Assembly: GCA_903953935.1 (NCBI GenBank)
Contig: CAJBLF010000012.1
Span: 1-51,910, forward strand
DNA length: 51,910 nt
Direction: 5' to 3'
Source of the DNA: an uncultured bacterium
Lineage (GTDB): Bacteria > Patescibacteriota > Gracilibacteria > Absconditabacterales > Absconditicoccaceae
Under the pieces are notes generated by a model. That model was not told the DNA's origin. It made no database searches and saw only the letters and a list, made by a program, of their open reading frames with translations. This document shows positions 1 to 51,910 of this stretch, piece by piece (the stretch's first letter is position 1; every line of letters begins with the position of its first letter). Both the position numbers and the translations under genes were made by a program.

Positions 1-221
1 CAAGTTTGTACATTTACATCATCAAGATAAAGTTTAGTATTTGCTAATAAATAATCATCTCAAGCAAGAGCAGCTATAACAACCAATTGGCCCGCTACTG
101 GTTCTGTTGAACTAATACGAGCCGTTACGGTTGGGAAAGCATCAGCATAAACCAAGCCAATAAAAACACAAAAACCAAGAGCTCAAAGAATAACAATTGA
201 AAACAAATTTGTTTTTTTCAT
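1..221 (-). CDS. Secreted protein, N-terminal part (runs off the window)
   Basis: The reading frame starts with ATG at 221 and is still open at the window edge, giving about 73 residues. It begins MKKTNLFS followed by a hydrophobic stretch to about residue 25 and an A-D-A site, which looks like a signal peptide for export. The mature start (FPTVTARISSTEPVAGQ) resembles the first strand of an immunoglobulin-like or cadherin-like surface domain, but this is too short to name. TGA is read twice as glycine inside the frame. It is divergent from the restriction gene, with about 245 bases of AT-rich spacer between them that probably holds both promoters. Confidence 0.7.
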
Positions 222-465
222 TATATATTTTTCTATATAAAAACTACCTGATATATAAAGTTATCATAAAAACTTTCAACATAAAACCCCATCATTATAT
301 AAATAAAATCAATAACATATAATTACAGCAACACTATTTACAAGAATTATTTTCCAATTATTTATCACTACTTTGCTGATATATTTATACACATATATCC
401 TTGAATTTCAAAGGCAATAGGCTATCTTACAATAGTAGCATAAACTTTATAATATTTAGATAAAT

Positions 466-1806
466 ATGGTTGTAGCATACGATATAAAAAGTCCAGAAGC
501 AATATTACAGTACGCTAGACATCTCCTTCATAAGACGCTGAGAGAGTTCGTAGATAAACCTATTGTAGATGGGATTGAAGATAATATAAAAAGAAAAGGA
601 TGATACTGAAACATGATAGAGAAGTATTATTTTTGATACGAGCCAAATTCTAGTAAAAAACCAGATTTTGAAGAAGCTTGACTTGAGCTAAAGACATCCC
701 CATTAAAACAGTTGAAAAATTGAAAAAAAGTAGCTAAAGAAAGGTTAGTTATGAATATAATAAATTTCATGGAAATTGTTAATGAAGAACGAGAAACATC
801 CAGTTTTCTGGAGAAAAATAAAGGTCTTTTATTGATTTTCTACCTTTACGAGGAGAACAAAGTATTTCGAGATTATATTATAGAATTGGTTAATATTTGG
901 AAATTCCCGCCAAAAGATTTACTTATGATTCAACAAGATTGGCATACAATTCAAAATAAAATTAAATCATGAAAAGCTGATGAACTTTCAGAATGAGATA
1001 CGTTCTACCTTTGAGCATGCACTAAATGACAAACTAGCTTAAACAGAAGAGAACAGCCATTTTCTATCATAACAGCAAAACAGAGAGCATTTAGTTTAAA
1101 ACAATCTTATGTAAATAAGATAATAGAACATTTATCACAACAAGAGGAAAAGGAAGAATCAATACTAACAGATCTCTCAATATTAAAGAAAGAATCATTT
1201 GAAGAACATATAAAAAATAGATTTGCTGATTTTATATGATTGTCACCTGAAAAAATAGCAGATAAATTATGAGTTTCATTAAAGATAGAATCAAAACAAT
1301 ATCTTGCCATATTAGCAAGACAAATACTATGAATAAATTGAAACAAAATAGAAGAATTTGAAAAAGCTAATGTTACTATGAAGGTTCTAAGGATACAAAC
1401 AAGTGGTGTTCCTAAAGAGTCCATTTCGTTCCCAGCATTTAAATATAAAGAAATAATTAAACAAGATTGGGAAGATTCTGAAACATTAGAGATGATAGAT
1501 AAAAAGTTCTTCTTTGTTATTTTTCAATATAACGAAAACAATAACTTATCTTTAAAAAAAGTTATGTTTCGAAATATCCCTTATAGTGATTTAAATATTG
1601 ATGTAAGACGAGTGTTTAATGAGACGAAGAAAAGAATTCTAAATTGAAATATTGAAAATCTCCCTAAAATATCAGAAAATCTAGTAGCTCATGTAAGGCC
1701 CCATGCAAAAAACAAGAAAGATACTTATGAAGGTCCTGATTGAAAGAAATACATGAAAAAATGTTTTTGGTTGAATTCAAAATATATAACTAAACAGATA
1801 CAATAA
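466..1806 (+). CDS. Type II restriction endonuclease, Sau3AI/MutH family
   Basis: A 446-residue protein, close to the length of Sau3AI-type enzymes, which cleave DNA at GATC. Residues 67-76 carry the MutH/Sau3AI active-site pattern D-x6-E-x-K (D67, E74, K76), followed by T-S-P-L as in the family. The C-terminal half probably matches the second, non-catalytic MutH-like domain of Sau3AI, but I see this only by size. About 15 of 20 glycines are encoded by TGA, so in a standard-code cell the product would stop within the first 50 residues. It converges on the cytosine methylase, with 3 bases between the stop codons, forming a restriction-modification pair. The GATC specificity is inferred from family membership. 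Confidence 0.85.
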
Positions 1807-1809
1807 TAA

Positions 1810-3426
1810 TTATTTAAGTTTTGACACAGCTAGGTTAAGTGCATATAATCAAGCCAATACTCTTATAGGAAAATTAGACTTACCATCTATTATTTTTTTG
1901 TTCTCAATAAGAATATGATTGAATTTGTTTTCAGGGAAAAATTTGTCCAACATCTCTTTGATATATTCTAATAATTGGTCTGGATTAAAGTGCTCAGAGT
2001 TAGACAATAAACAATATCTTTCTTGCATTTCTTTTGAAGAAAAGAGACGTTTTTTAAATGTATTCTCTAATTCATTAATAAATTTTTGGAATTCTTTTTC
2101 TTCCTTTAATTTCTCAGCTATTATAGAGTCTTTTACTTGTTGAGATTGTGCACTTTTTCAACTTCATCGATGAAGATTACTATCCCACTTATGTTTTCAT
2201 TTTCCAAAATCAGAAGATTTATTTGATAGTTCCACTCTTAGGTTTGCAACCTTAAGATAAGGTATATGTCTAGAATAATTAGCATCAATTTTCTTGGGAG
2301 CCTGTTTTTTTGCATTACTAGTTCTTCATGTCAAATCAATACTAGCTTTAGTATCAGAATTTTTAATGAATTTGGGATTTTTTAGTCATTCTCTTTTTAG
2401 AATAGCTCATGCAAGAGCCGAAGACATTGGTGGACAAACAGCATTTCCAACTAACTTATATTTAGTAGATTCATTTCATCATGTAAATTGATAATTTATA
2501 GGGAATCCCATAAATGAAGAAATTTCTCTTATGGTTGGCAATCTATAGCTTATCCATTTTCATTCTTTGTTCTTTTCAGCTCAAAAGATTATTGATTCTC
2601 TAGTTGAAGCAGATTGCGTAGCTGTTACAGTTCTACAAGTTCTATTAGTTCTTTCAGGGAAATCCATTTTTCACATAAAGCCATGGTCTTCTTTCAATCT
2701 CTTAGCTCTCTTCCAATCATGTTCACTTATTGTGGTATCATAGAAATGGTCTGTTAATTGTTTTTTAGGTATAATAAATCAATATATAGGGTCTATAATT
2801 TCACTAGATACTTTTGAATCTAAAGGATTTTTTAAACTATCCATAACAGTTTTTATAAGAACTTCCTTTCATTCATGCGTTTTTTCAGGAACAGGATAAT
2901 CTCCACATACAAACCTCTTTCTATTTTGTGGTGCTCAATAATCTGAAGCTAACAATATATGTTTTTGTGGGATTTTTAGTGAAGGTCATTTTCATGGTAA
3001 TCATAGCTCTTTCCAAGTATACTCATCTTTTACATAATCAGCGGAGTTCGGAACATTTTCCATTATTCGATATTTTAATGTACCCTTATTTTTTTTCCAA
3101 AGCACTATCCTAAGATATTGTTCTATAAGTTGTATTCATAAACTTTTATCTGCCTTTCCAGCTTTATTTGAATAAGAAAATGATACACAAGGAGGAGATC
3201 ATACTATAATATCAGTATCTGGAACAATATCATCGATTTTATCAGCATCAATTTCAAGTACATTCATAAATGTTGTTTTCATTCCAGGATGATTCAAATC
3301 ATGTGTTTCTACTGCTGGTTTTCGATTATCCAATCAAAAGACAATCTTGAATCATTTTTGTCTAAATCATTCAGAAAATCATCAAGCTCCACAAAAAAAA
3401 TCTGCTACAGTTAATTTTTTATCCAT
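1810..3426 (-). CDS. DNA (cytosine-5) methyltransferase, partner of the Sau3AI-like nuclease
   Basis: A 538-residue C5-cytosine methylase with the family motifs in order: motif I D-F-F-C-G-A-G-G-F at residues 9-17 (S-adenosylmethionine binding), motif IV S-P-P-C with catalytic Cys80, motif VI E-N-V at 123-125, motif VIII Q-N-R-K-R at 167-171, then F-M-G-F-P and V-G-N-A-V (motifs IX-X). The S-P-P-C-V-S-F-S form and the Sau3AI-like partner suggest GATC methylation. The roughly 150-residue charged extension after motif X is not part of the catalytic core; its role is unknown. About 25 of 35 glycines are TGA, including two in motif I. It should protect host DNA from the neighbouring nuclease. Confidence 0.9.
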
Positions 3427-3469
3427 TTTTTTCCAATAGCTAATCACGTAAAAACACCTCGAACGTTGA

Positions 3470-3546
3470 GATCATATTGATCTATTTATAAAATGCAATA
3501 GATCTTTTATCTTTTAAGAACTTGACTCTACTGATCGTCAAAGATC
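3470..3546. promoter_or_regulatory. Cluster of five GATC sites before the methylase gene
   Basis: Five GATC tetramers start at 3470, 3479, 3501, 3533 and 3543 in the 176-base spacer between the methylase and the upstream small gene. This spacer should hold the methylase promoter. If GATC is the recognition sequence of the flanking system, binding or methylation of these sites could tune methylase expression, as known for some C5 methylases that repress their own promoter. The sites are seen; the regulatory role is inference. Confidence 0.4.
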
Positions 3547-3602
3547 GTATTGACAATAATAAAGAATGCCTAAGCTCCCAATAAAGAATATAATAATTTT
3601 TT

Positions 3603-3995
3603 CTAATATGTAATATATAAACCTCTATCCTCACTAATTTTTCTAGATCTTATATATTCCTCCATATATTTTTTCTCCTTATTGGTATATACAGAATTAC
3701 TTCTTTGTGGTAAATGATGAATTCTAATCATATCATCAAGTCTTTTGTGTAACTCAAAAATATTAACGAATCCTTGCTCGTGAGCATAGTATCAAATATT
3801 CCATATAGGCACGTAAATTTTCTTATCTACTAGTTTGCCCATTTTCTGATAGATATAGCTCGAATTCAAATTTAAACCCTGAGGATACCTAGCTTTTATA
3901 AGCTCTTTTATCTTCCTCTCTACATATATCCTTTTTCATTTCTTATCTATCATCTCTTCTTGGATAATTTTCCATCTATTTTTAAATGATACCAT
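3603..3995 (-). CDS. Hypothetical basic protein next to the restriction-modification genes
   Basis: A 130-residue protein, rich in lysine, arginine and aromatic residues, starting ATG at 3995 and ending with TAG, the only TAG stop among the complete genes. Two of its six glycines are TGA. It lies upstream of the methylase on the same strand and is separated from it by the GATC cluster. I recognise no domain; it has no obvious helix-turn-helix, though the segment with Y-I-Y-Q-K-M-G-K could be a recognition helix. By position it may be a regulator or accessory of the restriction system, or unrelated. Confidence 0.6.
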
Positions 3996-4193
3996 AGTGG
4001 GGTCAATAAATAATAAAACCTAATATGCTACTTTTGACACTTTTTACTATAAACTACTGGGGTTGTTTACAGTGGTCGCGGTAGCTCAGGATTTCATTCT
4101 GATTTTTTCACGACATGGGGTCGGAGGGGAAAAGCTTTTGGGGGTTGGGCAGGTAGTATATATACCACACCCAACCATAGATCATAAAAAATA

Positions 4194-4402
4194 TTAAGCA
4201 ACCACCAGATCACCAAACAATTCTTTTACCTTGTCTTTATGATAATACTCTACATGTGCGTAGATAGCATTTATGTAATCTTTGCTTTTTATGATAGCCG
4301 ATTTATACAGTTCTAATGCTTGAGGATTAAGTGTTTGGCTTAGTGTCCCCTCTGGGTAAAAATAAGATTCTCCAATGGAGGATTTTTTTTATTGAGAAAC
4401 AT
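4194..4402 (-). pseudogene. Small gene broken by a one-base shift in an A-run
   Basis: From ATG at 4402 the frame reads MFLNKK and then enters a run of eight A (minus strand, 4390-4383) and stops soon after. The next frame is open without any start codon from 4388 to the TAA at 4194 and reads like protein (SSIGESYFYPEGTLSQ onward, ending in D-L-V-V-A). Nine A instead of eight would join the two into a 69-residue protein. This can be a true frameshift, a homopolymer sequencing error, or slippage at the A-run. No family recognised. Confidence 0.4.
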
Positions 4403-4462
4403 AAAAAATTGAGATACCAAAATTTTTTATGATTTCGAAATTATATCGACACCAGTCGATAT

Positions 4463-4490
4463 AAAAAAAACTGTTGAGCATACTCAACAG
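4463..4490 (-). terminator. Intrinsic terminator after the 4499-5080 gene
   Basis: On the minus strand a perfect 8-base stem (CTGTTGAG/CTCAACAG) with a short loop is followed by eight T. A second hairpin (TATCGAC/GTCGATA) lies just beyond, at 4443-4462. Placed right after the stop of the membrane-protein gene. Confidence 0.8.
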
Positions 4491-4498
4491 TAATGGCA

Positions 4499-5080
4499 TT
4501 ATGCTATTCTTCGGCGAAGAACTATCCATGAACCGATAAAGATTATAAGACATCCAAACAGTCCATTAACAAAGGGATATACCAGCTCTACAACAGATTC
4601 ATACCCAATCAGTGTATATATACACGTGATTATCCATCCGACAATGAAAAGAAACCAAGGGAATAAAGGTTCAGGCTTCTTTTTTAAGATGTTGTCGATA
4701 ATGGGAACGAACCCAAGTGCTATTATAATCTGAACAATAAGATTAGACCAAATAGCATTTCGAGTAACAATCCAGAGCACAAGACTGATGACGACAAGGA
4801 ATATGCAGATCCAATCGATTGTTTTTAATGTTTCACGATGGTTCTTTTTCCTTTTTATAATACCTATAACAAGAATAATAAATGCACCCAATGGCATTAT
4901 TGCAGGAGCAATCCAAAATTTGGAAAAATCTATATAGGTAATAAAGTTGATGAAATCTGACACAAACCAAATCCCAAAAGCAACAGGGTGAGGAGTAAAG
5001 TCAGTAACAAGCAAATGTCGAACATAAAAGAACATTGCTACAGTAAAAACAACGAAGATGACAATGTCTATTGGTTTCAT
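4499..5080 (-). CDS. Multi-pass membrane protein, unknown function (UGA-free)
   Basis: A 193-residue protein with about six or seven hydrophobic helices and short basic loops (R-K-K-N-H, L-K-K-K), ending in R-R-R. It looks like a small integral inner-membrane protein. I recognise no family. All nine glycines use GGN codons and the frame is unbroken in the standard code, unlike most genes around it, which suggests import from a standard-code genome or strong selection against TGA. It has its own -35-like TTGACT upstream and its own terminator, so it is a single-gene unit. Confidence 0.8.
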   Translation of the reverse strand: MKPIDIVIFVVFTVAMFFYVRHLLVTDFTPHPVAFGIWFVSDFINFITYIDFSKFWIAPAIMPLGAFIILVIGIIKRKKNHRETLKTIDWICIFLVVISLVLWIVTRNAIWSNLIVQIIIALGFVPIIDNILKKKPEPLFPWFLFIVGWIITCIYTLIGYESVVELVYPFVNGLFGCLIIFIGSWIVLRRRIA

Positions 5081-5104
5081 AAGCTACGCATTTTTGTTTT
5101 TATA

Positions 5105-5132
5105 TGTGTATATATTTACAAAGAAAAGTCAA
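5105..5132 (-). promoter_or_regulatory. Promoter candidate of the 4499-5080 gene
   Basis: On the minus strand TTGACT lies at 5132-5127 followed by TTCTTTGTAAATAT and an AT-rich region where a -10 (TACACA at 16 bases, poor match) would sit. The -35 is clear, the -10 weak. The sequence after TTGACT is very close to that before the genes starting at 5497 and 38570. Confidence 0.5.
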
Positions 5133-5212
5133 TGTTGGTTTCAAAAAATAACAAAGTAAAAAAAAACCTGCATAAATACATGCAAGTCTTTAATCTTTCT
5201 GGGATAATTACG

Positions 5213-5497
5213 TCATTCAATCAATGTACATACTTCTTTTTTGAAAGTAAAATTTTGTACTCTCAAATAAGGAGTCCAGAATTTTACTGCTTCATGTTTA
5301 CCTGCTTTTTCTAATGCATCAATAGCATCTTTAGGTAAAACCTGATATCCTCCAAGATTTTCGGTACCAGATCTATTACCAAGAGGTTTTTGGGAATCCT
5401 CAATTCCAAGTAAAGGAATTTCTATACCAACCCATTGTTTACGAATATGTTCTGGTGCAGGCCCAGGAGGGGTCGAAATAATCAAAATTTTTGTCAT
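5213..5497 (-). CDS. Small conserved-looking protein, unknown function (UGA-free)
   Basis: A 94-residue soluble protein starting MTKILIISTPPGPAPEHIR, with a second segment N-L-G-G-Y-Q-V-L-P-K-D-A. It contains no signal peptide or membrane segment. All eight glycines are GGN, none TGA. I recognise no catalytic motif. It has its own TTGACT-type promoter and is codirectional with the membrane-protein gene 130 bases downstream, which has a separate promoter of the same type, so both may respond to the same signal. Confidence 0.75.
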   Translation of the reverse strand: MTKILIISTPPGPAPEHIRKQWVGIEIPLLGIEDSQKPLGNRSGTENLGGYQVLPKDAIDALEKAGKHEAVKFWTPYLRVQNFTFKKEVCTLIE

Positions 5498-5521
5498 AAG
5501 GCATTTTTTTATGTTTTTATC

Positions 5522-5549
5522 TTGATAAATATTTAGGAGAAAAAGTCAA
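5522..5549 (-). promoter_or_regulatory. Promoter of the 5213-5497 gene
   Basis: On the minus strand TTGACT (5549-5544), a 16-base spacer TTTTCTCCTAAATATT, then TATCAA (5527-5522), about 25 bases before the ATG. A good match to a housekeeping-type promoter. Confidence 0.6.
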
Positions 5550-5626
5550 TAAAAGAGATTTTCTTGTTTTTTTCATCATCTTAGTTACACTTTTATAAGT
5601 CAAAATTTTTATTCATATATCATGGT

Positions 5627-7006
5627 ATGTCCAAAATAATTTTAGTCTGAGCATGATGAACAGGTATGTCTGGAGTAGCATGAATACTCAATGATTTATG
5701 ATATACCAACATCGTCTGTATTGACGCCAAACAAAGTGAGCTTACTGATAAATTACAACAAAAAGGACTCAAAGTTATCATTGGTCATGGAAAACATAAG
5801 GTGCAACTTGGAGATGTTATTATTTATTCTGAAGCAGTCGCTGAATGTGAAGAGGTTCTCCAGGCAAGAAAAATCATGAAAGCCAATAAAAAAGTGATGG
5901 TAATTCTGAATTATTTTCAATTTCTTGGAGAGATATCAAAATATTTTACTAGTATATGATTTACAGGTACCAACGGGAAAAGTTCATCTACTGCCCTAGC
6001 GATACATACCGCAAAAAAAATAGTACCAAATTTTGGACTCGGAATATTGTGAGCACTCGTACCAGGGTTCAATACCCAAAGTTATGTAATAAACACTAAA
6101 GCAAAAAAAGATATTAAAAATATTTTCGATTATGTTTTCACGGGAAAAGCACTTGAGTACAAAAACATAAAGAAACGAAGTTTTTTTGTCGAAGCATGTG
6201 AATACAAAAGACACTTCCTGTATTTAGATTTAGATTATGCAATAATCACAAGTTTAGAACTAGATCATACCGACTATTACAAAGACATGAAAGACTATCT
6301 TTCAGCCTTTAAACAATTAGCAGATAAAGTGAGAAACAAAATACTAATTCCCAAGTGACTTAAAAATGCAAACTTTAAACTTCAAACGAAAGAAATTCCC
6401 ATAAAAGAAATTCCGTTTAATCACATTCGAGGAAAACACAATGACATCAATGGATCACTCATTCTAGAACTTATGACAAAATTATGTAAAGAACCAAAGA
6501 CAAAGATATTGAGCAGCATGAAAACATTCTGATGACTTCGAAGAAGGATGGAATATCTAAAAACAAACGAAAACGGAGCAAAAATATTTAGTGATTATGG
6601 GCATATGGCCTCATCTATAGAGTTTGGATATATGGCATTGAAGCATAAGTTTCCTAACAAAAAAATATTTGTCATCTTTCAACCACATCAAATAAATAGG
6701 ATACTTACCTGACGAAAAGATTTCCAGAAAGCATTAAAAAAATATGACAATATTCTGATTTACGACATCTATGCGGCAAGAGAAAACATCAAAGATTTTG
6801 TCGATCATCACGCATTCATCAAAAAAGAGAATATTCACACATTGAATGACTTAGGCAATCATTTTGCAAAAGAATGTTGATGAAAGTATACCGACGATTT
6901 TTCAGTCATCACCAAAGAAATTCAGAAAGCACAAAAAGACAGTGTTATTGTAATATACAGTGCGGGAGATATAGACTATAAAGTAAGAAAATTTTTAGGA
7001 AAATAA
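5627..7006 (+). CDS. murC: UDP-N-acetylmuramate--L-alanine ligase
   Basis: A 459-residue Mur ligase that adds the first L-alanine to UDP-MurNAc in peptidoglycan synthesis, in the cytoplasm, using ATP. The N-terminal UDP-binding fold has V-G-A-G-G-T-G-M-S-G at residues 7-16; the ATP loop G-T-N-G-K-S-S is at 114-120; E-A-C-E-Y follows as the metal/ATP-binding segment, then L-D-H-T-D-Y and, in the C-terminal domain, F-S-D-Y-G-H and F-Q-P-H. TGA supplies glycines of the Rossmann motif itself, strong evidence for recoding. The ATG at 5622 leads to an immediate stop, so 5627 is the start. Thirteen bases separate it from the creatininase-family gene, so the two probably share a transcript. Confidence 0.95.
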
Positions 7007-7018
7007 AATACAATCACA

Positions 7019-7726
7019 ATGAATCTAAAAGAACTCAAAGCAACAGATTTTCAAGAAGGACAGAAATATAACTTCATCTTCCCAATAGGAGCAACCGAAC
7101 AACATGGTCCATTTATTCCATTTGGAACGGATACATATATTACAGATTACATCATTGAACATGTATCAAAAAAATTTCCAGAAATAATAATTTTACCAAC
7201 ATTAGAATTTTCAAGATCACAAGAACATAGAGGATTTTATGGAACATTATGGCTCACTGAAGAGACATTAGAAAAAGTTATGTTTGATATTTGTAATTCA
7301 TTGAAAGATAAAGCTAAATATATCTTTTTTTATTCTTTTCACGCCAATGGTGTATATATCAATAGATTTATCGAGAAGTATTCCTTTGAAAACATAACAA
7401 TAATCAATCTTGAAGAATCAAACGATGAGGATGAACAATATATTGAAAAAAATATTCTACATGGCCCATTAGATTGACACGCAGGCAATTCAGAAATATC
7501 AAATATGCTTATAATAAATAAAAAACTGGTACAATTACCACCAAAAGATTATACAAAATTTCAAATAGAAAACCATTTTGAAACAGACAATCTAATCGAA
7601 AAAAGTCAAAATGGAATAGCAGATAATCATCCAAAATGGACTATAAGCAAAAAAATAGGACAAGATATCCTTGATATATATGTAAAAAGAATAACGAAAA
7701 ATATCAAACAATATTTAAGAAAATAG
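7019..7726 (+). CDS. Creatininase-family amidohydrolase
   Basis: A 235-residue protein of the creatininase/formamide-hydrolase fold, close to the usual 240-260 residues. It shows the metal-binding signatures E-Q-H-G-P-F-I-P-F-G-T-D (about 25-36), a H-A-N-G segment and G-H-A-G-N-S-E near residue 153-159. The glycine before H-A-G is TGA-encoded. Members act on cyclic amides and small amides such as creatinine or formamido-pyrimidines; the substrate here cannot be told. It follows murC by 12 bases and is probably cotranscribed. Confidence 0.85.
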
Positions 7727-7804
7727 GTTTTGATTTTTTTTAGCATATCCATACGATTAAAAAAAAATGGCTAATTTTTCTAAAAACAAATTAATAAAAA
7801 AAAT

Positions 7805-8902
7805 ATGAAACAGAACATAAAAAAGATTGTCCTCACAGGAGGTCCTTGTGCAGGTAAATCGACAGCAATGAGCATTATCACCCAGCAATTGGAAAACATA
7901 GGATGGAAGGTTTTTATCTGTCAAGAAGCGGCAACATATCTCTTCAAAGCAGGTACTGAAATTTCTGAAAAGGGTTTGTCACCAAAAGTATTTCAAGAAC
8001 AAATCATCCTTCACCAAATCCACGAAGAAAATTTTCTTCAGACCATTGCTCAACAACATACGTATGAAAATGTAGTGATGCTTCTTGATCGAGGAGTTAT
8101 GGATGGTATGGCATATGTACCAAAAGAAGAATTCATAAGCATTCTTGAAAAACACAAGTATGATATCGTATCTATCCGAGACAAAAGATATGATGCAATA
8201 TTTCACCTAGTAACTGCCGCCTATGGAGCAGAACAATTCTACACCCTAGAAAACAACGAAACAAGAAAAGAAAGTATAGAAGAAGCAAGAATGATAGATG
8301 ACAAAACAAAAAATGTATGGATAGGACATCCACATATGCGAGTCATTGACAACAGCACTTCATTCAAACAGAAAGTAGATCGACTCATCAAAGAAATTTT
8401 TTCTGTTTTAGGGCTTCCTATACCACAAAGAATCGAAAGAAAATTTACCATAGAAATGCCAGATATCACAAAACTCGATATCCCCTATCAAGTAATAGAT
8501 ATTCAGCAGCATTACCTTCTAGGGCACACCACAAAAGAACATACGCGTATCAGACAAAGAGGTCAGAACGGATCATACACCTATTATCATACCAAAAAAA
8601 TCAATATCCGAGGAGGTGTAAATATAGAATTGGAAGATAAAATATCACAAGAACAATATTATGATCTACTTCCTACAGCCGATCCAAACTTAGTACCCAT
8701 TGTAAAAGAACGAATATGTTTCTTGTGGGAAAATCAATATTTCGAAATGGATATCTTCAAAAATAGATGGAAAGGAACGTGCATGTTGCAAATCAAACTC
8801 ACAGAACAGCAACAAGAAATAATTCTTCCCCCCTGGATCAAAACAATCAAAGAAGTAACCGAAGATAGTCAATACAGTAATTATGAATTAGCAAAAAAAT
8901 AA
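7805..8902 (+). CDS. TTD14-like protein: P-loop NTPase plus CYTH domain (UGA-free)
   Basis: A 365-residue protein. The N-terminal half is an AAA_28-type P-loop NTPase with T-G-G-P-C-A-G-K-S-T at about residues 11-20, then L-L-D-R-G-V-M-D. The C-terminal half (about 210-360) begins E-R-K-F-T-I and has alternating charged strands (R-I-R-Q-R, T-K-K-I, E-L-E-D-K) typical of a CYTH/triphosphate-tunnel fold. This order matches the family of animal TTD14, and bacterial relatives exist. CYTH domains bind triphosphates or phosphoinositides; the substrate here is unknown. All 17 glycines use GGN, no TGA, in contrast to the adjacent murC. A strong terminator follows. Confidence 0.75.
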   Translation: MKQNIKKIVLTGGPCAGKSTAMSIITQQLENIGWKVFICQEAATYLFKAGTEISEKGLSPKVFQEQIILHQIHEENFLQTIAQQHTYENVVMLLDRGVMDGMAYVPKEEFISILEKHKYDIVSIRDKRYDAIFHLVTAAYGAEQFYTLENNETRKESIEEARMIDDKTKNVWIGHPHMRVIDNSTSFKQKVDRLIKEIFSVLGLPIPQRIERKFTIEMPDITKLDIPYQVIDIQQHYLLGHTTKEHTRIRQRGQNGSYTYYHTKKINIRGGVNIELEDKISQEQYYDLLPTADPNLVPIVKERICFLWENQYFEMDIFKNRWKGTCMLQIKLTEQQQEIILPPWIKTIKEVTEDSQYSNYELAKK

Positions 8903-8909
8903 CACAACG

Positions 8910-8940
8910 CTAACCTTGGTATCTCAAGGTTAGTTTTTTT
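8910..8940 (+). terminator. Intrinsic terminator after the TTD14-like gene
   Basis: A 9-base stem CTAACCTTG/CAAGGTTAG with a 6-base loop, followed by seven T. Confidence 0.9.
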
Positions 8941-8947
8941 AAACAAT

Positions 8948-9625
8948 TTATTGTCTCTTATACATCCCTACAATTTGAGATTGTGCCAGTATTTTTCCTC
9001 ACATAAGTTCAATCAATCTTTCTTTCGAAAATCACGATGAGAGTTCTAATGTTTCTGATAAGGCATACAATTTAAACACATATCTGTGTGCTTCATTGGG
9101 TGGACAAGGAGCTCATCGCGCCTGTTCTCACCAACTATTTTGTCCGAGAACTCATTCATCAAATATATCTTGAGAGACAATAACATATACATCTTGCGTC
9201 AAAGGAATATTTGCCAAAAGCAGATGGTCTCGCACGCCAGCAGGAGCATCAGGATCATCGACGACAAGAGCTAGTGTTTTGGTGTTTGCAGGAATATCTT
9301 GTATTTTTAAGGTTGGAAAATATCCTTCACCATCGCAGGTGTATTTGGATGGGAGAAATCCATTGTCAATAAAATCAGTGGAAATATTCATGGTAATAGT
9401 TTGAATAGGTAAAAGAATTCATGAATTACACGTTACGTCCTGAGGTTTTTTTCCGAAGGAAAAAAATCCAGAGCCATTAGCACTAGGATTTCCATGTTTC
9501 ACTAAAATGTTACCATCACAAATTCGCGTATCTTCAGGAGAAAATAATCTTATTCCTGCAAGAACAAGAATGCAGACAATAATCAATATAAGTCGTAAAC
9601 GTTTTCTCATACCAGAATTATACAT
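8948..9625 (-). CDS. Membrane-anchored PEBP (YbhB/YbcL) family protein
   Basis: A single 225-residue frame once TGA at 9421-9419 is read as glycine; with the standard code it falls into two pieces. Residues 6-25 (MRKRLRLILIIVCILVLA) form a signal anchor. A linker with C-D-G-N-I-L-V-K-H-G-N-P-S follows. The PEBP domain then shows D-D-P-D-A-P, an H-L-L after R-D, and G-A-P-C-P-P-x4-H-R-Y, the ligand-pocket motifs of phosphatidylethanolamine-binding/Raf-kinase-inhibitor-like proteins. It is likely an extracytoplasmic protein; bacterial ligands are unclear. The start may be ATG 9625 or ATG 9610; the latter gives a more ordinary signal anchor. Confidence 0.85.
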
Positions 9626-9717
9626 TTCTGACTTTTTTTTACAAACGAAATTATTATCATCACAATATAGCTATAAAGTCAAAATAGGCTTTAATATTTA
9701 CGCTTTACGCTAAATTC

Positions 9718-10965
9718 ATGCTTTTAATTTGAGATATTCACATCAATACACGTTACCAAGATAAGATTCTGTGATGACTCAGAGATGTTTTTTCTACATA
9801 TCCCGACGAAAAGACTATTGTATTTTTCTGAGACTATGTCTACCATTTTGCTTACGATAGAAACGCCTTACTTCAGCTCTATAAATTATTCTTAGAGTTG
9901 TTTGAACAAGGGAAAGACGTATATATACTTGCAGGTAATCATGATCGATTGGGAAATTCTTTTGTCTTTGAAGAAGCACAAAAAGCTTTCAATATAATAC
10001 AGAGCTCAGAGTTTATTAAACAAGATTCAGAATGAGGAAAAATACAATTCATAACTAAACCGACAATAACAACTATAGAAGGAGAAGACATATTATTATT
10101 ACCATTTTTTCTTCCTGAAGAACATGAAACAATTACATATAATCCCAAAAACGAAAGACTCAAAGCTATTAGCGATTTTTCTACCGTGCTCGAAAAGTCC
10201 ACTCACAAACATGAAGCATTTTCATGATATATAAATACATTTCTCGCTGAGCAAATTGATAAAAATCCAAATCTTACTATTTTTCATCATTACTATATTA
10301 ACGGAACATCTTTTCCATGACAGAAATCAAAGTTCAATTATAAAGACATAGCACTCAACGATCAGTTCTTAGATATACCAAGTATAAAGCTTATTTCAGG
10401 ACATCTCCACCAACCATTCACGCATACAAATTATTTATGTTTAGGAAGTGTGCGATCTACGAGTTCATTGGAAACCAACCAAAATAAATATGTCTTTCAG
10501 TACGATACAACAAACAAAAAAGTTACTGCATTGCCGTTGATGATAAATCCACAAGTAACCATCAGAAGCACATGAGCGGTAAGCACAGATATATTACTCA
10601 CAGAGCTTCAAACAATCAATGAAACAAATAAATGATATTTTAGTTCACCAGCATGGAATATCCAATTCAAAGAAGATCTACAACCAAATTTAACAAATAT
10701 TTCACTGACACTCAACGTCGAACATATCGATTACGACAAGATAGATGAACTCATCGAGCCAGATCTCCGTACAGCATGCAAAGACATCAGACTCAAAAAA
10801 GATATAGAAAATATGGATAACTTATTAAATAGTTTCAAAGTTTCATCAGATGATCTCAATGGTTTCTCTGACCGAAAAAACATTCTCCAAGAATATATGC
10901 AAAAAAAATTCGGGAATGATTACCCGAAATATGAAAAAGTACTCAAAGAACTTAAATTACTATAA
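9718..10965 (+). CDS. SbcD/Mre11-like calcineurin-type phosphoesterase
   Basis: A 415-residue protein whose first half carries the metallophosphoesterase motif series: G-D-I-H-I near the start, F-F-G-D-Y, A-G-N-H-D, F-H-H and S-G-H-L-H. This is the nuclease fold of SbcD/Mre11, which works with the SbcC/Rad50 ATPase on DNA ends. The C-terminal part has a helical region that could bind such a partner, but no sbcC lies in the window. The glycine of both G-D-I-H and F-G-D-Y is TGA. Its start is only 92 bases from the divergent PEBP gene. A non-DNA substrate cannot be excluded. Confidence 0.75.
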
Positions 10966-10994
10966 ATATGCTTGTATATATGACATATTTATTT

Positions 10995-11279
10995 TTATAA
11001 AAAACTAGTACGTCCCATTGATCTATATTCAATTTCTAATCCATCTATGTTTTGAGGGAGTATGTCATGGTTGATTTTTGCAGCAGCATAGAGATTAATA
11101 ATTAATTGTTTTCCTGTTTCTGTGTTAGTAAAACCCATAGCTTGTAGCGCCTTTTCTACTTTTTTCTTTCAAAGTAAATCAATCAATGTGTTTTTAACGT
11201 TTGCCATGAGAACTCTTTTTTCAACATCTGGATTAGCCTCTATGAAATCAACAATTATCTGATCATGATCTTTTTCCAT
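10995..11279 (-). CDS. Small hypothetical helical protein
   Basis: A 94-residue soluble protein, rich in acidic and basic residues and predicted mostly helical (MEKDHDQIIVDFIEANPDVE at the start). One TGA glycine lies at about residue 41 (L-L-G-K-K-K). No family recognised. It lies 30 bases from the convergent phosphoesterase gene and 60 bases downstream of the PH-like membrane-protein gene on the same strand, so it may be the last gene of that transcript. Confidence 0.65.
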
Positions 11280-11339
11280 GATAATATAACGAATATATAA
11301 AAACTTTGTTGTTTTATATATTTTTTTGTTTTATACTAT

Positions 11340-11954
11340 TTAGTAGTCATCATATTCATCTTCTTTTTCAGAAGTTTTCTTATCCATATATTCTTTCACT
11401 ACTTCACTCAATGCCTCAGCAATAATAGCCATTTTTTCATCATTGATAGTAGTCGATTTATCAGAAGAAACTGACAATCCAAATTGAGTTTTATATTTGA
11501 GGATTTTATCAGCTTGTTTCTGAGGAGCATTGATATTATCAAAAGGATATTCTATACCATGTTCAAGTTTGATTACCAAATCACCTTTGGAAAACAACTT
11601 ATCCCAAAAACTATTTTGAGCATGAGATACCGTTTCTATCTTGCTTCGTTCAAAAAAATCAGTTTTATAATCAAAAAGTCATTCTCGCATAAACATGGTA
11701 ATACCACCAGAAGAAAGAATCAATCAGTCTAAATAAATATTGAGGAAATCAATAATATATTTTACAAAAAAACCTATACCGAGTATTCCAAAGAACCAAG
11801 GCAAATACGGCCAAATGATATATCTATCCAAAACAACAAACAAGACATACAAAACCAAAAGAAAAATAAGTGTCCTTAAGGTCAAAATTATAAATACGCT
11901 CGCATTATGTCAAATAATATGAAAAATAGTATCAACATCTACATATTTTCTCAT
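11340..11954 (-). CDS. PH-like (YdbS/bPH2-type) membrane protein
   Basis: A 204-residue protein with two membrane segments at about 20-45 and 50-70, followed by a beta-rich region (D-G-L-I-L-S-S-G-G-I-T-M-F, then F-D-Y-K-T-D-F-F-E-R-S-K-I-E-T-V) that resembles the bacterial PH domain found after two helices in YdbS-like proteins. The C-terminus is a charged tail ending D-E-Y-D-D-Y. TGA glycines occur in the helices and in the PH-like part. Function unknown; a membrane-associated binding role is inferred from the fold only. Confidence 0.55.
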
Positions 11955-11989
11955 AATCTGTTTTCTCAGCATAACCATCAATAAAGACT

Positions 11990-12027
11990 TGAGCTTTATG
12001 CTCTATGCTTTAAGCTTCAAGCTAAAG
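11990..12027. repeat. Short near-repeat of GCTTTA-type heptamers
   Basis: The spacer before the L31 stop contains GAGCTTTATGCTCTATGC and continues with further GCTTTAAG/GCTTCAAG/GCTAAA units. Related strings (TTTAAAC, TTTAAGC, GCTAA) occur near 9700, 15380, 17880, 21425 and 45010, always between genes. Confidence 0.4.
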
Positions 12028-12258
12028 TTATTTAGTTTTTTTGATAGAGTCCATTTTCTTCTGTTTCTCCAAGAATTTCTCCATTCTTCCTTTGATAACT
12101 TTCTTGATTACTTTATCTTTGTTGAATGCTGGATGACACTGATAACAAGTTTCCACTTTAAGTGGACCAGGAACTGTAGTATTTACGGTAAATTTAGCAC
12201 CACAGATACAGTTAACATCTACATCTTTAAAATAATTTCCATGTATTCATGTTTTCAT
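12028..12258 (-). CDS. rpmE: 50S ribosomal protein L31
   Basis: A 76-residue bL31. It begins MKTGIHGNYF, has the zinc-ribbon cysteines C-I-C-G-A-K-F and C-Y-Q-C-H-P-A-F that mark the zinc-containing (C+) form, and ends in a lysine-rich tail. The glycine at residue 4 is TGA. L31 bridges the large and small ribosomal subunits. It precedes nothing obvious in an operon; ndk lies upstream on the same strand in its transcription direction, 118 bases away. Confidence 0.93.
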
Positions 12259-12375
12259 TGGTAATAACGTAACAAATTAAAAGGGTTGAGATTTGGAAAA
12301 TTAAAATATTTGGTTTATTGGTGGACTAGCTAATTTTTTTAATATTTTAATCTTGTACTATTTTAATCAAATAGA

Positions 12376-12879
12376 TTAACGAGTGTATTGGGTATGAAGC
12401 GGATCATAATCAAATAATTCCTCTGAAGTGAATCGATGGGTGATTTCAGCTTTGGCTTCTTCTATATTTCCTGAAGCATGTACAAGATTAGGAATTCCTA
12501 TTTGTGAATCGTTAGCATAGGTATAAGACATATGTGCAAAATCTCCTCTAATAGTACCAGGAGCAGCAGATTTAGGTTCTGTTGATCAAACTATCTTGCG
12601 AACATATTCAACAACTTCTACACCCTCAAGCACTATTGCTATAACAGGAGTTTTCATCATAGTAGCAACGGTATCATCAAATATTTTTTGACCATGTCTG
12701 GTAATCATAGTTCAAATAGTCTCATAATGATGAAAGAAAAAATCCTTATCAGGTCTAAGCATCTTCATACCTACAATATGAAGTCATGCTCTCTCAAAAC
12801 GGGAAATAATCTCTCAAGTCACACTACGACCTACACTATCTGGTTTCAATACCACTAAAGTTCTTTGTACGTGAGTCAT
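12376..12879 (-). CDS. ndk: Nucleoside diphosphate kinase
   Basis: A 167-residue protein, slightly longer than the usual 140-150. It starts T-L-V-V-L-K-P-D and carries the active-site histidine in N-L-V-H-A-S (near residue 137), plus G-S-T-E-P and A-A-P-G-T-I-R-G-D-F, all diagnostic of Ndk. It transfers the gamma phosphate of ATP to other NDPs through the phosphohistidine. The glycine of I-V-G-S-T-E-P is TGA. A C-terminal extension of about 20 residues is present. Confidence 0.93.
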
Positions 12880-13141
12880 GTGATTTAGGGTAACAACAAA
12901 AAAATAAAAAGATTTTTTTGAATACTAAGGTTTTGTCCGAAATTTTCAAGCTATTTTGTCAAAAGACTCAAAAAGGCATTTCCATATAAAATATAAAAAA
13001 AAGAAAAAGCATAGTGAATGATGTAGCTATATCATTTAGTATTGAAACGACACCTCCATTTGATATATTTTATCATAAGACTATTCGTCTGATTTTTTTA
13101 GCGAAACATATATCAATTTTTATCTATTTGTCTGTCTTCTT

Positions 13142-14899
13142 ATGAGCAAAAAACTACTCTGACTTCTCCTTATTATAGTGACCGTATGTGTCATATTTCC
13201 TGCAAAAGCAGAAACTACGGGAAATTTCCAAATAATAATTGATCCGATAACAAAAAAAATAAGTATAAATACAGGAACAGGAACGATAACTACCGGAACG
13301 ATAACAACAGGAACAGTAAGTACTGGGACAACAGCAGGAACAGGGACAACAGGAAACGTCAACACAACAACTACAACATATACAGGAACAGAATTTGCAC
13401 AAGCATTGGCTTGGATGTATGACAATGAATTAACAAAATATGACAATGAAATAGACTACAGGCCTGATGATGGATTAACAAGAGAAGAAGCTGCCAAAAT
13501 AATCGGACAAGCATTTATCGCACTTGGATATACACAAAGTATCAAAAACACACTGTGTACATTTAGTGACACAAGTACAATAAACCCAACACTTGTAGAA
13601 TTCGTAACCAACGCATGTAAACGAGGAATATTTAAAGGTACAACAGACAATAAATTTTTTCCAACACAAAAACTCACAAGACCACAAGCGATGGCATTAT
13701 TAGTAAGAATTTTTGAAGGGAAAGTATCAAACGAAAGTAAAATACCTCGATGGGGAGAATATTATATCAAGTGACAAGCACTATGACTTACAACACTCAA
13801 CAGCCAAACATCATTTGACACAAGCATCACGAGAAGAGAAATGGCTATATATATCTACAGATTCAGAAACATAGTCAGTAATGAAACCATAAAACTTATG
13901 ATGCTCAACAAATTAAATGGAATAGTAGCTACAGGACAAAGCATAAATAGTGGGATTTTGGACAGTTTTTCATCACTAGCAGATTCCATCAACATAAATA
14001 ATGATCCTGAATTATTAGAATCAATCAGATGGATGAACGACAATGGATTGACTAACTTTAAAACCATTGCCGAATACAGAGCATTTGAAATATTAAATAG
14101 AGAACAAGCAGCAAAGATTATAAGTCTCTTTGCAAATATCTACAGCTTCTGACAAGATAGTAGTGGAGCATTACCAAGCGAATGTATATTCAAAGACATC
14201 TCAGACGCAGATTGATCACTTATGACCTATGTAGAAAAAGCATGTCAACTTGGAATCATGAAATGATCAAATGGATATTTCACACCAAAGGGAACAATAA
14301 ACAAATCACAGTTTATAGCTGCCATCATAAGACTCTTTGAAGGGAAAAAATTAGATGAAACAACTATACCTCGACGAAAAAATTATTTTGAAAAAGCACA
14401 GGACATGGGAATGATTGGTCCTGCTGATGCAGTCACATTTGAAAATCCCATTACAAGATATGAAGTAGCATTATTTCTCTACAGATTCAAAGTAAAATAT
14501 CAGATACTCCAAAACATAAACAGTGAAACAATTCAGAATCAAATTGTTAGCACCGTTCCATGATCTATAACAACAGGAAGCAATAATATGCCAGAATCAA
14601 ATGTATATGTCGATCTAAATCTATTACAAAATGGAAATTTCGATGTATGATACATAGAAATATTTGGCCAAAGATATAAGGTAGTAAAGTCAAATACCAA
14701 GATATATTTCACCAACAATTTTGAACGATACGGAAATATTTTTTCACTTGATAAAGAAGAAAAAATCTGAACCACAAAATTTTTGATTAGTAATCTTGCA
14801 ATTCTAGACGGAAATATCAGATTTGATACCTGAAACGTAACCTATGTTATAAGTCCAATCGGAAATACAAAAGCATATTATAAAATCCAACAGAAATAA
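13142..14899 (+). CDS. Exported SLH-domain surface protein
   Basis: A 585-residue secreted protein. The signal peptide (MSKKLLGLLLIIVTVCVIFP, cleaved near A-K-A-E) is followed by a Thr/Gly-rich low-complexity spacer (residues about 45-85, built of G-T-I-T-T-G-like units). S-layer-homology repeats follow (about 85-190, 195-245, 280-440), seen as D-G-L-T-R-E-E-A-A-K-I-I, F-S-D-T, R-G-I-F-K-G and F-F-P-T-Q-K-L-T-R-P-Q-A. SLH repeats bind wall-linked polysaccharide and anchor the protein to the cell surface. The last 130 residues are beta-rich and unnamed. Several TGA glycines break it in the standard code. The 139-residue membrane protein follows 24 bases later. Confidence 0.85.
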
Positions 14900-14923
14900 T
14901 TTTTATTCTTTTCAAAAAAAATC

Positions 14924-15343
14924 ATGGCAACAAGTACACCAGCAACTAAATCTCACGGACGAAGCATTCTTAGAATTTATTTTCTTCTTATGACACTTGT
15001 AGCAGTAATAGGAACATTGGTTTCTCTAGGGTTTTTACTGTACGCTGTCGGAAAAAAAGTAATCATTACCAATGATGAATATATAGTTGGAGAAAGATAT
15101 TACGAACTAGATATGTGTACTCAGGGAGTATCTAAGCCTACAGTCGCCAATCAAAACAACATGGCATATCCAACAGATACTGAGATAGCAAAATGTAAGG
15201 AAGATAAAAAAACAACACTTATCCAGGCAAGAAACGCAACATTCAAGACTGATGTACTTGGCGAATCAATTTGGACAATATTATTCTTCATCTTATTGAT
15301 GGTACACTATCCAAGATTTATGAAACTCAACAAAAAAGACTAA
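14924..15343 (+). CDS. Two-helix membrane protein, unknown function
   Basis: A 139-residue protein with hydrophobic segments at about 18-45 and 115-130 and a roughly 65-residue loop between them that has two cysteines (D-M-C-T-Q, A-K-C-K-E), probably facing outside where they could pair. No family recognised. It has no TGA, but with only seven glycines that is weak evidence of anything. It follows the SLH protein by 24 bases and may be cotranscribed with it. Confidence 0.75.
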   Translation: MATSTPATKSHGRSILRIYFLLMTLVAVIGTLVSLGFLLYAVGKKVIITNDEYIVGERYYELDMCTQGVSKPTVANQNNMAYPTDTEIAKCKEDKKTTLIQARNATFKTDVLGESIWTILFFILLMVHYPRFMKLNKKD

Positions 15344-15399
15344 TAAATAATGAATCTATTAAAATCGTTTAGTCATTTTAGCGTTTAAGCGTTGAATGT

Positions 15400-16368
15400 A
15401 TGGAAGTAAAGAAGATAAACACGGATAAACTAATGAATATCAATCACACAGGCAGACCAGATACTTTCGATGAATTTATTGGACAAGAGCATATCAAGGG
15501 TGTGGTAAAAACAGCAATAGAAAGCTGAAAAAAAAGGAAATGACATATGGGTCATATTCTATTTTCTGGTCCCAGTGGATTTGGGAAAACAACAATGGCA
15601 CATATCATTTCCAGACAAGGACAGGTAAATATCAAAGCAGTAACATGATATGCGATTACAAAACCATCAGAAATTATAAGTATTCTCAATACACTCGAGA
15701 AGTGAGATATTTTATTTATCGATGAAATTCATAGGTTAAAACCAAACATAGAAGAAGTATTATATATTGCGATGGAAGATTTTGTCATCGATATGGTAAT
15801 GCCAGAAGGTGGTAATGTAAGGATACCAATAAACCCATTTACTCTTATCTGAGCAACGACCAAGTCTGAGTCGTTAAGCCAACCAATCAAAAACAGATTT
15901 GTCTATCATTTTCATTTCATGGAATACACACAAAATGAAAAAGAAACAATCATAAAAAAATATCTCGATAAATATGAAATCAAAACCAGTGATGAAATTA
16001 TTTGAAAAATTAGTGCAAAAGTAGGATCTGTACCAAGAGAAATTCATAATCTTTGTATCAAAATTCGCGACTTTGTTATCACGCGTTCTCCTGTTGACAA
16101 AGAGGGGTGAGGGGAGATTTGAAAAACATTAACTGAGACCCTTCGAGAAGATTTTCTTGCTCACAGTCAAATCGAAGAAGGCGGTATGACTCCCCTTCAC
16201 GCAAAATATTTAGAAATATTAGAAAAAGCAGATAGACCACTTGGGGTGAAAGCTATTGCCGTACAATTATGAGTCAATGAAAAGGCTGTTGAAGAAGATA
16301 TTGAACCATTATTATTGAAACTTTGAAAAATTGAAAAATCAGGTGCTGGAAGAATTTTAATTAGTTAA
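15400..16368 (+). CDS. ruvB: Holliday junction branch-migration ATPase RuvB
   Basis: A 322-residue AAA+ helicase motor that, with RuvA, drives Holliday-junction migration. [11 protein letters not shown] is near the N-terminus; Walker A G-P-S-G-F-G-K-T is at 57-64 (family consensus G-P-P-G-L-G-K-T), Walker B D-E-I-H at 108-111, and the C-terminal winged-helix ends with the usual R-I-L. The segment G-A-T-T-K replaces the common G-A-T-T-R of sensor 1. Many TGA glycines. ATG 15396 runs into an early stop, so the start is 15400 or the in-frame ATG 15433, which is closer to the common family start. Confidence 0.92.
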
Positions 16369-16406
16369 TTATTTACTCTATAGTTTTTATTTAATAAAAT
16401 AATATA

Positions 16407-16691
16407 ATGGACACACAAACAGCAGCAATTGCTACACAATGAGCACAAACAGCTTTTGTACAAGGAACAATGGTTTTGTTGATAGTACTTATGGTACGAG
16501 ATATGATATGGAAAGGAATAGCACTTTGGAAAGCGGGAACAAAAAAACAATTAACTCGATTTATCATTATATTTTTATTGAATACTTTAGGTATTCTACC
16601 AATCATTTATCTGATATTTTTTCAGAAGAAAGAAGTAGAAATAACAACAAAAACAGCTCCAAAAGCAGCAAAAACTACCAAGAAAAAGTAA
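16407..16691 (+). CDS. DUF5652-like small membrane protein
   Basis: A 94-residue protein with two membrane helices. The motif W-K-G-I-A-L-W-K-A and N-T-L-G-I-L-P-I-I-Y-L is the pattern I know from the DUF5652 family, common in candidate-phyla bacteria. The C-terminus is a Lys/Ala/Thr tail. One TGA glycine at residue 12. Function unknown. A terminator follows at once. Confidence 0.75.
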
Positions 16692-16708
16692 TCATTCTTT
16701 ATCATAAT

Positions 16709-16731
16709 ATGCCCGCTAATGCGGGCATTTT
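16709..16731 (+). terminator. Intrinsic terminator after the DUF5652-like gene
   Basis: Stem ATGCCCGC/GCGGGCAT with loop TAAT followed by four T. The hairpin may also serve the convergent gene ending at 16787. Confidence 0.75.
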
Positions 16732-16786
16732 GCTAAAGTAAAATTTCATCCAAAAACAAATCAAATCAAAATAATATGAATGCTCA

Positions 16787-17665
16787 TTACACAGCAAAGA
16801 GGTGTTTTTTGAAATCGAGATGTTCTATAATCTTAAGAAAAGCTCAAAGAGAAAGTGTAGTAGGATGAAAATCAGGCAAGGTAAATGTTATTTTTTTGGT
16901 TTCAAGGTGTTCTGGCAAAAAGGCATCATATACCTCAGATTTTTTATTAAAATAATGAAATCACAATAAAGCAAAAACCATTATGTCGTGATAATTATTA
17001 GCATCATATGTGTCAGATATAATATTCTGTTCCTGAAGAAACCAATCATAATCATATTGACCATCAAGATCATATTTTTTGGAAAGCATCGATGTTTGAA
17101 GATGTTGTTTTGCAAGAACATGTTCATTCTGTTTTTCATCTTCCATATCAAAATTAGTATGAAAAGTACCAACGTTTTCTTTTCTCACTTGTTGTTCTGC
17201 ATATTGCTTAGCGTCAGCAACAAGAGGTCTAATGCTTTGTATAGTAGACTGCAATCACTCTCTAATAAATCTTAATGTTTTGATATATTGGGTTACTCTG
17301 ATAGGTTCTTTATTGGAAACATCTGGAACATTAAGAGGATATTGAGAAAAAAGCTTTAATTGAGGTTTGACAATTTTTATATCCTGATCCTTATCAGCAT
17401 ACAACCAAAATATTTTATTTATGTATGATGATTCCCAAACTCATGTACGACAAAAGTTTTCATACATATTATTTTTGATTTCTATAAGATTGGGTACCAG
17501 AGATTTATCTTTGATTTCTGTGGTCATAAGTAGTCTTCACAAACGTTGTTTAATAGTAAATTTCATTTGCTCCGGAGAAGCGTCATCAGCATTCTCAGAA
17601 GATAAAGATTGATCAATAGTAGGCTGTGCTGGTTGTTCAGGAGTATTAGGTAACACATCGTCCAT
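16787..17665 (-). CDS. Hypothetical cytoplasmic protein
   Basis: A 292-residue soluble protein with an acidic, proline- and serine-rich N-terminus (about 1-35) and then a largely helical body. It contains no signal peptide, no nucleotide-binding loop and no cysteine-rich element. Four TGA glycines confirm the frame across three standard-code pieces. The start was taken at ATG 17665, where the protein begins MDDVLPNTPEQPAQP; an upstream ATG at 17719 would add 18 hydrophobic residues and is less likely. No family recognised. Confidence 0.7.
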
Positions 17666-17778
17666 TGTATACAAAAAAAATGATAAAACGAAGTTGAAAT
17701 TATATTCATTGAAAAACATTTGTCAAGCACTATGAAAAAAGAAAAAAACTGACGTAAAGTCAGCATTTATGGATACTA

Positions 17779-17855
17779 TGGTGGGTGATACAGGACTCGA
17801 ACCTGTGGCCTCTTGCACGTCAAGCAAACGCTCTAGCCAACTGAGCTAATCACCC
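17779..17855 (-). tRNA. tRNA-Val (anticodon GAC)
   Basis: The minus strand folds as a cloverleaf: acceptor GGGTGAT/ATCACCC, D arm with TTAGCTCAGTTGG, anticodon stem TTTGC/GCAAG with loop TTGACGT (anticodon GAC), T arm ACAGG-TTCGAGT-CCTGT. The CCA end is encoded. Confidence 0.9.
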
Positions 17856-17955
17856 ATAACACACGTTCGTGTGAATTTTAAATTTTAAATGCTAAATTTT
17901 AAATTAAAAACATTTTTTCGTTATTAGTTTTTCACTATTAGTTATTAGTTAATAT

Positions 17956-18027
17956 TGACCCGACCAGGAGTCGAACCTGGGTTACAATCTTCGCAGGATT
18001 GTGTCCTATCCACTGAACGACCGGATC
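17956..18027 (-). tRNA. tRNA-Arg (anticodon GCG)
   Basis: Minus-strand cloverleaf: acceptor GATCCGG/TCGGGTC, D arm with GTTCAGTGGATAGGAC, anticodon stem CAATC/GATTG with loop CTGCGAA (anticodon GCG), T arm CCAGG-TTCGACT-CCTGG. No encoded CCA. A G34 tRNA-Arg reads CGC/CGU without the usual A-to-I editing. Confidence 0.88.
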
Positions 18028-18100
18028 ATACATTTAACATAACTTTTATTTTCAATAATACAACTATGAGTAGAATTTATCAGTAGTAAATAACTGGGTT

Positions 18101-18144
18101 ATCCCGATCTGTCGGGATGTCCTATCCACTGAACGACCGGATCA
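18101..18144. repeat. Hairpin plus duplicated 5' segment of the tRNA-Arg gene
   Basis: Positions 18119-18144 repeat exactly the 26 bases covering the 5' acceptor strand and D arm of the tRNA-Arg (also at 18002-18028 region). The copy is joined on its other side to a perfect 7-base hairpin ATCCCGA/TCGGGAT (18101-18118). The remaining two thirds of the tRNA are absent, so it is not a functional tRNA. Confidence 0.85.
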
Positions 18145-18260
18145 AAACAGTAAATTATTAGCAATAATCAAGAATAAACAATATTTGACGTGTCAATTCA
18201 TGGACTATCGTCATATATAATAGCGCATAAAAAAGCAAGTCTTTCATAGTCAATTATTCA

Positions 18261-19685
18261 TTACTCATTTTTCATGAGTTTTTCCAAATACCTACCAAAA
18301 CCAAAAATTTTATCTTCAGACCATTTCTGAGCCATAAGTTGAATCCCTGTTGGCAATAAATCTCATTGATCTTCCACCATTCCCATAGGTATGGACATCG
18401 CTGGTAAACCTCACATATTTGCTGGAATAGTGTACATATCAGCTAAATATACTTTGAGAGGATCATCAGTTCTAGAACCAATTTTCCATGCAACCTCAGG
18501 GACCGTTGGAGTAAGTAGTATGTCATAGTGTGTAAATATAGTATCAAATTCTGCTTGTAGTTCCTCTCTCGCTTTTTGTGCTTTGAGATAATATCATTCA
18601 TAATTCGCTGAACTTAAAACAAAGGTACCAAGCAATATTCTTCTCTTCGCTTCGTCACCAAATCACGTAGACCTAATAGTTTCATAATATTTTTGAAGCG
18701 TATCGACATCCATACTATCTGACTGGAGACCAAATTTGATTCCATCGAATCTAGCAAGATTAGTACTCACTTCTGCAGGCATCAATGTATAATACATCGG
18801 CACAGAATACGCAAGCATAGGCAAGCTAATATCTTCCACAACAATTCATTCTGCACGAAGTTTTTCTATCGTAGCCAAAAATATTTTTTTAATTTGAGGA
18901 TCTAAACCTTCTCATAAAGCTTCTTTAGGGACTCCTATTTTAAATCTTTTACATTGGTCATTGGTAATTTGTGATTGGTCATTAACAAAATCATCTGCCC
19001 TCGGATCACTTTGTGAATCTTTTGGATCAAATCATGCAATAGCCTTGAGTAATATTTCAGCATCATCGACAGTTTGTGTCATGACTCCAACCTGATCTAA
19101 ACTAGATGCCATAGATTGTACACCATAACGAGACACCATTCCATAGGTTGGTTTTATGCCCACGATACCACACCAAGCGGCTGGCTGACGAATACTTCCT
19201 CAAGTGTCAGTTCACAAGGCACCAATAACTGCTCACGAAGCAACAGCAGCAGCAGATCAACCAGAACTTCATCCAGGAGTTCTATCAGTTCCATAAATAT
19301 TTTTGGTCTTACCAAAATAGGAACTTTCCGTAGTAGATCACATAGCAAATTCATCCATATTGGTTTTTCCTATCATCAATCATCCATTTTTTTCTAAGTT
19401 AAGAAAACACGTAGCACTATAAGGACTAACATACTCCTCAAGTATTTTGGATCAACAAGACGTAATATAATCTTGAGTAAGAATGATATCTTTTATACCA
19501 ATAGGTGCAGCTTTCAATGGTCTGGAAGCAAATTCATCAAGATGAGTCTTTACATAATCTTCATGAAATCTCACAAAAGAAAAATAGTCAGCATTAAGTT
19601 TTTTTGCTGTATCCAAATACGTAGTAACAATAGATTGAATATCCGATATATCACTTTTTATATAGTCTTTGAGCGTTAGATGCAT
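18261..19685 (-). CDS. gatA: Aspartyl/glutamyl-tRNA amidotransferase subunit A
   Basis: A 474-residue amidase-signature enzyme, the usual GatA length. It frees ammonia from glutamine for the GatCAB complex, which converts Glu-tRNA(Gln) and Asp-tRNA(Asn) to the amidated forms. The Ser-Ser-Lys site is visible: Lys in P-I-G-I-K-D, then P-G-G-S-S-G-G-S-A-A and G-T-D-T-G-G-S-I-R-Q-P-A. TGA encodes glycines in the catalytic G-G-S-S-G-G-S loop. The C-terminus has the tRNA-amidotransferase-type P-T-V-P and [11 protein letters not shown] 19685 is the start; 12 bases upstream there is only an in-frame TTG. No gatB or gatC lies next to it. Confidence 0.95.
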
Positions 19686-19714
19686 TCTACAATACAATAA
19701 TAAATAAGGGTATA

Positions 19715-20206
19715 TTAGTTGCCAAAACCTTGAAGAATAAGATTAGCATCACGTTTATCTTTGGTAGAAAGTCCGTTAGATGAAGTAGGAGTAGCTGGTT
19801 TTGTGCTAGGAGACGGTGATGGTGTAGGAGGAACAATTACCGTTGAAGGAGAGGAAACACTACCAGTAGATTGTGTTCATCACGTATCACTATATCACGT
19901 ATCACTATATCATGTAGTAATTGGCTCTTGAGACAATTCAGTATCAGTAAGCAAAAGTTCATCATCACCAGTAATTTCAACAAGAGATCATGTAAGTTCA
20001 GGTAGTGTACCTGAAGCATCAAGAACTTGTCAAGTAGCTACAATCACCTCACCACTGAGAGAAAAACGAGTACCTATAGTATCATTAGAAAACGTTTTAA
20101 TATCGAGCAAAAGTTGGTTTGCTGCTTTTGGACTAATTAAACGATAGATAAAAAAAGCCAACACCAAAAGAATGACTACAAAAATAAATCTTTTGACGAA
20201 TCTCAT
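19715..20206 (-). CDS. Membrane-anchored Thr/Ser/Pro-rich protein
   Basis: A 163-residue protein with an N-terminal signal anchor (MRFVKRFIFVVILLVLAFFI) and an extracytoplasmic part that turns into a Ser/Thr/Pro-rich linker (S-P-S-T-V-I-V-P-P-T-P-S-P-S-P-S). T-G-Y-S-D repeats encoded by a 15-base tandem repeat are inside. A short C-terminal motif S-T-K-D-K-R-D-A-N-L-I-L-Q-G-F closes it. The glycines of the repeats are TGA. Function unknown. It ends 29 bases before gatA on the same strand. Confidence 0.7.
19881..19910 (-). repeat. Two perfect 15-base tandem repeats
   Basis: The unit CACGTATCACTATAT occurs twice in tandem and a third, decayed copy begins at 19911. It encodes repeats of Gly-Tyr-Ser-Asp-Thr with TGA glycine, within the Thr/Ser-rich membrane protein. 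Copy number could vary between cells. Confidence 0.85.
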
Positions 20207-20393
20207 GGGAATTAGATACAAAATAAATGCAGAAATACTATATATATTTAGAGAAAATTTGCAATAGTAATTAGACAAAAAAAACGCACAAATTAGAGGT
20301 TGGAAAAAGGGAAATTAGCTTTCATGTATATGTTTTGGACCTTGAATTAAAAATTTCTATTGCCTACCAGGTTTTTTTCAGTACATACAAGGT

Positions 20394-21266
20394 ATGCTCA
20401 AATCGATACTCAAAAACTCAATCGATTATATGAAAAACAATCGCAAAATCATAAGATTAACATTAGCGACATCATTTTTTCATTCATTGATTGCGAGCTT
20501 ATTGATTATTCTCAACATAAACACGCTATTTGCAAGAAACTACGAAAATGGACTTTATGTAGGCAAAGTAACTGAATTTTTCATCAACGAAATAAACAAT
20601 AATCACGTAATAAATCGAGTAATTGGGATAGCAATTGTACTGTTTATAGCATATTCACTAGTATATCCAGTAGGATTGACAGCCATAATATATTATCTCA
20701 ATGACAAAAACAAAAGCATCAGAACTGCACTCAAAAAATGAAGGGAAAATTTTTTTCCTATGTTTGAATATGGAATCGCCTCCTTAGTAATATCTCCCAC
20801 TGTATATCGATTAGCTTTACTCAAGATAGTTGTATCTGGAGGTTTACACGGAAGTTTCACTATTTTTTTGTTGATTCTACGATTCGGAGTCATGAGTATA
20901 GTAAACGCACTAAAGGTGTACACAAGATATATAATGACAATAGAAGGAAAATGAGTATACGAAGCCGTTCTCAAAAGCTGTGATTTATCATTTAAAAACA
21001 TGAAAGAGACACTAAAATATTCAAGAATACAGACTATTCTTTTGGTTAATTTCTCGATTAATCTCCTCGTCATTCTTTTGATACCAATCATGATAATATA
21101 TCTTGCCATAGTATTCAATATTATCCAGTATCCTGGGGTTAAACGAACAGTATATGGATTATTCTTTCTAAGTATATTGTTTGGATCGTATGCAAGCTCT
21201 ATGATAAGGGCATTTTTTGCCTATTTTTGGCAGGAAATATACAATAATCTTCCAAAAAAAAACTAA
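20394..21266 (+). CDS. Polytopic membrane protein, unknown function
   Basis: A 290-residue protein with about six hydrophobic helices and a repeated layout (two long loops with basic clusters). The pattern resembles DUF4013/YciC-like six-helix membrane proteins, but I see no diagnostic motif. Two TGA glycines join three standard-code fragments (G after L-K-K at about 117, G after I-E-G-K at about 188). Single gene with a promoter region shared with the divergent 20206 gene. Confidence 0.7.
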
Positions 21267-21359
21267 AGTAACTATTATTATATAATAATTCATGAAAAAT
21301 GGCTTAAAACACAATCAAAAAGCTGTTTTTTTTTGTACAAAATAGTGTTTTGGGATATA

Positions 21360-21447
21360 CTTAATCTAGACTAAAGCCTCAAGCACAAAACCAAAAAAAA
21401 ATACATATAAAGATGAGGCCTTAAACTTTAAACTTTAAGCTAACTAT
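21360..21447 (+). repeat. Heptamer-repeat leader before the large ATPase gene
   Basis: The spacer ends with CTTAAACTTTAAACTTTAAG and GCTAAC directly before the ATG at 21448. Two CTTTAAA-type units in tandem; same motif family as at 11990-12027. Confidence 0.4.
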
Positions 21448-24400
21448 ATGGAATTAGGTTTATGTGAACAACTCATTCAAGATCAATACAACAAAAATCC
21501 AGCAACCTTGGAAAATATTTCACAATTAACAAATACAGCACGAGCAAAAGATAAATACACATGCATACAAATGATGTGAGGAACAATTCAAATAAAAAAT
21601 TTTTTATTAGGAAAAACATATACTCCCGCACCTACAATACAGTGACCATGATTTACTACAGTGCCTAGCCAAGTAGACCAACACGCTGCTCAAACGACTG
21701 CAACAACCACAACAGCCACAACAGTTACAGGACGACACGCAACAGCATTACAATACGGAACATATGCACTTGATTGAGCGATTGGATTTGTCATTATTAT
21801 GCTTTTTTTGGTCATAGTCAGAAACATGACAAGATTTTTTTATGATGTATTCAACTCAAATAGAATAATCTACCTCAAGGTATTGCTACCAAGAGGACAA
21901 AGCAAATTAGACCGCGAACAAGAAAAAGAATTAGCAAAAGATATGAAAGAAAAAATAGGACGTATGGGACAAGTGTTTCATAATTTTCACAAAGTAGGAA
22001 ATTTAAGCACAAAAGAAAGTATAATGAAAAATCTATTTGATAAACCCAAAACCACGCTCATCTACAACTATGAAGAAGGAATACTTAATTTTATCGTAGC
22101 AACCTATCCAGAATACCAACAATTACTGGAAGGAGCGATTGCAGCACAATTTCCTAACTGCTCTATTGAAAGGACTATAAAACCCAAATTTTTCAAAAAA
22201 AAATATAGCGATATCATGCCAATTAGACCAAAAAAAGATCCAATATTTAATATCAAAATATACAAGCAACAAGCGGATGACCCTATGAACAACATCATCG
22301 ATGCAATAGGAAAAATATCCAGATACGATACATTAAATATAGTCATACCTATCAAACCATTGGGCGATGAATTCAACAAAAAATCTCAGAAAGCAATAGA
22401 TAGACTATACAAAAATCTTTCTGTGTATGAACATGGCACAGGACGGCGAAAATACCTTATCATGCCACGAAAGCTTATAGGATTTCTTATTAACGGACCA
22501 AGCAAAGATCTTTTGACATCAAGAAAAGAAGAAGAAAGTGTTACTATGGTACGTATGGTAAAAGCAAAAGAAGATTATCTCAATGCTATGGGAGAAGAAT
22601 CAGCACTACCGTTTTTCAATTCAGCAATATTGATTACGACAAGCTCCGATGAAAAAGCAAATCTTGAAACAAATGTCGATCAGATTGTAAACGCATTGAC
22701 TGTCTATGGAGATGAGTATGGAAATGAATTAGAAGATACACAGGGCAAAGCCGATATGTTTGGATGGATATTCAAACCACTTCGAAAAATTGCAGTCAAT
22801 AATTTCATTACAAAGTTTTTCTTTGCAAAAAATATATTCTGAGTAAACGAACTCACTTCATTATTCCATTTTCCAGATGCTACCTATAATCGTTCGCCTA
22901 TCATTTCATGGATGCAATATAAGGTATTACCAGCGCCGGAAAATCTTCCTATACCAAAAGATTTCAATGGATATATCATGGGATGAGTATTGGCAGAAAG
23001 TTATAAATGAGGAAAGCTTGATACCATACTTGCTGATTACACAAAACATCGAGCGGTAGGTGAAAAGATACACAATGAAGAGATATTGGAACCAATAGAA
23101 AAATTTACGCAGGAACAATTACAAGGCAAAGAAATTATAGAAAAAGAGGGAAAGAAGTTTGTAAAAACAGTGAGACAAAGAAAATGATTCTGATATAAAT
23201 TATTCAAAGATGCAATTTTATTGGGAACAAACATTTATAGAAATACCCTCTCACCAGTGTACATGAAGAGAGATGATAGAATGAGACATCATTATTGTAT
23301 CGGAAAGTCAGGTACAGGAAAATCCGTCTTTCTCCAAACAATAGCAAGACAAGATATCCGAAACTGAGATTGATTGTGTCTTATTGATCCACATGGCGAT
23401 CTTGCAGAAGATATGCTTGCATACATACCAAAAGAAAGAGCAAAGGATATCGTATATTTCGATGCGTGAGATGAAGAAAGACCGATGGGATTAAATCTGT
23501 ATGAAATTAATATTTTGGATGAGGCAGATAGAGTAGTAAACGATGCTACAGAAATATTTATCAAGATGTTTGGTCCAGAAATTTTCGGGCCAAGACTCCA
23601 GGAATATTTTAAATACGGAAGCCTAACGCTGCTTGAAGACTTCGAAGACAGACCTACCCTTCTTGATATCGTAAGACTCTTCACTGACGAATGATATAGA
23701 GAATATAAATTAAAAAAAGTAACAAATCCTACGGTAAAAAATCGACGAGAAAAAACATTTAATGCCATGGGCGATAGAGAAAAACAAGAAATTATACCAT
23801 ATTTCTCAGCAAAATTCGTATCATTCAATACTAATAGGTTGATTAGAAATATCATTGGACAAACAAAATCTGCATTTAAGTTTGAAGATATCATGGACAA
23901 TAGAAAAGTCTTGATCATCAATCTCAGCAAAGGTAAAATCGGAGAATCAAATGCAAATCTACTTGGTATGATTATTGTATCAAAGATTTATACGGCAGCG
24001 ATGGCAAGAGCAAGACAGAAAGAAGAAGACAGAAAAGACTTCTTCCTATATGTGGATGAGTTTCAAAACTTTGTATCGGGAACATTCGCAGATATCTTAT
24101 CTGAAGCAAGAAAATATAGACTATCACTTATCATGGCACATCAATATATCGCACAACTAGAACCACCAAAAGGTCTTGGTGATGCTGGTGGTGGAAAAAA
24201 CGATGTAAAAGCAGCAGTATTTGGTAACGTTGGTACGATGCAATCATTTAAGGTTGGTGCACCAGATGCAGAATTTTTGGAGAAAGAATATGCACCAGTA
24301 CTTTCACAGGAAGATATCGTAGGTATAGCAAACTACAAAGCATACGTAAAGTTAAACATTGATAACGCGACTACTCGTGCATTTAGTATGAATATGATCT

Positions 24401-24618
24401 ACACAAAAGATTATCAAAACAAAAAAATAGTTGCTATTCTCAAAGAATATTCAGGAAAAAAATATGGAAGAAAGAGAGAATTTGTGGATGCAGAAATGGA
24501 AGCAAGACTTGGAATAAGCACAGACGAAACAAAACTACCAGAAACGCCAGCAGAAGCAACAGGACCAGCAGTACCTACAACAACTCCTCCACCTGCCGAG
24601 ACCACTCCTGCAAAATAA
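21448..24618 (+). CDS. TraG/VirD4-type ATPase with N-terminal membrane segment
   Basis: A 1056-residue protein. Residues about 1-110 are extracytoplasmic or linker with a Thr/Ala-rich stretch, followed by one hydrophobic helix at about 112-130 and a roughly 480-residue cytoplasmic region. Walker A G-K-S-G-T-G-K-S is at about 619-626, and Walker B V-D-E-F-Q-N-F at about 869-875; I-D-P-H-G-D follows Walker A. This is the layout of VirD4/TraG coupling proteins and the related VirB4-like ATPases that pump DNA or protein through type IV systems. No other type IV secretion genes are nearby, so the role may be in pilus- or DNA-uptake-related transport. The C-terminus is Pro/Thr-rich. A paralogue lies at 48429-51458. 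Confidence 0.82.
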
Positions 24619-24690
24619 TTTATCTAATATAATACATTTATTCAAACAATTTTTTCTCTTTGTGTTCAAAACTAATAACTTAATAAAAAA

Positions 24691-24715
24691 AAACGGAATA
24701 CTCCGTTTTTTTTAT
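24691..24715. terminator. Bidirectional terminator between convergent genes
   Basis: Stem AAACGGA/TCCGTTT with a short loop, flanked by an A-run on the left and a T-run on the right, so it works on both strands, for the ATPase gene (+) and the lipoprotein gene (-). Confidence 0.85.
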
Positions 24716-24741
24716 TATATCTTATTTAACAACACAAACAA

Positions 24742-26001
24742 TTAATATCCACTAATATTGTCTGTATCACAATTCAAAGGATCATTTATACACTTATCAA
24801 GTGCTGTAGTTCTTTTTGCTCTTTCTTCGGCAAGTTTAATTGTTGCCTCAAAAGTAGCATCGGTAATCTTAGAAATCGTACTACCAAAAACAGGAACATA
24901 TTCTGTCACGGCAGTAAGTCAGTTTTGAAGTAGGACCGCTCATTTGATAACTTTTGCCTTATCAGCAGTCAATTTACCTTGAGCAACAAGAGTATCAAGC
25001 CCATCCATTTTTGTATAAATACCATTAACCTGATCATATACTCATTTTATTTTTTGATATTTTTCTTCAAGAGCATTATATGCTTCAGATCATTTATCAT
25101 ATTTTTCTTTCATCCATTCTAAATTTTTCAAACTCCATTTGAGTTTATCTCCTCCATTTTCTTTAATCCAATCTGCAGCTTTTTCTTTCATAACATCAGT
25201 GGCTTCATCCTTCCCTGCTTGTACAATTGCCGTCATTTGTTCTTTAATAGCATCGACAAGTGTATTTGCATCATCATCTGCTTGCTTGATAGCTTCTTGT
25301 TTGTCTGCAATAGATTTCATTTTATCCAAAAGAGTTATAACATCAGCAGTAGGATTAGCTGTTCTAAAAGCAGTATATTCTTTAGAAATAGAAGAACTTA
25401 CATCAGCGTCATCTATTCATTCCATAATTTTTTCTCTTTGCTCTTTGATATAGGTATTTTTTTCTTCTGGAGTCAAATAGGGAAATAGTGCTTTTTTGGC
25501 TTCCATTGCTTTTTGAATTTGTTGTTTGAGTTCAGCATTATCAGGGTCATTTTTACTTTGTTCAGTAAGACTTTCTATAGTTTGATCTTTCATTACCAAA
25601 GCATTAGCAGAACGGAACGTTTGATTACATTCTACATATCTATCTTTTCCTTTGAGTAAATCACATCACTTGGGATCGTCTTGTTCACCGATTACTTCAA
25701 AAATACAATCAGCTTTTGTATAGGACATTTCTCCTCATTTAATTTTATTGCAAATACCATAATCACCCATTTTAGCAGCAACCATCATATAACATTTATC
25801 TCTTGGAGGGTTTGATCCATATTGTTTAAATTCTTTTCCACTGATTTTAGCACACTGACTAGGATCAGCATTATCTACAGCTTCACTTTGATAGCAATGT
25901 TTACTATCAGGACTATCAGAACAAGGATCATCATCTCGACATCAACTCAACAATGGTAATGTAGTCAGAACAACTAACAATAAAAATAGTTTTGATTTCA
26001 T
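24742..26001 (-). CDS. Lipoprotein with Cys-rich N-terminal half and coiled-coil C-terminal half
   Basis: A 419-residue lipoprotein. The signal ends in a lipobox L-S-G-C (residues about 18-21) whose glycine is TGA, so the protein is recognised as a lipoprotein only with the recoded frame. The next 120 residues hold about ten cysteines (e.g. C-S-D-S-P, H-C-Y-Q, Q-C-A-K, K-C-Y-M, I-C-N-K, D-C-I-F, G-C-D-L, E-C-N-Q) that suggest disulfides outside the membrane. The remainder is lysine/glutamate-rich and probably a long coiled coil, ending with two more cysteines. No family recognised. Function unknown; a surface or periplasmic structural role is inference. Confidence 0.75.
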
Positions 26002-26082
26002 TGTCTCTGTAAAAAAATAAAGATTTTTGTTAATATAGAGAGAAGTTTAAAGAAAACAAGAAATAAAAAGAATTTTATAAAA

Positions 26083-26112
26083 AATGACCATGAACACCTC
26101 ATAGCCATTTTT
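26083..26112 (-). terminator. Terminator after secA
   Basis: On the minus strand AATGGCTATGA, a 5-base loop and TCATGGTCATT form an 11-base stem (two G-U pairs), followed by a T-run. Placed just after the secA stop. Confidence 0.65.
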
Positions 26113-26126
26113 TTAAATGAAATTAT

Positions 26127-29100
26127 TTATTGAGCTCAATGACATTTCTTATATTTCTTGCCAGAACCACAAGGACATGGATCATTGGGTCTTGCTTTAT
26201 CGCCTGGCTGGGGAACAACGGGTTCATCAAAAACATCAGGAGTTCACTTTGGTTTATTACTATCATCTACTTCAAAGACTTCAAATCCATCGGTATTTTC
26301 ATACACCATCTTTTCTGGTGCATTAGGTTTTTCCATTTTCACTTCTTTGACTTCAGAACTAACTTTCTGAAGCATCTTAAGATACTCTGCTTCGCTTTGT
26401 GAACTCGCCATAATGACTTGTTGAGCTTGATCTTGTTGTTGGACCATAGTAAAATCAATACCAGCAATATATGCGGTTACATCAAATTTGAGTCTATATA
26501 ATAAAATCTGGAATTTTTCAAACGCTTCTGATTTATAAACAATCAAAGGATCAAGCTGAGCATATCACATAAGACCCACCTTATCTCTAAGATACTCCAT
26601 TTCATCAAGATGTTTGATCCAAAGCGTATCCAAATGATAGAGATACACCTCCTTAAAAATCTGATAAAGTCTATCTACATCCATCATAACAAATTTAGCT
26701 TTGAGTTGATCGAGCATAAAGAGTGAAAGTTCTACCTGAAGGTGATCAAAAGTCATCTCTTCAAATATCTGGAACTGTTTGTGTTCAATTTTTAGAGAAA
26801 ATTCCTTGTCCATTACACGGAGAAACTGGGCAGTTGATTGTCACAAGGTCTTAGCATTAAGTATTTGTTGACGAACGATATCAGCCATATTTTCTTCAAT
26901 CTCTAATTTGATCTGTTCGACAAGATATCTTCTAAGTTCTGGATCATTCTCACTTCACAAAATATCATCTCTTTTTTTATAAATAGCTTGTCTTTGTTTA
27001 TTAATCACACTATCATAGTCGAAAAGATGTTTTCTTGTACCAAAATGCCATCCTTCCATTTGTTTTTGAGATCTAATAATCGAATTAGTAAATTGTTTTT
27101 GAGTAAGTTCAAGCGTCTCAAGTTCTGTTTTTCCAAGAAGCATAGATGCTACTCATTGTATTCTTTCTCCTCACATTTTGCGCATAATAAGATCGTCTAA
27201 TGCAACAAAAAAAACAGAAACACCAGGATCACCTTGCCTACCAGCACGTCCTCTCAACTGATTATCTATTCTTCTTGATTCATGCTTTTCAGTACCAAGA
27301 ATAAACAATCAATAATGAAAATCTTGTTCAATAGTTTCTTTAGCTTCCACATCAGTAGGCTTAAAAAACAATGTAACAAATGACTCGATAGGAGTTTTTT
27401 TAGTACGATTAAATTTTATTTTCATAGAAACACCAGCATGATTGATTCGATCATTTTCAGCTTGTTTAATCAATTCGTCACTCATACCAAGTTCACGTCT
27501 AAGACCATCCATCGTAAGTTCAAATTCTATAGATGAATAGATAGCAAGAGATAATCATTTTTTTTCAGTAAGTACCTGTTTTTTTATCCATTTAGCATAA
27601 TTATCAGCGAGTTTATCATTGAGTCAGGCTTCAAGTTTTATATCCGTTCCTCTACCAGCCATATTAGTAGCTACGACAACACTCTTGTATTTTCCAGCTT
27701 GAGAAACAATATGTGCTTCCTGTTCATGAAATTTTGCATTCAGAACATAATGCGTGATAGCATCTTTTTCTAAAATTCTAGAAACATATTCAGATGTTGC
27801 AATATTTGCTGTACCTATGAGAATAGGCTGTCAGATATCATGAGCAAATTGAATATGTTGTTTGACAAACTTCCACTTAATAGATTCATTATAATATACT
27901 TTATCATTTCTATCTACTCTGATAGTAGATCTGTTGGTAGGGATATCCAAAACAGAAAGCTCATAAATCTTTTCAAATTCTTCTCCTTCTGTCAAAGCAG
28001 TACCTGTCATACCACCAAGTTTTGTATACTGCTTAAAGAAATTTTGATAAGTAATTGTTGCCAATGTTTTAGATTCTTTTTGTATTTTAACACCTTCTTT
28101 TGCCTCTATTGCCTGATGTAATCCTTCGGAAAATCTTCTTCCAGGCATAGTACGACCGGTATGCTCGTCGACAATAAGCACCTCATTATCTTTGACAATA
28201 TACTCTTTATCTTTTTCATAGACCGCTTGAGCACGAACAGCATTTTCAATATGATGAATCTCTTCATATCCAAGGTCCTTATAAAGATTTTCAACTTTAA
28301 GTATCTGTTCCAATTTTGTTATACCCTTTCAACTCAATGATGCAGATTTTGTTTTTTCATCAATATAATAATCACCATCATCTTCTTGATCTTTGCCTGT
28401 TTTAGATTCAGTAAGAAGTTCTTGAAGAAGTCATTTAGATACTTTTTTCTTTTCCGTACAAGGCGTCAATCATTTTGCAATTTGTGCATAATATAGATAT
28501 TTCTCAGTTGCTTCAGCATTAGGCTCTGAGATAATAAGTGGAGTTCTTGCCTCATCAATCAATATACTATCTATTTCATCGACAATAGCATAATGAAGTG
28601 GTCTTCGGATAAGCGATCTTTCTTTCATAGATTTCACAAGATTATCTCTTAGATAATCAAATCCAAGTTCTGAATTTTCTATGTACGTAATATCTTTGCC
28701 ATATTCTTCTCTTCTTTTTTGAAGAGGAACAGTTTTAGTAACACATCCAGCAGACAATCATAACCAAGCATACACATGTCACATCCATTGGGCATCACGA
28801 GAAGCAAGATAATCATTGACAGTTACCACATGCACTCATTTACCAAGCAAAGCATTGAGATACACGGGCATTACCGCAACCAAAGTTTTTCCTTCTCAAG
28901 TCTTCATTTCAGCAATAATACCTTTATGCAAGATAATTCATCCAAGCAACTGTACGTCATAAGGAACCATATTTCGAGTCAATGTTTCTCATTTAACCTC
29001 AACAGACGATCCTACCATTCTCTTACATGCTTGTTTAACTGCAGCAAAAGCTTCAGGAAGAATATCATCTAATGTTTCTCCTTGCGTAAGTCTTATCTTA

Positions 29101-29249
29101 AATTCTTGTGTCTTTGCTTTAATTTGATCATCAGACAAAGCATCGAATTCAGAAGAAACTTCATTTATTTTTTTGACGATAGGTCGAAGCTTATCAAGCT
29201 GTTTCTGATTATAATCACCAGCTATCAAATTAATGAGTTTTGAAAACAT
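26127..29249 (-). CDS. secA: Preprotein translocase motor SecA
   Basis: A 1040-residue SecA, longer than the usual 800-900. Motifs: M-K-T-G-E-G-K-T (Walker A; its first glycine is TGA), V-D-E-I-D-S (Walker B), [21 protein letters not shown], and the C-terminal zinc motif [14 protein letters not shown], whose last glycine is again TGA. A TTG 15 bases upstream is an alternative start; ATG 29249 ([12 protein letters not shown]) matches the family. SecA powers export through SecYEG of the signal-peptide proteins seen in this window. Extra length sits partly in a linker ([10 protein letters not shown]) in the nucleotide-binding region. Frame spans many TGA codons. Confidence 0.96.
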
Positions 29250-29365
29250 ATCTTTTTTTTTCAAATGTTAAAAGAATTATCCGCATGAGCGAATAGTTAG
29301 TACATAATATAAAATTGAACAAATAAAACAATGGAAAAAACAACAAAAATCTCGCAATAATTTAA

Positions 29366-29393
29366 TTGACTTTTGGGATAATATACATATAAA
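29366..29393 (+). promoter_or_regulatory. Promoter candidate of the 29440 gene
   Basis: TTGACT at 29366, 16-base spacer, TATAAA at 29388, then AGGAG at 29394-29398. A near-consensus promoter, of the TTGACT type seen before the other UGA-free genes. Confidence 0.55.
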
Positions 29394-29439
29394 AGGAGAA
29401 CAAAAAAAAAAAGAAAAAACAATTAAAAAAAACCAAGAT

Positions 29440-29949
29440 ATGAAAAAAATTCACGTTATTGCGACCAGTGAAGGAGGGATTTTGGTTATACCATGTCCTA
29501 GTGATCTGCCAAGAATGTTAAAAGGAAAAGAGGCATCGAAGGAATGGTTCTATAAACCACCCAAAGGATTCTATGAATTTATTCATGAAAATCCTGAGGA
29601 ATTAAAAGAGTTTATCAATGCGTTTGTTTATTGGATTGAGTTTCGCGTAAAAAGACTTACTGAAGATTTAAAACGCTTTGAAAAATTTGAAGAAAGTGTT
29701 AAAAAATTCAACGACAATCTCCTAGCAAAGCTTCATGGGTTAGCTTCAAGAATAGCGAAACAAGTAATAAAAGTTCTGAGGCCGAAAAACCACTATGATG
29801 AGTATCGTGAAAAAAAATTAAACGATATTGCACCAGGATTGGGAACAAAAAAAATAACGAAAAAACAACAAAAAACAATCGCTGCATTACAAAAAACAAG
29901 ATCAGAATACGAAATAAACCATCAAACAAACAAAGATATCATTGTATAA
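29440..29949 (+). CDS. Hypothetical helical, basic protein (UGA-free)
   Basis: A 169-residue protein with a short beta start (MKKIHVIATSEGGILVIPCP) and a long, charged, largely helical body, with Lys/Arg-rich C-terminal half (K-K-I-T-K-K-Q-Q-K). None of its seven glycines is TGA. No family recognised. The upstream leader between the promoter and the ATG is about 45 bases of almost pure purine, so translation start control may be unusual. Likely soluble; nucleic-acid association is inferred only from charge. Confidence 0.7.
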   Translation: MKKIHVIATSEGGILVIPCPSDLPRMLKGKEASKEWFYKPPKGFYEFIHENPEELKEFINAFVYWIEFRVKRLTEDLKRFEKFEESVKKFNDNLLAKLHGLASRIAKQVIKVLRPKNHYDEYREKKLNDIAPGLGTKKITKKQQKTIAALQKTRSEYEINHQTNKDIIV

Positions 29950-29987
29950 AAATCTCCTTGATATTCTAGAAACATGAAAATAAAAAG

Positions 29988-30227
29988 ATGGTAAACAAAA
30001 ATACAAAACACAAAAAAAACATGAAAAATTCATTAAGAAACACATTAAGAAACGCATTAAAAACAGGATTTGAAAGCATGGGATTTCAAATGCCAAACTT
30101 CATCTTTGGTGTATCTGGGACAACATTTAACCATAAGAAAAAAGATGAAAAAGAAAGAATCAAGCAAGCCAATTTCCAAAAAAAAGTAATGAACCGGAAA
30201 AAAAATGGAATAGGCAGAGGAAAATAA
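29988..30227 (+). CDS. Small very basic protein
   Basis: A 79-residue protein with almost one third Lys/Arg and an aromatic core (F-E-S-M-G-F-Q-M-P-N-F-I-F-G). A second in-frame ATG at 30021 would give a 68-residue form without the leading Lys-rich turn. No TGA. No family recognised; charge suggests RNA or DNA contact. It follows the 29440 gene by 38 bases and is closed by a terminator, so the two may share a transcript. Confidence 0.5.
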   Translation: MVNKNTKHKKNMKNSLRNTLRNALKTGFESMGFQMPNFIFGVSGTTFNHKKKDEKERIKQANFQKKVMNRKKNGIGRGK

Positions 30228-30250
30228 CAAGCAAATGATCCAAAGATTGT

Positions 30251-30277
30251 GAGAAGCGTATGTGCTTCTCTTTTTTT
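30251..30277 (+). terminator. Intrinsic terminator
   Basis: Stem GAGAAGC/GCTTCTC with 6-base loop, followed by seven T. Confidence 0.9.
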
Positions 30278-30350
30278 GTATTACCCTTGTATCTCCAGAC
30301 AAAAAGCATACATACTAAAACATATCATTTTTATTTCCTATCACTCACCT

Positions 30351-30446
30351 ATGGTAATTAAGAAAAAAACTGTTGTAAAAAAACCAGCAACCAAAAAAAA
30401 AGTAATTAAAAAGAAAGCATGTGGATGTGACTGCAAATGCAAATAA
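30351..30446 (+). CDS. 31-residue lysine-rich peptide with Cys tail
   Basis: ATG to TAA gives 31 residues: a Lys/Val/Ala-rich H1-tail-like part followed by C-G-C-D-C-K-C-K. Four alternating cysteines look like a metal-binding site. It is flanked on both sides by strong terminators, which supports a real single-gene transcript despite the small size. The Cys pattern recalls the metallothionein-like peptide at 41692. Function unknown; a metal-binding, nucleic-acid-associated peptide is a guess. Confidence 0.55.
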   Translation: MVIKKKTVVKKPATKKKVIKKKACGCDCKCK

Positions 30447-30465
30447 ATTAGCAAAAAAACATTAC

Positions 30466-30493
30466 CAAAAAAGTCGGCATATGCCGATTTTTT
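30466..30493 (+). terminator. Intrinsic terminator
   Basis: Perfect palindrome TCGGCATATGCCGA preceded by an A-run and followed by six T; may act in both directions. Confidence 0.85.
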
Positions 30494-30704
30494 ATATAAA
30501 ATAAATGTATATTTTTGTGTTTTGTCCAGAAAAAATTTTTTTCTCAAAAACAGAAAAACAAAAAACAATAGGTAAAAACTGGATTATAACAACTAAAAAT
30601 ATAATTTAAAGAGGTATTTGTTTTTTTATTTTCTCTTGCAATTACCGATAAATAGCATATATCTGATACGTATATCTCTTTTTATCTTTTATTATTACTC
30701 ACAA

Positions 30705-30983
30705 ATGGCAAAGAAAGTTGCTAAAAAAGCTGCTAAAAAAGTAGCTAAGAAGGTAGTTAAAAAGGCTGTTAAAAAGGTAGTTAAAAAAGCAGTTAAGAAA
30801 GCTCCTAAAAAAGTTGCTAAAAAAGCAGTTAAAAAGGTTGCTAAGAAAAAAGCTCCTAAAAAAGTTGCTAAAAAAGCAGTTAAAAAAGTTGCTAAGAAAA
30901 AGGCTCCTAAAAAAGCTAAAAAAGTAGTTAAAAAAGCAGTTAAAAAATTGGTATGACGAGCTGCTGCTAAGAGAAAAAAGTAA
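30705..30983 (+). CDS. Histone H1-like Lys/Ala repeat protein
   Basis: A 92-residue protein made almost wholly of K-K-A-V-K-K, K-K-V-A-K-K and K-K-A-P-K-K repeats, ending G-R-A-A-A-K-R-K-K with its only glycine encoded by TGA. It resembles bacterial H1-like (HctA/AlgP-tail-type) DNA-binding proteins, which coat and compact DNA through charge. The reverse strand also has an open frame of 107 codons over it; that is a mirror of the repeat and not a gene. A terminator follows. Confidence 0.85.
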
Positions 30984-31002
30984 TCAGATATTTCATAGCA
31001 CA

Positions 31003-31032
31003 AAAAAACCTCAATCAAATGAGGTTTTTTTT
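31003..31032 (+). terminator. Intrinsic terminator after the H1-like gene
   Basis: Stem AACCTCA/TGAGGTT with A-run before and T-run after; acts for both convergent genes. Confidence 0.88.
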
Positions 31033-31294
31033 ATTTCTGTATATCTAACGATTCTTCATGTATTCTTCTTCGAATATCAATGATAAAATCTTCTGATAAT
31101 CATTTTTTCTTTCCCTCTAGTATACGTGATTGCAATAGACTATCTCGTCTTACAGCATCCAAAGATGGCAAACTATGCTTTTTTTTATAAGATCAAATAT
31201 CAACTACAGTTGCAAATCTCTGAACAAGAAGATCAACAATTTGTTGATCAATAGTATCGATATCTTGTCTTAATTGCTTCAAAGTATCTTGCAT
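31031..31294 (-). CDS. Chorismate mutase, AroQ type
   Basis: An 87-residue protein, the usual size of a free AroQ domain. It begins L-K-Q-L-R-Q-D-I-D-T-I-D-Q-Q-I-V-D-L-L and continues with R-F-A-T-V-V-D-I-G-S-Y-K-K; the conserved Arg, Asp and Lys of the all-helical active site are present. It converts chorismate to prephenate. No other aromatic-biosynthesis gene is in view. Two TGA glycines. It ends 3' against the H1-like gene's terminator and follows the racemase-fold gene by 15 bases on the same strand, so they probably share a transcript. Confidence 0.82.
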
Positions 31295-31309
31295 AAAAAA
31301 AAATAGAAA

Positions 31310-32116
31310 TTAAATTTTCTCTCGTACTATATCAGTTGATTTCCCTCTTTGTAAAAGCCAAATGAGCCTTTTTTCTCTAAGTAAAAAATCATTGTTTCAT
31401 GTGTAAGCTATTTTTACAGAATATATTGTTGATTGTTTGAGATTAAGAGAGTCAAATGTCTTTTCAAGATTTTGAAGGCCATGGAAACGAATTTTTTTAA
31501 AATTCAAAAATTTGGTAATCGTAGTTTGATAGTGGAAATATCAATAATTTAAAGGAACAATTGTATCCACCATTGCGTCTTTAAAATATCTTAGATCAAA
31601 TTTTATAATTTTGTTTACAAGAATATTAGAATAAGAAAGACTTGTAAGATAGTACTTCCAAAGTGGTGTTTCTTTTGCTCGATACACAAATGGAAAATGA
31701 AATTTTTTGATAGATTGTTGATTTGCAACAAGTGAATATGTTTTTGCTATGTCTTTGAATAATGTTTGAGCTACCTGCATATCAGCAAAATCTCAAAAAA
31801 GCCCCAATTTACCCACAAGTGAATAAGTAAAACAATAGTCAAACAAATAATTTTTAAAAAGAGGAAGAAGAGGTACTTTAGTTTTTTTATCTAACAAAGA
31901 TAACTCATAAATGGGTGGTACAATAACAGTTTCTACACCCTGTTTCATCAAAAAATCAATTCATTGTTCTACATATGCTAATGATTGTTCAAATGTCTTA
32001 TCACCATAAGGCCAATGTAAAAAATCATAATACACAACATAATCATGAGTATATTTTGAAAGGAATTTGAATAATGATAATGTTTCAGATCATGAAGTTA
32101 TTATTCATATTTTCAT
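31310..32116 (-). CDS. Asp/Glu racemase-fold protein lacking the catalytic cysteines
   Basis: A 268-residue protein with the layout of glutamate racemase MurI: an N-terminal G-I-I-T-S-G-S motif, Y-G-D-K-T at about residue 40, G-V-E-T-V-I-V-P-P where MurI has C-N-T, and V-P-L-N-Y-G-Y-F-H-Y where MurI has G-C-T-H-Y-P. Both positions that carry the proton-exchanging cysteines are replaced, so classical racemase activity is unlikely. Length fits the family. It overlaps the end of the upstream signal-peptide gene by 16 bases and precedes the chorismate mutase. A regulatory or altered catalytic role is inference; the family call rests on motif spacing read by eye. Confidence 0.55.
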
Positions 32117-32691
32117 TCTATTTCTTTTTTGAGATAAACGTATTGTGCAATCAAAACTACAAGTTCTTTTTGCGTAGTAACAGTAGTAAATTTATCTATG
32201 ATAGCAACTTGTGTTCTAAGCAACAAAGCATATGAGTTAAGTTCGGGAGTTGCAACACCACTCAGAGCCTGAATCTTGACCAAAGATTTCTGAAGTCTTA
32301 TTTTATAAGGCATAATTTTCACAACAAAATATTGTACTGATTTTTGAAGAAGATTGGATTCAAATGTCTTTATATTAGTCAATATAGTCATTCTAGAAAG
32401 TTGTAAGGTATCCAACAATGTTTTTTTCTGTTCTTTAAGTGTCTTTCGATAGTCCAAATCACGACCTTTATTGATATATGTCTGTATCTTCATAAGATCT
32501 TTTGCTGTCGCCACAATCAAGTGTTCTAAAGAGACTATAGTATCATTACATTTATAATAGCCAGTAGTTTGTTTGAGAGAAATAGTGACTTGATCTTTTT
32601 TTATTAAACAAAATAATCAGTCCGAAAGATCAGCATGGACCATTCAGAAACCCAGAAATACAAGTATCGCTCAGAAAAGTATTTTCTTCAT
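32101..32691 (-). CDS. Exported helical protein, unknown function
   Basis: A 196-residue protein with a signal peptide (MKKILFGAILVFLGFGMVHA) and two cysteines soon after cleavage (L-F-C-L, Y-K-C-N), then a helical, lysine-rich body. The apparent stop at 32113-32115 is TGA and is read as glycine, so the true end is TAA at 32101 and the gene overlaps the next one by 16 bases, suggesting translational coupling. An in-frame ATG at 32697 is an alternative start. No family recognised. Confidence 0.7.
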
Positions 32692-32735
32692 TACCATGCC
32701 ACAAATAAAAGACAATAGATCATCATATCAATTAG

Positions 32736-33734
32736 TTATTCGCTCATTTCATTAATTAAATTTTTGATACCCAACCAAAAATACGTATCAGGATATTTTC
32801 ATGATTTGATACCAGCGTCAAGTTGTATCAATCCAGTATAAAACATTTCTATATTTTTTTTGTTCGCTTTCAAGATTCATATTTTTGCATACTCATTTTT
32901 GACCTGCCAAGGATTCATTTTGAGAAATGATGCAATATCTTTACTATCCTTAACACCATTTTCATCTAAATCCATCATAAAAAGATAGAATTTCATAGCC
33001 CGATAAAGCATACCAGCAAATTGATTCCAATCCGCTCAGTTTTCTTGGATCTTTTGTAAAATACGAATAGCCTTTCTCTTTTCAGTAAACAAGGCCTTGA
33101 GCAAACTAAACGAATCTGTCTCCACTTGTCAAAAAACAATATGATCTATCATAGCTTCATCAATTTTGGGGTGTTGTTTGATTTTTGCCCAAGTTTTAAG
33201 TTTATCACATTCAAACCAAATACGGTAAAGATCTGACCCAACTTTCATCAAAAAATATTGAATTGTTGCATGATCAATAACAAATTCATGAAGTTCATGA
33301 GTAACAAAAGACTCCAGATCACTACCCTTGAGTTGATTGAATTCCTTGAGAGTTGCATGTTTTTCAAGAAATTTATATAGCCTCAGTCTTTTGTCGGGAA
33401 CAGAACTAATGAAAACAAGTAACGAATCATCGGGGATTTTACCTTCAGCCTTGATGAGTCCTTCGACAAATAGAGCAAGACTTTCGTTCTGATCTTCGCC
33501 CAATTTAGTCGTAGCATCAAGAGGCAACCCATTGATCAGAATAAGTTTTTTGGTAGTAAAAAGACCACTGCTATAAATCGCCTGTTTAATAAGACTTATA
33601 TCTAAATTATCTAGACTAAAAGAGAAAACACTATCCGATCAAAATTTTACCAAAAATCATTCTCTCCATCTTTGAAGTTCTTTATCAAGGAGATAGGTCT
33701 CCTGTCCAGTAAATAAATATACATTTTGTAGCAT
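32736..33734 (-). CDS. holA: DNA polymerase III delta subunit
   Basis: A 332-residue clamp-loader subunit of expected size. The start M-L-Q-N-V-Y-L-F-T-G-Q-E-T-Y-L-L-D-K-E matches the delta N-terminus, followed by K-K-L-I-L-I-N-G, P-D-D-S-L-L-V-F-I (about 100-108) and a C-terminal all-helical collar domain with N-P-W-Q-V-K. Delta opens the beta clamp and sits in the clamp loader; it has no ATPase motif, as here. TGA glycines join three pieces. It lies 45 bases before the exported 196-residue gene, on the same strand. Confidence 0.85.
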
Positions 33735-33879
33735 AATGATATCCGGTAATTCAAGTCAAAAATAGCATTTTATCGTTTATTCATTGTATCGTTTCGTTGA
33801 CTAAATTCAAACAGAAAAATTCTTTGTAATTACAAGCAAAGTAAGTAAACTCACCACCGTTTATATGGTAGCATGAGTG

Positions 33880-35112
33880 ATGATTTTTTTGAAGAAACTA
33901 AACAAATTCCTAGCAAAGATAACAATAGGTGGGATAAAAATATATCAATATACAATTTCACCTGACAAATGATTACCGTCATTTCGATTAAAATGAAGAA
34001 TATGCGCCCATGAGCCACATTGTAGTAAATATAGCATCAATGTGCTCAAAAGATATGGATTTCGGCCTGGAATTTTTTATGCTACAGATAGAGTTTTACA
34101 TTGTACGGCCAGTATGCATAAGATATATAATCCCGATCATTATCGCGTGGTTTTTTTCTCTTCAGCGCCTATAGGCGTACCTTTTCTTACATACTTAACA
34201 AACGATAAAAGATTTGATGTAGTATGAGTAGTTACCCAATGCAATAAACCGTCAGGCAGATGAATGGAGATGTGCGAAAACATTATTAAACAAGAAGCCA
34301 AAAAGTTACTAAAGACCTCCTTGATAAAGGAGGAGGTATCCGCCGATGCGGATGGAGGATTTATTGCAACACCAACGAAATTACATCCTGAAAAATCAGA
34401 AGAAGGGAGGACTTTCACAGAACGACTCAAAGAAAAAAAGCCAGATCTATTGGTTGTCATAGCATATGGAAAGATTATACCGCAGGCAATCTTGGATATA
34501 CCAAGAATAGCACCCATCAACATACATGGATCAATTTTACCAAAATATCGCGGTGCTTCACCTATCCAAGCAACATTACTCAATAACGATAAGGAGACAG
34601 GTATTACCATTATGAAAATGGATGCAGGCATGGATACCGGAAATATGATAGATATTCTCAGATTTACGATACCATTTGATTGGACTACCAAAGAATTGAT
34701 TGATGAAATGAAAAAAATAGGTCCAAATTTTTTGAATGATACCTTATGGAAATACGGGAAAAAACTATTGGGAGAAGTAGTACAGAAAGAAGAAAAAGCA
34801 AGCTATTGTGGAAAGATTGAAAAAGAATCCTGATTGATTGACCCACGAAACGATACCCTCCAAACAATTTACAGCAAATATCGTGCATTCTTTCTTCGAC
34901 CCAAGATATATTTTATATTACATGGCAAAAGGGTTATTATAGAAGAATTACAACTCAATGAACCCCTCTACAATAGCAATGACGAAACACCATTATTCAA
35001 TGACAATCAACTCAATCCAGCTATTCAGGACATTCAACTTAAACCAGAATGAAAAAAAGCAATGGGCCGAAAAGAGTTTGTAAATGGATATTTTAAGCAA
35101 CCATGAAGTTAA
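33880..35112 (+). CDS. fmt: YidD-like domain fused to methionyl-tRNA formyltransferase
   Basis: A single 410-residue frame. Residues 1-80 match YidD, the small membrane-protein insertion factor: I-K-I-Y-Q-Y-T-I-S-P, P-H-C-S-K-Y-S, L-K-R-Y-G and R-V-L-H-C-T. From about residue 86 (Y-R-V-V-F-F-S-S-A-P-I-G-V-P-F-L) it is methionyl-tRNA formyltransferase: I-N-I-H-G-S-I-L-P-K-Y-R-G-A-S-P-I-Q and D-A-G-M-D-T-G give the Asn-His-Asp site that formylates initiator Met-tRNA with 10-formyl-THF. No stop or good start codon separates the two parts; an internal ATG at about residue 78 could still give a separate Fmt. The C-terminal tRNA-binding domain is present. Confidence 0.83.
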
Positions 35113-35169
35113 AGTATCTTTAATAGAATTAAAGAAATAAAATATTTTTTATAGCCTTTTCCGAGATCA

Positions 35170-36015
35170 ATGAATACAAATGGACTTCTTGAAGTGTTTG
35201 GCAGTTTATTTCCGATTCTTTTTATCGGTGTTATAGTAATCATCATAACAACAAACGTAAGAAGAAGCAACAAAATAAAGAAACTGAAATCGGGAGAAAT
35301 AGCTAGTAAAGAAATTAAATGAACAGTAAGTGAAATAAAATACACTCCTCCATGAAAAAACGATTCTTGAATCATTAGGTCTCGATATGTTGTTGCAAAA
35401 GCTACCAACCCCATAACAAATGACGAAATGGAATACGAAAGTGATACTATTCCATATAAAGATACCTGATTTAAAATCAGATGGATGTGACCGACGAAGG
35501 AAGACATACAAAATGTATTTGAATATGCGAGAAGATTTATCAAAGAATGAGATACAGTCAAAATCCATGCAAGCATGGAAAATGCTGATATTTATTACAT
35601 GGAAGACATATCGGAAAGAAAAAAAGAAAACATCACAGAAAATATTATCGAAAACAAAGAAGACAATACCAAAACCGAAGAAAACATATCAAACAGTATA
35701 GCAGAATTAGGAAAAAAAATAGGTATGATATGAGAAAAAATAAATATTGGTTGACCAAACGGGGATGCTTGAATAACAAAATATATCAAAATATTTAAAA
35801 TATATACAAGTATCGCAATATGAATATTTATAGGAATACCAATTTTGATACGTTTACTAAAAGATACTGATTGACGAAAACTACGTTTACCAGAAATGGA
35901 TTGGGGAATGAATATACCTATAGGGTGATCTTATGTATTACGAAGTAGTATTGTTTTACTTATAGGTTTTATTATCTATAAAGTAATCGTGTGATATAGA
36001 TGAATAAAAAAATAA
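35170..36015 (+). CDS. Membrane protein with cytoplasmic acidic linker
   Basis: A 281-residue protein. One hydrophobic helix near the N-terminus (about 10-28), a soluble region with a beta-rich module (T-V-S-E-I-K-Y-T-P-P-G-K, R-Y-V-V-A-K-A) that resembles the DUF3592-type extracytoplasmic fold, a charged E/K/N-rich linker (about 140-180), and two more helices near the C-terminus. Twelve or more TGA glycines. It is followed 31 bases later by the band-7 protein and may act with it at the membrane. No confident family. Confidence 0.65.
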
Positions 36016-36046
36016 ATAAGATTTTTTATATTTTAAATACACTATC

Positions 36047-36808
36047 ATGTGAGGAACTATCCTACTGATTATCATTGTTTTCTTATTACTTTTATGAATC
36101 AGGGTCGTAAAACAGTATGAAAGAAAAATTGTATTTACACTTGGAAAGTATTCTGGTATTTTGACTCCAGGACTCAAGTTTATAGTGCCTATTTTTCAGA
36201 CCACATACACAGTAGATATCAGAGAAAAAGCAGTTGATGTTCCTAGCCAAGAAGCTATGACGAGAGACAATATTTCTTGCAGTATCAACGCAGTAATTTA
36301 CTATAGAGTAAAAGAAGAACAAGTAGATAGATCTATCATCAATGTAAAAAATTTAGATTACGCAATGACCCAATTTGCACAAACCACAATGAGGAATATC
36401 GTGTGAAAATTTGAACTTGATGAATTACTCGCAAAAAGAGACGAAGCTAGCGCTGAAATCAAAAAAATAGTTGATGAAAAATCTGAATCACGATGAATAG
36501 ATGTGATGTCCGTGGAAATCAAAGACATAAATATCCCTGACGACTTAAAAAGAACAATAGGAAAACAAGCTGAAGCAGAAAGAGAAAAAAGAGCAAAAAT
36601 CATCACGTCTGAAGGAGAAGTATTGTCCGCGAAAAATCTTCAACAAGCAGCAGAAATGCTTTCTACTACTCCATGAGCATTACATTTGAGAACCCTACAA
36701 TCTATCAATGACATAAGCTCGGACGCATCAAATACAACCGTATGGATGATACCAATAGAAGTAATGAACGCCATCCAAGGTTTAAATAAGAAATTTAATG
36801 AAAAATAA
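36047..36808 (+). CDS. SPFH/band 7 (stomatin-like) membrane protein
   Basis: A 253-residue slipin/stomatin-type protein. It has an N-terminal membrane anchor, then V-K-Q-Y-E-R-K-I-V-F-T-L-G-K-Y, P-G-L-K-F-I-V-P, D-I-R-E-K-A-V-D-V-P and A-V-I-Y-Y-R-V, the band 7 signature, and a coiled-coil with A-E-A-E-R-E-K-R-A. Such proteins form rings or scaffolds in membranes and often control proteases. No NfeD partner is adjacent; the upstream 281-residue membrane protein could take that place. TGA encodes the second residue. Confidence 0.87.
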
Positions 36809-36913
36809 AAAGAGAATAAGACAACAAGAACTGATTTTTATATTGAAATATCCAAAGATATAGTTATTATCTCTCCATATGAGACATAAATTTTTACTAT
36901 TTATTCAACAAAA

Positions 36914-37477
36914 ATGCTATTCGATTTCCAAGCATTTATTGAAGAACTCAGAGAGAAACCTGAAAAAAAACAGATCGTAGAAAAATACGAAAGTTTGTTC
37001 GGTACTATCCAAGGAGATATCAAGGATCAGATATGGTATACGGAATATCTTACAAAGTTTGAAGCACTACCATACGAGATTCCTGAAGAATTGAAAAATG
37101 ATTTCGACTGGGATCTTTTGGAACAGCTAGTAATTTGATCATTCAGTAGTGATTACGAACTCAAAAAAGAAGAAAAGAAAAAGGATAAGGAATTGTATAT
37201 AGCAGTAAAAAGCGGAGATCAAAGCGTAGTAAAAACTGTATCTGAATTACGATCATTTCAAATTCTTAGACTATATGAAATCTACATTGAAGAACAGATG
37301 AATCTACATGCACTCAAAGCAGAAGATGAAAACGAAAAAAATACTATCGATCAAGAAAGAGAAATGAGACTCAAAAGATGGGAAGCCGTCAGACAAACAA
37401 TTGACAGAGATGAATTATCACAAAGAGCTAAACAAGAACAATCAGGAAAAATGGAAGACTTGATGGGAAAACTCTAA
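36914..37477 (+). CDS. Hypothetical acidic coiled-coil protein
   Basis: A 187-residue soluble protein, rich in Glu, Lys and Gln, predicted mostly helical with coiled-coil tendency in the last 90 residues (E-R-E-M-R-L-K-R-W-E-A-V-R-Q). One TGA glycine after L-V-I at residue 75. No family recognised. A terminator follows; it lies 105 bases after the band-7 gene. Confidence 0.7.
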
Positions 37478-37511
37478 TCACAAAGCAAAAATCAGAAGCA
37501 AAATATTTTCT

Positions 37512-37537
37512 TCCGGCAGCAATGCCGGATTTTTTTA
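37512..37537 (+). terminator. Intrinsic terminator
   Basis: Stem TCCGGCA/TGCCGGA with loop GCAA and eight T. Confidence 0.92.
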
Positions 37538-37572
37538 TATTTTTTTATATACCAAGAGAAAATATAGATAGT

Positions 37573-37601
37573 AAAAAAAATCCGTGGTAGATACCCACGG
37601 A
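37573..37601 (-). terminator. Terminator of the 37608-38570 gene
   Basis: Minus-strand stem TCCGTGG/CCACGGA with a 7-base loop and eight T. Confidence 0.9.
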
Positions 37602-37607
37602 ACAATG

Positions 37608-38570
37608 TTATTGTGTGATAAATTTTTCTTGTGGAACATACGCCACGAATATGGGCTTATTTTTATACCGGATATCTACCACAAGACCATGTTTGATAGT
37701 AAGACTATAGGATCTTGGCGCGCTACTAGCACAGCAAGTAAGAAGAATTCTACTGGTTGCAATTGTTTCTGCACGAGCTTCGACACCAATTTCATTGAGC
37801 TTCAATTTAGTCAAAGCCTCTGAACTTTCTACATACACCTGATATAATGAATCACGTGAGTTCCAATTGATATCTTTCAAATGATTGGAAATCATAAGTG
37901 TCTCGTCAATGCAGGGAGCAATCAAGCGACCATCAGAAACATAATATCGCAGTTCAGTAGAAGAGATCAAATCATACAGATGATTTTCATCCAGAATTTC
38001 AAGATCTTTAGATCCGAAAGCGGTAATGTCACTCAACCTGATATCAATATCATGACCCAGCCGGATACGAGCACTAACCTCATTGAAACCATGATCTAAA
38101 GCCAATTCCACACCCCGTAACCGATACCCCTTAATCTTCAATTTTTCTTTGGTGTAAGCATCTTCAGGTGGAATATCGTACATATATTTTTCAGCACGAT
38201 ACTTTTTATCCCAATAAGCTTTAAGTTGCATCAAAGCGGCGACAACGAAGTAAAGTTCACGTTCTGTGGATTGTTGAACAGATGGTTTTTGAAGTTCCAT
38301 CTTGTTCTTTTCCCAGAAAATATCCAAACGACGTTGATGATCATAATCAGCTACAACCTTATCAAAAAGCAAGATGTCAGAATTCTCTATATCGATAACA
38401 GGTAAGTTACAGATTATATTCTGGAAAGCATTGGTGCCCTCAAGAGTAACCATCCCATAAACGGTTTTGAATCCATCTACCCTTTCTTCAAATGTTGCCT
38501 GAGCAAATTTTTGAATTTCAGCAACAACATGTCCATCATTGAGTGGACAATACATAATTGTTTTTTTCAT
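37608..38570 (-). CDS. Hypothetical protein, 320 residues (UGA-free)
   Basis: A soluble protein with no signal peptide or membrane helix, a mixed alpha/beta composition, a central part with R-I-R-L-G-H-D-I-D-I-R-L-S-D and a C-terminal pair of cysteines (L-T-C-C-A-S-S-A). All 12 glycines use GGN, none TGA. Base composition looks richer in G+C than the flanking pilin genes. It has its own TTGACT-type promoter and its own terminator, hence a stand-alone unit lying between unrelated genes, consistent with insertion of a transferred gene. No family recognised. Confidence 0.8.
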   Translation of the reverse strand: MKKTIMYCPLNDGHVVAEIQKFAQATFEERVDGFKTVYGMVTLEGTNAFQNIICNLPVIDIENSDILLFDKVVADYDHQRRLDIFWEKNKMELQKPSVQQSTERELYFVVAALMQLKAYWDKKYRAEKYMYDIPPEDAYTKEKLKIKGYRLRGVELALDHGFNEVSARIRLGHDIDIRLSDITAFGSKDLEILDENHLYDLISSTELRYYVSDGRLIAPCIDETLMISNHLKDINWNSRDSLYQVYVESSEALTKLKLNEIGVEARAETIATSRILLTCCASSAPRSYSLTIKHGLVVDIRYKNKPIFVAYVPQEKFITQ

Positions 38571-38611
38571 ATACTTCTGTTTTGGTGATTATTTTTTATT
38601 TTATAACAACA

Positions 38612-38639
38612 AAAATACATATTTACAAAAAGAAGTCAA
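38612..38639 (-). promoter_or_regulatory. Promoter of the 37608-38570 gene
   Basis: Minus-strand TTGACT (38639-38634), 16-base spacer TCTTTTTGTAAATATG, TATTTT (38617-38612). The spacer shares TGTAAATAT with the promoter at 5105-5132. Confidence 0.55.
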
Positions 38640-38649
38640 CAACATTAAA

Positions 38650-39579
38650 TTAGTAAGAATTATATGTATTAAATAAGAAACCAGGAATAGGCTGTGCATA
38701 TGACGCATCCAAAGCTACCTTTTGATCACCATATGACGCTTGACTCTGAATAAAGAACGAATCAGTAGATAAAATATCTGGATGTCATGGTATAGGAGGA
38801 ATAGGCTGATCAACAACCACACAGAATGATTGTGGCGTATCACCACTATTGGAGACCATAAAGTACATAGAGAAATTATTTTCTGTAAGCCAAGAAGTTC
38901 GATACCTATTTTTCAATTGAGACTCTAAGGGATATAATACAGGATCTATAGTCGTTAAATATGTTTCAAATTGTTGTCTAAAAATTGATGGTAATTGTGT
39001 AAGATTTCATGTCTTAAAAAATATACCATTGGAAGCAAGATTAGCACCAGAAAGTATAAGCATTCAGAACGTTATTTCTGAAGGAGATGAAGAGATGAAA
39101 CGTATTTTGTCATTGGCAAAAAGATCTGCAAGATTTTTATACACTATTCCCGGTTGGAAAGTACCATTAACCAATCAAAAATATTCTTCTCTGATAAGAG
39201 GAACAATAAGCGATTGTCAGGTATGTAAAATATAAGGAAATTGACAAGTAGTATCATGCCAAAATTCTTTAGAAAGCAAAAGAGCAGTACCTGATATATG
39301 ACTAGATAACCTTAAAGTTTGATTAGGCAAAAAATTATCAAGTACAATAGCATCTCAAGTATTCACAGTATATTCAAACCCAATACCACGATACAAAATC
39401 TCTGTAAGTCACAATTCTATTCATGCTTTAGCGAGGTAATATGCCTTGTAATAGGAATGAACAATCACAGATGATTTCATCATCTGTTGGACAAAATTCA
39501 TAGACAAAACACCAAGCAAAGATGATGCCAACAAAATAAAGATAACTAATATACTGATATTACCTGACTTTCTTTTCAT
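38650..39579 (-). CDS. Type IV pilus minor component, PilX/GspK-like
   Basis: A 309-residue protein that starts with a basic leader (M-K-R-K-S-G), a hydrophobic segment and A-Y-Y-L-A-K-A-G-I-E, the pattern found at the N-terminal helix of PilX and GspK proteins. The rest is a large globular domain with few cysteines. Last of four minus-strand prepilin-like genes (41525 to 38650). Minor pilins start and tune pilus assembly at the inner membrane. Many TGA glycines, one within A-K-A-G. The specific role is by analogy. Confidence 0.72.
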
Positions 39580-39641
39580 ATATACGGTAACAAATTAAAT
39601 ATATTTTACTATTTCAACATATAAACAAGCAACAAAATCTT

Positions 39642-40268
39642 TTAGAAAAATTGTTGAAAAGGAACGGAAACATGGGTCGCTCGTTGTTGTCCATAATTTG
39701 AACTATATGCTTTAAATATCATCCAAAATCCAGGTTCGTTGAGACAATGAAGATAATTTCCTTCTGCACATAATGAATCGGTAGCTAGATAACGTTCTTC
39801 AGAAGCAAACGGAATAATCTTGAATACAATACCACTAATAGCAATTTTTTTTGGATTAATAAGTTCTATGGTATTGCCATCAGAATTAATCATATAGAAC
39901 GAACAACTAGATGTTCCAGCAGAAAAAGCATAATCATCAACAGATGCGTTACAAAGAGTACCGCTAGAAAAAAAGCTTATAGCACCATCTTGTCAGGTAA
40001 GATACAAGGTATCAGTAATTCATTGGGTATCAACCAATCACATAGAAGATAAAGCGAAATATTTTTCATAATCAATAGTATTTCTGTCAGAAAAATTTTG
40101 CATAATTTGAGATATCTGAAGGATTTCCTGAGAAACCTCTTTTTCTTGTTGAACACGAAACACCATAGTAGCAATCCAATTATATGTTCTAAGCAACAAT
40201 ACAAAAAGCATACTGAGAATGATCATCACGATTATCAATTCCAAAAGCGTAAATCATTTTTTCTTCAT
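39642..40268 (-). CDS. Type IV minor prepilin, PilW/GspJ-like
   Basis: A 208-residue prepilin. It begins M-K-K-K-G-F-T-L-L-E-L-I-I-V-M-I-I, a canonical class III signal: prepilin peptidase cuts after the glycine (here TGA-encoded) before Phe, and Glu at +5 is present. The mature part is beta-rich with two cysteines (L-C-N-A, S-C-S-F). In a standard-code reading the cleavage site is lost. It sits 65 bases after the PilV-like gene on the same strand, in the minor-pilin cluster. Confidence 0.83.
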
Positions 40269-40333
40269 ACAGCAGCTTACAAACTAAATATAACGTACAA
40301 GTATTTTGCACTATGTCACAATCTAAAACAATA

Positions 40334-40972
40334 TTAATGATTTCCAATAAAACTTTCCAAAACAATTTCTCATGTCTTTGATCATTTGGTATAAAGCACA
40401 TGAGACTCTACTTTCAATAAAGTATCACGTGGCAATATATCGGTTCATTCACGAACACCAGTAAAAAGAATATATCTGGCAAAATATGTAGGATCCTGCC
40501 CCACCCCAGAATGTGATGAATACCAAAACAGCGTATGTCATCATATATTTCATGTAACATAATAGAGTTTATTTCATGACCAAAGCTCAGCAAAATTTAC
40601 ACCAGCATCTACAGGCATGGCATATATATAAGCACCAGAATCAAAAGATATCTGTAAAATTTTATTGGTTCACGAAGAAAATTTCCACATACAAGCCTCA
40701 TCAGGATTAACAAAATTTCATACAATATCCAAAGTAAATGTTGGCTGAAGAACACAGTCCCAAGGCAATCATTTAGCAATATTTGAATCCCTCATATTAT
40801 AGACTAATTCTATTCATTCTTTAGCAAAAAATGTTGCACTAGTACGTAATTGAGTTGTATCCAAAGTAATAAGATTCTGACCAACAAGACGCAATATTGC
40901 AAGTACACCTATAGCAAAAACAGTAATTGCAATAATCACCTCAATCAAAGTAAATCCAGATTTCTTGTGCAT
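40334..40972 (-). CDS. Type IV minor prepilin, PilV/GspI-like
   Basis: A 212-residue prepilin with leader M-H-K-K-S-G-F-T-L-I-E-V-I-I-A-I-T-V-F-A, cut after Gly and with Glu5, and the PilV-type I-T-V-F-A-I-G-V-L-A. The mature part has one Cys pair (D-C-V-L, A-C-M-W). ATG 40972 is chosen because the leader is then five residues before the cleavage glycine; an upstream in-frame start would add 20 residues. Part of the minor-pilin cluster. Confidence 0.82.
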
Positions 40973-41033
40973 ATACTCACATATAAAAATAAATTTTTGG
41001 TTGTGTGTTGCAAATTCATAATCCACGATCATA

Positions 41034-41525
41034 TTAATTACACCTTATTTCCACTAGCTTACAGGTTTCCGATTTGATTTCAAAGCAATATTGTTTGCCA
41101 TTTTTAGGGATATAAAGCTGAAAAGAAAACAAAGATCACGTAGTTGATGCCGAAGCAATCGTACATCATAGAATATAAGGAACAAGTGTAATATCAATAC
41201 TTGGAAACGGATGAGCATCAAGAGCAAGACCAGTAAACATCACGTCAGTTAGCTTTGGATCAATAACAGGAGGGGTAACGTCGGTACGATACCAAGTGCC
41301 TGTTTGAAAGGTCAGAATCAAATTTTGATATTTTGTTTCATCACGAAAACTAGACATAAGATTTTGTCTATAAAGGTCATTATAATATCAGACAAACTGT
41401 TCTTTGAGTGATTGTGACTTAAGATCGTCAATACGATTGGAACCAAATTTCATGGTAGCAGTCATCAAGATGCTTATTACCACTAGAACAATCACAATTT
41501 CTATGAGAGTAAATGCTTTCTTCAT
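41034..41525 (-). CDS. Type IV minor prepilin, FimT/GspH-like
   Basis: A 163-residue prepilin with M-K-K-A-F-T-L-I-E-I-V-I-V-L-V-V; the cleavage residue before Phe is alanine rather than glycine, which prepilin peptidases tolerate. A globular domain with cysteines near the end (Y-C-F-E, T-C-K-L, R-C-N) follows. First gene of the minus-strand minor-pilin cluster, so its promoter should lie in 41526-41690, facing the metallothionein promoter. Confidence 0.78.
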
Positions 41526-41605
41526 ATGAACAAAGAAATAAATAACAGTCTATATGTACAGATTATTCGTATTTTTTCAAACCATAAATATATACAAAAA
41601 AAGAT

Positions 41606-41636
41606 TTGCATTTCCAAAATTTTTGAATATACTATA
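41606..41636 (+). promoter_or_regulatory. Promoter and shared element before the metallothionein-like gene
   Basis: TTGCAT (41606-41611), 16-base spacer, TATACT (41628-41633). The -10 lies inside TTGAATATACTATA (41623-41636), which occurs again at 42280-42293 before the MauE-like gene. A binding site for the CsoR-type repressor covering the -10 would fit; that is inference. Confidence 0.55.
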
Positions 41637-41691
41637 CCTATACCTATGGTTACGGTTTAAAAAAATCTTTTATATAATAATTATAAAAAAA

Positions 41692-41838
41692 ATGGGAGGG
41701 AATACAAAGAACAACTGCTCTTGTGAAACAAAAAACACCTGCAAATGTAAGGACTGCAAATGCGAATGTACATGTTGCAAAGGCGGAGAATGTACATGCG
41801 AAGGAAAATGCACATGCTGCTGCGGATGCGAAAAATAA
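41692..41838 (+). CDS. Metallothionein-like peptide
   Basis: A 48-residue peptide with 16 cysteines in C-x-C and C-C arrays (N-C-S-C-E, K-C-K-D-C-K-C-E-C-T-C-C, E-C-T-C-E, K-C-T-C-C-C-G-C). This density is that of small metallothioneins binding Cu(I), Zn or Cd as thiolate clusters. A start upstream in the same frame (41554) would add 46 hydrophobic residues and lies over the promoter, so ATG 41692 is preferred. No histidine, no TGA. It is followed 112 bases later by a CsoR repressor and then a MauE-like protein, which supports a metal-response function, most likely copper. Confidence 0.83.
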   Translation: MGGNTKNNCSCETKNTCKCKDCKCECTCCKGGECTCEGKCTCCCGCEK

Positions 41839-41950
41839 CAAAAAAAAAGCTAACAACCAATACCCTGAGAGATACCAATTATTAACTTTTTATGACACAA
41901 GCATACGGAATCATAGGTATAATTCAAGTTTTAGTATATAACACACATCA

Positions 41951-42229
41951 ATGCAATTAGAAAACAGGAAAGAAATCCTTCTTTCTATCAAAAAAGCTAC
42001 TGGAACAATAAAGAAAGTAGAAAAATTAATTGAAGACGACGTATATTGCGCAAATATTGCCCAACAGATTAACGCAGCAATAGGATTACTCAAAAGCGCT
42101 AACAACAAACTTTTGGAAAGTCACATCAAATGTTGTGGAGCAAAAAAACTCTTATCAAAAAACAAAAAAGAGATTGATGAATTTGTCAAAGAACTTATCA
42201 GAGTACGAGACGTTTCCACAAGAAAGTAA
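41951..42229 (+). CDS. csoR: CsoR/RcnR-family metal-sensing repressor
   Basis: A 92-residue all-helical repressor of the DUF156/CsoR family. The Cu(I) ligands of CsoR (Cys36, His61, Cys65) are matched in spacing by Cys33, His58 and Cys62 (V-Y-C-A-N, E-S-H-I-K-C-C). This Cys-His-Cys set, without the RcnR N-terminal His, points to Cu(I). On binding metal the tetramer leaves its operator and genes for buffering or export are expressed. Adjacent metallothionein-like and MauE-like genes are likely targets; the inverted repeat directly after the stop may be an operator. Confidence 0.87.
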   Translation: MQLENRKEILLSIKKATGTIKKVEKLIEDDVYCANIAQQINAAIGLLKSANNKLLESHIKCCGAKKLLSKNKKEIDEFVKELIRVRDVSTRK

Positions 42230-42294
42230 TATAGTATATTCATCACAAATCTAAGAGCGAAAGCGACGAGGATTTTGGCTTGAATATACTATAT
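42229..42294. promoter_or_regulatory. 14-base perfect inverted repeat between csoR and the MauE-like gene
   Basis: ATATAGTATATTCA (42229-42242) and its exact reverse complement (42281-42294), 38 bases apart. The right arm contains most of TTGAATATACTATA, also found at the metallothionein promoter. Could be paired operators or a hairpin in the transcript. Confidence 0.5.
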
Positions 42295-42359
42295 AGTAAA
42301 TCGTTATGATATGCTAAATTCAAAAACAATTTACTATATTTATTTATTCATAAAAAATT

Positions 42360-42929
42360 ATGAAACATCATAAGATGTATATACCCTTTTATATTGCGAT
42401 GTTGATAGTCATACTCTACACTACAGTCCATCAATTTATCATCGGACATCGAATTGGCATGATAGCAATGAATGATTTTATGGGGATCCGATTTATTCTT
42501 TTCGGACTACTTAAATTCTTGGATATCGAAGGATTCGCAAATTCATTTATGCAATACGACATTGTAGCCAAAAAACGAAAACCATATGGATATTTTTTTC
42601 CTATCTTGGAAATCGTTCTATGAATAGCCTATCTTGTAGATACACAGATGCATTATCGATTGACCATAAATATCGTAACGGTTCTTCTAGTAGGAATAAC
42701 TAGTATATGAATATTCTACGCACTCAAAGCCAAAAAAGATATAGATTGTGTCTGCATGGGAACAAAATTTCCCTTACCCATGAGTATCATCAATCTCATA
42801 GAAAATATAGCAATGGGAGCAATGGCAGTATTTATGCTTATTCGAATGGGAAGTGTTACTATGGCGCACACGCCAGTAACGATGGATACTTCAGCACAAC
42901 AAAACAACACAGCAGCAATCTGTCACTAA
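42360..42929 (+). CDS. MauE/DoxX-like redox-associated membrane protein
   Basis: A 189-residue protein with about five membrane helices, a vicinal-type cysteine pair in D-C-V-C-M-G-T-K-F, and a conserved-looking C-terminal helix (P-L-P-M-S-I-I-N-L-I-E-N). This is the layout of the MauE/DoxX-like proteins that appear with heavy-metal genes; C-x-C is probably the redox or metal site. It ends in a Met/Thr/Gln-rich tail with a final Cys-His, again metal-friendly. Third gene of the metallothionein-CsoR set, followed by a strong terminator. Family call from topology and the Cys-containing turn. Confidence 0.65.
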
Positions 42930-42950
42930 ATGGAATATATGCATAAAATA

Positions 42951-42988
42951 AGACGCTGGAACTTCCAAAAGAAGTTCAACGTCGTTTT
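42951..42988 (+). terminator. Terminator of the metal-response cluster
   Basis: Long stem with GAACTTC/GAAGTTC core and outer GACG/CGTC pairing, then G and a run of five T. Confidence 0.85.
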
Positions 42989-43035
42989 TATCCAGCTTTG
43001 CTGAATAGGAATTGTTTTGAAATTCCTATGTGATA

Positions 43036-43067
43036 AACAAAAAATCCGTCTAGACGGATTTTTTTAT
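43036..43067. terminator. Bidirectional terminator
   Basis: Perfect 18-base palindrome AATCCGTCTAGACGGATT flanked by A-run and T-run. Another hairpin, TAGGAATT/AATTCCTA, precedes it (43007-43028). It closes the hypothetical gene on the minus strand. Confidence 0.85.
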
Positions 43068-43084
43068 AAATTATATATGTTTGA

Positions 43085-43804
43085 TTAACAGTCTTCACAT
43101 GCGACAACAGGTGAAGCACATCCTTGAGGATAGTTACCTATTTTTGAACGATCATCATCCCACTTTACTTGAGACACAAAATCCTTTTCATTTACTCTCG
43201 ACAGTACAGCAAAGCCGATAGTCTCTATATTATACCACCTATTCTGACTTGGATTCATCCACCCGGTCTTTTCTAGGCCGAATAATGACACAAAGTTGAA
43301 TATTTTCTCCTGTTCAGTTTCTCCTGGGAAATAACTGATAAATTGTTCTAATTCTTCTTTATCTTGCAATAAAATTTTTTTTTGTTTGTCACATTCTTGT
43401 TCCGCTGCCCTACCCGTTAAGTAAGTCACTCCAGCGATTCACTTCTTTCCATATTGATCTTCACGTTCCCCTCTGAAAATATTTTTACCATTATGTTCAG
43501 CGGTCAATATTGCAAATTTCTTTTTCATCTTGATTATCTCTATCTTTCCATCAGTACTGATACAAATATTTTCTTTCATCTTTTTCTGTTGATCAGGAGT
43601 AATTTTATTTCGCAATTTAGTATATCATTTGTGTTCTGGAAAGGGATTAATTGCCTTTGCCATTTCAAAAGATTCTTCATTTTCCTGAAAATATTCAGAT
43701 ATTTGATTATGTACATTTCAAGCAACATCTTCGATTTCTTTAACTATGTTTTGGGATTCATTGGTAGTTTGACCATCCAATCATTCAACTACTGTTTTTA
43801 TCAT
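43085..43804 (-). CDS. Hypothetical protein after pilC
   Basis: About 239 residues from ATG 43804, or 255 from ATG 43852, which directly follows the pilC stop (TAA then ATG) and would be translationally coupled. No signal peptide is clear. The protein is charged and ends with C-A-S-P-V-V-A-C-E-D-C, three cysteines in the last eleven residues that suggest metal binding or thiol chemistry. Three or four TGA glycines. No family recognised; location suggests cotranscription with the pilus genes. Confidence 0.65.
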
Positions 43805-43852
43805 GATAATAATAGTATAGAGTAAAATATTCGTCCTATATTCTGCATTCAT

Positions 43853-45001
43853 TTACATACCCGCCCCTTCCATAATCTGAAGAATCAAACCAAAGACACC
43901 AAGCGCAATAACAACAACAAGTCACCCAATAAAAACAAGCATAATTGGTTCGATTATCTTGGATGAACGCATAATAGTCGTGTTGAGATCTTCTTCGTAC
44001 ATTTCAAGCACATTATTCAAAGAATTAGAAAGATTAGCAGTTTCTTCTCCAACCTTAATCATTACCGCGACATCAGAAGGAATAAGCGCACTTTCATATT
44101 GTAATACATTATAAATACTCTCTCATTTATTTAATCATACCAAAATACGTTCAATCATATCATGATATATAGGAATATCCAAAATATCTCTCAAAAGCTG
44201 AAATGTCTGAATATAGCTCATACCAGCGTTCATCATAAGTCTCATATATCTACAAAATTTCACAATATAGAAATATTTGGTCATCTTACCAATCATAGGA
44301 ATACTGAGCAAAATAGTGAATCAACTTTTTTTTCAGATTTCTGTAGAAAAAAAGATTCATCAAAGCAATCCAAGTCACGCAATAACTCAAATCATAATTT
44401 TTCGTTGCATTTGGAAGAAAATAGAGATATCATGAAGCGCTCTCGTTACCCAAGGTAACTGGAGACTTTGATAACTTTCAGCTATAGAAAATATGCTAGG
44501 CAAAACAAGTAAGAACAAGGCAAATACAGCAACAACAGCAACTACAAGTAGAATAGCAGGATACAAAAGTGCACCAACATACTTATTTTTCATATCTTTG
44601 ATGTACAAGTATTCACTAGCAAGTGACTGGAGAATCATAGGAAGTTCTCATGACATTTCTCATGTTTTAATAAGAGAGTAATCACCAGCATCAAAGTAAT
44701 CAGGCAATCTATTGAGGGCATAAGACAGACTTTTTCCTCTATGAAGAAAACCAGAGATGGTTCTTGCAATCTCTTTTATCGCAAAATTATCAGAAGTATT
44801 TCAAATAAGTTGTATAGCAGCAAAAAGAGAGATTCATCATTTGAGCAAATATGCCAATTCTTTGAAAAACAAAATCTTGTTCTTTGTTCAGAAACTTCAT
44901 CTATCTATGGATTGCAAAGTGGATACGATGATATCATCAATAGGACCAGCCTTGTATTCACCTTGTGTGTTTTCTTTTTCTGTTTTCACCATAAGCTTCA
45001 T
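43853..45001 (-). CDS. pilC: Type IV pilus inner-membrane platform protein PilC (GspF family)
   Basis: A 382-residue protein with two T2SSF domains: K-N-K-I-L-F-F-K-E-L-A-Y-L-L-K-G-G-I-S-L and D-Y-S-L-I-K-T-G-E-M-S-G-E-L in the first, S-D-V-A-V-M-I-K-V-G-E-E-T in the second, and three membrane helices. PilC is the platform on which the assembly ATPase acts to extrude pilin. Glycines in L-K-G-G and K-T-G-E are TGA. The pilN/pilO-like genes lie upstream on the same strand; the ATPases PilB/PilT and the major pilin are not in the window. Confidence 0.92.
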
Positions 45002-45030
45002 GAATTTTAAATTTTAAATTTTGAATTTAT
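45002..45030. repeat. AT-rich tandem TTTTAAA units
   Basis: AATTTTAAATTTTAAATTTTG: three near-copies of a 7-base unit immediately before the pilC ATG (minus strand). A similar array lies at 17876-17912. Confidence 0.5.
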
Positions 45031-45090
45031 ACTATTGAATAGCAAACACAGTAAGACATTTTTAAATTATACATTTCAAATTATATAGTA

Positions 45091-45897
45091 TTAGTCAGTG
45101 TAATAGTAAGCATTAAGATCTATATCAACTTGCTGTTGAGTTACATAATTGGCTATATCATAATTAACTTTATCGATTTTATATAAGACACGATAATTCT
45201 CATCAGAAAGTACTCTTTTTTCTATATTGTCGATAAAGGAAAGCAAAGTATCCTTAGTATCAAAAGTTATATTGAGTTTAAGAGGAACGTAGAATAAGTT
45301 TCAGAAAAATTGTTTGGATTCTCCGATAACAATCCTATTGATCAAACCATTTTTTGTCTTAGTTACCGAATCCTTGAGAAGATATTCATTAATATTGGCC
45401 AAGAGAATCTTCTCATTGATAAACATTTTAGGATCAGTGAGATTATTAAGTTGGATATATGATCTAGCAAATGAAAAATTTGTTCTCAAAGAAGGATCTA
45501 TAGAAGTACAATTAGTTCTAGTGTTGAGACAAGAAACGATATCAGCTTGTTGGGTCTCTATCTTTTGGATAAGTTGTTTATCTGTTTCAGCCTTGAGCTT
45601 TTTGATATCGAAGTCAGCAATCTGGATATCGACAGCATCAACCTGGGTCTGTAAATTTTGATATGTATCCCACGAAGGAAGCAAAATATTATTACCAAAA
45701 ACAATGAGCACCAAAATAAGGATGATAAAATAAATCCTATATCTGATATTCACCACTCTATACGTGGTAATTAACACTTGATTGCTTTCAGCAAATGGAT
45801 CAATCTGAGATGGTTTTTTTTGCTGTTGTTCACCAAGTAGTCTCTCAATAAGGGGACTATTTTGTTGTGTTTCCTGTTCCTGCATCGTTGACGACAT
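45091..45897 (-). CDS. PilO-like pilus alignment protein
   Basis: A 268-residue protein with a short cytoplasmic N-terminus, one membrane helix (about 55-72), a coiled-coil (D-A-V-D-I-Q-I-A-D-F-D-I-K-K) and a C-terminal globular domain. This is the PilO/GspM-type layout; PilN and PilO form the inner-membrane bridge of the pilus machine. It starts 41 bases inside the upstream PilN-like gene. Two cysteines (S-C-L-N-T, N-C-T-S) lie in the coiled-coil region. Family call rests on topology and order. Confidence 0.7.
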
Positions 45898-46429
45898 TAG
45901 CTTCTAAAACGAATTCATAATAATTATTATCACCTACTCTATCATAGGTTTGGATACGAATATTTTTAACAAAATCCAAACTAGAGAATCTGTCTATCAA
46001 TGAACGAATACCTTTAGGTGCGTTAGAATAATACAAAAGCAACAAATTGGAAACCTGTCACTTGAGCGTAATCTTATCGATACTAACATTAAAGTCAGAA
46101 AGCACGATAGTATCTGATGTACTCGTATCTACCTTTTTAAGATCTTCTAACATAGCAATCACCTTGGTAATATGATCAGACCATGGCATAGTGATTTGTT
46201 TTTCTTCCAATATTTTCACTGCCTGCAATTTATTGTATCCCGTAAGAAGTTTGTACGACTCCAATTGTTGGGTTTGACCAGACAATATATCACGCTTATC
46301 AGCGATACTCTGGTTCGTAAGAAACATATCAACCTTGAGATACACAAAAGCAACAAGGGATATCCCTAAGATGACCAACAATATCTGGAAGTATATTTTC
46401 CATCTGGAATGGAAGCTGCCTGCACTCAT
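45857..46429 (-). CDS. PilN-like pilus assembly protein
   Basis: A 190-residue protein with a very short cytoplasmic N-terminus, one membrane helix (about 12-32), a helical segment and a small ferredoxin-like domain (K-I-T-L-K-G-Q-V, then L-D-F-V-K-N-I-R-I), as in PilN. The helical K-I-T-L-K-G pattern joined by TGA glycine is typical. It overlaps the PilO-like gene by 41 bases, implying tight coupling. The cytoplasmic partner PilM is not seen. Confidence 0.72.
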
Positions 46430-46547
46430 CGAAATATATACAAAGTAAAATACCCATTAAGTATACACAGAACAGTAAATTTTTCCAAATTCAAACATAT
46501 GATGAACACTTCTTCGCTTACAAAAAACGATAAACAAGTAAATATGT

Positions 46548-46575
46548 TTGACATTTAAAAGAAAATATATATAAG
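46548..46575 (+). promoter_or_regulatory. Promoter of the 46605 gene
   Basis: Perfect TTGACA at 46548, 16-base spacer, TATAAG at 46570, followed by GGAAAAAAC. Confidence 0.65.
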
Positions 46576-46604
46576 GAAAAAACATAAACAAAAAAATTAG
46601 CCAA

Positions 46605-47198
46605 ATGGGAAATTTAAAAAAAAAGTTTAACGACGAGAATGCAGGGTTAATCCTTACCATGCAACAAACAAAAAAAAGGAACCAAACCACAATTGAAGAA
46701 TACAACAAACAATTGAAGAACACAATCATCCTTATTGTTGGGATTGCTATGATCTTCATTGCCATACATGACTTCAATCGATGGATATTATGGTCAACCT
46801 ACTTCGCTGCAATTGCAGTAACCGGATTGATTGCTGGGGCAATTGCCTATGTGTACGGGAACTGGAAAAAACCCAAGCTCATGGAACCGGAAAAGGCAAA
46901 ATTGAATGATTTGGCAAAAGAATTCTTGATAAAAGAATCTCTGCCGGCATTAACCAAGAAACTCATCAATGACGGGTATGAAGTATATTCGCCTGACACA
47001 GATTCACTTGGTGCATTATTAAACGACGAAGCGTTCATTAAACCGGATGGAACCATCGTAGATGGTCAAATCCTGAACAATGGAAAGACGCTGTTTCTCA
47101 CGAAAAATGGGATAAAATTCGTTTTGTCCAAATGGTCATTTAACGACAATGACTTCGACATCGAGGCAAAAATCGTTACTGGTGCAATACAAATATAA
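46605..47198 (+). CDS. Two-helix membrane protein (UGA-free)
   Basis: A 197-residue protein: a soluble basic N-terminus (about 1-38), two membrane helices at about 38-55 and 62-85, then a soluble C-terminal domain of about 110 residues with several beta strands (S-P-D-T-D-S-L-G-A, K-P-D-G-T-I-V-D-G-Q). All 13 glycines use GGN and none TGA. G+C looks higher than the neighbours. Own promoter and own terminator. No family recognised. Transfer from a standard-code genome is a good explanation. Confidence 0.8.
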   Translation: MGNLKKKFNDENAGLILTMQQTKKRNQTTIEEYNKQLKNTIILIVGIAMIFIAIHDFNRWILWSTYFAAIAVTGLIAGAIAYVYGNWKKPKLMEPEKAKLNDLAKEFLIKESLPALTKKLINDGYEVYSPDTDSLGALLNDEAFIKPDGTIVDGQILNNGKTLFLTKNGIKFVLSKWSFNDNDFDIEAKIVTGAIQI

Positions 47199-47216
47199 TA
47201 AACAAACAAGCATAAA

Positions 47217-47246
47217 GGTTTCCTCGTATAGAGGAAACTTTTTTTA
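47217..47246 (+). terminator. Intrinsic terminator
   Basis: Stem GGTTTCCTC/GAGGAAACT with 5-base loop GTATA and a T-run. Confidence 0.9.
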
Positions 47247-47978
47247 TACTCAGAGAATTTCTACTTCAGTAGTATATAATTTTTTCATCTCCTCTATCAC
47301 ATCTCCCACCTTATACCTCGGATCTTGTTGATTAGCATAATATCGCTTATGAGGATCTACAAAAATTATCTTTTTTAAATCATAGAAATCTTGAAATATT
47401 TCAGCATAGGTACAAACAATTACTGATTTCAATCACTTTTTGATTTCCCATCGATGCACATCCTTTTGATTCTGACTTTGTGTAGATGACAAGCAAGCAA
47501 CAGCTACATGTTCACGAAACGCCTCATCGCTCATATTGTACATAGTCCACAAATCTGGAAAAACTATCAATGTTTGTCACTCTGGAGCGAGAATGAAATT
47601 ATATTGCAAGGTAGTTTTTGAGGGTAAAGAAGCTTTTACGGTTTTTTTGAGTTTAGCCTCACGTTCCAGAAGTTTTTGAATATCATCAGCAAAAAAGAGT
47701 CTCACGACAGATTTATATGTTGTATAATACGTTTCCACCATCCAGTGAAACAGTTTCAAAGCGGAAAGAGAAAGAAATCATGTATAGACAAGTTCAGCTT
47801 GCGTAGTAGTTAACGTATGATATTGTTCAGTAAATGATAATGTTTCTCCCAATGCCAAAAAATACTGGTTACCAAAAACCAACAAATCCCCTGCTTTCAC
47901 TTTTTTCTTACTAGCATTTTCAGCCAAAAGACACACCTTATCAAAGCCAAAAAAACGATCAAAGCTATACAAATACAC
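47244..47978 (-). CDS. Shortened PriA-like protein
   Basis: A 244-residue frame from GTG 47978 to TAA 47244 (the TGA at 47250 is read as glycine). The N-terminal part (F-D-K-V-C, V-K-A-G-D-L-L-V-F-G, L-K-L-F-H-W-M-V-E-T-Y-Y) follows the PriA 3'-DNA-binding domain, and the last third (V-I-V-C-T-Y-A-E-I-F, K-K-I-I-F-V-D-P-H, D-P-R-Y-K-V-G-D-V) follows the PriA helicase region around its DEEH box. Walker A and the C-terminal half of the helicase are missing and D-E-E-H is D-P-H-K. It could be a remnant or a replisome accessory. The match is by eye; full PriA is about 700 residues. Confidence 0.5.
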
Positions 47979-48042
47979 TATTAGTGATGAATAATTAAAG
48001 ATGAATAATGAATAATGTATGTAAAAAACATTTTTATTCAAC

Positions 48043-48428
48043 AGAAGCTAAATTACATCTGCAAGATGCATGACCCGATACTCACCATTATCGAAGCAAC
48101 GGCATCAAACGAACCGAAATGGGCCCACGCAGTACTGCGGGGTTGGAGGTGAGATAAAAAGATCTTTCGTTATGAAACGACAGTTTGTTAAATTTGCATC
48201 TGGCTAGAGTTTTTGCTTACTTTTAGGGCAATGCCAAAAGTAAGCCTGCGGAGCATTTAAAAATATATTCAAGTACTCTACCCCAAAAGGATTCCTTCAC
48301 TCTATTCAACAAAGGAGCTATATACAAAAGAAAATACTTGCTTTTTACCTCAAAATATATATAATAAAAAGGCAAAAAAACAGTTTCAACTGTATTTCCT
48401 TTGAAACTTTAACTCATTTCCAAACAAA
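48043..48428. other. Non-coding stretch with strong secondary structure
   Basis: No convincing gene. The 48085-48151 part is richer in G+C than anything around and can fold: CTCACC pairs with GGTGAG, and inside is a stem CCCaCGCA-GTAC-TGCGGGG built on the palindrome CGCAGTACTGCG. Downstream is a 13-bp hairpin GCTTACTTTT/AAAAGTAAGC with inner GGC/GCC (48215-48245). It could be an RNA gene, an untranslated leader of the 48429 gene, or a decayed gene. No known RNA family is recognised. Confidence 0.5.
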
Positions 48429-51400
48429 ATGTTAAAACACGCAGAAAAACTGGGCAAAATGATTGCCTGAGCGACAACAACCAAACCTAAAACAAGTACC
48501 ATAAAAATAGAACAGACACTACCTTCCGGACAACATACCAAGGGATATGTTTTTTTTCATATAAAACCATTTAAAGACAATGATCGTGGAGTTAATCACC
48601 GAGATACCGTAAGCAAAAACATTATTAGTCTCAAAAAAAAGAAGATAATTTTTATGATTAGTTGAAATAGTTCTGACATAAAACTCTATGTAGGAGTACC
48701 CAAAGATTTCAAAAATTATTTTGAAAATACATTTTTTGCAAGTTACCCAACCTCAGATCTTATTGAGCTCAAAGAACCTATAGCTATACCTCAAACCAGA
48801 GATTGGCTTCTTTTTTCCAAAGAATGAACACTACTTACCAAAGATGAGTTTACAAGATGAGGGACTTATATGGATCCTATGAACGGAATATTTTCATTAT
48901 ACAATCTCGTAGATGTAAATTCCAAACTCAATATTTATTTCACCTATGCATTCAAACTCAAAAAGAATTTTATTCAATATTTGGATAGTATTTTCAAACG
49001 AATACGAGAACCAAAAAAGAAAAATGATGATGGTACACCAATAGAAAAAAAAGCAGAGATAAAGCCAGAAATATTTGGTTCTTTAAGTTATAAAATCATC
49101 ACAAAAGATTCATACGCCAAAGAATCATTGAAAAAAAACATCATCGCAGCATTCGCACCATTTGTCTCCAACGGAAAAATAAAGATTAAAACATCTGAAA
49201 AATTTCACGGAATGACACATTCTCAAGCGGGAAACTTCTTTCACGTACCGACTATGGAAAACTTTAATAAGGGACTAGAATATACGCTATATAGAAAATT
49301 ACCGTATCCTACAAACCTCCCCACGTCAATAAATACAAATAGTAAAGAATTAACGATTATTGGAAATACTGATTATAGAGGAGATAAAATATTATTTGGA
49401 ATCAAAGAAGAAGATAAGTTTAGACATATGTATATCGTAGGTAAGACGGGTACTGGTAAATCAACGTTTATGGAAAACCTGCTCAAAAGCGATATGGCAG
49501 CAGGAAATGGACTAGCATTACTAGATCCACATGGAGAATTTGTAGATAATATCCTAGAACATATTCCCACACATAGAATCAATGATGTCATTTTATTTGA
49601 TGTAGGAGATACCGATTATCCGATAGGATTTAACCTGCTCCAATGATGAACTGAAGAAGAAAAAAATCTGATTGCATCATGAGTAGTTTCTACATTTAAA
49701 AAACTTTTTGGAGATAGTCGATGACCAAGATTGGAATATATTCTCAGAAATGTAGCACTTTCATTGGTAGATTATCCTAATGCAACACTCATGCATATTT
49801 TGAGAATGCTTATAGATGATAGCTTCCGTGCGGAAGTAGTATCACACATCAAAGATGCTGTGGTAGCAAAGTTTCGAACAGGAGAATTTAACAAACGACA
49901 ACCAAAGCAAAGAGAAGAAGCAATAGGACCGATCACGAACAAAGTCGGACAATTTTTGTCATCAAAACTTGTAAGAAATATTTTCGGTCAGCCAAGAACG
50001 AAACTCAATCTCAGAAAAGCGATGGATGAATGAAAAATACTTCTCGTCAACTTAAGTAAAGGTAAAATCTGAGAAGATAACGCAAACATGATTTGATCAT
50101 TGTTGGTGACTAAATTTCAGATCGATGCCATGTCGAGAGCAGATATAGCCGCACATCTAAGAAAACCATTCTATCTCTACATCGATGAGTTTCAAAATTT
50201 CGCATCAGAATCTTTTGTAACGATCCTTTCAGAAGCAAGAAAATATAAACTCGCACTTATTGTGGCCAATCAATATACTTCACAACTTATGCCAGAAATC
50301 AAAGATGCTATCTTTGGTAATGTAGGTACAACAATAGCATTTACGTTAGGAAAAGATGATGCTGACCTCATTGCAGGACAATTTAAAGGCATGATATGAA
50401 CAAACGATCTTATTTCATTGCCAAAATTCACGGCATACACAAGACTAATGATTGATGGTATTTCATCTGATCCATTTTCGATGAAAACACTTCCTCCGAC
50501 AAAATTGGGAGAATGATCACTTGAACTCATCGACAAAATAAGAAAACAATCCAGACAAAGATATGCTATGAGAAGAGACCAGCTTGAAAAACTCATGGCT
50601 GCACGGTCAAACAAAACGTTCTCTGTACAAGAAAAGATTATGGAAAAAGCAAAATTAGAAGCATTGGGAGTAAGTGAAGAAGAAATGGAGAATCTCCATG
50701 ATCTCTTTGTTGAACAACACACAAGCTATTTTACAGAATTTGCAGTTGATGGCATAGAGCCTGATGCAATCATTTTTGACACAGAATACTATGCACACAA
50801 AGCAATTCGGTATACCAAACCAAAATGATTGGAAGATCAAGCAAATATCAAATACGAAACAGGTGGTAAAGTAACCTTGGGCGGAAAAGATATTCCCGTA
50901 CATGTAGATATCTATCAACATCAGACTATTCAAATAGAAAATAACGGTGGTCCATTGATGATGTGGATAGGAAACAAAGCTAATGCATTACAACAATTAG
51001 ACGCTATCTATAAACAAGCAGGCATCACAACACAGAATTACCTCAAGTTTTGTCCAAATATTGCCAAGATAGAAAAAGACCTACCGGCACAAAAGCCAGC
51101 TCCACAAGTAACAACACCAACAACAGGAGCAGGAGTAAAATCCATAACAACACCAGTAACGACACATACAACAACTTCATCCTCTACTCCACAACAATGA
51201 GTAAGCACTGAAACTGGATTTAGTATCAAAGATATTAAGTTAGGACAAGAATATGAATGATACATCAAACTCAGTTACAATTACGGAATGTTCGTTACTG
51301 TCAAATGAGTAGAATGATTGCTACACAAAAACTTTATTGTAGCTCCTGAAGGAGTAGAACGAAAGAAATATTACAACATCGGTGATAAAATCAAGGTTAG

Positions 51401-51458
51401 GGCAAAAGAGTTTAAAGAAGTAAACGGAGAACAGAAAGTTGTTCGAGCTCAAAAATAA
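48429..51458 (+). CDS. TraG/VirD4-type ATPase with C-terminal S1 domain
   Basis: A 1009-residue paralogue of the 21448 gene, but without a clear membrane helix at the N-terminus. Walker A G-K-T-G-T-G-K-S is at about 338-345, then L-L-D-P-H-G-E-F; Walker B I-D-E-F-Q-N-F is at about 585-591. A Thr/Pro-rich linker (about 895-925) leads to a last 75-residue segment, L-G-Q-E-Y-E-G-Y-I, Y-N-Y-G-M-F-V, V-E-G-L-L-H and Y-N-I-G-D-K-I-K-V-R, which is an S1 OB-fold RNA-binding domain. An S1 module on this ATPase class is unusual. Linker and S1 part are in one frame through TGA glycines. No other secretion genes near. Confidence 0.82.
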
Positions 51459-51483
51459 TTACATATTTTCAACATAAAAAAAA

Positions 51484-51511
51484 TACCCTGGATATACCAG
51501 GGCTATTTTTT
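51484..51511 (+). terminator. Intrinsic terminator
   Basis: Stem TACCCTGG/CCAGGGcTA with loop ATATA and a T-run; A-run before, so it may serve both strands. Confidence 0.85.
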
Positions 51512-51669
51512 ACATTCTCCTTCAAAAATATGTTTCAGTATTTTTGATTGAAGAATGGATACCAATGACTTTTGATTCATAAAGCACAAGCCTAAGCGAA
51601 GTGATATATGAGTTCAAAAGCAATCGGTATGTACACATATAATGAGAAAGACCGCTTACGTAATAAATA

Positions 51670-51910
51670 TTATGCATATTCTTCAACCAAGGTAACTTCT
51701 TCAAAGATTTGGTCAATGGTAGCTTGGATTTCCATCACTGGCATTTGGAAAGTATTATTATTGAAATTATTTGCGAGTAAAAATGTTTGTAAGGTAGCTG
51801 AGGTATCTTGAAGTGATCCAATAATTTTTTCAATTGTAGTGGTATCGGTGATTATTTTTTGATTGAGTGCTTTTTTGAGATCACCAAGATGAAGTTTAAT
51901 CTTAATAATA
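51670..51910 (-). CDS. C-terminal part of an unknown protein (runs off the window)
   Basis: The last 79 residues of a minus-strand gene, ending V-E-E-Y-A at TAA 51670. The visible part is helical, rich in Thr, Asn and Gln (L-Q-D-T-S-A-T-L-Q-T-F), and has no recognisable motif. The 210 bases between its stop and the 48429 gene hold the terminator and no gene that I can support. Confidence 0.6.
   Translation of the reverse strand, partial: IIKIKLHLGDLKKALNQKIITDTTTIEKIIGSLQDTSATLQTFLLANNFNNNTFQMPVMEIQATIDQIFEEVTLVEEYA

Follow-up and report, generated by a model that had tools for sequence, protein, structure and literature searches.

Bacteria that sense copper are usually assumed to export it via CopA. 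In Mycobacterium tuberculosis RicR, a Cu(I) repressor of the CsoR family, controls its own gene together with that of the copper metallothionein MymT (PMC10470581), and a distinct regulon, under CsoR and including CtpV, gives the organism an export route as well (PMC4801387). RicR-MymT is the nearest described system to the locus analyzed here, which likewise brings together a CsoR-family regulator and a small, cysteine-rich metallothionein, the latter predicted. The pairing of metallothionein with CsoR is thus a variant on a known theme. There are nevertheless differences from the RicR regulon. In our locus the metallothionein, the regulator and a membrane protein of the MauE family are encoded in one short cluster with a single predicted operator, and the assembled source genome, unlike that of M. 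tuberculosis, has no Cu P-type ATPase; RicR for its part also controls a multicopper oxidase.

Two further groups bear comparison. The csoR-copA units of Gracilibacteria related to the source organism have a homologous CsoR, an equal promoter layout and the same type of operator, but here metallothionein and mauE replace copA. The MauE/DoxX redox-associated proteins (PF07291) share with our membrane protein the Pfam MauE domain and a helical bundle. The subfamily found here, however, has an invariant CxCxG motif and copper-gene neighborhoods, the neighbors at the loci examined being CsoR, multicopper oxidase and DUF305 proteins, with none recognized as mau (methylamine) genes.

Our preferred reading, to which we give a probability of roughly two-thirds, is that CsoR controls the buffering of Cu(I) by the metallothionein, and that MauE provides a membrane step replacing CopA. 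Cells with tiny genomes would then possess a conserved alternative made up of a sensor, a metallothionein and a small membrane protein, neither pump nor chaperone having been found.

A conserved cluster of three genes

The window is the whole stretch of DNA that was analyzed, 51,910 nucleotides in length. It is contig 12 of a MAG of 1.30 Mb in 65 contigs that is 96% complete, and TGA is read as glycine in this genome (genetic code 25). Positions 41606-42989 of the forward strand contain, in order, a promoter, the gene for a 16-cysteine peptide, csoR, a repeat of ~110 bp, a MauE-family gene and an intrinsic terminator. The terminator (42952-42989, forward strand) is a GC hairpin followed by T5 that closes the operon, with an RNA folding energy of −12.5 kcal/mol and z = −3.5.

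The triplet of genes is conserved in two other species, namely G001, a genus mate and the nearest relative of the source genome, and G031, which belongs to another genus. In both of these the gap between csoR and mauE is 23-28 bases, to which the window adds ~110 bp. Comparison with G001 indicates purifying selection on all three genes, with dN/dS about 0.19 for the peptide, 0.025 for CsoR and 0.09 for MauE. The first-pass annotation had described the genes as a metal cluster and suggested a survey of other genomes for the triplet. Evidently the cluster is real, since it is kept in three species and is under purifying selection where this was measured.

The first gene (41692-41838, forward strand) encodes a peptide of 48 amino acids with 16 cysteine and no histidine residues, just as had been read from the sequence initially. 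All 16 cysteines are invariant in an alignment of the three species, and the peptide is rich in CxC; its small size, very high cysteine content and conserved CxC and CC motifs are those of a metallothionein. Searches of Pfam and NCBIfam gave no match at E ≤ 1, the Pfam metallothionein families included. Since it matches no described family, we call the peptide metallothionein-like only. A longer frame of 94 amino acids starting at 41554 was considered and rejected, as it would read across both promoter and operator, and the cysteine-rich frame is conserved only from about the ATG at 41692 onward.

The second gene (41951-42229, forward strand) encodes CsoR, matching PF02583 with 60.9 bits against a cut-off of 22.8 (E = 1.6e-16). 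Residues C33, H58 and C62 are spaced as Cys-x24-His-x3-Cys and align on the C/H/C ligands of the solved CsoR structures 4adz, 4m1p and 2hh7, bearing out the claim that this CsoR has the exact Cu(I) ligand spacing. Proteins of the CsoR family also sense nickel, formaldehyde and persulfide, and we infer the metal of the peptide. The peptide might on this account be a Zn/Cd metallothionein and the regulator might respond to another signal, in which case the cluster would have nothing to do with copper. We consider this very unlikely in view of the exact Cu(I) ligand set in CsoR and of a peptide that is rich in CxC, has no histidine and matches no Pfam metallothionein. The use of an equal type of operator to govern the csoR-copA units of relatives, and the copper genes that neighbor mauE, point the same way (see below).

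The third gene (42360-42929, forward strand) encodes a MauE-family membrane protein of 189 amino acids, matching PF07291 with 60.9 bits against a cut-off of 27 (E = 2e-16). Its frame is open solely when TGA is read as glycine; the two TGA codons specify G88, which is nearly invariant across the MauE family, and G117. The initial description of a MauE/DoxX-like protein with a C-x-C turn is correct, with C130 and C132 forming a C-x-C loop in a D-C-V-C segment. The invariant residues of the subfamily include K52, Y66, D67, E84, C130, C132, G134 and E148. An AlphaFold model (pLDDT 80.9) has five membrane helices. Judging from the loop charges, the CxC loop would face the cytosol and the C-terminal tail, which is disordered in the model, would be on the outside. 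This tail ends in Cys-His in all three species with the triplet. A sequence search of the PDB returned no solved homologue of MauE, and a fold search among the families listed there gave only weak matches to generic helical bundles, the best Z values of 11.1 (EBP) and 10.4 (TMEM35A) lying below the level trusted for bundles.

Promoter, probable operator and dispersed repeat

Upstream of the metallothionein gene the sequence contains a predicted promoter of architecture TTGCAT-N16-TATACT, with the −35 hexamer TTGCAT at 41606-41611 and the −10 hexamer TATACT, which is conserved in G001, at 41628-41633, both on the forward strand. The csoR promoters of relatives in the genus and family, most of them serving csoR-copA, share this layout and comprise TTGCATTT, ~17 bases, TATACT or TATAAT, and then ACCTATACCATAGGT (G007, G022, G033 and others). 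The TTGCATTT block, which the window has as well, lies 5′ of the −10 box in the csoR promoters of G007, G022, G026 and G033, and likewise in G001.

Directly downstream of the −10 box in the window is an ACC-N9-GGT palindrome, the probable CsoR operator (41636-41661, not assigned to a strand), consisting of a core ACCTATACCTATGGT at 41636-41650 and a match to an operator profile at 41638-41661. The profile was built solely from csoR promoters of other genomes, with 200 simulated windows as control. The metallothionein promoter is the top-scoring site in the 52-kb window, with 22.0 bits compared to 17.3 bits for the runner-up. The best site in each simulated window (n = 200) scored 11.0 bits on average and 19.1 bits at most. 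An exact match of the core occurs at this single site genome-wide. The computation thus finds its top site in a pseudo-palindrome overlapping the promoter to be regulated, to which CsoR is predicted to bind.

The operator core is kept in G001, where the site scores lower (12.2 bits) because the right arm has diverged. CsoR-type sites were also found in the intergenic region between the metallothionein gene and csoR of G020, with a strong site before the former, and in both the metallothionein-copA and csoR promoters of G014. The csoR leader of the window (41901-41940, forward strand) contains GCATACGGAATCATAGGTATAATTCAAGTTTTAGTATATA, with a half-site CATAGGTATA that overlaps a TATAAT; it is conserved in G001 and partly in G031. 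Judged by its sequence, the leader is possibly a second CsoR-responsive promoter or a CsoR half-operator.

A different element had been proposed in the first-pass annotation. This was the 14-mer TTGAATATACTATA, placed at the −10 of the first gene and again before mauE, there as one arm of a perfect 14-base inverted repeat. The positions are right (41623-41636 and 42280-42293), and the inverted repeat exists, its arms at 42229-42242 and 42281-42294 being offset by one base from the 14-mer. There is no third occurrence in the 1.3-Mb assembly, and the restriction of the exact 14-mer to these two sites favors a CsoR operator used twice. The first copy, however, is the −10 hexamer TATACT plus a few flanking bases, with a separate conserved CsoR-type palindrome beside it. 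The second has no −35 hexamer at the proper spacing and lies in a dispersed repeat that reads TTGAATGTACTATA in the three copies of another genome, G004, and is missing before mauE in both G001 and G031. We therefore rejected the 14-mer as a CsoR operator, a role that is hardly credible for it. What had been taken for a shared regulatory element is a promoter box together with a lineage-specific repeat. The initial remark that the 14-mer does not resemble known CsoR operators has no bearing, since the probable operator is the adjacent palindrome.

The repeat of ~110 bp (42230-42339, not assigned to a strand) lies between csoR and mauE; the inverted repeat falls inside it, as does the second copy of the 14-mer. 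It is predicted to fold into two hairpins (z = −4.2), and one stem position is changed on both sides, from C-G to T-A, a single event and thus weak evidence. Our own genome holds the repeat once. The genus mate G004 has its three copies, at 85-88%, in unrelated surroundings (L210:730-837, L211:1501-1609 and L212:385-493); these are sharp-ended, beginning TATAGTA and finishing TACTATA. A single substitution in the arm TTGAATGTACTATA gives the 14-mer that is identical to the promoter of the window, and from this comparison we judge the likeness of the repeat to the promoter to be chance and the 14-mer match coincidental. The repeat is a small dispersed mobile element, probably non-autonomous, and resembles MITEs or PATEs, here of Absconditabacteria/Gracilibacteria. 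We place it outside the ancestral operon; by inserting in the window it may have separated mauE from transcription through csoR. An Rfam scan for the inverted repeat gave nothing at the gathering score, the weak matches (E 0.02-0.8) all lying downstream at 42969-43100, and a search of viral contigs for the repeat gave none.

CopA and MauE in related genomes

We found no CopA in our own assembly, where a search with TIGR01511 gave nothing over the cut-off and there was no CPC motif. The sole P-type ATPases of the genome are two in number and both P2-type, with PEEFP and PQGLP in place of CPC. CopA was also not found over the cut-off in G001, and there was no match in G031. A search for HMA-domain proteins gave none in any of these three genomes. 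The cluster thus stands without a Cu P-type ATPase, as initially supposed, and without an HMA-domain protein as well. The finding named at the outset as one that would refute the idea, a CopA at another locus governed by this element, was looked for genome-wide and did not turn up. All of the genomes are MAGs, with completeness of 96% for our own, 95% for G001, 87% for G031 and 73% for G009 (see below), and absence of CopA and HMA proteins from such assemblies is not proof.

As a separate observation, the two P2-type ATPases with their unusual motifs (L003, L004) occur together in a small genome.

Of the 18 genomes in the family that carry csoR, 13 have CopA over the cut-off. MauE is present in four of the five that do not (G000, G001, G009 and G031) and missing from all 13 that do (Fisher p = 0.0016). 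The fifth, G020, has instead a metallothionein gene divergent from csoR. In G014 a metallothionein-like gene encoding 40 amino acids with 13 cysteines (L054:3762-3881) lies directly before copA, possibly representing an intermediate state. A copper exporter could have been missed, either as a copA gene in the few percent of the genome that is unassembled (65 contigs, 96% complete) or as an exporter of another type. This is improbable given that CopA is missing from the searches of G001 and G031 also, that HMA-domain proteins are missing from all three genomes with the triplet, and that csoR, which adjoins copA in most relatives, here adjoins the metallothionein gene and mauE.

A search with a model of this MauE found relatives in 22 of 353 genomes of the class. 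Half of these (11 of 22) have csoR in the same orientation as the MauE gene and no more than 0.9 kb from it. The binomial probability under random placement is about 4e-18, a figure that overstates the association because the genomes are not independent. No adjacent csoR was found in the other 11, some of which have the gene on short contigs, and three MauE genomes additionally carry CopA. Therefore MauE is not a strict substitute for CopA.

Fusions and neighbors of MauE in the class are also related to metals. The protein is fused to an HMA domain in G350 (and more weakly in G009) and to the heavy-metal-binding domain HMBD in G305 and G224. Multicopper oxidases are neighbors in G111 and G115, and DUF305 in G009. 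In G080 and G081 a protein encoded beside mauE and csoR (L110:5459-6130 and L111:3904-4584) has a metallothionein-like start CTCxxCKCDPC, a membrane helix and DUF305. Outside the class, MauE homologues of Bacteroidetes have an N-terminal GMTCxxC, an HMA-type segment, and glutaredoxin-MauE proteins occur in many Alphaproteobacteria (L136-L206, Alphaproteobacteria and others). Three of the neighbors tested there are MerR-type regulators, and several of the glutaredoxin-MauE genes lie beside divergent regulators of this type. The MauE gene adjoins DUF305, multicopper oxidase and CopB genes on a plasmid of Alteromonas macleodii; those for a heavy-metal P-type ATPase, CueR and DUF305 on a plasmid of Sulfitobacter mediterraneus; and those for a multicopper oxidase and a heavy-metal-associated domain protein on a Bernardetia plasmid. 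By fusion and gene neighborhood, the CxCxG MauE subfamily is linked to copper genes in several phyla. A search of literature titles and abstracts gave nothing relevant on MauE and metals, metallothionein and Patescibacteria, or Gracilibacteria and copper, and we found no paper linking MauE, DoxX and copper.

Proposed function of the cluster

In the scheme that we favor, apo-CsoR would occupy ACCTATACCTATGGT in the operator (41636-41661), which overlaps the start site of the promoter for the metallothionein gene, and so block transcription. Cu(I), which we infer to be the ligand, would fill the C33/H58/C62 site and release CsoR, whereupon metallothionein, CsoR and MauE would be made, the later genes being expressed by read-through in the ancestral arrangement. 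The 16-cysteine peptide would bind cytosolic Cu(I), in place of the missing CopZ/HMA chaperone. The cytosolic C-x-C loop of MauE would then take up Cu(I) and pass it across or onto the membrane as a stand-in for CopA, with delivery as by the HMA or HMBD domain fused to the N-terminus in relatives. The idea of copper buffering without an exporter, put forward at the outset, is supported as far as a CsoR-controlled copper cluster without a Cu-ATPase is concerned. It is incomplete, in that the MauE subfamily is repeatedly tied to CsoR, HMA and HMBD domains and copper-resistance genes, and MauE may therefore supply the membrane step.

The evidence on transport as against redox activity for MauE is close. 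The main alternative retains the same regulon, but makes MauE a thiol-redox enzyme (DoxX/VKOR/DsbB-like), with copper buffered and not exported; electrons passing through the C-x-C would keep the thiols of metallothionein or CsoR reduced, or repair thiols damaged by copper. The glutaredoxin-MauE fusions fit a redox role equally well, and a 16-thiol peptide requires a reductant. There is in addition a DsbB gene near the copy on the Sulfitobacter plasmid, a public annotation as 'redox-associated membrane protein', and a distant fold likeness to VKOR and TMEM35A. Yet HMA and HMBD are metal-binding and not redox modules, MauE takes the place of CopA in the family, and the triplet has no thioredoxin-like partner. 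On balance we regard the redox enzyme as possible, though less likely than the membrane copper step.

Returning to MauE as the membrane step in copper handling, we tentatively suggest a wider generalization, in which we have distinctly less confidence than in the reading of the cluster itself. The CxCxG MauE proteins might constitute a class of membrane proteins for copper handling that has so far gone unrecognized. They could be translocators that move Cu(I) without ATP after receiving it from metallothionein, HMA, HMBD or glutaredoxin modules. In reduced genomes such proteins would take over from P1B-type ATPases, and they would be widespread in the copper islands of Bacteroidetes and Proteobacteria. 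The locus also draws attention, as a candidate copper-resistance factor, to a membrane protein of wide distribution whose annotation refers to methylamine metabolism or to glutaredoxin.

The plasmid-borne glutaredoxin-MauE genes that lie beside copper-resistance genes are annotated just as 'glutaredoxin'.
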